Shown here: positions 1-35,876 of the stretch, piece by piece
How the letters are laid out: the number at the start of each line of letters is the position of its first letter
Position numbering within the stretch: position 1 is the stretch's first letter
Origin: Acetofilamentum sp.
GTDB lineage: Bacteria > CAIWAD01
DNA: 35,876 bases
Assembly: GCA_020726405.1 (NCBI GenBank)
Contig: DYSB01000008.1
Coordinates: 1 to 35,876, forward strand
Direction of reading: 5' to 3'
Position numbers and translations under genes: made by a program
Notes under the pieces: generated by a model
What the model was told of the DNA's origin: nothing
Databases searched by the model: none
The model's input: only the letters and a program-made list of their open reading frames with translations

Positions 1-168
1 AACTCGCTCAAAGCCGTTCCAAGGAACCGTATGTTTTGCGGCCAGCAGGAAGCGGGGGATGACATCGCATTCCGTGGCGATACGCTCCAGCAAGCCGCCC
101 TTCCCGAACCGGTCGTAGTTGCCACCGAAGCCGTGATCCTCAAGGATGGGGACAGGGCGAACCAGCGC
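1..168 (-). other. Unidentified open frame abutting rpsF at the window edge
   Basis: In the +1-shifted minus-strand frame, positions 153 to 1 encode 51 stop-free residues of ordinary protein composition (pieces: VPILEDHGFGGNYDRF, GGLLERIATECDVIPRFLLA, KHTVPWNGFERV). This reads much more like a folded protein than the overlapping S6-frame tail. Its codons also end in A/T more often than those of the neighbouring genes. I do not recognise the family. It is either the interior of a different gene joined to rpsF by an assembly or recombination junction near 150-165, or a coincidence. There is no start codon or ribosome-binding site in view. Confidence 0.35.
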
Positions 169-404
169 TTGAGCAGGGCCACCGCCTCACCAGGCATCTT
201 CACCTCGGTGTAGATGTAGTAGCCGTACTGACGCTTCTCCACCGCATAGGCCAGACGCTTTTTGCCCATGCGTTCCACCTTCTGCACCTCGCCACCGTTC
301 TTTTCGATGAATTCGGAATACTTCCCCACCAGGGAATTCACCCGCTCATCGTCAAAATTGGGCTCGGCAATGAAGGTGACTTCGTAATTGCGAAGCTCAC
401 TCAT
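1..404 (-). CDS. rpsF: 30S ribosomal protein S6, 3' part disrupted at window edge
   Basis: The first ~85 residues (from ATG at 404, Shine-Dalgarno-like AAGGAG just upstream) read as ribosomal protein S6: MSELRNYEVTFIAEP, then a GKKRLAYAVEKRQYGYYI core and the EVKMPGEAVALLKRWFAL helix. S6 binds S18 and 16S rRNA in the small-subunit platform. After about position 155 the S6 frame stays open but turns into Ser/Thr/Ala-rich sequence without the usual conserved end (a VLRYL-like strand followed by a charged tail). In the same place another frame looks more protein-like (separate entry). So the gene is either joined to foreign sequence or frameshifted. The identity of the N-terminal part is firm; the true 3' end is not visible in this window. 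Confidence 0.85.
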   Translation of the reverse strand, partial: MSELRNYEVTFIAEPNFDDERVNSLVGKYSEFIEKNGGEVQKVERMGKKRLAYAVEKRQYGYYIYTEVKMPGEAVALLKRWFALSPSLRITASVATTTGSGRAACWSVSPRNAMSSPASCWPQNIRFLGTALSE

Positions 405-425
405 CGCATCTCCTTGTGGACTAAG

Positions 426-475
426 GCCATCCAACCCATCTGGATGGCAAGGATGGGCCCCCCCGATCCCGGCAG
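426..475 (-). promoter_or_regulatory. rpsF leader hairpins, possible S6:S18 autoregulatory element
   Basis: The predicted rpsF leader contains a perfect 7-bp stem GCCATCC/GGATGGC (448-442 with 432-426, 9-nt loop). Upstream of it is a GC-rich fold in which GGCCC can pair with GGGCC around a CCG-containing loop. Several bacteria carry an S6:S18-binding leader motif with an exposed CCG, so autoregulation is plausible. I could only pair bases by eye, and the match to that motif is loose. Confidence 0.3.
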
Positions 476-494
476 GGCCAAAAAGCAAGCCGAG

Positions 495-523
495 AGTATA
501 GCGGAGGAGGAGGGGAATCGCAA
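495..523 (-). promoter_or_regulatory. Sigma70-type promoter of rpsF
   Basis: On the minus strand a -35 box TTGCGA (523-518) is followed by exactly 17 bases and a -10 box TATACT (500-495). That places transcription start near 488 and gives a leader of about 84 nt before the rpsF ATG. The match is four of six at -35 and five of six at -10, with optimal spacing. This is the best-looking promoter in the window. Confidence 0.65.
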
Positions 524-646
524 GGAAATCCCCTCAGAATCAGGGACTTCCGTCCTGAACGAGTCGGCGTAGGCTCACTATCAAGAATGGGATATCAATT
601 GTCGATAGGGGTGGGCAAAGACTTCGAACCACGGGAGAGATGTGAG

Positions 647-874
647 ATGGACTGCGATTGCATTCAGGCCTGTCCCTTCTTCAACGACCGCATGGCCATG
701 AAGCCGGCCATGGCCGGCGTCTACAAACAGAATTATTGCCAGGGCGCGTTCAACGAATGTGCGCGTCATCTGGTCATGAAGGCCCTGGGCAAACCGGCCG
801 TGCCGCCGGACCTCTTCCCCAACATGGCGGAGCGGGCCAATCACCTGATCCAGGCCGCCCAGTCAGGTTCCTAG
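647..874 (+). CDS. Small Cys-rich conserved protein of unknown function
   Basis: This 75-residue protein starts at ATG 647, preceded by GGGAGAGA at good spacing; an in-frame upstream ATG at 587 lacks such a site. Cysteines are grouped near the N-terminus (MDCDCIQACPFF) and in the middle (YCQGAFNECARHL). They are followed by a KALGK-VPPDLFPN segment that I associate with a family of short uncharacterised Cys-containing proteins (CPFFN, YC, CAR, FKALG, VP-DLFPN), often found next to sensory or chemotaxis genes. No such partner is visible here. The cysteines could hold a metal or Fe-S cluster, but this is not established. The stop overlaps the end of the convergent DinB-like gene by four bases. 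Confidence 0.7.
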   Translation: MDCDCIQACPFFNDRMAMKPAMAGVYKQNYCQGAFNECARHLVMKALGKPAVPPDLFPNMAERANHLIQAAQSGS

Positions 875-1359
875 CGGGAGCGGGAGACCCAGTCCGGCAC
901 CGTTCGGCCCCGTTGGCGGAGCCGCAAGTTGAGCTGGGCCGCCCCGTGCTGCACGTGCCGCAGGTTGTAGATGTGCAGTTCCAGCCGGCTCAGGCCCGGC
1001 CGCATCCCGCTGGGCTGCGCCGCATTCGCCAGATCCAGCCGGGCGCAGGCCTCCCGGCATTTGCCGCGGCCGTGTTCCAGGTAGTCCAGCAACTCCTGCT
1101 GGGTGTAGACGCGCGGCGGCAGCTTGCCGGCCGGATCCAGCTCTTCCAATCCAAACGGCGCCGGCGGGGCGAAGCCCTCCACACTGGGCGACAGGTAGAA
1201 GTCCAGCCAGAACAGGGTGTGGAAGGTCGTGTACCAGAAGCCGGGCGTGTCGGAGAGCTCGCCCCAATCTTCTTCCGGGCAGGCGCGCAGGGCGTTGCCC
1301 AGCATCTGGAGAGCGGCCTGGAACTGGGTTCCCAGCGCTTCGCGCAGCAGTTCGCTCAT
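871..1359 (-). CDS. DinB-like four-helix metal-binding protein
   Basis: A 162-residue protein resembling the DinB/YfiT superfamily. It has an N-terminal helix, then a TTFHTLFWLDFYL segment with the first His ligand, and near the C-terminus a NLRHVQHGAAQLNLRLRQRG helix that carries two more His in the family's metal-site pattern. Members are metal-dependent enzymes or thiol-transferase-like proteins; the substrate here is unknown. I chose ATG 1359 (MSELLREALG) rather than the longer frame to 1440, because the extension is low-complexity and overlaps the upstream kinase-like gene. It lies 25 bp downstream of that gene and is probably co-transcribed. Confidence 0.75.
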   Translation of the reverse strand: MSELLREALGTQFQAALQMLGNALRACPEEDWGELSDTPGFWYTTFHTLFWLDFYLSPSVEGFAPPAPFGLEELDPAGKLPPRVYTQQELLDYLEHGRGKCREACARLDLANAAQPSGMRPGLSRLELHIYNLRHVQHGAAQLNLRLRQRGRTVPDWVSRSR

Positions 1360-1384
1360 GGGGGATCCCGGTTTGGGTTGGGGT

Positions 1385-2116
1385 TCAGCGTCTGCCGCGC
1401 AGCCAGCGTTTGAGGCGCCGCCAGCCCTGCACGGCCGCATTGCGCTCCTCGGCCACGCGCCATTTCCAGCTCATCCGCAACGGCAGCAGCGGCAGGATCT
1501 CCGGCCGGCAGTTGCGCAGCAGCACGAAATCGTAGGCATCATCGGCCAGCAGTGGCCGCAGGCACCGGGGCCCGGGATCCAGCGCCACCACCCGGCCGTC
1601 GGCCGCCACCAGCCAGTTGGCCAGGTGCGGATCGCGGTGACACAAACCGACGGAGTGCAGGCGACTCAGGATTTCCACCACCCGCGGCCAATGTCGCTCC
1701 TCGACCGGCCCGCCGTCCACGAATTCGTAGACCAGCCAGGACTCGACCAGCAGGCCCCAGCAGCGCCTCTCCAGCAGTAGCAGTGGCCGCGGGGTGGCAA
1801 CGCCGGAATCCAACAACAACAGGCCCGCGCGGAAGGCGCGGCACATCTCGCCGGGCTGGAACAGTGAGACCAACCGGTTCCAGGCACGGCCGTCCCGCCA
1901 GAGCGGACGCTTGAGCACCCAGGGGGCCGGCGCGGCGTGGACCAGTTCGGGGGGAGTGCCCGCCGGCGCCTTGTGCAGTAAAAGCACGCGGCTGCGCGCG
2001 TCGTCCCGCAGGCTGCGGTCCGGCTGGCGCGTGGCCGCCAGTAGCAGGCGGCCCAGGGCCGGCGCGTCGCCGATGAAGGGGCGCGCCCAGGGGGCCGTCC
2101 GAATCCGCCAGCTCAT
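1385..2116 (-). CDS. LPS core/Kdo kinase-type protein (WaaY/RfaY or KdkA-like)
   Basis: A 243-residue protein with the eukaryotic-like kinase fold typical of lipopolysaccharide core kinases. Visible are VLKRPLWRDGRAWNRL (likely the ATP-anchoring Lys region), a hinge-like LVYEFVDGGP, the catalytic loop CHRDPHLANWLV at about residues 158-169, and VALDPGPR in place of the DFG metal-binding loop (the Asp is kept). Relatives phosphorylate heptose or Kdo in the LPS inner core at the cytoplasmic face of the inner membrane. The ATG overlaps the stop of the upstream subtilase by ATGA, indicating translational coupling. The exact sugar acceptor cannot be told from sequence; a RIO-like protein kinase role is less likely. 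Confidence 0.75.
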   Translation of the reverse strand: MSWRIRTAPWARPFIGDAPALGRLLLAATRQPDRSLRDDARSRVLLLHKAPAGTPPELVHAAPAPWVLKRPLWRDGRAWNRLVSLFQPGEMCRAFRAGLLLLDSGVATPRPLLLLERRCWGLLVESWLVYEFVDGGPVEERHWPRVVEILSRLHSVGLCHRDPHLANWLVAADGRVVALDPGPRCLRPLLADDAYDFVLLRNCRPEILPLLPLRMSWKWRVAEERNAAVQGWRRLKRWLRGRR

Positions 2117-3750
2117 CGACCCGGGTCGACGAGGCCCTGGATGCGGTAGAAGCCGCTGCCCGAAGGCAGTTGGGCCGAACCCGTCCAGAGCGTGTCCGCA
2201 CTTTCACCCAGCAGTGTGAAGGGCCCCCAGGGCTGTTCAGCCTGGTAGATCCGGAAGTGATCGTAGCCGCGCCGGGGCCAGCTGAGCCGGACCTGTCCGC
2301 CGCTCAGGGCGATGCTCACCGGGCCGGGCTCCGGGAAACGCTCCAGGGCCGCCGGCAGGTTGATGACGCCCCAGCCGAAATCGTTGTCGGGCAGGTTGGC
2401 CCGGTCCGCCGTGCTCATGAGTGCGGCCCGCACCTGGGCCGGCGTCCAGAAGGGATGGACCTCCAGCAGCAGGGCCGCGCAGCCCGCCACCAGCGGACAG
2501 GACAGGCTGGTGCCGGCGAAATAGCGCAGGTCGGTGGGGTTGTCCCAGCCCGCCGCCGCCACGCCCACGCCTTGGGCGCTGACTTCGGGCTTCAGCCTGC
2601 CGTCGTAGGTGGGGCCCGGACTGCTGAACCAGGCCAACTGTCCCGCGGCGTCCACGGCCCCCGTGCTGATCACGCCGAAAGCGTCCGCCGGCGTGCCGAT
2701 GTGTCCCCAATCGTCGTCCCGGTTGTTGCCGGCCGAGACCACCACGCACAGGCCCAACCCCACGGCTAGATCCACCGCCTGGGTGGTGATGGCCGTCCGG
2801 CCGTCCAGATCCTCCCACTGGTACCAGTCCGTGTAGCCCAGCGAGGCCGAGGCCACGTCGGCGCCGCGGGCTTCGCCCCATTCCAGGGCTGCGACGTAAT
2901 AGTCCTCTTCAACCGGCGTCTCGCTGGCCGTGTCCTCGGTCTTCGCCAGCAGGAACTGGCAGGCGTAGGCCGGACCGTAGAGTTCGCCCGGCCAGTGGCC
3001 GCCCAGCGCCGTGGCCGTGGCGGTGCCGTGCCGGTGTTGGGCCTCGGGATCGCCGGGTTCGTTCTGCGTCTCGCCGTCCTGATTGATGAAGTCCCACTCC
3101 TCGAGCACGCGCCCCGTGCCGAAGGCCTGGTGATCTGTGTAAAAACCCGTGTCCAGCATGAGCACGCGGATGTCCGCGCCGCTCAAGCCCGCGTCGTGGG
3201 CGGCGGGCACGCCCAGCATCTCCAGTTGATTGAAGGAGGTGCCGTACTGCAGGCGCGCGGCGGCGTCAGGGCGACCCACCATGCGCGGATCGGGCCGGCG
3301 CCGGCCGGTGGCCACTGGGCGCACTTCCCGCACGAAGGGCAGGGCGCGCAGCTTCTGCAATTGGGCCGGGCTGGCGGAAACGGAGACGGCGTTGAACCAG
3401 CGACTCTGGGTGCGCACATGGACGCCCGTCTCACGGATGCTCTTCAGGTAGGAGGCGGAGACGCGGCGATCGGGATCCTCCAGACGATCCCGGCGGCCCC
3501 GCACGTCGCGCCGCCACCGGGCGTGGGGATCGGGCGTGACCCGTTCGACGCCTCGCTGCCCACCATGCCCGTTGAGGAAAACCCAGACTGCCTGGCGACT
3601 GGTGGGGGAGGCGGGCCGCGTGGGCTCCTGCAGGCCTGGCCAGGTCAAGCCGAATCCAGCGTCCGCAGCCCGGCCGGGCGCACTCCGGACGCCGGCCAGT
3701 GGAATCGCCAGCAGCACGATCAAGCTGACTGCGCGCAGGATCGGACGCAC
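2113..3750 (-). CDS. Secreted subtilisin-family (S8) serine protease
   Basis: A 545-residue pre-pro-protease. GTG at 3750 is taken as start because AGGAG lies six bases before it and a signal peptide (VRPILRAVSLIVLLAIPLAG) begins exactly there; the frame is open 24 codons further. An I9-like propeptide region spans about residues 50-155. The catalytic triad is complete: Asp ~200 in LMLDTGF, His ~241 in HRHGTATA, Ser ~415 in FAGTSLSCP, with the oxyanion Asn ~342 in VSAGNN. The last ~75 residues (from PGPVSIALSGG) resemble a fibronectin-III-like beta domain ending without a clear sorting signal. Likely exported as a degradative or processing protease. It is first in an operon with the kinase-like and DinB-like genes. 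Confidence 0.9.
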   Translation of the reverse strand: MRPILRAVSLIVLLAIPLAGVRSAPGRAADAGFGLTWPGLQEPTRPASPTSRQAVWVFLNGHGGQRGVERVTPDPHARWRRDVRGRRDRLEDPDRRVSASYLKSIRETGVHVRTQSRWFNAVSVSASPAQLQKLRALPFVREVRPVATGRRRPDPRMVGRPDAAARLQYGTSFNQLEMLGVPAAHDAGLSGADIRVLMLDTGFYTDHQAFGTGRVLEEWDFINQDGETQNEPGDPEAQHRHGTATATALGGHWPGELYGPAYACQFLLAKTEDTASETPVEEDYYVAALEWGEARGADVASASLGYTDWYQWEDLDGRTAITTQAVDLAVGLGLCVVVSAGNNRDDDWGHIGTPADAFGVISTGAVDAAGQLAWFSSPGPTYDGRLKPEVSAQGVGVAAAGWDNPTDLRYFAGTSLSCPLVAGCAALLLEVHPFWTPAQVRAALMSTADRANLPDNDFGWGVINLPAALERFPEPGPVSIALSGGQVRLSWPRRGYDHFRIYQAEQPWGPFTLLGESADTLWTGSAQLPSGSGFYRIQGLVDPGR

Positions 3751-3836
3751 GGAATTCTCCTGTGTGTGGGAAAGGGCGGGAGCCCTGCTCCGGTGGTAAC
3801 TTGGCATTTGAAGCCACAACAAGCAGCGGAGACGGC

Positions 3837-4388
3837 ATGAGCCAGCAACCCGACATCCTGGCCCTCTGGCCCGAATTGGACTGGATCGAAAACGACGCCC
3901 TGCGGGCCGCCACCGCCCGGGCCTGGAAGCTGGCGTTGGAACGCAGCCCGCTCAGCGGCGCGGACCTGCAGCGCATTCCCTTCACCCTGTTGCACGCCAC
4001 GCCGGTGACCTTCATGGCGCACAAGCGCTGTGTCGTGCACATCGCCCGGGAGTCGGCGCGCGCCATGCAGGCCTTCATGGGCGACCATTTGCCCATCGAC
4101 CTCGATGTGGTGGTGGCGGGGGCCATCCTGGCGGACGTGGGCAAACTGCTCGAGTATGAGCCGGATCCGGCCGGGGGCAGCCGCCAGAGCGCGCGAGGCA
4201 AGTACCTGCGCCATCCCTTCACGGGTGTGGCCCTGTGCATGGAAGCCGGAGTGCCGGACGCGGTCTCGCACATCGTGGCCACGCACGCGGCGGAGGGGAA
4301 TCTGGTGACTCGCAGCGTCGAGGCCTGCATCGTGCACCACGCGGACTTCATGAGCTACGATCCGGTGGCCAAACGCTTGCAGGTGTAG
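3837..4388 (+). CDS. HD-domain phosphohydrolase-like protein with altered HD doublet
   Basis: A 183-residue all-helical protein starting at ATG 3837 behind GGAG. The layout is that of HD-superfamily metal-dependent phosphohydrolases: HKRCVVHIARESAR, then AGAILADVGKLLEYEPD, then YLRHPFTGVALCMEAG and IVATHAAEGN, with a final VHHADFMSYDP. In most relatives the second motif reads H-D-V/I-G-K; here the His is Ala (LADVGK), removing a standard metal ligand while keeping the Asp and Lys. It may be inactive, use another ligand, or belong to a variant subfamily. It is divergent from the protease gene (86 bp between starts) and convergent with the cytochrome composite. Substrate unknown. Confidence 0.7.
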   Translation: MSQQPDILALWPELDWIENDALRAATARAWKLALERSPLSGADLQRIPFTLLHATPVTFMAHKRCVVHIARESARAMQAFMGDHLPIDLDVVVAGAILADVGKLLEYEPDPAGGSRQSARGKYLRHPFTGVALCMEAGVPDAVSHIVATHAAEGNLVTRSVEACIVHHADFMSYDPVAKRLQV

Positions 4389-4494
4389 GCGTCCCGGGAG
4401 TTCGACAGTCGCGGTCAGACCGTGTCGCGGCTCGGCCCGTTGTCTTATCAAGCGACAGGGTGCGACGAAAAAACACTTGCGGGCAGTGAAACTT

Positions 4495-4523
4495 CGGGAA
4501 CCCGTTTCGACGGATTCCCGTTT
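4495..4523. terminator. Hairpin between convergent genes, candidate terminator
   Basis: CGGGAA (4495-4500) pairs with TTCCCG (4515-4520). Inside that stem CCGT pairs with ACGG around a TTCG tetraloop, with one C/A mismatch between the two stems. TTT follows on the plus strand. It sits in the 262-bp space between the plus-strand HD gene and the minus-strand composite gene, which is where a shared terminator is expected. The T-run is short, so strength is uncertain. Apart from this and a 12-bp palindrome at 4524-4535, I see nothing in 4389-4650. Confidence 0.5.
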
Positions 4524-4650
4524 GGCCGCGCGGCCCCCGGAACCTCCCTTCTAGGGGCGGGTGGGGGGTTAGTGGGAGGGCGCATCGATACATTTTCCCG
4601 AACCATTGCGCCGGGTACAAACCCAAACCTCCACGCACCGGACCACGTCA

Positions 4651-5916
4651 TCAGTTATCCATGGCCCCCTGATCAATCCAGTCTCGGATCACTTCAATCT
4701 GAACCGCCGGCAACTGCCCGCCCGCCGGCATGCGCAGCGCCGGGTTGCTCTCCTCCAACCGCGCCACCAGCAGACTGGAATCCGCCGCGCCTGGAACCAC
4801 CACGGCGCCACTCACTCCGCCGGCCCGCAGACCCGCCAGACTGCCCAGATCCAGCCCGCCCGCCCGAACTGCCGTCCGCGATGTGGCACACTGTGCAATT
4901 GCCTTGCAAAATGGGCCGCACGTCCTGGCAAAGCTCACGTCTTCATCCACCGGCGCTGTGCCGGGCTCGTCGCCCAGATCCGCGCAGCCGGCCAGACCGC
5001 CCTGGCAGAGCACGTGCAGCGCTGGCCCCTTGGCCTTGGCCGGCGTCTTGGATCCATCGGGAAACCAGGTCACGTCCACGGGCAGCGTGCGCGAGCGCGT
5101 GACGCCGTGCAGCGGATAGTCCCCCGTGGCTGTCACGCGTGTGGTCTTGCCCGGTGCCAGGGCTGCCACCGGCACGCTCAGGCTGCGCATTTCGAAGCGC
5201 GTAACCGGGTACTTGTCCGTGTGCATGTGATTCTCCCGCATATGTTTGTTCCGCAAGGACATGCCGGTGTCCAGACTCTTCAGGTCCACTTGGAACCAGG
5301 CGGACGAGCCCTGACCCAGCGCCTCGTGCTGCCAGAGCGCGCGCACGGTCAAGGCTTTGCCCGGGTCGCCGTCCAGCGGCCCCGCGTTGTCGTTGCCCAC
5401 GGCCAGCGACAGGCTGTAATGGTCCGGATGCAGCTCCACCTCGACGCCCGTGTCCAGCTGGCCCGCGCCATAGCCCAACGCGCGGCGCGCAGCCGTCTCG
5501 TGGTCCACCCAGTTCCAGCCGAAGTTGGGCAGGAAGCGGCCGGCCTTCACGCTGCCGTGCCAGGGCAGCACGCTCAGCAGGCCGTAGCCTTCCCCCGTCC
5601 CGTTCAGGCTCTTTTCCAGGACCACGCGGGCCTTCTCGTGCAGCTTCAGGCCGAGGTAGATGTCGCCCTGCATCAGGAAGAAGCTGCTGCGCTCATGCTT
5701 GGCCAGGACGGTGGCCGGTGCGCCGGACTGGGATTCCTGCAGGAACATGCCGCGGAAATCCAGCCCAATCTCCACCCGCTTGCTTAGGGCCGGGCTGAGT
5801 TCTTCCAATTGTTCCTGGGCCAGCCCCTTGGCGGCCTCTCCGTGCCGGTGAAGAACTGGCTGCCGAAGCTCGTGCGCAGCCCGCCGCCCGCCGGGTTCAC
5901 ATGGCAGAGGTGACAA
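4651..5916 (-). pseudogene. Frameshifted composite: porin-like, YceI-like and cytochrome c segments
   Basis: In one open frame I can read three unlike segments. First (about 5840-5290) is a beta-barrel-like region with VKAGRFLPNFGWNW and LDTGVEVELHPDHYSLSL, typical of porins that accompany c-type cytochromes. Second (about 5310-5040) is the C-terminal two thirds of a YceI domain (VDLKSLDTGMSLRNKHMRE, TDKYP, GDYPLHGVTRS) lacking its usual N-terminal strands. Third is LCQGGLAGCADLG, which looks like the end of a lipoprotein signal (LAGC), followed by a cytochrome c domain ending WIDQGAMDN. Its heme motif CTVCH is in another frame between two compensating shifts near 4930 and 4860. The 5' end continues in the entry at 5784-6014. 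Either gene decay with deletions or assembly error. Confidence 0.6.
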
Positions 5917-6014
5917 CTCTGGCCGTATTGGGCGGCGAAGCGCGGCAGGGCCCGCACGGCGGAAACTGGCAGTAGAACAAGCAGCAACGACAGCAGTGCA
6001 AACCCGCGCGACAT
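5784..6014 (-). pseudogene. N-terminal fragment of the composite: signal peptide and heme motif
   Basis: ATG 6014 follows GGGAGG and opens with a clear signal peptide (MSRGFALLSLLLVLLPVSA). Next comes RFAAQYGQSCHLCHVNPAGGG, holding one CXXCH heme c site, and LRTSFGSQFFTG, a start typical of periplasm/outer-membrane cytochrome-porin proteins. The frame then runs into nonsense and stops. Adding one G to the GG at about 5845 (ACGGAG to ACGGGAG) restores reading into the 4651-5916 frame (GEAAKGLAQEQLEEL). This is therefore the 5' end of the same gene. A single-base loss in a G run is also the commonest long-read error. Confidence 0.65.
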
Positions 6015-6077
6015 GGCAACCTCCCGGTTTGCGTTCAGGATGACGCGTCAGGGTAAATTCTTAGGTGGAACTAAGTT

Positions 6078-6689
6078 TTAACAGGTGGGAAGCGGGAATG
6101 CGGCGGTCACCAACCGGGAGGATGCGGGTTGGTGCCATGTCCAGCGACCATGGAGGAAGGTCAACTGGCCCGGATCCGGAACATGGCGGGTGCCATCGCT
6201 GCTCAACAACAGGTCGGCCAACGAGAGGACGGCTCCGGCCGTGGCCTTCACTTGGCCGCCGTGGCCGTCGCGGATCATCACAAAGAGGCCGGGCCGGCAG
6301 GCCAGGCGCAGGCTGTTGGATTCACAAACCACGGGTGTGTTCGGCTCGATGCAGGCCCGCAGGGCCTCAATCCCCGCGGCCAGGGCCTCGCGACGCACAC
6401 GCAGCCACCAAACCCGCCGGGCCCCCGCTGCCAACATCCGCCTCGTGTCTTTGTCGGCCCCGGGCCGCGTCTCCTCCGTCAGCTGGAACTCCCCGTCGAG
6501 CGCGCCGCAGACGCCGCACCCGGCGCCCCCGCGCGGGCAGCCGGCCCTCTCGTCGCGGATGACCGTCACCTTCAGGGCGACCACGGCGCCGCCGGCGGCT
6601 GTCTCCCGGATGAGGCGACAGGCCAACGTCGTCTTGCCCAAGTTGCGCCCCGTGGCGCCGAGCAGAAGCATGGTCGGCCAGCTGGTCAT
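6078..6689 (-). CDS. MobB-like P-loop protein linked to molybdenum/tungsten operon
   Basis: A 203-residue cytoplasmic protein beginning with a P-loop, LLGATGRNLGKTTLACRLIR, like MobB GTP-binding proteins of molybdopterin-guanine dinucleotide formation. It is distinguished by a Cys-rich insert CPRGGAGCGVCGALDGEF at about residues 52-69, and by KDTRRMLAAGARRVWWLRV and VCESNSLR. The cysteines could bind a metal, but this is an inference. Its ATG overlaps the stop of wtpC (ATGA) and it is last in the formate dehydrogenase/transport operon, which points to cofactor or metal handling. I do not assign mobB, because a separate mobB domain is fused to mobA at 16498-17670. Confidence 0.7.
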   Translation of the reverse strand: MTSWPTMLLLGATGRNLGKTTLACRLIRETAAGGAVVALKVTVIRDERAGCPRGGAGCGVCGALDGEFQLTEETRPGADKDTRRMLAAGARRVWWLRVRREALAAGIEALRACIEPNTPVVCESNSLRLACRPGLFVMIRDGHGGQVKATAGAVLSLADLLLSSDGTRHVPDPGQLTFLHGRWTWHQPASSRLVTAAFPLPTC

Positions 6690-7753
6690 GGCGCCTCCGC
6701 GATGTAACGTCCCGCAGCGCTGCTGATGGAAACCCAGACCTCGCGGCCCGGGCGGAGCCGCAGCCGGTTTGCCTCCTCGTCGCCCAGCAGAGCCACGATC
6801 TCGACGCCGATGTCAACCCCGATCTCCAGTCCCGCGCGTGCCGGAGTCACCTCCGTCACCCGGCCGTGGCACAAGTTGGGCAGCTCGGCCCGCGGCCGCT
6901 CGGAGAGCAGGCAGACGTCCTCGCCGCGAAAGAGCAGGCAGCCCGGTCCGCCCGCCTCGTCAGTCATCACGGAGAAGACATGGTCCTCCACATGGAAGCG
7001 ACCCATGGTCACCCCGCCCTCGTCGCAGCTCTCCAACCGGCCCTGGAAGACGTTGCGCAGGCCGACGAAGCGGGCCACAAACTGGCTGCGTGGATGCCGG
7101 AACACCTCGAGCGGTGTGCCTGTCTGGACGATGCGGCCACTCTCCAGCACCGCCACCCGGGAGGCCAGGGCCAGGGCCTCCTCGAAATCGTGTGTCACGT
7201 GGAGCAGCGTCCTTCCTTGCCGGTGCAGGGAACGCAGCAGCCTGCGCAGGCCGCTCCGCGCCCCGCAGTCCAGGGAGGAGAGTGGCTCATCCAGCAGCAG
7301 ATAGCGTGGCTGGCGGGCCAGGGCGCGGGCCAGCGCCACCCGCTGGGCCTCGCCGCCGGAGAGCGTGGCCGGCATCCGCCGGTCCAGCGCGCCGATGCCG
7401 ACGGTGCGCTCCAACTCCTGCAGTCGCAGAGCCTTCTCCTGCCGGTCGAGGCGCAGCCGCTCCAGTCCGTAGGCCACGTTCCGACGCACGGACAGATGGG
7501 GAAAGAGGGCCTGGTCCTGGTACACCAGCGCCATAGGACGCTCCTGGATGGCATCGCGGCTGATGTCCGATCCGTCCACGAGAATGCGACCCGCCACGGG
7601 CCGGTGCAGCCCCGCCAAGGTCTCCAGCAGCACCGTCTTGCCGGAGCCGGACGCCCCCAGCAGGACGAAGTAGTCGCCCTCGCGCACCTCCAGATCGATG
7701 CTGCGCAGTTCGAATCCGCCCACGCGGATGTGAAGCCGCTCAAGCCGCAACAT
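6686..7753 (-). CDS. wtpC: Tungstate/molybdate ABC transporter ATP-binding protein
   Basis: A 355-residue ABC ATPase energising oxyanion import. Walker A GASGSGKT at about residues 33-40, Q-loop VYQDQALFPHLSV, signature LSGGEAQRVALARAL, Walker B YLLLDEPLSSLD, switch His in HVTHDFEEA. The last ~110 residues form a TOBE/Mop-like regulatory region (LLFRGEDVCLL, VTEVTPARAGLEIGVDIG), as in ModC and WtpC. It overlaps wtpB by 14 bp and mobB-like by four. The permease and binding protein look more like the Wtp/Mod type than Tup, so tungstate and molybdate are both possible substrates. Confidence 0.9.
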   Translation of the reverse strand: MLRLERLHIRVGGFELRSIDLEVREGDYFVLLGASGSGKTVLLETLAGLHRPVAGRILVDGSDISRDAIQERPMALVYQDQALFPHLSVRRNVAYGLERLRLDRQEKALRLQELERTVGIGALDRRMPATLSGGEAQRVALARALARQPRYLLLDEPLSSLDCGARSGLRRLLRSLHRQGRTLLHVTHDFEEALALASRVAVLESGRIVQTGTPLEVFRHPRSQFVARFVGLRNVFQGRLESCDEGGVTMGRFHVEDHVFSVMTDEAGGPGCLLFRGEDVCLLSERPRAELPNLCHGRVTEVTPARAGLEIGVDIGVEIVALLGDEEANRLRLRPGREVWVSISSAAGRYIAEAP

Positions 7754-8528
7754 GGTCCCGGTCCCCCGCCAGCAAACGCAACACCACGAACAGCAGGAGG
7801 CAGATCAGCACGAACAGGGCGGTCATCGGCAGGGCGTGCCGCAGGCCATACGAGCCGAAGCGCTCGAAGATCATCACCGGCGCGATGGTGGGATGGTAGG
7901 CGATGATGACCACCGCGCCGAATTCACTCAACCCGCGCGCCCACATCAGCACCAGCCCGGTGAGGATCGAGCGCCGCGCCAGCGGCAGCGAGATGGTGAG
8001 GAAGGCCCGCGTCGGCGAGGCGCCCAGGTTGAGCGCGGCCCTCTCCAGCCGTTCGGGCACGGCCTGGAATCCCGTGCGGGCGGAGTGGATCAGGAAGGGC
8101 AGGCTGACGAAGGCCATGGCGACAATGATTCCGGCGGGATGGGAAACGAATTCGATGCCCAGTTTCGCGGCCAGGCCACCCGCCGGCGTGTTGCGCGCCA
8201 GCACCCCCAGCAGGGCGATGCCGGCCGCGGAATGGGGGATGACGATGGGCAGGTCGATGATGCCCGTCACCAGGGAATGCAGCGGAAAGCGCCGCCGAGC
8301 CAGCAGCCAGGCCAGCGGAATGGCCGGCACGGCGCAGAGCAGCGTGGCCGCCATCGAGGTCCAGAGGGTCAGGCCGATGCTGCGCCGCACCTCGGGATCA
8401 AGGGCGGTCTGCACCAGCTGCGGGGCGGAGGTGCGCAGGAAGACCGCCACCAGCGGGGCGACGATGAACAACAGCAGCGTGCCGCCGAGCAGGGTGAACG
8501 CGAGGTGCAGATTGTCCAAGCGCCTCAT
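7740..8528 (-). CDS. wtpB: Tungstate/molybdate ABC transporter permease
   Basis: A 262-residue inner-membrane protein with about six hydrophobic segments, the first near residues 9-31. It carries the EAA-type coupling loop (RLERAALNLGASPTRAFLTISLPLA) and the diagnostic WARGLSEFGAVVIIAYHP segment seen in WtpB/ModB permeases. It forms the channel through which oxyanion released by WtpA passes, driven by WtpC. The start at 8528 follows GAGGTGA, four bases downstream of the wtpA stop. Substrate preference between tungstate and molybdate is not readable from the permease. Confidence 0.9.
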   Translation of the reverse strand: MRRLDNLHLAFTLLGGTLLLFIVAPLVAVFLRTSAPQLVQTALDPEVRRSIGLTLWTSMAATLLCAVPAIPLAWLLARRRFPLHSLVTGIIDLPIVIPHSAAGIALLGVLARNTPAGGLAAKLGIEFVSHPAGIIVAMAFVSLPFLIHSARTGFQAVPERLERAALNLGASPTRAFLTISLPLARRSILTGLVLMWARGLSEFGAVVIIAYHPTIAPVMIFERFGSYGLRHALPMTALFVLICLLLFVVLRLLAGDRDHVAA

Positions 8529-8532
8529 CGTC

Positions 8533-9543
8533 TCACCTCGACCGGTCCGCTGGTTTGGCGAAGCCCCGCAGCGGAGCGGGCAGAGCCTCGTAGCTGCTGC
8601 AAACGGCCGGCACCACGCTGGGTTGTCCCAGCCGGGCCAGAATCGCCCCGCCTTGCTCGCGGGTCAGCAGGAAACGGACGAAGGCCAGCGCCGCCTCGGG
8701 GTTGGGGCTGCGGCGCGGAATGGTGACGCCGTAGATCATGGCCTCCCCGTAAATGCGCGTCGTCTCGCCCGGGTGCTTGCCGGCCACGTCGGCCCACGCC
8801 TGCCGGTAGAGCGCTTCGCGCGTCGGATCCCCCAGGTTGATCTCCGGCGGCAGGGCCACGATGTCCAGCCCGTGCTGCACGGCCACCGAGCGGTAGATGA
8901 ACACAACCTCGATCTCGTCCATTTCCAGCAGGGCCAGCAGGTCCACCTCTTTGGGGCGGATGTGCCGGTGGTGCAGGGCCAGCAGCGAGTCCGCCAGCCC
9001 CGGTCGCTTCAAGTGGAGACCCGCCAGACGGATGGCCTGGACGCTGCGATACCCGCAGGGATCGGAGTCGGGATCGGAGCGCCCGAAGACCAGCCGGCCC
9101 TTGACCAGCAGATCGAAGCAGGTGGCGGCGGTCACGCCCCGGGCCTTGGCCTGGCCCGGATTCATGGCCAGCACCAGCTCGTTGGAGGCGAAGCGCAGAT
9201 TCCAGGCGGCGTGGTCGGGCAGAAGCAGGTCGTCGATCACCCGGTGGTCGGCCACGGCCAGCACGTCGCAAGCCCGACCCAGTTCGCTGATCTTGCGGGC
9301 GCACGTGCGGCTGCCGTCCGCTTCACGCTGGATCTTCACCCCGGGATGCAGGCGGGTGAACTCGCGGCAGAGCTGATCCATCGGCACGGCCAGGCTGCCA
9401 GCGTGGAAAACCGCCAAGGTGCCACTGGGCGCGGCCTGGGCCAGGACTGTCGCCGCCAGGACCAACAGGCCGGCGAGGATTGCCCCCGCCGACCCGCAGA
9501 ACTCTCTCAACCATCTAGTTTGAGCCCAGCACAAGGGCCGCAT
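8533..9543 (-). CDS. wtpA: Tungstate/molybdate-binding periplasmic protein
   Basis: A 336-residue solute-binding protein. A signal peptide occupies about residues 1-38 (hydrophobic core ILAGLLVLAATVLA), followed by LAVFHAGSLAVPM, the oxyanion-binding loop of the WtpA/ModA family. FGRSDPDSDPCGYRS and YRSVAVQHGLDIVALPPEINLGDP are hallmarks of the WtpA branch (six-coordinate oxyanion site). ATG 9543 is preferred because GAGGAG lies seven bases upstream. This start is inside the preceding cytochrome gene (29-bp overlap), so the two are coupled. Supplies Mo or W for the formate dehydrogenase of the same operon. Confidence 0.92.
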   Translation of the reverse strand: MRPLCWAQTRWLREFCGSAGAILAGLLVLAATVLAQAAPSGTLAVFHAGSLAVPMDQLCREFTRLHPGVKIQREADGSRTCARKISELGRACDVLAVADHRVIDDLLLPDHAAWNLRFASNELVLAMNPGQAKARGVTAATCFDLLVKGRLVFGRSDPDSDPCGYRSVQAIRLAGLHLKRPGLADSLLALHHRHIRPKEVDLLALLEMDEIEVVFIYRSVAVQHGLDIVALPPEINLGDPTREALYRQAWADVAGKHPGETTRIYGEAMIYGVTIPRRSPNPEAALAFVRFLLTREQGGAILARLGQPSVVPAVCSSYEALPAPLRGFAKPADRSR

Positions 9544-10030
9544 TGAGGATCTCCTCGGTGTCTGAACGCGTGATCGTCGAGCCGGAACTGTGGATCATGT
9601 GGTCCACCAAACCCTGCCGATTATAGTGGGGCAGGGCCAGGAAGGTCTTGACGGCGTCCTCCTGGTGGCAGGGCAGACAGCGTTGCAGCACGAGCGCGGC
9701 GTGGATCCGGCCCCACTGGACGGTGGTGAACTCCACGTCGGGATGACGGTTCATCTTCGTCACCAGTTCGTCTACGGACTTGCTGCTGAGGGCCAGCCCG
9801 CCGAAACGCCGTTCGCTATGGCAATCCGTGCAGGACTCCTCCAATACGCTGAAGGCGCTGGGCAGGGCCGCCGTGTCCTGCTCCTGGTTCCTGGTCAGCA
9901 ATTGCTCCATCCGGGTCAGCTTGTCCAGCATCTCCACGCCCAGCCGGACGCGGAAGACCATGCCGATCACCAGCACGATCATCATGAACACCAGCACGGC
10001 CCGCGTATAGTCGATTTGTCGTCGATCCAT
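9515..10030 (-). CDS. Membrane-anchored diheme cytochrome c
   Basis: A 171-residue protein with one N-terminal transmembrane anchor (AVLVFMMIVLVIGMVF, residues ~11-26), a short helical linker, and a periplasmic domain with two heme c motifs, CTDCH (about residue 67) and CLPCH (about residue 118). It lies 12 bp after the NrfD-like subunit with a strong AGGAGG site and overlaps wtpA. I infer that it accepts electrons from, or relays electrons near, the formate dehydrogenase complex in the periplasm. I do not recognise a named family; the heme spacing is not that of NapB or NrfH. Confidence 0.8.
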   Translation of the reverse strand: MDRRQIDYTRAVLVFMMIVLVIGMVFRVRLGVEMLDKLTRMEQLLTRNQEQDTAALPSAFSVLEESCTDCHSERRFGGLALSSKSVDELVTKMNRHPDVEFTTVQWGRIHAALVLQRCLPCHQEDAVKTFLALPHYNRQGLVDHMIHSSGSTITRSDTEEILNAALVLGSN

Positions 10031-10042
10031 CGTGAGATCCTC

Positions 10043-11314
10043 CTAGTGCGTGGCCGCCGTCTCCTCTTCGTGCAGGGGCAGATGCAGGCTTGCCAGTCGA
10101 TACCCAAGAATGCCGAGACTGATCAGGCCCAGGGTGATGAAGATCTCCGCCCAATAGGGGAAGTAGACGTCCCCTTCGAGGTCGATCATCCCCACAACGG
10201 CCACATTGACTCGGTTCCAGACCAGTCCCAGCACCACCAGGGCCGCGGCCGTCAACAATCCCACGCGCTTCTGCACCAGATCCTGGGACAGGAACAGGGT
10301 GAAAGGCAGCACGACTCCCAGCAGCACCTCGCCCCACCAGGAGAATGACTGCCAGCTGATCGAGAGGGCGTCCGAGACGGCGCCACGCGCCAGCAGGTCG
10401 CCCACCTTGACCACAAGATAAATGCCCAGCAGCCAGGGCATGGCCCGGCCCAGCGAGGAGAGGACGTTCATGTGCGCGCGATGTCCCAGGGACCGCTCGG
10501 CCACGATGGACTCGAAGATCACCATCGCCGGAGCCACCATCACCGCCGAGAGCAGGAAGAGCACGGGCAGCATGGGCGAATACCAGAGCGGGTGCAGCTT
10601 GTGCGGCGCCAGCGTGAACAGGGTCCCCAGCGAGGATTGATGCATGGTGGAGAACATCACGCCGGCGATGATCATCAACAAGGGCATCTGGATGCTGCGC
10701 GGACTGAGGCCGGCCCGGAAGACCAGCTCCCAGAACAGGAGGACGAACACGACGACGACCGTCCAAATCAGGGAATCCGTCATGGCGAATGTGAAGATGC
10801 CGAGAATGAAGACGATCGCCCACGGCACCATGGTCTTCCACTTCTCATGGAGGGCCGTCAACTTGAAGCGTTCGAACACCGGCGGGAGGAATTCCATCAG
10901 CAGCACGCTGGTGTAGAGCATGACGCACCAGGCCACTTCGAACATGGGCGAGGTGTGGTTCCAGTTGAACAGGGCGCGCCAGAGGTTCCACGGCCGCCCC
11001 AGGTCGACGATCAGGCCGAAGATGAAGATGAGGTAGCCCAGGAAGGCGGTGGTAATCGCCGTGCGGGTCAGCGAGTGGTACTTGTTGGCGCCGAACAGGT
11101 GCACGGTCCCGGCCACCACGAAGCCGCCTGAGGCGAGGGCGATGCCCGCCAGCACGTCCACGCCGATCCACAGCCCCCAGGGATAGGAGTCGCTGAGATT
11201 GGTGACCGCTCCCAGGCCCATCACGAAGCGGTAGACGATCAGCAGCAGTCCGAAGGCCGCCAGGGCGTAGAGTACCAGCAGGCCCGAACTGGTCCGTTTG
11301 AAGAAATCGGTCAT
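10043..11314 (-). CDS. NrfD/HybB-type membrane quinone-interacting subunit
   Basis: A 423-residue polytopic membrane protein with about ten hydrophobic helices. Family features include SYPWGLWIGVDVLAGIALASGGF near the N-terminus, GRPWNLWRALFNWNHTSPMFEV, and MHQSSLGTLFTLAPHKLHPLW, as in HybB and PsrC/NrfD-type subunits. Such subunits bind menaquinone and connect a periplasmic Fe-S protein to the quinone pool without heme b. Here it takes the place of the cytochrome b subunit (FdnI) of classical formate dehydrogenase-N. Its ATG overlaps the fdhB stop (ATGA). Confidence 0.9.
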   Translation of the reverse strand: MTDFFKRTSSGLLVLYALAAFGLLLIVYRFVMGLGAVTNLSDSYPWGLWIGVDVLAGIALASGGFVVAGTVHLFGANKYHSLTRTAITTAFLGYLIFIFGLIVDLGRPWNLWRALFNWNHTSPMFEVAWCVMLYTSVLLMEFLPPVFERFKLTALHEKWKTMVPWAIVFILGIFTFAMTDSLIWTVVVVFVLLFWELVFRAGLSPRSIQMPLLMIIAGVMFSTMHQSSLGTLFTLAPHKLHPLWYSPMLPVLFLLSAVMVAPAMVIFESIVAERSLGHRAHMNVLSSLGRAMPWLLGIYLVVKVGDLLARGAVSDALSISWQSFSWWGEVLLGVVLPFTLFLSQDLVQKRVGLLTAAALVVLGLVWNRVNVAVVGMIDLEGDVYFPYWAEIFITLGLISLGILGYRLASLHLPLHEEETAATH

Positions 11315-12156
11315 GAATTCGTCCCTCCCGGCTCCTTCCCCTCTGCCTGCTCTGCTATTTCGTGCAGGCGCTCGATCTCCTTCTGCTGCGCCGCCAGCTG
11401 CTGCCGCCGATTGACGACCCAGGAAACGGCGCCCAGGCCGATGCCCAGCCCGGTGAGCACGAAGGGAATGGAAGCCATCGCCGGCCGGGAGTAGGCGCTG
11501 GCCGGTTCCTCCGACAGGCCGCCCGCATGGCCCAGCTCCTGGTGCGGCACGTCGCTCAGATGCAGCACGCAGGTGCCGCCCATCTCTTTCTCCCCGAACA
11601 CGTGGTGGACGTAGTTGAGCGGATTGGCGTCAATGCGCGCATGCGCCTCCGCCAACAGCTTGCTGCGTTCCCCGAACACGATGGCGTCCGTGGGGCAGGC
11701 CTTGCAGCAGGCCGGCTCCATGCCCTCCGCCACCCGGTCCGCGCACATGGTGCACTTGGTGATCTTGGTGAACACCTTGTCCCACTCGAAGCGTGGCACG
11801 TCGAAGGGACAGGCCAACTGGCAATAGCGGCAGCCCAGGCAGATGCTCGAGTCGTAGACTACCGGCCCCTCGGGTGTCTTCTTCAGCGCCGTGACGGGGC
11901 AGGCGGTTGCACAGGCGGGCAATAGACAGTGCATGCACTGCCGCTTGCCGAACACCCAATCAAAGCGTCCGCGCCGCTTGGTCTCGTTGTAGGTGATCAG
12001 CGTCCAGGTGGTCGCCGACAGGTCCTTGGGGTTCTGGTAGCCCTTGCCGGCGAAGAACTGCGTCTTCTCGCTGGGCAGTTCGTTCCAGCTCTTGCAGGCG
12101 ATCTGGCAGGCCCGGCAGCCCACGCAGCGAGTGGAGTCGATCAGCATCGCGTTCAT
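11311..12156 (-). CDS. fdhB: Formate dehydrogenase iron-sulfur (beta) subunit
   Basis: A 281-residue ferredoxin-type subunit carrying four 4Fe-4S cluster motifs in order: CVGCRACQIACKSWN, CMHCLLPACATACP, CLGCRYCQLACP and CTMC...CCKACP. A C-terminal transmembrane helix (about residues 226-246, FVLTGLGIGLGAVSWVV) resembles the membrane anchor of FdnH. It conducts electrons from the catalytic subunit to the NrfD-like protein. ATG 12156 follows GGGAGG and overlaps the fdhA stop (ATGA). The partly soluble tail after the helix is Glu/Lys-rich. No Tat signal is present, so it should be exported with the Tat-tagged FdhA. Confidence 0.93.
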   Translation of the reverse strand: MNAMLIDSTRCVGCRACQIACKSWNELPSEKTQFFAGKGYQNPKDLSATTWTLITYNETKRRGRFDWVFGKRQCMHCLLPACATACPVTALKKTPEGPVVYDSSICLGCRYCQLACPFDVPRFEWDKVFTKITKCTMCADRVAEGMEPACCKACPTDAIVFGERSKLLAEAHARIDANPLNYVHHVFGEKEMGGTCVLHLSDVPHQELGHAGGLSEEPASAYSRPAMASIPFVLTGLGIGLGAVSWVVNRRQQLAAQQKEIERLHEIAEQAEGKEPGGTNS

Positions 12157-15100
12157 GCCACGCCTCCCGTGATTTTGCGCACATCACAGAGGAAGGCCTT
12201 GTACTCCGGAATCATCGTGTTGGCGTCGCCGACGTGGGACGTGAGCACGTTGGCGCTGTCGCCCTTGACGATGCCCTCCCAGCCGAAATGCCAGACCACG
12301 CCCACCTCATGCACCAGCCGGCCATCCACGCGGAAGGGCTGGAAGCGGTTCGTCACCAGGGCGTAGACGTCCATCGCGCCCCGCGCCGTGACCACCTGCA
12401 CGCGGTCGCCGTTGACGATGCCGCGCTGGTTGGCCAGCGCCTGGCTCATCTCGACGAAGGCGTCCGGAACCAGCTCCGCCAGCCACGGCAGGTTGCGGGT
12501 CATCGCCCCGGCCTGCCAATGCTCGCTGACACGGTAGGTGGTGCCGATGATCGGGTAGGTGGCCTCCTCGCCCACCGGATTCAACTCCGGATTGGATTTG
12601 TGCCAGAGCTTGATCGCCGGGTTCACCTGCACGCTGGACATCAGGTTGTGCTGCGGGCTCTCGAGCGGCTCGTAGAACTCCGGCAGCGGACCGTCCTTCA
12701 ACGTGGCGGCCCAGAGCGCGGCATGGCCATCGGCGCGCATGATGAAGGGGTGCTTCTCCCCGGGCGGCCAGGGCCCGTCCGGCACGTCGCCCTCCCACTT
12801 CTTCTCCGTCTCGTTCCAGCGGATCACCCACTTCTTCGGGTTCCACGGCCGGCCCGCAGGATCCACCGAAGCGCGGTTGTAGAGGATGCGCCGATTCATG
12901 GGCCAGCTCCAGGCCCAATTGGGATAGAGCCCGATCTCGTTGGCCGCGTCCTTGCCGTCCCGGCGGGCCAGTTTGTTGTCCTTCGGTTCCGGCCCCGTGT
13001 AGCTGTTGCAGTAGAGCCAGTTGCCCGAGGCCGTGGACCCGTCCGCCTGTAGCATGGGGAAGCCCGGCACCTGGTCGCCCTTCTTGAAACTCTTGGGCGT
13101 GCCCTTGTCGTCGATGGTGGTGTCGCGGGTGAAGTAGCCGTTGATTTCCCGCGCCACCCGGTGCACGTCCGGCTCCTGGTGGCGATCCGGCTGCTCGGGC
13201 GTGCCGTAGTCCCAGTTCAGCTTGGTGATCGCCTCGGGCAGGGCGCCGCCCTGGGCGTACTCGGCCCGCAGCTTCTTGAACAGGGAGTCGAGGATCCACA
13301 GGTCGGAGGCGGATTCCCCCACCGGCTCCAGGGCCTTGTAGCGCCACTGGGCCCAGCGCCCGCTGTTGATGACGCTGCCCTCCTTCTCGACGGACGAGCA
13401 GGCGGGCAACAGGAAGACCTCGGTCTGGACGCTGGCGGGATCCGTGCCCGGGCGCCGCCAAAACGTGGAGGTCTCCGTTTGCCACAGGTCCACGGCCACC
13501 ATCCACTCCAGCTTCTCCAGCGCGGCGCGCTCTTTGAGCGAGTTCGGGCCGCCCACCGCCGGGTTTTGGCCCAACAGGATCAGGCCCTGGATCCGCCCCT
13601 CGTACATGGCCTCGAAGAGGGAGATGTGCGAGTAGTCGCCGTCCCGCTTGGGCAGGAAGTCGTAGCCGAAGTCGTTGGCCGCGGTGGCGTGGTCCCCGTA
13701 CCAGGCTTTGAGCATCGAGACCACGTATTTGGGCCGGTTGCCCCACCAGTTGGCTGATTTGGGATCCTTGCTGGTGGGCGTGTTGGCCGCGTTGTAGGCC
13801 GCCAGCCCCTGTTCGGCCGCCAGGGGCGAGGGGTTGTAGCCCGGCAGGATGTGGAACAGGAGGCCGAAGTCCGTCGAGCCCTGCACGTTGGACTCCCCGC
13901 GCAGGGCGTTCACGCCACCGCCCGCCAGCCCCACGTTGCCCAGCAGCAACTGCAGGATGGCGTAGGTGCGGATGTTCTGCGTGCCATTGGTGTGCTGCGT
14001 GGTGCCCATGGCGTAGAGCCAGGTGCCCACGCGGTCCGGTGCCCAGGTGGACGTGTAGTTGCGGCATATCTTGAGGTAGTCTTCCCGCGGCGCGCCCGTG
14101 ATGGAGCAGACCGTGTCCACGTCGTAGCGCGAGAAGTGGCGCTTCATCAGCTGGTAGACGCAGCGCGGGTGCTGCAGGGTCAGGTCCCGCAGCGGCATCC
14201 CGTCCGCCCCCATCTCGTACTGCCAGGTGGCGGCGTCGTACTTGCGTTTCGCTTCGTCATAGCCGCTGAACAAGCCGTCGTGGAATCCGATGTCCGGGTT
14301 GATGATGAACGAGGCGTTGGTGTAGTTGACCACGTACTCGCGCTGGATGTAGTCGTGCTCCAGGGCGTAGTTGATCATCCCGTTGACGAAGGCCACGTCG
14401 GTGCCGCTGCGGAACTGGCAGTAGTGGTCGGCGAAGGAGGAGGTCCGCGTGTAGCGCGGATCGACGTTGAGAATGAGCGAGCCGCGCTCCTTGGCGCGGG
14501 CCAGCCACTTGGCGGCGACGGGGTGGTTCTCCACCACGTTCGAGCCCATCACCATCGCCACATCGGCGTGGATCATGTCGATCCAGTGGCTGGTCATCGC
14601 TCCCCGTCCATAGGTGGCCGCCAAACTGGCGACCGTGGAGCTGTGTCATATGCGGGCCTGGTGCTCCAGCCAGGTCACCCCCAGGGACCGGGCCAGTTTC
14701 GAGTAGAGGTACGCCTCCTCGTTGTCCAGGGCCGCGCCCCCCAGGCAGGCCAGGCCTTCGGTGCGGTTGACCAGGCGGACACCATCCTTGGCCTTGAACG
14801 TGGCGTCACGCGTCTTCTTGATCCGCTTGGCAATCTCGGTCAGTGCCCAGTCCCAGGACTTCTCCTCCCACTTGTCACTGCCCGGCGCGCGGTAGCGCAC
14901 CGTCTGCAGGCGGCGCTCGTTCTGCGCCACCTGGAACAGCGACATGCCTTTGGAGCAGAGGGCGCCCTCGTTGATCGGGTGGTCGGGATCGCCCTCGATG
15001 TTCACCAGTTTTCCATCGCGTGTGGAGACGATCAAGCCGCACCCGACGCCACAATAGGGACAGATGGTGCTGCTCTCCTTGGTCTCCGCCGTCTTGAAGG

Positions 15101-15209
15101 TCTTGCGTCGAGACGCGCCGGCGGCCTTGGTCAGGCCCAGCACGCCCACCGCGATGCCCAGGACGCCCGCCCCGGTGGCGCCCAAAAACCCGCGACGTGT
15201 GAGATTCAT
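12153..15209 (-). CDS. fdhA: Selenocysteine-containing formate dehydrogenase catalytic (alpha) subunit
   Basis: A 1018-residue product if the in-frame TGA at 14648-14646 is read as selenocysteine (residue 188, context EHQARI-Sec-HSSTVASLA, the same site as Sec196 of FdnG). A Tat signal (LTRRGFLG) is at the start. A 4Fe-4S site uses C50, C53, C57 and C85 (CPYCGVGCGL...ALCSKG), and the bis-MGD binding domains follow to the C-terminus (VTARGAMDVYALVTNRF; VVWHFGWEGI). The enzyme oxidises formate to CO2 in the periplasm at a Mo- or W-Sec centre. Length matches the FdnG type. ATG 15209 has GGAGAAG upstream and overlaps the fdhE stop (ATGA). Without recoding it would be split in two frames, 15209-14646 and 14645-12153. 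Confidence 0.95.
14616..14648 (-). promoter_or_regulatory. Bacterial SECIS element after the UGA codon
   Basis: Eleven bases after the UGA (14648-14646), the mRNA can form a 7-bp hairpin: GGTCGCC (14634-14628) with GGCGGCC (14622-14616) and loop AGTTT, all paired including one T-G wobble. Placement and the GU-containing apical loop match the SelB-binding hairpins of E. coli fdnG and fdhF. It should recruit SelB-Sec-tRNA to recode the UGA. The sel genes are not in this window. Confidence 0.8.
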
Positions 15210-16138
15210 CGGTTCTTCTCCGGGTTGGAAGAGGTGGTGTGATCGTGAGGGGAATGGTCGCCGGGCACTGGCCGGGGACCCTGTGTGCGTTGCGGGAACT
15301 GGCGCGTCGTGGCGCCGATGAGTGGCGAATCCCGCAGCAGGCCGTGGTCGGCGGCGATCAGGTCCAGCGCCGCGGTGCCGAGAAACAGCGCCTCCCAGGG
15401 AAGGTTGGCGCGTTCTTCCGTCGAGCGGAATTCCTTGACGTAGCGCTTGCAGGACCGGCAACCCTCCAGGCGGAACTCCGGCCGCTCCTCCAGGTGGAGG
15501 TGCAGCAGTTGCGCCTGGTCGGTGCAGCCGCAGAAAGAGCAGCGCAGGCGGGGGTGGCGCCAGCTGGTGCCACAATGCAGGCACCACAGGTAGCGCCGGC
15601 CCTCCTCCTGGTCGGCGATAAGGGACAGGGACGGCCAGTGGCCACAGAGCGGGCAACTGCCCTCCTTCCACCCATCCAGGCGGCTCTCGGCGTGCAGTTC
15701 CTGGGCGATCCAGGAGCGGAAGGGGCGGGCCAGCAGGACGGCGAACAGCACGGCCAGCTCCTCAGGCAGCTTGGCAGCGCGGATTCGGGCGAGCAGATCT
15801 CCGCCCTGGTCCCGCCAAATCAGGTCGAAGATCTGGACAGGGTCGGCCTGCACCCAGCGGACCAGGCCCTGGAATCCAGCCCCGTCGTTGGGCAGCGCGG
15901 CCTCCAACAGGGAGGCGAGGCGCTGGCCGGCAAAAACCACGGCATCCGGGTCAGGCTGAACGGTGTCCGGCAGTTGCGGCCGACCCTGAGCCTGCCACAC
16001 TGCGGCCTGGGCGACCCACTGTGGCTCGAACACCAGCGGTCGCATCTGCCAAACTTCCGCGCTCAGGTTGTCCAGATCTTCCTGCAGGCGCTCCAGGAGG
16101 TGTGCTGGATCCGGTTTGGCCGCACTGGTGGGTGACAT
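15206..16138 (-). CDS. fdhE: Formate dehydrogenase accessory protein FdhE
   Basis: A 310-residue cytoplasmic protein with the FdhE rubredoxin-like Cys pairs CPLCG, CLHCG, CSFCG and CRSC at about residues 180-250. FdhE is needed to mature or stabilise Tat-exported formate dehydrogenases, by binding the catalytic subunit before export. ATG 16138 (MSPTSAAKPDPAH) is chosen because GAGGAGG stands just upstream. The longer frame to 16201 adds an Arg-rich stretch without support. The C-terminal ~35 residues are His/Pro-rich (GDHSPHDHTTSS). It opens the operon and overlaps fdhA by ATGA. Confidence 0.92.
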   Translation of the reverse strand: MSPTSAAKPDPAHLLERLQEDLDNLSAEVWQMRPLVFEPQWVAQAAVWQAQGRPQLPDTVQPDPDAVVFAGQRLASLLEAALPNDGAGFQGLVRWVQADPVQIFDLIWRDQGGDLLARIRAAKLPEELAVLFAVLLARPFRSWIAQELHAESRLDGWKEGSCPLCGHWPSLSLIADQEEGRRYLWCLHCGTSWRHPRLRCSFCGCTDQAQLLHLHLEERPEFRLEGCRSCKRYVKEFRSTEERANLPWEALFLGTAALDLIAADHGLLRDSPLIGATTRQFPQRTQGPRPVPGDHSPHDHTTSSNPEKNR

Positions 16139-16497
16139 GGCGTCCTCCTCTGCCAACCGTACACGATGGCAAGCCATTCGCCTCCCACAGGATCGGGCCA
16201 AAACCAGTGAACCATGTCGATGTGCGGCCGTCGGCTGTGTCCGGTTGGCCCGAGGGGATGCGTGTGTTGTGAAACTGATAACAATTCGGATTCAAAGCAA
16301 GAGGTATTTCGCTGCTTCAAGCATCAAAAATTCGTTCGATGAACGATTCATTTTGCCTGTTGGAAAGATATTACACCGATAAATGAATTTTCATTCGTTT
16401 TAAATTTTAACAGGATTTCTGCGAGGTTTGTCTCCTCCACTGGTCGCTTGCCTGGGTCTCCGTCCCGCTACAGGAGTGCGAAGTGCCTGAATCAGAA
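16139..16497 (-). promoter_or_regulatory. AT-rich control region upstream of the formate dehydrogenase operon
   Basis: This 359-bp gap has no gene. About 16262-16425 is strikingly AT-rich for this genome. It contains TCGTTC-GAT-GAACGA (16332-16346) and AATGAA-TT-TTCATT (16382-16395), both perfect inverted repeats, and three copies of ATTCRTT (near 16330, 16347 and 16393), which suggests a dimeric regulator. On the minus strand TAATAT (16372-16367) could be a -10 box, but its -35 is poor. I could not find a sigma54 site or a convincing ModE box. It lies directly before fdhE and after the cofactor genes. Confidence 0.5.
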
Positions 16498-17670
16498 TCA
16501 GTTCTGGCGGCGGAGGACCTGCTCCAAATCGTCTGGCCGGTTCATGTTCAGCAACTCGTCGCCGGGCGGGGAGGCCAAGCGCTGGGTGGCGCTGTTCAGC
16601 AAAACCCGGCGCGGACAAGGCTGGCCCAATCCGAGATGGGCCAACAAGCGCTGCCGGGCCCGCGGCTCCCAGATGGCGCAAAGAGGTTCCGGCAACTGGT
16701 CGCGGGCGGAGTCGAAGGCCGTTGCGACGCGCCAGGGATTCCGTGCCCGCACCAGTTCCTCCAGCAGGCGGGGAGTGACCAGGGGCATATCGCAGCCCAG
16801 CACCAGCCAGGCCGCGTCCGGATCCAGCTCCAGGGCGCTCAGCAGCGCGCCGGCGGGTCCCAGGTCCAGGTGGCGATCCAACACGAGAGGCAACCCCAGC
16901 GCCGCCCGTTCCCCAGCCTGATCCGGGCGCACGGACAGGCTGACGTCGCGGCAGAAAGGCTCCAGCAGGCGGGCCGCCCGCATCGCCTGAGGCTGGCCAG
17001 CCACGTCGATCAGGGCCTTGTCCCGGCCCATCCGCGTGCTGTGTCCACCGGCCAACACCAGCCCGCGCAGGGGTCGGGCCGCCAGCCGGGACAGAAAGAA
17101 CTCACGGATCCAGCCGGCCAGCTCCGCCGTCTCCCCGCTGTGGAACAGCGGCCGCGCCGGGTGTCGAAGCCAGGGTGGCAGAGCCTCCGCACCCCGGCGC
17201 GCCAGGTCCGCATCGGCTGTGACACAGGCCGCCACCGCAGGCAGCTCCGGTTCGGGATCCAGGCCATCCACGAAGAGCAGCTTGGGAAGCAAGGGTTCAT
17301 GCCGCCACCCCTCGGCCAGAACCAGGTCGCAGGCGGCGAACAGCTCGGCGCGCAGGGTAGGCGTGGGTGCCTGGATTTGCTGGTGGGCGCTGGCCTGGGC
17401 GTGCTCGATCCAGGCCACCGCGGCGCCGGCATCCGCGGCGCGCCAAGTGTCGCGGCCGGGGTGATCAAACTGGAAGCCGTGCACGTCCTTCTTGGCGTAT
17501 CCGACCCGCAGGGGCTCCAGCAGCGGCAGCAGTGCCTCCACCAGTCGGGTGCGGCCCGTGCCCTTCTGGCCGCAAAGAGCCAGTTCGAAAGGATGAAACA
17601 GGAAGCCGCCTGCGCGGCCGTGGCGGCGGCCCGGTTCCGCCTGGGCGGCGGGGACGGGAACAAGGGTCAT
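16498..17670 (-). CDS. MobB-MobA fusion, molybdopterin-guanine dinucleotide synthesis
   Basis: A 390-residue two-domain protein. Residues ~28-195 are MobB-like: a P-loop region ALCGQKGTGRTRLV, where the usual G-K-T/S is G-R-T, then KKDVHGFQFDHPGRDTWRAADAGA, typical of MobB, and LVLAEGWRHEPLPK-like sequence. Residues ~200-390 are MobA: LVLAGGHSTRMGRDKAL at 204-220 and LGCDMPLVTPRLLEELV. MobA attaches GMP to molybdopterin to make MGD, the cofactor form used by FdhA; MobB assists with GTP or cofactor. ATG 17670 follows GGAGG one base after the moaA stop. The Lys-to-Arg change at the P-loop may weaken nucleotide hydrolysis. Third gene of moeA-moaA-mobBA. Confidence 0.88.
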   Translation of the reverse strand: MTLVPVPAAQAEPGRRHGRAGGFLFHPFELALCGQKGTGRTRLVEALLPLLEPLRVGYAKKDVHGFQFDHPGRDTWRAADAGAAVAWIEHAQASAHQQIQAPTPTLRAELFAACDLVLAEGWRHEPLLPKLLFVDGLDPEPELPAVAACVTADADLARRGAEALPPWLRHPARPLFHSGETAELAGWIREFFLSRLAARPLRGLVLAGGHSTRMGRDKALIDVAGQPQAMRAARLLEPFCRDVSLSVRPDQAGERAALGLPLVLDRHLDLGPAGALLSALELDPDAAWLVLGCDMPLVTPRLLEELVRARNPWRVATAFDSARDQLPEPLCAIWEPRARQRLLAHLGLGQPCPRRVLLNSATQRLASPPGDELLNMNRPDDLEQVLRRQN

Positions 17671-17671
17671 C

Positions 17672-18616
17672 TCAACCTCCGATGCGGACCATGGGCTGAT
17701 CCACGTGACCGGGACGCAGGACGGGCTTCCAGCTCAGCACGCGGGCCACGGCCTCCGGCCACTCCGCCGCGGCCAGGCCACGCACGGACAGGCCGTCCTC
17801 CCGCATCAGGCAGGAGCGCAGCACGCCGGCGGCGCTGAGCCGCAGGCGCGAGCAAGTCGCGCAGAACGGCCGGGATTCGGAGGCGATGAAGCCGATGCGT
17901 CCGCCGCCGCCCGTGCGGTACTCGAAGGCCGTGGCCCCCGTCGGCCGCCGCAGGGCGCGCAGGCGCACGCCCGCTTGGCGTATTCGGGCCAGCGTCTCCG
18001 CCGCCGGCACGTAATAGCGGCGGTTCTGTTCGTGGTCGGGTCCGATGCGCATCAGCTCCAGGAAGCGGACGACAATTCCTCGCCGCTCGGCCAGTTCGAC
18101 GAAAGCCAGGGCCTCGTCGTCGTTGATGCCGCGGAAGAGGACAACGTTGAGTTTCACCTCCAGCCCCAGCTCCCGGGCCTGCGCCAAGGTCTCCAGAACC
18201 CGACCCTGCTCGCCAGCGCCCGTGATCCGCTCGAAGCGGACCGGGTCCAGGCTGTCCAGGCTCAGGTTGAGATTGTGCAGGCCCGCAGCCTGCAACGCGG
18301 GAAGCAGCGGTCCCAGCAACAGGCCGTTGCTGGTGATGCCCAGCCGCCGCAGGGACAGACGGCCCAACCGCGCGACGATCTCATGCAGGTCCGGCCGCAG
18401 GGTGGGCTCGCCGCCCGTGAGACGGACCTGATCCACGCCCTGCGCCGCCAGCCGGGCGACAATGGCGGCGATCTCTTCCGGGGAGAGCCAGTCCGCCGGC
18501 GCCGCCGCCAGCGCGTCCTCCCGGTGGCAATGGAAGCAGTGAAGGTTGCAGCTCTCCGTCAGCGAAATCCGCAGTTTGCGGATCCGCCGGCCCTGGGGAT
18601 CCACCAGGCCGCTCAT
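17672..18616 (-). CDS. moaA: GTP 3',8-cyclase (molybdenum cofactor, radical SAM)
   Basis: A 314-residue radical-SAM enzyme that converts GTP to 3',8-cyclo-GTP, the first step of molybdopterin synthesis. The SAM cluster cysteines are C23, C27 and C30 (ESCNLHCFHC). The second 4Fe-4S cluster uses C252, C255 and C269 (FCATCSRLRL ... RSC), and the chain ends in the conserved Gly-Gly (VRIGG). LTGGEPTLRPDL and SNGLLL are also typical. The ATG overlaps the stop of moeA (ATGA). moaC and moaB/D/E are not in the window. Confidence 0.95.
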   Translation of the reverse strand: MSGLVDPQGRRIRKLRISLTESCNLHCFHCHREDALAAAPADWLSPEEIAAIVARLAAQGVDQVRLTGGEPTLRPDLHEIVARLGRLSLRRLGITSNGLLLGPLLPALQAAGLHNLNLSLDSLDPVRFERITGAGEQGRVLETLAQARELGLEVKLNVVLFRGINDDEALAFVELAERRGIVVRFLELMRIGPDHEQNRRYYVPAAETLARIRQAGVRLRALRRPTGATAFEYRTGGGGRIGFIASESRPFCATCSRLRLSAAGVLRSCLMREDGLSVRGLAAAEWPEAVARVLSWKPVLRPGHVDQPMVRIGG

Positions 18617-19836
18617 CGAGGCATCCAGGGCCAGAAAGTGGCCTCCTCCCCCGCCTCCCAGCCGGGGCGGCCCTCCTCCAGTTCCAGGAATCCGTCGCTG
18701 GCCGCCAACGGGGCGAAATCCCCCGAGCCGCCGGTGGGCAAGGGCCAGGCCAAGGGCAGACCGGTGGCCGCGGACTCCAGCCGAGCGCCCAGGAACAGGG
18801 CCAGCGGCCGTCCCCAGCGCAGCGCGGTTGCCAGTCTCACGCGGCGCGCGGCGGACGGCCGGCCCTCCCGCTGCTGGAGCAGGGGCAGGAGGTAGCGATG
18901 CAGGCAGATCACCGTGGTGACCGGGTTGCCCGGCAACGCCAGCACCAACTGCCCCCGGGGACCGGTAGCCGCCAGCAGCGGGCGCCCCGGCCGCTGGCGC
19001 ACCCCGTGGAACAGGATGTGGCAGCCCAGCTCGGCCAGCAACCCGGGCACATGGTCGTAGCGGCCCCGGGAGACACCGCCGCTCAACACCAGCACGTCAT
19101 GCCCCTCCAGCAGGGTGGACAACAAGCGGCCCAGCTCCACCCGGTTGTCTCCCACGCGGCCGCTCCACGCCGGGGCGTAGCCGTGCAGGTCCAGGCTGCC
19201 GCGGAGGGCGGTCAGATTGGAGACGCGGATCTGGTACGGGGCCGGCAGCTCGTCCACTCCCACCAGTTCGCTGCCAGTGGCCAACAGGGCCAGGCGCGGC
19301 CGGCGGCGCACCGTCAACCGCCCAGCGCCGATACTGGCCGCCACTGCCAGCGCCGGACCGTGCAGAACCAGGCCAGGTTGCAGCAAAAGGTCGCCGGCGC
19401 GGGCATCGCTGCCGGCCACATGGACGTTCTGGCCGGGTTTGGGCACTCCGCCGCTCGTGAGACGAACCGTGGCTCTCTCCCGCGCCAATTCCTCCACGGG
19501 AATGACCGCGGCGGCGCCTTCCGGCAGAACCGCCCCCGTCATCACTTCGACGGCTTCGTGGGAATCCCCGAGGCGTAGCGGAGGCTCGCCCGCGCCCTGG
19601 ATCCCGACAACGCGGAACTCGCGCCGGCCCTCGGCCAGCGCCGCGGCGGACACGGCGATGCCGTCCATGGCCACGCGGTGGAAAGGGGGAAAGTCCCGAT
19701 CGGCCTGCAGGGACTCCGCCAGCACGCGGCCGGCGGCCTCCGCCAGCGCGACCTGCTGGACGCCCCAATCAAGGGGCAGCTCTTCCAATCGCCGCAGGGC
19801 CGTGGCGACGGGGATCTGGGCTACGCTGTGTGTCAC
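18613..19836 (-). CDS. moeA: Molybdopterin molybdotransferase MoeA
   Basis: A 407-residue protein that inserts molybdate into adenylated molybdopterin. Visible family motifs are DFPPFHRVAMDGIAVS near residue 50, VEVMTGAVLPEGAAAVIPVEE, LLATGSELV, LSGGVSRGRYDHV and LALPGNPVT. It starts with GTG 19836 behind GAGG. It is first in a three-gene cofactor operon. MoeA homologues have also been tied to tungsten insertion, which fits the wtp transporter nearby, but sequence alone does not separate the two metals. Confidence 0.94.
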   Translation of the reverse strand: MTHSVAQIPVATALRRLEELPLDWGVQQVALAEAAGRVLAESLQADRDFPPFHRVAMDGIAVSAAALAEGRREFRVVGIQGAGEPPLRLGDSHEAVEVMTGAVLPEGAAAVIPVEELARERATVRLTSGGVPKPGQNVHVAGSDARAGDLLLQPGLVLHGPALAVAASIGAGRLTVRRRPRLALLATGSELVGVDELPAPYQIRVSNLTALRGSLDLHGYAPAWSGRVGDNRVELGRLLSTLLEGHDVLVLSGGVSRGRYDHVPGLLAELGCHILFHGVRQRPGRPLLAATGPRGQLVLALPGNPVTTVICLHRYLLPLLQQREGRPSAARRVRLATALRWGRPLALFLGARLESAATGLPLAWPLPTGGSGDFAPLAASDGFLELEEGRPGWEAGEEATFWPWMPR

Positions 19837-20148
19837 GGTGCCTCATCGTCAGGGGATCAGTTGCGCCAGAATGCGGAGTCGTGGATCAAACGTGCATGCC
19901 GTTTCTGGAAGGTGCAAGGCGCAAACTGCCGAAAAAAACCTTGTCAACCCGTGGCCGAAATGATAGCCTCCTGTCGTGCGGCGCCCGAAGGGACCTCCGG
20001 GAACTGGCCGCGACCCTCCCCTTGCAGGGTTGCGCCCCCGTTTCGCCGCCGCACCGGCCCCGCGCCGCAATCCTCTCTCCTCCCGTAGAGACATCCCCCG
20101 ACATCAGGGCTTGTCACATCCATCTCAACCTCAATCGGGAGGGTTCTC
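19837..20148. promoter_or_regulatory. Divergent intergenic region between moeA and the cytochrome gene
   Basis: A 312-bp space with no convincing gene. On the plus strand TTGTCA (19941-19946) is followed after 17 bases by TAGCCT (19964-19969), a weak sigma70 candidate for the cytochrome gene. On the minus strand the same site reads TTGACA, a perfect -35, but no good -10 stands at the right distance toward moeA. A run of seven A occurs at 19932-19938. Otherwise I see nothing. Confidence 0.3.
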
Positions 20149-20469
20149 ATGCGTTGCGCACCACACACGGCACATCTCAGGCTGGGGCTGGCGGTCGGCG
20201 CGCTGCTGGCCGGCGCCGTCCTGCTGGCCTCCTGCGGCGAAGACAGTGGGGAAGATCCCATCTCGTCGCGCTCCTACCAGGGTCACGCCAGCGACGCCGA
20301 CATCAACGCCTTCGTCCGCGCGTACCCGCACACGGTGGGCACGCGCCTGGACGACTGCCAGACCTGCCATGCGGCGGCCACTGTGCTGGACGAGGACCAG
20401 GAGGACGTGCACGCCAATCCCTGTGACTACTGCCACTACATCCTCCACCCGCCGGATGGCTGGAGCTAA
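20149..20469 (+). pseudogene. Lipoprotein diheme cytochrome, N-terminal piece before in-frame TAA
   Basis: This 106-residue piece begins at ATG 20149 with a lipoprotein signal ending in the lipobox LLASC, so the product would be acylated and tethered to a membrane. It contains two heme c sites, CQTCH and CDYCH, with an HVDVHANP-like His-bearing spacer. It ends at TAA 20467-20469 (DGWS-stop), yet the same frame continues without a break into the entry at 20494-21255 (LPEDFAATLNPYGAAYL). A single substitution (GAA to TAA, for example) would explain the break, so I treat the two as one interrupted gene. Confidence 0.65.
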
Positions 20470-20493
20470 CTGCCCGAGGACTTTGCGGCCACC

Positions 20494-21255
20494 TTGAATC
20501 CCTACGGCGCAGCCTACCTCGCGGGAGGCCGCACGGAGGACGCACTGCGCGCCCTGGCCGGGCAGGATAGCGACGGGGATGGCCATGCCAACTCGGATGA
20601 AATCGCGGACCTGCGCTATCCCGGGGATCCGGGCAGCTACCCGGGCCTGTCCCTGGCGCCGGTGCTGACCTTCACGGAGGACGAGATCCGGGCCCTGCCA
20701 GCCCACACGCAGTTTGGCCTGGCCAACGCCAGCAAGCAGCAGTTCGATTTCTACGCCACCTACACGGGTGTGAAGATCAGCGACCTGCTCGCGGCGGCGG
20801 GCGTGGATCTGAGTGGTGTCACGAGTGTCGACGTGATGGCCCCGGATGGCTATGCGCGCAGTTTCACCGTCGCCCAGATCACCCAGCAATTCCCGGCACA
20901 CCGCTTTTTCGGCGGGTTCGGGGTGGCGGATCTGGACGCCAATTGCGCCTTCGTGGAGTACCCGGCGAACACCTACAGCTATGCCAGCGGCGACTTCATC
21001 GGCGACGAGCAGTGGCACCTGCTGGCCTACGAGCGGGAAGGGCAGCCGCTGGAATCCTCGTATCTCGATCCGGTCACCGGCCGCGTCATCGGCGAAGGGT
21101 CCTACCGCAACGTCATCCCGCCCGGAGCCACGGACGACGCCCTCAACCAGCCGGACCGCGGCCAGAACTGGGATATCAGCGGTTGCACGCTGCCGGAGTG
21201 GAACTACCAGAGCGCCAAGGACACAACGCGGGCAGCATGGTCAAAGCCGCCGTGA
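20494..21255 (+). pseudogene. Sulfite-oxidase-fold domain, continuation of the interrupted cytochrome gene
   Basis: In frame with the preceding cytochrome piece. It opens with a Ca-binding-like DSDGDGHANSDEIADLRYPG segment, then FTEDEIRALPAH, TGVKISDLLAAAGVDLSGV and VDVMAPDGYARSFTVAQI, which resemble the molybdopterin-binding sulfite-oxidase-like fold. NCAFVEYPANTY and DEQWHLLAYEREG follow. No clear catalytic Cys at the canonical position was identified, so cofactor binding is uncertain. The frame ends at 21255, but one base added near 21222 (AAGGAC to AAGGGAC) lets it continue in another frame as GHNAGSMVKAAVILRINPMP and GGWAMVDGAMILIYGHG. The C-terminus is therefore frameshifted as well. 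Confidence 0.6.
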
Positions 21256-21354
21256 TCCTGCGGATCAATCCCATGCCCGACGGATTCAAAGAGTTCGACA
21301 TCCAGAACGGGGGCTGGGCAATGGTCGACGGTGCCATGATCCTCATCTACGGCC

Positions 21355-22173
21355 ATGGGGTGGAGCGGCACGGCTTGGGCGCTGGCCGTGCTCCTGGCCG
21401 TGTCGCCGCCGGCTACCCGGGCGGCGGGGCCGGATTCGCTGCGTGTGACGCTGGAGGCCCGGGCCAGCATCTGGAGGACCGTGCGTGAGCAGGTGGAAAT
21501 CGTGCTGCGCCTGCGGCTGGAAGAGCGCGCGGACATCCTGGACGGCCTTTCTCATGGTCGGCAACGGGCTGGGAGCGGGCAACTACGTGGGCGGCCCGGA
21601 GAGCAGCGAATTCCTCTACACCAACAACCCGGGCGACCTCTACAGCGGGGCTCGGGTGGAGTGGAGCCCGCAAGGCGAGCAGAACAGGAAGACGCCGCTG
21701 CGCCTGGGCGCCACGGCAGCCGCAACCGCCACCGCAACGCCTCGCTGGATGCCAGCGGTCCCGTTTTCGACCTTGACCGTCGCACCTGGAGTGTGGATCT
21801 GCACGCGACACCGTGGCCCGGGCAGCGCGGCGGAGCCTTTCTGGGCGGCGGGCGGCTGGAGGATTTCTGGGGCGGTCAGCCCTACCGCCTCCGTTTTCGG
21901 GGTTGGGGGATCTGGTGGCTCTGGGCGCCGGGGGTCGGCCCGTGGGAGACGGGCCTGCGCTGCGACGACTTCCGCAGCGAATACCTGCCGGTGGATGATC
22001 CCACCCGCGAGCGGCACTGGACGCTGGGCGTGAACTGGCAGCCCGCGACCGTGCTGCGAATCCAGCTGAACTACGTCCGTAAAACAACATCCCGGGCGGC
22101 GGAGCCGGATCCGGCTGACGATCTGTTGGTGCTCCATCTGCAGGCGGGTCTGAGCGCGGCGCTGCCCCGCTGA
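21355..22173 (+). pseudogene. Frameshifted porin-like outer-membrane protein
   Basis: ATG 21355 opens with a signal peptide (WALAVLLAVSPPATRAAG) and PDSLRVTLEARASIW. From about 21548 to 21705 the sensible reading is one frame over (LMVGNGLGAGNYVGGPESS, EFLYTNNPGDLYSGARVEWS). It then returns to the first frame (ASGPVFDLDRRTWSVDLHAT ... HWTLGVNWQPATVLRIQLNYV ... DDLLVLHLQAGLSAAL), which ends like a phosphate-selective-porin-type barrel. Total length ~270 residues is short for such porins (~400). It follows the cytochrome gene directly and may be its outer-membrane partner. Either sequence errors or a decaying gene. Confidence 0.5.
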
Positions 22174-22195
22174 TCCATCCGTCCGGGGGTCCGGG

Positions 22196-23797
22196 TCAGG
22201 CCAGCGGAGCGCCCGCCACCAGCCAGGCCGCCTTCTCTTCGGCGTTCACCAGATAGCGTTCCTGCCAGCGCTCCGGGCTGACCCGGCCGATGGCCTCCAC
22301 CAGCCGGCAACGCGTGGATTCCGTCATGCCCAGACCCAGCAGCTTCTGCACGCGGGCCCGGCTGAACTCCCGGCCGTGACACAAGGCCAGCAAACCCAGC
22401 TCGCGCGTGGTCTCATCCGCCAGCCAACCCTCCACCTGCTCCTGCACGGCCGGATGTGCGCCCAGCCACTCCAGCAGGGCCGGATCCCCTGCGGCGGCGC
22501 CCGTGCGGAACAACTCCAGCGCCAGTTCGGGGCCGGGCTCCGGACGCTCGCCGGGGGCAGCGGCCAGCAGGATGGCCAGCAGGCGCTCGCGGGCCTCGCC
22601 GCGGGCATTCTTGCGCAGCAGGTCCAGGGCGGCGGCGGGCGACAGCTCTCCGCGCTCCAGCAGCAGGGCCCGGGCCTCGGCGCCCAGGACCGGATCCGTG
22701 GCCAGCTCGGTCAGAACGCTGCGGAACTCCGGACCCGCGGCGGCGAAGCAACTCGTGTCGCCGCGCCGGGCCGGATCCCGAAAGGCCGCGGCCAGCAGGC
22801 GGAGGCGAGTCGGGGCATCCAGGCGCTGGGCCCAGGCGACCTGCTCGGCCGGCTCCAGCGCGTCGTTCCCGCCCAGCACTCCGCGCAGCAGCAGCGGCAA
22901 CGCCGCCTCGGCGGGCAGCTCGTCCCCGGCCAATTGGAGCAGCCAGCGCAGACCCCCTGTGCGACGCCACCAGCGCAGCACGCGCTCGCGCCGGCCCTGA
23001 GCGGGCAGGGGCAGGGCCTCGAGCAGCCAGGTGGGATGCATGGTGGACAGGCGGCGTAGCCAGGCCTCCTCATCGCGCGGCGGCGCCGCCAGGATCAGGG
23101 CCGTCCACTCCGCGGCGTCCTTGAGCGGCCCACCCTGCAGGCGCCGGGCCGCGGCGGAGGCCAGGGCCGGGACTTTCAACGCGGCCGTCAGCAGCGCACG
23201 GGGCAACGGGAAGCTCGTGTCATCGAGCAGTTGACGCCCCACCTGGCGCGTGCCGCCGAACACGGCCTTCAGCAGTGCGGGTTCCTGCACGATGGCGCGC
23301 TTCACCCACTCCAGGCCTTCCGGCGACAGCCCGCGGCCCTCGTCCAGGGCCAGCACGGCGGCCAGCTCCGGCGGCCGGTTGAAGACCACGTCCACGCCCG
23401 ACCAGCGGCCGGGACCGCCAGATTTCAGCTCGTACTCCAGGAGGTGGCCGGGGTTGGCCACGAACGCGCTGCGCAGCCGAACCAGCACTTCGCGGCCCAG
23501 CGGGCGGAAGTCCGCCACCCAGGCCGTGCCGTCCTCCTCAATGCGCAGGATGCGTCCAAAGGAGCGGCGCACGGGGGCAGCGGGCCGCTCCGCGACGGGC
23601 GCCGGACCGGCTGTCTCCTGTGGGCGCTCATCCGCCTCCCCTACCAGCAGTTCCGGTTCCTGCGGCTCAGCAGGAGCGCCTGCTTCCGCCGGCTGCTGCT
23701 CGGCCGTCGGCTCCGGCAGCGGCGCAGCAGTGGATTCGGGAGATTCCTGTTCGTGGAGTTCGTCCGGGCTCGGGGTCGGGCTGATGTCGTCGCTCAT
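22196..23797 (-). CDS. Unrecognised 533-residue protein with acidic Pro/Ala/Glu-rich N-terminus
   Basis: I do not recognise this family. Residues 1-75 are low-complexity and acidic (runs of Glu, Pro, Ala and Gln), likely disordered. Residues ~78-145 form a possible small beta domain (FGRILRIEEDGTAWVADF, REVLVRLRSAFVANPGHLL, VDVVFNRPPELAAVLALDEG). The rest is Leu/Ala/Arg-rich helical repeat-like sequence with many Trp. It has no signal peptide, membrane helix or Cys motif. ATG 23797 follows GAGG. It is divergent from pduS across 134 bp. Codon use and frame quality support a real gene. Confidence 0.7.
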   Translation of the reverse strand: MSDDISPTPSPDELHEQESPESTAAPLPEPTAEQQPAEAGAPAEPQEPELLVGEADERPQETAGPAPVAERPAAPVRRSFGRILRIEEDGTAWVADFRPLGREVLVRLRSAFVANPGHLLEYELKSGGPGRWSGVDVVFNRPPELAAVLALDEGRGLSPEGLEWVKRAIVQEPALLKAVFGGTRQVGRQLLDDTSFPLPRALLTAALKVPALASAAARRLQGGPLKDAAEWTALILAAPPRDEEAWLRRLSTMHPTWLLEALPLPAQGRRERVLRWWRRTGGLRWLLQLAGDELPAEAALPLLLRGVLGGNDALEPAEQVAWAQRLDAPTRLRLLAAAFRDPARRGDTSCFAAAGPEFRSVLTELATDPVLGAEARALLLERGELSPAAALDLLRKNARGEARERLLAILLAAAPGERPEPGPELALELFRTGAAAGDPALLEWLGAHPAVQEQVEGWLADETTRELGLLALCHGREFSRARVQKLLGLGMTESTRCRLVEAIGRVSPERWQERYLVNAEEKAAWLVAGAPLA

Positions 23798-23931
23798 GAG
23801 GTCCTCGCTTGGGTCCTGTGCAGAAGGTGGCCCAATATCGCATTCCGCTCCGCCTCCGGCCTCCTCACCTCGGGCGGCTGGGGCGGGCGACCTTGAATGC
23901 TACCTTGCCCGCCGAACACAGGAAGGGCCCC

Positions 23932-25245
23932 ATGGACCTCTCTCTCATACAACGCGCCGGCTGCGTGGGCATGGGCGGCGCGGGCTTCCCCACCCACGTC
24001 AAACTGGCCGTCCGGGTGGACACGCTGCTCATCAACGCCGCCGAGTGCGAGCCACTGCTGCGCAAGGACAACGTCGTCATGCAGCACTTCGCCGAGGGCG
24101 TGGCCCAGGGCATCCGGGTCGCCGCGGAGTTCACGGGCGCCAGCCGCGTGATCGTGGGCATCAAGGACAAAAACAAGGCCTCCATCGCGGCCATGCGCGC
24201 CACCAGCCTGGGTCCGGCGGGCAGCGGGCTCTACGACGTGGGCATCCTGGGGGATTTCTATCCCGCCGGGGACGAGGTCACACTGGTCTACGAACTCACC
24301 GGCCGCGTGGTGCCGCCCGCCGGGTTGCCCCTGGACGTGGGCGTGGTGGTGCTGAACAACGAGACCGCCCTCACCCTGCACGAGGCCCTGCAGGGCAAAC
24401 CCGTGACCCACTCCTTCCTCACGGTCTCCGGCGCAGTGCGACAGCCCATGACCGTGCGCGCCCCGCTGGGCACATCCTTCCACGACCTGGTGGAGGCCGC
24501 CGGCGGCACGAAACTCAAGGACTGGGTGATTCTCGACGGCGGGCCGATGATGGGCCGCATCGTGGAGGATCCGGCCACGCCGGTGGTCAAGACCAGTTCG
24601 GGCGTCATCGTCTTGCCCCGCGACCACCCGTACGTGACACAAGAACTGCGCAGCCGCGAGGCCAAGCACCGCATCGGCAAGTCCGTCTGCGACCAGTGCA
24701 GCCTGTGCACGCAGCTCTGCCCGCGCTACCTGCTGGGCCATCCGCTGGAGCCGCACCAGGCCATGCGCCAGCAGTTCGTCACCGAGTACCCGGCCCACAG
24801 CCGCTGGGGCCAGATCTGCTGCGAGTGCGGCATCTGCACATTGTTCGCCTGCCCGGAGGGTCTCTTCCCCCGCGAGGCCTGCCAGGACTCCAAGCGCAGC
24901 CTGGCCGCCCTGGGCGAACGCTACAACGGGCCGAAACTCGTCACACCGCACCCCATGTACGAACACCGGCGCATCCCCACAAAAAAGCTGCTGGCCCGAT
25001 TGGGCTTGTCGCGTTTCGAGCACGACGCGCCCTGGACGCCCTGGCCGGGCACGTCCGCGCCACTGCGCCTCAAGCTGCAGCAGCACATCGGCGCGCCGGC
25101 CCTGCCGCTGGTGCGCGAGGGCGAGCACGTGCAGGCCGGGCAGGTCGTGGCCGCGCCGCCGGAAGGCAAACTGGGCGTCCCCATCCACAGCCCGCGCGCT
25201 GGCCAGGCGGTCAGCGTCACCCAAGCGGAGATCGTGATCCAATGA
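23932..25245 (+). CDS. pduS: PduS/RnfC-like flavin and iron-sulfur electron-transfer protein
   Basis: A 437-residue protein starting at ATG 23932 behind AGGAAGG. The upstream part of the open frame is not used. An N-terminal Gly-rich flavin/NADH site (CVGMGGAGFPTHVK, then INAAECEPLLRKD) is followed by a SLBB-like segment and two 4Fe-4S motifs, CDQCSLCTQLCP and CCECGICTLFACP, as in PduS and RnfC. PduS is the cobalamin reductase/electron carrier inside propanediol-type microcompartments. The C-terminus (GEHVQAGQVV...) is a biotinyl-like hammerhead. The next gene, pduT, overlaps by four bases, which is the pairing that favours PduS over RnfC. Confidence 0.85.
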   Translation: MDLSLIQRAGCVGMGGAGFPTHVKLAVRVDTLLINAAECEPLLRKDNVVMQHFAEGVAQGIRVAAEFTGASRVIVGIKDKNKASIAAMRATSLGPAGSGLYDVGILGDFYPAGDEVTLVYELTGRVVPPAGLPLDVGVVVLNNETALTLHEALQGKPVTHSFLTVSGAVRQPMTVRAPLGTSFHDLVEAAGGTKLKDWVILDGGPMMGRIVEDPATPVVKTSSGVIVLPRDHPYVTQELRSREAKHRIGKSVCDQCSLCTQLCPRYLLGHPLEPHQAMRQQFVTEYPAHSRWGQICCECGICTLFACPEGLFPREACQDSKRSLAALGERYNGPKLVTPHPMYEHRRIPTKKLLARLGLSRFEHDAPWTPWPGTSAPLRLKLQQHIGAPALPLVREGEHVQAGQVVAAPPEGKLGVPIHSPRAGQAVSVTQAEIVIQ

Positions 25246-25829
25246 TGCGCAACCAGAACAGCCAATTCACCAACGAGCGCCCCGACAGCGCGGTCGGGAT
25301 CATCGAGTTCAGCAGCATCGCGCGCGGCATCGAGGCGGCGGACCACATGCTGAAGACCGCCGAGATCCGCCTGCTTGTCTCACGGACGATCTGCCCGGGC
25401 AAGCACATGAGCATGATCGCCGGGGACACGGCGGCCGTGCGCAGCGCCATCGACGCCGCCGCCGAGCTGGGCGAGCGCGAGGTGGTGGACACCTTCATGA
25501 TCCCCAACCTGCACCCGGACGTGATCCCGGCCGTGGAGGGCACAGTCATGTACGGCCAGATGGAGGCGCTGGGGATCATCGAGAGCTTCTCCGTGGCCAG
25601 TCTGATCGAAGCCGCCGACCAGGCCGCCAAAACTGCGAAGGTCAAGCTGCTGGAGATCCGCCTGGCCATGGCCATCGGCGGCAAGGCCTTCGTCACCATG
25701 ACCGGCCAGGTGGCCGCCGTGCGCGCCGCTGTGGAGGCGGGCGCCGCCAAGGTGAGCGCCAAGGGCCTGCTGGTGAACAAGGTGGTCATCGCCAATCCGC
25801 GCCCGGAAGTGATGCGCGACCTGATCTGA
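25242..25829 (+). CDS. pduT: BMC-T tandem shell protein PduT-like, Fe-S type
   Basis: A 195-residue protein with two BMC domains: residues ~16-100 (AVGIIEFSSIARGIEAADHM) and ~108-195 (ALGIIESFSVASLIEAADQA). Cys 51 in SRTICPGKH corresponds to the PduT cysteine that holds a 4Fe-4S cluster at the threefold pore of the trimer, so it may pass electrons across a microcompartment shell to or from PduS. Starts at ATG 25242 (ATG 25245 is also possible), overlapping the pduS stop. Its last codons (VIANPRPEVMRDLI-stop) are inside the first copy of a 58-bp tandem repeat. No other shell gene is in the window. Confidence 0.9.
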   Translation: MMRNQNSQFTNERPDSAVGIIEFSSIARGIEAADHMLKTAEIRLLVSRTICPGKHMSMIAGDTAAVRSAIDAAAELGEREVVDTFMIPNLHPDVIPAVEGTVMYGQMEALGIIESFSVASLIEAADQAAKTAKVKLLEIRLAMAIGGKAFVTMTGQVAAVRAAVEAGAAKVSAKGLLVNKVVIANPRPEVMRDLI

Positions 25830-25948
25830 GCGAAGCGCGGTTTGGTACGCCAATCCGCGCCCGGAAGTGATGCGCGACCTGATCTGAGCGAAGCGCGGTT
25901 TGGTACGCCAATCCGCGCCCGGAAGTGATGCGCGACCTGATCTGAGCG
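25790..25948 (+). repeat. 58-bp tandem repeat (2.7 copies) covering the pduT 3' end
   Basis: Copy 1 spans 25790-25847, copy 2 25848-25905, and a third partial copy 25906-25948. They appear identical. Each full unit includes the pduT tail codons, its TGA and a downstream stretch. The unit length is not a multiple of three. Copies 2 and 3 lie after the stop, so the protein is unaffected. At each junction an 11-bp stem with one mismatch forms: GCGCGGTTTGG/CCAATCCGCGC with TACG loop, at 25835-25860 and 25893-25918. The array ends just before hepT. Confidence 0.9.
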
Positions 25949-25957
25949 GGAGCGAGA

Positions 25958-26374
25958 ATGACTCTCAATGTCGACAGCCTGGAAAAGGCCGTGGCCGCCC
26001 TGGAACGATCGGTGAAGGCGGTGGGCGACTCGACCCTTCAGCCGGATGATCCGCTGTTGGAGGCCGCTCAGGCGGGGATCGTGCAGCAATTCGAGATCGC
26101 ATACGAGCTGGCGAGGAAACTGCTGCAGCACTGGTTGAGCCTGAATCAGGGGCTGGCGGAGGACGACCTGCCCACTCGCCGGGATCTGTTCCGTCGTGCG
26201 GGTCGGGCCGACCTGCTGGCAGACCCGGACCTGTGGTTCGAGTTCGGTAACGCGCGCAATCTGACTGCCCACACCTACGACGATAAGCAAGCCCAAGCCG
26301 TTCGAGATTTGGCCCTCCGTTTCCTGACCGAGGTCCGCTCGGTCTTGCAGAGACTCCGAGCGCAGCATGATTGA
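25958..26374 (+). CDS. hepT: HEPN-family RNase toxin HepT
   Basis: A 138-residue helical HEPN protein (also called the HI0074 nucleotidyltransferase-substrate-binding family). The RX4HXY motif is intact near the C-terminus as RNLTAHTY. The Arg and His form the RNase site, and the Tyr is the residue AMPylated by the partner antitoxin in studied HepT/MntA pairs. ATG 25958 is preceded by GGGAGCGAG. It overlaps the next gene, mntA, by eight bases. It follows directly on the tandem repeat. Acts in the cytoplasm as a growth-inhibiting RNase. Confidence 0.88.
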   Translation: MTLNVDSLEKAVAALERSVKAVGDSTLQPDDPLLEAAQAGIVQQFEIAYELARKLLQHWLSLNQGLAEDDLPTRRDLFRRAGRADLLADPDLWFEFGNARNLTAHTYDDKQAQAVRDLALRFLTEVRSVLQRLRAQHD

Positions 26375-26666
26375 CCTGCGTCCCGAGCACTTGGCCGAGG
26401 TCAAGCGGATCCTGGCATTCGATGTGCCGGAGTGCCGCGTGCTGGTCTTCGGTTCCCGGGTGACAGGAAAGGCCCAGCCGCTCTCAGATCTGGATTTGGC
26501 CCTGATCGGCCCGGCGAGACTGTCCGATCGGCGCCTGGAGCATTTGCGCAACATGTTCTCGATCAGCGAGCTGCCGATTCTGGTGGACGTGGTGGACTGG
26601 CACCGCCTCGCGCCCGAGTTCCGCGCCCTGGTGGAATCCCAGTGCGAGGAATTGCCGCTCGACTGA
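26367..26666 (+). CDS. mntA: MntA-type nucleotidyltransferase antitoxin
   Basis: A 99-residue minimal nucleotidyltransferase with the exact GSX10DXD signature (GSRVTGKAQPLSDLD), followed by LALIGPARL and IDVVDW-like ILVDVVDWHRL. This class (HI0073-like) uses ATP to AMPylate the HepT tyrosine and so neutralises the toxin. It starts inside hepT (eight-base overlap), the order usual for this module. The 182-bp space after it (26667-26848) leads to creD on the same strand. Confidence 0.88.
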   Translation: MIDLRPEHLAEVKRILAFDVPECRVLVFGSRVTGKAQPLSDLDLALIGPARLSDRRLEHLRNMFSISELPILVDVVDWHRLAPEFRALVESQCEELPLD

Positions 26667-26778
26667 GGCTGGCGCGACTGTGATGTCCGACCTGATCCAT
26701 ATCCAGCCCGCCCGGCGAAGGAAACTCCACACCGGCAGAACAAAGTCGCGCGTCCGCTGCTTGAAGGGCCCGTGTTTC

Positions 26779-26813
26779 GTCCGCTGGGGCCGCCGGAAGG
26801 CCCGGGGGCGGAC
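26779..26813 (+). other. Hairpin-forming sequence in the mntA-creD gap
   Basis: GTCCGC (26779-26784) pairs with GCGGAC (26808-26813). Between them GGGCC and GGCCC can also pair. A pyrimidine-rich stretch (CTTCCTTGTTCTCTTCC) follows, so it could act as a weak terminator for the toxin-antitoxin pair or as a leader structure for creD. There is no true T-run. Confidence 0.3.
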
Positions 26814-26848
26814 ACGCCTTCCTTGTTCTCTTCCTGCCGAGGTGACAC

Positions 26849-28159
26849 ATGCTGCCAACCGATCCGCTGGCCCGGCTGGGTCAGAGTCTCCGTCAATCCG
26901 CGACCTTCCGCCTGCTGGGCATCGGCGCGCTCATCCTGCTCCTGCTGATTCCCGCCACCATGTTGGGCGAGCTGGTCCGCGAGCGCAGCCAGCGCCGGGA
27001 CGAGGCGCTGATGGAGATGCGCGCCAAGTGGGGCGACCGTCAGACCATCATCGGGCCCGCGCTGGCCATCCCCGTGCTGCAGCGGGTGCCGGGGCAGACC
27101 GCGGTCACGCGCCGGATCGTCCACCTGCTGCCCAGCGAGCTCGACGTGCAGGGCCGGCTGGCCCCCGAGCGCCGGCGCCGCGGCTTGTTCGAGGCCGTCT
27201 TCTACCGGGCCAGCCTGGAATTGGCGGGCCGCTTCGATCCCGCCGAGCTGGTGCTGCCCGGCGTAGCGCCCGGGGACGTGCTGTGGAAGGAAGCTGTGCT
27301 GGAACTGGGGATCTCGGACCTGGGCGGCGTGGCCGAGCGGATCGAGGCCCGCTACAACGGCCTGGACTGCCGCGTCGACCCCGGTCTCTGCGGTCCGGGA
27401 CTGGCAGCCTCGGGCGTGCGCGCCCTGCTGCCGCCGGCCGGCGCGGGCCAGGACAGCTTCTTGCTCAAGCTCGAACTCAACGGCAGCGAGGAGCTGCTGG
27501 TCAGCCCCGTGGGCCGCGCCACGCGCCTGAAGCTGGGCGCGCCCTGGGCCGATCCCAGTTTCAGCGGCGGCTTCCTGCCCGCGGAGTCGCAGATCGACAA
27601 GGCCGGCTTCACGGCCCGCTGGCAGGTGCTGGACTTGAACCGCAACTTCCCCCAGGTGCTGCAGGCCCCCAGCCCGGAGCTGGCCAACGCGGCCTTCGGC
27701 GTGCGCCTCTACGACGCCAAGGACGTCTATCAGCAGGCGACGCGCGTGGCCAAGTACGCCGTGCTCTTCCTGGTGTTCACCTTCGCCGCCTTCTTCCTGA
27801 CGGAGACCACCAGCCGACGCAGCGTCCATCCCATCCAGTACCTGCTGGTGGGCCTGGCCACGCTGCTCTTCTACCTGCTGCTGCTGGCGCTGGGCGAGCA
27901 CGTCGCGTTCGGCCTGGCCTACCTGCTCGCGGCGGGTTGTATCACGGCCCTGATCGCCGGCTACTCGCGCGCGGCCGTTGGCGGCACGGGTTTCATGTGG
28001 ATCGTGGGCGCCCTGCTGGCGACGCTGCACGGTTACCTCTACCTCGTGCTGCAGCTGGAAGATTACGCGCTGTTGATGGGGAGCCTGGGCCTGCTGGCCG
28101 TGCTGGCCGCGGCCATGTTCTTCACCCGGCGGGTCGATTGGTACGGGAAGGAAAACTGA
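26849..28159 (+). CDS. creD: Inner-membrane protein CreD
   Basis: A 436-residue CreD-family membrane protein. An N-terminal transmembrane helix (about residues 24-40, IGALILLLLIPATML), LGELVRERSQRRDEA, a large periplasmic domain with IIGPALAIPVL and FSGGFLPAESQIDKAGFTARW, and about five C-terminal helices (from KYAVLFLVFTFAAFFLTETTS). In enterobacteria CreD belongs to the CreBC regulon and affects envelope stress and colicin resistance; its molecular role is unclear. No creB or creC is in view. ATG 26849 lies behind GAGGTGACAC. Expected length about 450, so this is complete. Confidence 0.92.
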   Translation: MLPTDPLARLGQSLRQSATFRLLGIGALILLLLIPATMLGELVRERSQRRDEALMEMRAKWGDRQTIIGPALAIPVLQRVPGQTAVTRRIVHLLPSELDVQGRLAPERRRRGLFEAVFYRASLELAGRFDPAELVLPGVAPGDVLWKEAVLELGISDLGGVAERIEARYNGLDCRVDPGLCGPGLAASGVRALLPPAGAGQDSFLLKLELNGSEELLVSPVGRATRLKLGAPWADPSFSGGFLPAESQIDKAGFTARWQVLDLNRNFPQVLQAPSPELANAAFGVRLYDAKDVYQQATRVAKYAVLFLVFTFAAFFLTETTSRRSVHPIQYLLVGLATLLFYLLLLALGEHVAFGLAYLLAAGCITALIAGYSRAAVGGTGFMWIVGALLATLHGYLYLVLQLEDYALLMGSLGLLAVLAAAMFFTRRVDWYGKEN

Positions 28160-28215
28160 GACGGACGACCGCTGGACTCAGAGTGCGGACGACTGACTTG
28201 CCGTCTTACACTCGC

Positions 28216-28243
28216 GTGTCTCTGTGTCTCCGTGTCTCTGTGT
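28216..28243. repeat. 8-bp tandem repeat in convergent intergenic space
   Basis: GTGTCTCT, GTGTCTCC, GTGTCTCT and GTGT follow one another (period eight, 3.5 units). They lie in the 101-bp gap between creD and the convergent RNase HI-CYTH gene. No hairpin or T-run is seen, so a terminator function is not supported. Confidence 0.6.
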
Positions 28244-28260
28244 TGATGATTTGAGGGGAG

Positions 28261-29454
28261 CTACCGCGCCAGTTTGTCCCGCAGCAGGTCGGCGTAGGCG
28301 CGCGGCTCGGCCGGCACGCCGTAGAGGCCCAGGCCGCGGATGATCCGCTCCAGCTCCGCGCGCGCCGCGGCGGGCTCCTCGCCCGCGCGCAGCACCAGCT
28401 CCAGCTCCACGAAAGTGCCCAGCCCGGCCACGGCGTCCAGGTGCAGGCGCGTGCGGCCCAGTAGCACCAGCTCGCGACCCTTGCGCACGTGCTGGCCCAG
28501 GCCGTGGACGCGGCTCAGTTCCGCGTGCAGGGCATCGGGGTCGGCCACGGGCGTGCGCTCGTAGTCGGAGACGCGGGCATCGCTGGTATCCTCGCGCAGG
28601 TAGCGGATCAGCTCCGCATGGAGCAGCGCCTGGCCGTCCGGCAGGTGGCGGATCTCCCGGCGCAACTTCAGCCGCGTGCCGTCGGCGCAATTGTAGAACT
28701 GGTCGTCCTGGGTGAGACGTCCGTCCAGTTTGCCGCCCAGAGTGCCGGCCCGCCGCTTCACCTCGTCCAGGGCCTGGCAGGGCAGCTTGAGTTCAAGGTT
28801 GCGGCCCTTCTCGGCTTCGCGTTCCCCGTTGAACAGATCGGGGACCGGGGCCGGGACCGGGGCCGCGCCCTTGGCAGGCCCACCCTTGGCGGGCGCGCTG
28901 TTGGGGGCCGCACTCTTACGCGTCCGGGCCGGTGGTGCCAACTCGGTAGGGGCTTCATTCTTCATGGCTGCGCTTCCCATTCCAGTTCCACGTTGCAAGG
29001 CCGTCACACCCCGCCGGGCCCGGGCCACGGCGGCCACGGCCAGGCGGTCGCAGCGCTCGTTATCGGCATTTCCGGCATGCCCCCGCACCCAGCGCCAGTC
29101 CACTTCGTGAAAACGGGTCTGATCCCAGAGGGCGCGCCAGAGATCCTCGTTCTTCACCGGCTCGCCGGACGAGGTCCGCCAACCCTTGCGCATCCAGCCG
29201 TGGATCCAGCTGGTGATGCCGTTGCGCAGATACTGGCTGTCCGTCCACAGCTCCACGTGACTGGGCTCCGACAGCTCTTCCAGGCCACGCAGCGCGGCCA
29301 GCATCTCCATCCGATTGTTGGTGGTGGCGGTCTCGCCGCCGCTCAGTTCCAGTTCGCCCTCCGCCGTGCGGATCAGGCAGGCCCAGCCGCCGGGACCGGG
29401 GTTGCCCGAGCAGGCGCCGTCTGTGAACAGAGTCGCGCGCGGCAGTTCAGGCAT
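28261..29454 (-). CDS. RNase HI fused to a CYTH triphosphate-tunnel domain
   Basis: A 397-residue two-domain protein. Residues 1-~148 are ribonuclease HI with all catalytic acids: D12 (FTDGACSGNPGPGGWA), E50 (NNRMEM), D72 (WTDSQYL), D136, plus His126 in VRGHAGN; it removes RNA from RNA-DNA hybrids. An Ala/Pro/Lys linker (~150-210) leads to a CYTH domain (~218-397) of the CyaB/ThTPase type, with LELK at 220-223, RLKLRRE, LGRTRLHLD, FVELEL and AYADLL. The usual ExExK entrance motif reads NLELK, so the first Glu is Asn. The ATG lies inside the end of the rlmI-like gene (8-bp overlap). The fusion is uncommon to my knowledge. Confidence 0.9.
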   Translation of the reverse strand: MPELPRATLFTDGACSGNPGPGGWACLIRTAEGELELSGGETATTNNRMEMLAALRGLEELSEPSHVELWTDSQYLRNGITSWIHGWMRKGWRTSSGEPVKNEDLWRALWDQTRFHEVDWRWVRGHAGNADNERCDRLAVAAVARARRGVTALQRGTGMGSAAMKNEAPTELAPPARTRKSAAPNSAPAKGGPAKGAAPVPAPVPDLFNGEREAEKGRNLELKLPCQALDEVKRRAGTLGGKLDGRLTQDDQFYNCADGTRLKLRREIRHLPDGQALLHAELIRYLREDTSDARVSDYERTPVADPDALHAELSRVHGLGQHVRKGRELVLLGRTRLHLDAVAGLGTFVELELVLRAGEEPAAARAELERIIRGLGLYGVPAEPRAYADLLRDKLAR

Positions 29455-30685
29455 GGGCCTCCCGCTCCACCTGCAAGAGGAAGCCCTTCAGGTAGCCGGT
29501 CTCCAGCACCTGGGGCAATTGCGGGTGATCCTGGCCTTGGCCCAGCTGGCCCAGGATGCGCAGGCGGCAACCCGCGCGCCCGGCCGCCAGACGCAGCACC
29601 TCGCGGAAATTGTCCACGCCCATCTGGTGGCTGCAGGAGCAGGAGGCCAGGAAGCCGCCGTCCTCCACCAGGGCCATGGCCATCCGGTTCAGGTCGATGT
29701 AGCCCTGCCGGCCCTCGGCGAAGTGGCGCTTGCTCTTGATGAAGGCGGGCGGGTCCACCACCACCAGGCGGTAGCGCCGGCTGTGGCGCAAGAGGCCGCG
29801 GATGCCGTCCAGGGCCGTGGCGCAGATGCGCTCGCCGGGCAGATCGGCCAGGTCGTTCAGCTCCAGGTTGCGGGTCACGCGGTCCAGCGCGCTCGCGCTG
29901 CGGTCGAGGAAGTCCACGCGCGTGGCGCCGGCGCGGGCGGCCTGCAGGCCCCAGCCGCCGTGGTAGCAGCAGATGTCCAGCACGGCCCCGCCCTTACCCA
30001 GGGCCGCGGCGCGGCTCCAGTTCTCCACCTGGTCCAGGAAGAGCCCGCCCTTCTGCACGGAGCGGAAATCCAGCTCCAGACGCAGGCCGTCCAGCTCCAC
30101 CGACTGCAGGGCGTCGGCGCCCAGCTCTTCGGCGGGCGTGACGTTCCAGCCCGTGCCGGCAGGCGTCCACCACTCGCGATTGCGCGGCAGTCCTTCCAGC
30201 TCGCGGAAGGACGAACTCCCGTCGAAGTGCAGGGCGCGCGGCGCGAACAGATCGCCCAAGGCCGCGGCCAATTCGCCCCGGCGGCGCTCCAGGCCCTGCG
30301 TGAGACACTGCACGCTCAGCACGTCGCCGTAGCGGTCCACGATCAGCCCGGGCAGGTCGTCGGATTCCGCGAAGACGATGCGGCAGGTGTCGCGGCCCAG
30401 GTGGGCGCGGCGGGCCGCGGCGCGCCGGATGCGCTCCCGGAACCAGTCCACGCTGCCGGGCTCGCCGCCGCCGGAGCCTGTCATGCGCACGGCGATCAGG
30501 CTGCCGCGGCTCCAGAAACCATGCCCCAGCGGGCGCTCTTTCTGGTCGCGCAGCTCCACCAGGTCGCCAGGGACCAGGCCCGCGGGCAGTTGGGCGATCT
30601 CATTGGAGAAGATCCACGGATGGCCACCGCGCACGCGGCGCTCCATGTCCCGTTTCAGATGTAGGATGGGCACGCTGTCGCTCAT
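29447..30685 (-). CDS. rlmI: Class I rRNA large-subunit cytosine methyltransferase, RlmI-like
   Basis: A 412-residue SAM-dependent methyltransferase with an N-terminal PUA RNA-binding domain (about residues 5-75: GHPWIFSNEIAQL) and the signatures VDRYGDVLSVQ, VQKGGLFLDQVENW, a motif-I variant LDICCYHGGWGLQAA, VVDPPAFIKSKRHF and SCSCSHQM. This layout matches RlmI, which methylates C1962 of 23S rRNA to m5C. The ATG overlaps the stop of the upstream sorting-domain gene (ATGA). The typical FCYTGG is CCYHGG here. The target base is inferred from the family, not proven. Confidence 0.88.
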   Translation of the reverse strand: MSDSVPILHLKRDMERRVRGGHPWIFSNEIAQLPAGLVPGDLVELRDQKERPLGHGFWSRGSLIAVRMTGSGGGEPGSVDWFRERIRRAAARRAHLGRDTCRIVFAESDDLPGLIVDRYGDVLSVQCLTQGLERRRGELAAALGDLFAPRALHFDGSSSFRELEGLPRNREWWTPAGTGWNVTPAEELGADALQSVELDGLRLELDFRSVQKGGLFLDQVENWSRAAALGKGGAVLDICCYHGGWGLQAARAGATRVDFLDRSASALDRVTRNLELNDLADLPGERICATALDGIRGLLRHSRRYRLVVVDPPAFIKSKRHFAEGRQGYIDLNRMAMALVEDGGFLASCSCSHQMGVDNFREVLRLAAGRAGCRLRILGQLGQGQDHPQLPQVLETGYLKGFLLQVEREAHA

Positions 30686-33111
30686 TTCAGATAGACCAGC
30701 CGGCGCACGTCCACCACTCCCGCTGCTTCCAGGCGCGCCAGGTAGACGCCGCTGGCCAAATCGCCGGGACGGAAGACGGCGCGGTACTCGCCGGCGGGGC
30801 GGAAGCCTTCATCCAGCAGCACGGCCACGCGCTGGCCGCGGATGTTGTAGACCTCCAGCCGCACGGCGCCGGATTGGCGCAGCCGGTAGGGAATCACGGT
30901 CTCGGGGTTGAAAGGATTGGGGTGGATCCGCCCCAATTCCGCCGATTTCACGGGCGGCCCGTCAAAGGGGCCGGTCGCCGGCGGCGCGGGATCCACCCGG
31001 ATGCTGTCCAGCGCCCAGCCATTGCCATATACGCCGTGATACGCGAAGCAGAGGCGCAGCTCGCCGGAGGTGCCTGTCGGCGCCAGTTCGCGCTCCACCC
31101 GGGTCCACAGGCCGTGCAGCACCCCGCAAAAGCTGATCGTGCCGGGCACATAGAGCGAGTCCATCGCCACGTCATCCGATAACAGCTCGGACCACGGTTC
31201 CTCCTGATCCCCGCTGCGCGTCTGCAGCAGCACGCGGCACATGTCGAAGCCCGTGCCGCCCGCCAGCGTGGAGAATCCCAGGACGGCGCCGCTGGCATAG
31301 CTCAGCCAGGGGGTGAACAGGCTGTCCGTCTGAATCTGGTCGCTGCCCTGCAAATCCGAGTTGACGAACAGGAACTCGCCGCTGGTCAGGCTGGCGGGGT
31401 CCGTCACCAGACTGGGCGGGACGTAGGTCCCGGCCGGGTCGGGGAAGAAGCAGTGGCTGCCTTCCAAACTGCCGTTGGCTTCCGCCACCGCCGTGCTCTG
31501 CCAGCCCGGATCCGTGGCTGTGCCCAGGTCCGTGCGCGTCCAGCACTCGAGGTCCGGGAACGTGTCGTCGAAGTCCGCCACGAACGGCAGGCCGCGATCG
31601 CAGTCCAGGGGCTCCAGCAGGGCGTCCACGCGCAGGCGGCCGACGGGGATCCGGGCCCAGCTGTTCTCCAGCGGCCGGTAGGTCCAGGAACAGGCGCCCA
31701 CGTCCAGCTCCGCGGCCGTCTCGCCCGGGGCGAACCACTCCAGCAGCGGCGCCGTGGGCAGCAACAACTGGGAAATGTGCGAGTAGTCCAGCAGCAGCCA
31801 GGCCCGCTGGCCCTGGCCGACGCCGAGCTCGTTCAGTTGGAACCGGGCCTCCAGCCCGCCCGGACAAGCGCCCGTCCACCCCACGGTCTGTAGCGGGGCC
31901 AGCTCGTTCCAGCCGCCGCTGCCGGGCAGGGGCGGCGCCTCACCCTCCGCCGCCACCAGCCGCAGGCGCAAGGAATCCGCCGCGGGCGGTTCGTGATCCA
32001 GACCCCGCACGTGCACGCGCGCGCCCGTGACCACCATGGCGGAGAGGCCATGGGCCTGGGCGGCGGCGCCCAGTTCCACCGGCACGGCCAGCACGCTGCC
32101 CGGCGCGATGGGCCAGCCCGGTTGCCAGCTCTGGTCCTCGCGGCCGGCGCCAGCAGTCCAGGAATAGGCTTCGTCCGGCCGCAGCCAGAGGGAGGCCAGC
32201 GCCTCGTTGCCCGCCAGGTCCCGGGCCCGCAGCTGCAGCTCTTGGGCAACGCCGGCGGCCAGCAGCAGGGAGGCGGGCAGCTCCGTGCCCCACTCCTCCC
32301 AGTCCGCGTCGGCGCCGGAGCTTCCCAACCGGCTCAGGTCCAGCTCGCCACCAGGCAGCAGCGGCGACAGCACCCGAACGGTGTCCACGCCACTTTCTTC
32401 GCGCACGCGCACGCGCAGCGGCAGGTTGCTCCGGGCGGGATGACTGCTCAGCTCGCGGGGCGCGTGCAGACGCGGCGGGTTCAAATCCACCTCCGGCCGC
32501 TGGAAGAGCAGCCGGACGTTGAGGTCGCGCTCCAGCGGCTGAAACTCGGCGGCGAGGGCGGTTGCGCGAATCCACGAGCGGTTGCCCGGCTGGCAGTCGT
32601 CGTCCGCCGTGACCCAGACCGGACTCCAGGGCTGGTCGCGCACCAGATCCACCAGCACCGTGTCCAGGCCGGTCAATGGCAAGTCGGCGCCCAGCAGCAG
32701 GGTGTCCAGCTCCTCCGAGCCGCGCAGGAAGATCTGCGCGCTGTCCAGCAGGGCCTGCCCTGCCGGGTTGCGCACGATCAGCCGCAGCATGGTCATGGTC
32801 AGCGAGTCGTGGCGCGAGCCAGCCAGGCCCACCAGCAGCCCGTGCAGCGCCAGGCCGTCCGGCACATCGATGGACACGCGGTAGGTCACTTCGGTGCCAG
32901 GCAGGTCGGGCCAGTACCAAGCCGGCGGGCCGTCCAGTCCCATCTGCAGGAAAGGACCCTCGTCCGTTTGCCGCGAGGGGGCGCCCGGCCGGTCGGCGCC
33001 CAGCTCCAGCGGTCGTCCGCTCCACGGCTGCGCCGCGCCCAGGGAAAGCGCCAAGCTCAGGAGGAGCATCGCAACCACAGCTGGCAGCTTGTCGGACCTG
33101 GATCGCTTCAC
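30682..33111 (-). CDS. Large secreted protein with C-terminal FlgD-like/T9SS-type sorting domain
   Basis: An 809-residue extracellular protein. GTG 33111 is preferred over ATG 33120: GGAAGG is then eight bases away and the GTG overlaps the nadD stop as GTGA. A signal peptide follows (LPAVVAMLLLSLALSLGAA). The middle has beta-rich, Ig-like regions without a recognised enzyme motif. The last ~85 residues are a sorting/FlgD-like Ig domain: GRIHPNPFNPETVIPYRL, VRLEVYNIRGQRV, GEYRAVFRPGDLASGVYLARL, ending VRRLVYLK. In FCB bacteria this tail directs export by the type IX system or cell-surface attachment. Substrate or ligand unknown. A large single Cys count argues against heme or Fe-S binding. Confidence 0.85.
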   Translation of the reverse strand: MKRSRSDKLPAVVAMLLLSLALSLGAAQPWSGRPLELGADRPGAPSRQTDEGPFLQMGLDGPPAWYWPDLPGTEVTYRVSIDVPDGLALHGLLVGLAGSRHDSLTMTMLRLIVRNPAGQALLDSAQIFLRGSEELDTLLLGADLPLTGLDTVLVDLVRDQPWSPVWVTADDDCQPGNRSWIRATALAAEFQPLERDLNVRLLFQRPEVDLNPPRLHAPRELSSHPARSNLPLRVRVREESGVDTVRVLSPLLPGGELDLSRLGSSGADADWEEWGTELPASLLLAAGVAQELQLRARDLAGNEALASLWLRPDEAYSWTAGAGREDQSWQPGWPIAPGSVLAVPVELGAAAQAHGLSAMVVTGARVHVRGLDHEPPAADSLRLRLVAAEGEAPPLPGSGGWNELAPLQTVGWTGACPGGLEARFQLNELGVGQGQRAWLLLDYSHISQLLLPTAPLLEWFAPGETAAELDVGACSWTYRPLENSWARIPVGRLRVDALLEPLDCDRGLPFVADFDDTFPDLECWTRTDLGTATDPGWQSTAVAEANGSLEGSHCFFPDPAGTYVPPSLVTDPASLTSGEFLFVNSDLQGSDQIQTDSLFTPWLSYASGAVLGFSTLAGGTGFDMCRVLLQTRSGDQEEPWSELLSDDVAMDSLYVPGTISFCGVLHGLWTRVERELAPTGTSGELRLCFAYHGVYGNGWALDSIRVDPAPPATGPFDGPPVKSAELGRIHPNPFNPETVIPYRLRQSGAVRLEVYNIRGQRVAVLLDEGFRPAGEYRAVFRPGDLASGVYLARLEAAGVVDVRRLVYLK

Positions 33112-33668
33112 CGGTAGCATCCTTCCCGTTCGATGTACTCGCCCACGCCGGGCGGCAGCAGGTGACGACAGCGCCGGCCGGCGGCCAGGCGCTGGCGCAG
33201 CCAGCTGGCAGACAGCTCCATCCCCGGCCAGTTCAGCGCCCTGTGTGTCACGGCATCCGGCGGGCAGGTCCAGCCCGGCCGGTTCACCACCAGCAGTTCA
33301 GCCAGCTCCAGGATACGCTCCCAGTTCCGCCACTCGCGGAAATGGGCCAACTGATCGCCGCCGATGAGCAGGGCCAGCGGCCGGTCCAGCTCCGCGTGCA
33401 GCTCCTCCAGGGAGTCCACCGTGTAGCTGGGCGCGGGCCGCAGGCCTTCGCGCTCGTCCACCACGAACTCCGTGTCCGCCGTGGCCAGCCGCAGCATGGC
33501 CACGCGCTGCCTGAAACTGGCGCCGGCCTCTTCCCGCAGCGGACTGCGGGCGGCAGGCAGCAGCAGGACGCAGGGCGCCCCGGTCTCCTCCTGCGCGAAC
33601 TCGGCCAGGGCCAGATGCCCCGCGTGCACGGGGTCGAAGGTCCCGCCGAAGACGATGATCCGTGACAC
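33108..33668 (-). CDS. nadD: Nicotinate-nucleotide adenylyltransferase
   Basis: A 186-residue enzyme that joins nicotinate mononucleotide and ATP to form deamido-NAD in NAD synthesis. GGTFDPVHAGH at the N-terminus is the nucleotidyl-transfer motif, and LSASWLRQRLAAG near the C-terminus is the ISSTxIR-like phosphate-binding motif. YTVDSLEEL, IGGDQLAHFREWRNWERIL and LLPPGVGEYI are typical. GTG 33668 is chosen: GGAG stands five bases before it, and the longer frame to 33737 would overlap bamD with an unlikely Arg/Pro-rich extension. Lies 11 bp after bamD. Confidence 0.93.
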   Translation of the reverse strand: MSRIIVFGGTFDPVHAGHLALAEFAQEETGAPCVLLLPAARSPLREEAGASFRQRVAMLRLATADTEFVVDEREGLRPAPSYTVDSLEELHAELDRPLALLIGGDQLAHFREWRNWERILELAELLVVNRPGWTCPPDAVTHRALNWPGMELSASWLRQRLAAGRRCRHLLPPGVGEYIEREGCYR

Positions 33669-33679
33669 AGCCGCTCCGG

Positions 33680-34426
33680 CTACTGCAGGTTGGTCAGTTC
33701 CTGGCGGACCGCCGCGGCGTGCTCGCCGTCGGGCCAAGTGGCCAGGTATTCCTCCAGCGAGGCGCGGGCGTCGGCCAGCCGCTTCATGCGCAGCTGGGTG
33801 ATCCCCTTGAAGTAGAGCGCGCGCTCCATCACGTCGGGCTGGTCATACCAGGTCTCCAGCACGTCGTTGAGGTAGAGCAGCGCGGCCGGCCACTGCTCCA
33901 TCCGCACGTAGAGCTCGGCGCTGCGCTGATCCTTGAGCGCCAGTTTGTGGCGGCAGGCTGAGATGCGCTCCTCGGCCATGGCGCGGTGGGGGCTGTCGGC
34001 ATAATCGTCCAGCAGACCCTGGTACTCGTCGATGGCGCGCATGGTGTAGGTCTGGTCCAGGGCGAAGTGCGGCGACAGCTCGAACCAGCAGTCCGCCGTG
34101 CGCAGCCGGGCCTCGTCCACCAGCGGGCTGGTGGGATAGCGCGTGATCAGCTCCTGGTAGAGGTCCGCGGCCAGCAGGTACTCATTGAGTTGGTACTGGC
34201 ACTCGGCTTCCATGTAACGCACGGAGTCCATCAGCGAACTGCCGGCGTAGTTCAGGCTCATTCGCGTGAAGCGGTCCAGCGCGTCCACGTAGCGGCCCCT
34301 TTCAAAGGAGCGCATGGCCCGCGCCATGACCTGGTCCACGGGATCCAGCTCGCGGGGCTGCTGGCTGCAGGCGAAGAAAAGCAGCAGGAATCCCGGCAGC
34401 AGCAGGAGGCGGCAGGACTTGATCAT
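33680..34426 (-). CDS. bamD: Outer-membrane assembly lipoprotein BamD
   Basis: A 248-residue lipoprotein with a lipobox LLFFACS at about residues 15-21 and tetratricopeptide-type helices after it: AMRSFERGRYVDALDRF, ECQYQLNEYLLAADLYQELI, YPTSPLVDEARLRTADC, AIDEYQGLLDDYADSPHRAMAEERI. BamD works with BamA to insert beta-barrel proteins in the outer membrane. ATG 34426 has GAGGAG six bases upstream; the TTG before it is not needed. Its neighbours (lnt, a barrel protein) support the envelope role. Length is near the usual 245. Confidence 0.9.
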   Translation of the reverse strand: MIKSCRLLLLPGFLLLFFACSQQPRELDPVDQVMARAMRSFERGRYVDALDRFTRMSLNYAGSSLMDSVRYMEAECQYQLNEYLLAADLYQELITRYPTSPLVDEARLRTADCWFELSPHFALDQTYTMRAIDEYQGLLDDYADSPHRAMAEERISACRHKLALKDQRSAELYVRMEQWPAALLYLNDVLETWYDQPDVMERALYFKGITQLRMKRLADARASLEEYLATWPDGEHAAAVRQELTNLQ

Positions 34427-34436
34427 CAATTACTCC

Positions 34437-34685
34437 TCACGAAGATCGTCGGTGAAACAGCAGGGCCAGCAGCAGGGCGCCGGCCAGGATCAGCAGCAGA
34501 TCCAGGGCCAGGCCGGCGGCACCCCGGGACAGGCTGTCCGCGACCGCCAGGCTGTCCGCAACCGGCAAGGGCGCGCGCAGCAGGCTGTCCGCGTCCCAGG
34601 CGGGCAGCGCGGCCCGCAAACCTAAGCCTGCAGCGAAGGTAGCAATCCAGCCCGCGGCCCGAGGCTGGGGATTCAGCGTGGCCAT
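34437..34685 (-). CDS. Small membrane protein, unrecognised
   Basis: An 82-residue frame starting at ATG 34685, inside the end of the upstream barrel gene (13-bp overlap) and ending 10 bp before the bamD start. It has an N-terminal moderately hydrophobic stretch, a Pro/Ser/Asp linker with three VADSL-like repeats, and a C-terminal membrane helix (GLALDLLLILAGALLLALLF) followed by HRRSS. At DNA level CAGGCTGTCCGC occurs three times (34530-34541, 34548-34559, 34581-34592). It fills an otherwise empty operon gap, so translation is likely, but no homologue comes to mind. Confidence 0.45.
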   Translation of the reverse strand: MATLNPQPRAAGWIATFAAGLGLRAALPAWDADSLLRAPLPVADSLAVADSLSRGAAGLALDLLLILAGALLLALLFHRRSS

Positions 34686-35653
34686 CGCAGCCCGCCCGTC
34701 CAAATGTGGTCCGCACGCCGCGCGGGATCCTGCAGCCAGGCCACATCCAGTTGCAGCCCGCCCAGCGGCAGATCCAGCGCCCAACCCAGTCCGCCACCCA
34801 CGCAGGGGAAGCCCTGGCTGTCCGTGCCGCGGTTGGGCCAATAGACGCCGCCCCGCAGGTCCAGTCCCGCGGGCAGGCGGCCCTCCACGCCCAGGTGCAG
34901 CTCCTGCCGGCCGGCCAGGCTGCTCTCCTGGGTGAGGTTGCGCACGTCCAGGGCCAGCAGCGCCAGACCCCGGCGGCCGCCCTCGTCGCGTCCCCAAGGA
35001 TAGCAGGCTATCCCCACGTTGATGCTGCCGTCGCCCAGCTGGTCCAGGGCACTGCGGGTCTCCAGGGCGCCCATGGGCAGATAAAGGGCCTGGGCCCCCA
35101 CGTCCATGATCCGATTGGCGCGGATGATCGCGCCGTAGGCCACGCCTACCCGGCGCCGGTCGTGCCCGGCGTCCAGCAGACCCGTAACCGTGAAGCCCAA
35201 CCGCACGCGCTCGTCCAGGGCCAGCGCGGCCGTGACGGAGGGCACCAACTCGCCCGAGGGCGGCCGAGCCACGTCGTAAGTCCGGGCCAGGGAATCCGTC
35301 GCGCCGGGATGCCACTCCGCCGGAGTCAGGGCCAGGGCCAGGTGCCGGCCGCGCCACTCCAGCCGGCGCACGGGCAGCAGGGCGGGCAGCAGCGGCGCCC
35401 AGTCCCAGTCTTCTTCCTGCGCCTGCGGCCGGATCCAGGCGGCGGAGCCGTCCAGGACCAGTTTGAAACCCCGGCGCCGTCCCAGGCGGGCCAGTCCGGC
35501 GGGATTGAAGAGGTGGGCGTCGTCCGGCGTGCTGAGCGCGGCGAAGCAGCCGCCCAGGGCGCGCACCCGGCTGGGCGCGGCCGGTAGCCAGCGGTCCGCC
35601 GCATGCGTGAGGCCCGCCAGCAGCAGGCCCGCTGCCAACAGCGGGGCCTTCAC
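34673..35653 (-). CDS. PorV/FadL-like outer-membrane beta-barrel protein
   Basis: A 326-residue exported protein with a signal peptide (MKAPLLAAGLLLAGLTHAA). ALGGCFAALSTPDDAHLFNPAGLARL near the N-terminus is the hallmark of PorV/PorQ-UPF0164 and FadL-like barrels (family consensus A-D-D-A...NPAGL). The rest alternates in beta strands and ends in an aromatic-free HIWTGGLRWPR strand. In FCB bacteria PorV is part of the type IX attachment complex, and a sorting-domain protein is encoded in the same operon, but assignment to T9SS is an inference. ATG 35653 overlaps the lnt stop (ATGA). Confidence 0.75.
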   Translation of the reverse strand: MKAPLLAAGLLLAGLTHAADRWLPAAPSRVRALGGCFAALSTPDDAHLFNPAGLARLGRRRGFKLVLDGSAAWIRPQAQEEDWDWAPLLPALLPVRRLEWRGRHLALALTPAEWHPGATDSLARTYDVARPPSGELVPSVTAALALDERVRLGFTVTGLLDAGHDRRRVGVAYGAIIRANRIMDVGAQALYLPMGALETRSALDQLGDGSINVGIACYPWGRDEGGRRGLALLALDVRNLTQESSLAGRQELHLGVEGRLPAGLDLRGGVYWPNRGTDSQGFPCVGGGLGWALDLPLGGLQLDVAWLQDPARRADHIWTGGLRWPR

Positions 35654-35876
35654 CGGGAACGCCTGGGACGAATGAACAAGGCCAGCAGCACGGCCCAGGA
35701 GGCCAGCAGTAGGCAGAGCCGGGGCAGCAGGTCACCGGCGCGGATGAAAAAGGTCTCCCCCTCGCGCAGCGGAATGCTCACGGACAACGTGCCCAGGCCG
35801 CCCTTGGGCAGCTGGCGCACCACGCGGCCGGACGGATCCACGGCCGCGCTGTAGCCGTTGTTGCAGGCCCGCACCA
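35650..35876 (-). CDS. lnt: Apolipoprotein N-acyltransferase, C-terminal part (runs off window)
   Basis: Only the last ~75 residues are present. CNNGYSAAVDPSGRVVRQLPKG and LREGETFFIRAGDLLPRLC are typical of the nitrilase-like domain end of Lnt (consensus NTGISxxIDPxGR, ETxYxRxGDxxxxxC), followed by a final transmembrane helix (LCLLLASWAVLLALF) and RPRRSR. Lnt adds the third acyl chain to lipoproteins in the inner membrane, matching bamD and other lipoproteins nearby. The catalytic Glu-Lys-Cys residues would be off the window edge. Confidence 0.85.
   Translation of the reverse strand, partial: VRACNNGYSAAVDPSGRVVRQLPKGGLGTLSVSIPLREGETFFIRAGDLLPRLCLLLASWAVLLALFIRPRRSR

Follow-up and report, generated by a model that had tools for sequence, protein, structure and literature searches.

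A 58-bp tandem repeat at the 3′ end of pduT as a probable scar of cassette insertion

A tandem array formed from the pduT gene end

The window analysed here, a stretch of 35,876 nucleotides, is contig C205 of a 281-contig, 3.06-Mb assembly with a completeness of 91.65% (genome G000). Its forward strand carries a pduT-like BMC shell gene (25242–25829; 195 amino acids by translation; Pfam BMC, E = 3.6e-45), the product of which is 94% identical in amino acids to its counterpart in the congener G002 and 89% identical to that in the congener G001. The end of this gene is taken up by the one strong tandem array of the window (25790–25948), for which TRF gave a period of 58 bp, 2.7 copies, 100% matches and no indels. 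A repeat search of the window placed the starts of the copies at 25790, 25848 and 25906.

The 58-bp unit consists of the last 40 bp of pduT, including the TGA, and an 18-bp spacer. In the first unit (25790–25847, + strand) the gene part is the final 40 bp of the pduT open reading frame itself (25790–25829), followed by the spacer GCGAAGCGCGGTTTGGTA (25830–25847). The second unit (25848–25905, +) is 100% identical and out of frame with pduT, and the third (25906–25948, +) is a partial unit of 43 bp in which the spacer is absent and which enters the leader of the downstream hepT-like gene, its TGA (25943–25945) lying 12 bases upstream of the hepT ATG. Copies 2 and 3 do not lengthen PduT, since a period of 58 bp is not divisible by three and the stop codon is already reached in copy 1.

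These results bear out an original prediction, made from the letters alone, of an identical 58-bp repeat in 2.7 copies that overlaps the pduT stop. That prediction also proposed looking for single copies of the unit elsewhere, and a search across the 3.06-Mb assembly returned the unit at the array site only. No other perfect array spanning a gene end was present in the 266 kb of G000 that were sampled, and nothing else comparable, whether as gene-end arrays or as nearby gene-end duplications, turned up in that sample or in 386 kb sampled from G002.

A HepT/MntA pair as cargo behind the array

Directly behind the array lie a hepT-like gene (25958–26374, +; PF08780, E = 1.2e-28) and an mntA-like gene (26367–26666, +; PF01909, E = 4.2e-8). 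Class I HepT/MntA pairs are defined by the motifs RX4HXY in HepT and GSX10DXD in MntA (PMC7641770). Both occur in the translations of these adjacent PF08780 and PF01909 genes, as RNLTAHTY and GSRVTGKAQPLSDLD, respectively, so the two genes would constitute a toxin–antitoxin pair of this class as judged from sequence. Here the pair is the cargo and not the repeat. The repeat, predicted to lie between pduT and hepT, indeed stands ahead of a HepT/MntA pair. Further along are a creD-like gene (26849–28159, +; Pfam CreD, E = 2.3e-132) and, convergent to it, a gene encoding RNase H and CYTH domains (rnhA–CYTH; 28261–29454, −), which Pfam, sequence identities and the gene order of G001, where it is the next gene after pduT, mark as the conserved right-hand neighbour.

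Hairpins at the unit junctions

The spacer is complementary to the start of the unit, from which hairpins would arise wherever one unit meets the next. The repeat search, with folding, located one such hairpin at 25835–25860 (+; stem 25835–25845/25850–25860) and an identical one at 25893–25918 (+; stem 25893–25903/25908–25918). Each has 11 stem positions, comprising ten Watson–Crick pairs and one T–T mismatch around a TACG loop, as had been predicted.

It had further been suggested that these hairpins could end or stabilise the transcript or tune toxin expression. As a functional RNA element they would terminate the pdu transcript or shield it, and would part it from hepT, with copy number tuning expression of the toxin. 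The position between the end of an operon and a toxin gene would suit such a role, and a single hairpin folded alone reaches −16.9 kcal/mol (z = −2.5). However, the fold of the whole array is ordinary (z = −0.68), with long-range pairs replacing the local hairpins in its minimum-energy structure. A Rho-independent terminator consists of a GC-rich stem and then a U-tract, and here CCGGAAGTG comes after the stem instead; no intrinsic terminator was called in the array, and no Rfam family matched it. The equivalent stem in G002 folds to −5.2 kcal/mol, as compared to −16.9 kcal/mol here, its outer and inner pairs being broken with no compensatory change. The hairpins therefore look incidental: a terminator role is not supported, a regulatory role has no support, and we consider a functional RNA element highly improbable.

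The duplication is shared with a congener

We compared the locus across a phylum sample of five genomes, G000 to G004, of which three were usable for the comparison of cassettes. In G002, pduT is followed by an 18-bp spacer, TCCATGCCCGGTTTGATT, then by another 40-bp copy of the pduT end, spaced exactly 58 bp from the first, and then by hepT–mntA. The spacers of G000 and G002 agree at 12 of 18 positions (P = 7e-5 by shuffling), a match equalled or bettered by 0.04% of the 18-mers in the region. In G001 (LaPlata_bin-1558), pduT is followed by the convergent rnhA–CYTH gene with 52 bp between them; there is no duplication behind pduT and no hepT in the whole genome. No repeat was found in G003, where the contig stops about 270 bp past pduT, or in G004, which belongs to another family, and the genes returned by a GTDB scan for pduT, the two known relatives apart, were all distant, with at most 51% identity.

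What lies between pduT and rnhA–CYTH thus varies among the three genomes, from nothing in G001, which also lacks the creD-like gene at this site, to hepT–mntA with creD in the window and hepT–mntA with genes for an ATPase and an AlbA_2 protein in G002. The two defence-like genes of G002 between mntA and rnhA–CYTH (L053:1-3536; G002:C99, about 41,440-45,540) would make this gap a small defence hotspot.

Judged by these alignments, the 58-bp duplication is older than the split between the G000 and G002 species and goes with the cassette, because G002 has the same period and a related spacer ahead of hepT–mntA and G001 is without both. The original prediction had read the identity of the copies as a sign of recent expansion. 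The two 40-bp pduT copies differ at 6 of 40 positions in G002 and at none in the window, indicating later amplification or homogenisation in G000, or merging by the assembler. A recent last step in this genome is consistent with that claim; the duplication itself predates the divergence from G002.

The mntA genes at the two pduT loci are 70% identical, and none of the others in the comparison exceeds 47%, which points to a hepT–mntA locus common to both genomes. The HepT proteins at these loci are only 45% identical, no closer than, or hardly above, those of distant phyla. Vertical descent of hepT was tried as an account and set aside, as the identity between G000 and G002 barely exceeds that to distant phyla. 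The simplest reading of these sequences would be that both loci go back to one insertion, after which hepT changed fast or was partly replaced.

A silently diverged pduT end in G002

A further piece of pduT, 110 bp of its 3′ end (93% identical), starts directly after the mntA stop codon in G002 and precedes an AAA ATPase gene (PADLOC Ppl, E = 2.2e-85) and a Schlafen/AlbA_2 gene. Relative to G002 pduT, this copy has eight differences in 108 codon-aligned bases. They occupy six codons, and none alters the protein, not even a serine switch from AGC to TCG. With G000 and G001 as reference, changes in four codons (six bases) belong to the branch of the copy itself, and the probability that six random changes would all be silent is about 4e-4. 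Since all of its differences are silent, the 110-bp copy evolved as coding sequence, in a working pduT elsewhere, and was imported with its cargo or before it. The second 40-bp copy of G002 carries two amino-acid changes and is not purely silent, so the comparison demonstrates import for the 110-bp copy alone.

The same place behind mntA in the window holds what may be the remnant of another pduT 3′ end (26680–26697, +; 16 of 18 bases). Although a pattern search would be expected to give only 0.04 such matches window-wide at up to three mismatches, the score in a gapped local alignment, 14, is ordinary and not distinguishing, and we treat the relic as suggestive only.

These data bear on whether the array arose by local tandem duplication alone, through slippage at the end of pduT with no tie to cassette import, its adjacency to hepT–mntA being coincidental. 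The identity of all copies, the short unit and the 11-position quasi-palindrome at the junction would fit hairpin-aided slippage, and the amino-acid changes in copy 2 of G002 are as for a local non-coding copy. However, the duplication is common to G002 and is missing along with the cassette in G001, and slippage cannot yield the silent-only 110-bp copy of G002 beyond the cassette. We regard local duplication alone as unlikely.

Copy number and assembly

Elsewhere in G000, a 100-N scaffold gap (L063:7955-8054; G000:C180) lies between identical 55-bp flanks, which suggests that the final assembly used k = 55. This 55-bp perfect repeat was rejected as a comparable array, given that it borders the N gap. 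Exact repeats within the pduT array extend up to 101 bp. With a likely k of 55, k-mers alone therefore cannot count the 58-bp units, and the number of extra copies is the assembler's estimate, resting on pairing or coverage. Assemblers can merge diverged copies as bubbles, and slightly diverged copies could have been merged here. There is thus some chance, although a minor one, that one extra copy, another number of copies or slightly diverged copies have been rendered as 2.7 identical units, an outcome that would be compatible with a recombination scar. One duplication junction or more must be genuine, as such a junction is hard to obtain without a true duplication, and a pure assembly artefact is unlikely given the diverged homologous duplication in an independent genome, G002.

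A probable insertion scar behind pduT

We conclude that the array is probably a recombination scar left in this little-known lineage by the insertion of defence-type gene cassettes behind pduT and later multiplied or homogenised, and not a purpose-built element. In this account, the gap between the convergent pduT and rnhA–CYTH genes would take in toxin–antitoxin and defence-like cassettes on donor DNA from relatives, in which the donor's own pduT 3′ end is joined to cargo (pduT end, cargo, rnhA). An illegitimate joint on the pduT side and homology on the other side would leave a piece of pduT ahead of the cargo. A first event, before the split of G000 and G002, would have produced the order pduT, 18-bp spacer, 40 bp of pduT and hepT–mntA, and with it a 58-bp direct repeat. 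The 40-bp repeats of the window genome would then have undergone unequal exchange or replication slippage, by which a unit was added, the copies were homogenised, or both. As every such exchange would restore the pduT C terminus and stop codon and retain the start region of hepT, copy number could drift without harm to either gene.

Consistent with this account, both G002 cassettes and the hepT–mntA of the window follow a pduT piece, these pieces differ in length, and no copy of the pduT end lies before the native right-hand flank, a pattern that fits one homologous and one illegitimate joint. The scar reading also has points against it. The insertion is present in just two genomes of the five-genome phylum sample, the post-mntA relic in the window is weak, and the 45% identity of HepT would need fast evolution or partial replacement. 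In addition, no flanking direct repeats of this kind were found at the remaining hepT loci of either G000 or G002, so gene ends are not a regular accompaniment of such cassettes.

When elements enter the 3′ end of a gene, they rebuild that end, and direct repeats stay behind. If the pduT 3′ end were an att site of this sort, the copies would be att remnants of tandem elements since stripped of their integrase, and copies do precede hepT–mntA in both genomes and the next cargo in G002. However, the open reading frames between pduT and rnhA–CYTH include no recognisable integrase or mobility gene in either genome, the copies vary in length (40 versus 110 bp) with differing left ends, and an attR would require a copy before the right-hand flank. 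The pduT site thus presents neither a recognisable integrase nor a core repeated at both ends, and site-specific integration appears very doubtful.

A pattern similar to this scar is insertion with long target duplication, known from the restriction–modification genes of Helicobacter pylori (Nobusato et al. 2000, cited in PMC1643837 and PMC3031569). As outlined in the citing papers, a module is bordered by long, variable direct repeats of neighbouring sequence, found by comparing related genomes, and the repeats allow amplification by unequal crossing-over. Here the HepT/MntA pair would be the module, present in G000 and G002 and missing at the same place in G001. In G002, direct repeats flank the insert, with 40 bp on the left and 110 bp on the right; the right side in the window has the doubtful 18-bp relic. 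In contrast to the system as outlined there, the left repeat is tandem with a spacer, and the right-hand copy of G002, differing only silently, was imported and not copied from a local target.

The locus also recalls the minimal mobile elements of Neisseria (Saunders and Snyder 2002, cited in PMC2649163), which, as summarised in the citing paper, are alternative cassettes between two conserved chromosomal genes, have no mobility genes of their own and rely for their exchange on homology in the flanks. Here, too, what separates a fixed pair of conserved genes varies between the three usable genomes, whereas a clean homologous exchange in the flanks is not seen: the cassettes are stacked, with partial flank copies remaining between them. 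Homology-facilitated illegitimate recombination (PMC3240628 and references therein), in which one joint is homologous and the other is not, would give such partial copies before cargo, and we propose it for this lineage by likeness of pattern; the possible microhomology at the G002 mntA joint is only 1–2 bp. A literature search joining pduT with toxin–antitoxin systems found no matches.

More tentatively, the pduT 3′ end may be where defence cassettes land repeatedly in this phylum, with the pduT piece that each brings along serving as its own homology handle, the stacked gene ends logging arrival order and donors, and the array keeping the gene end intact; we consider this broader reading possible but not likely. 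If the scar account is right, leftover gene ends would provide a readable log of the entry of toxin–antitoxin and defence genes without mobility genes, and the silent differences in each copy would indicate the donor allele. The general mechanisms involved are already known. A striking hairpin-bearing tandem repeat can be a scar, and it is the genome of a relative, not the fold, that decides.

Two other repeats were seen in these genomes. In G002, an irregular array of GCCCTGGTG-type units (L080:7088-7384; G002:C35; TRF period 44 × 6.8) has GCGTCGACCAGGT blocks embedded in it. In G000, an 81-bp repeat (L060:3595-3762; G000:C120) of 2.1 copies at 96% carries CCTCCCCC and GGGGGAGG motifs and reaches the contig end.
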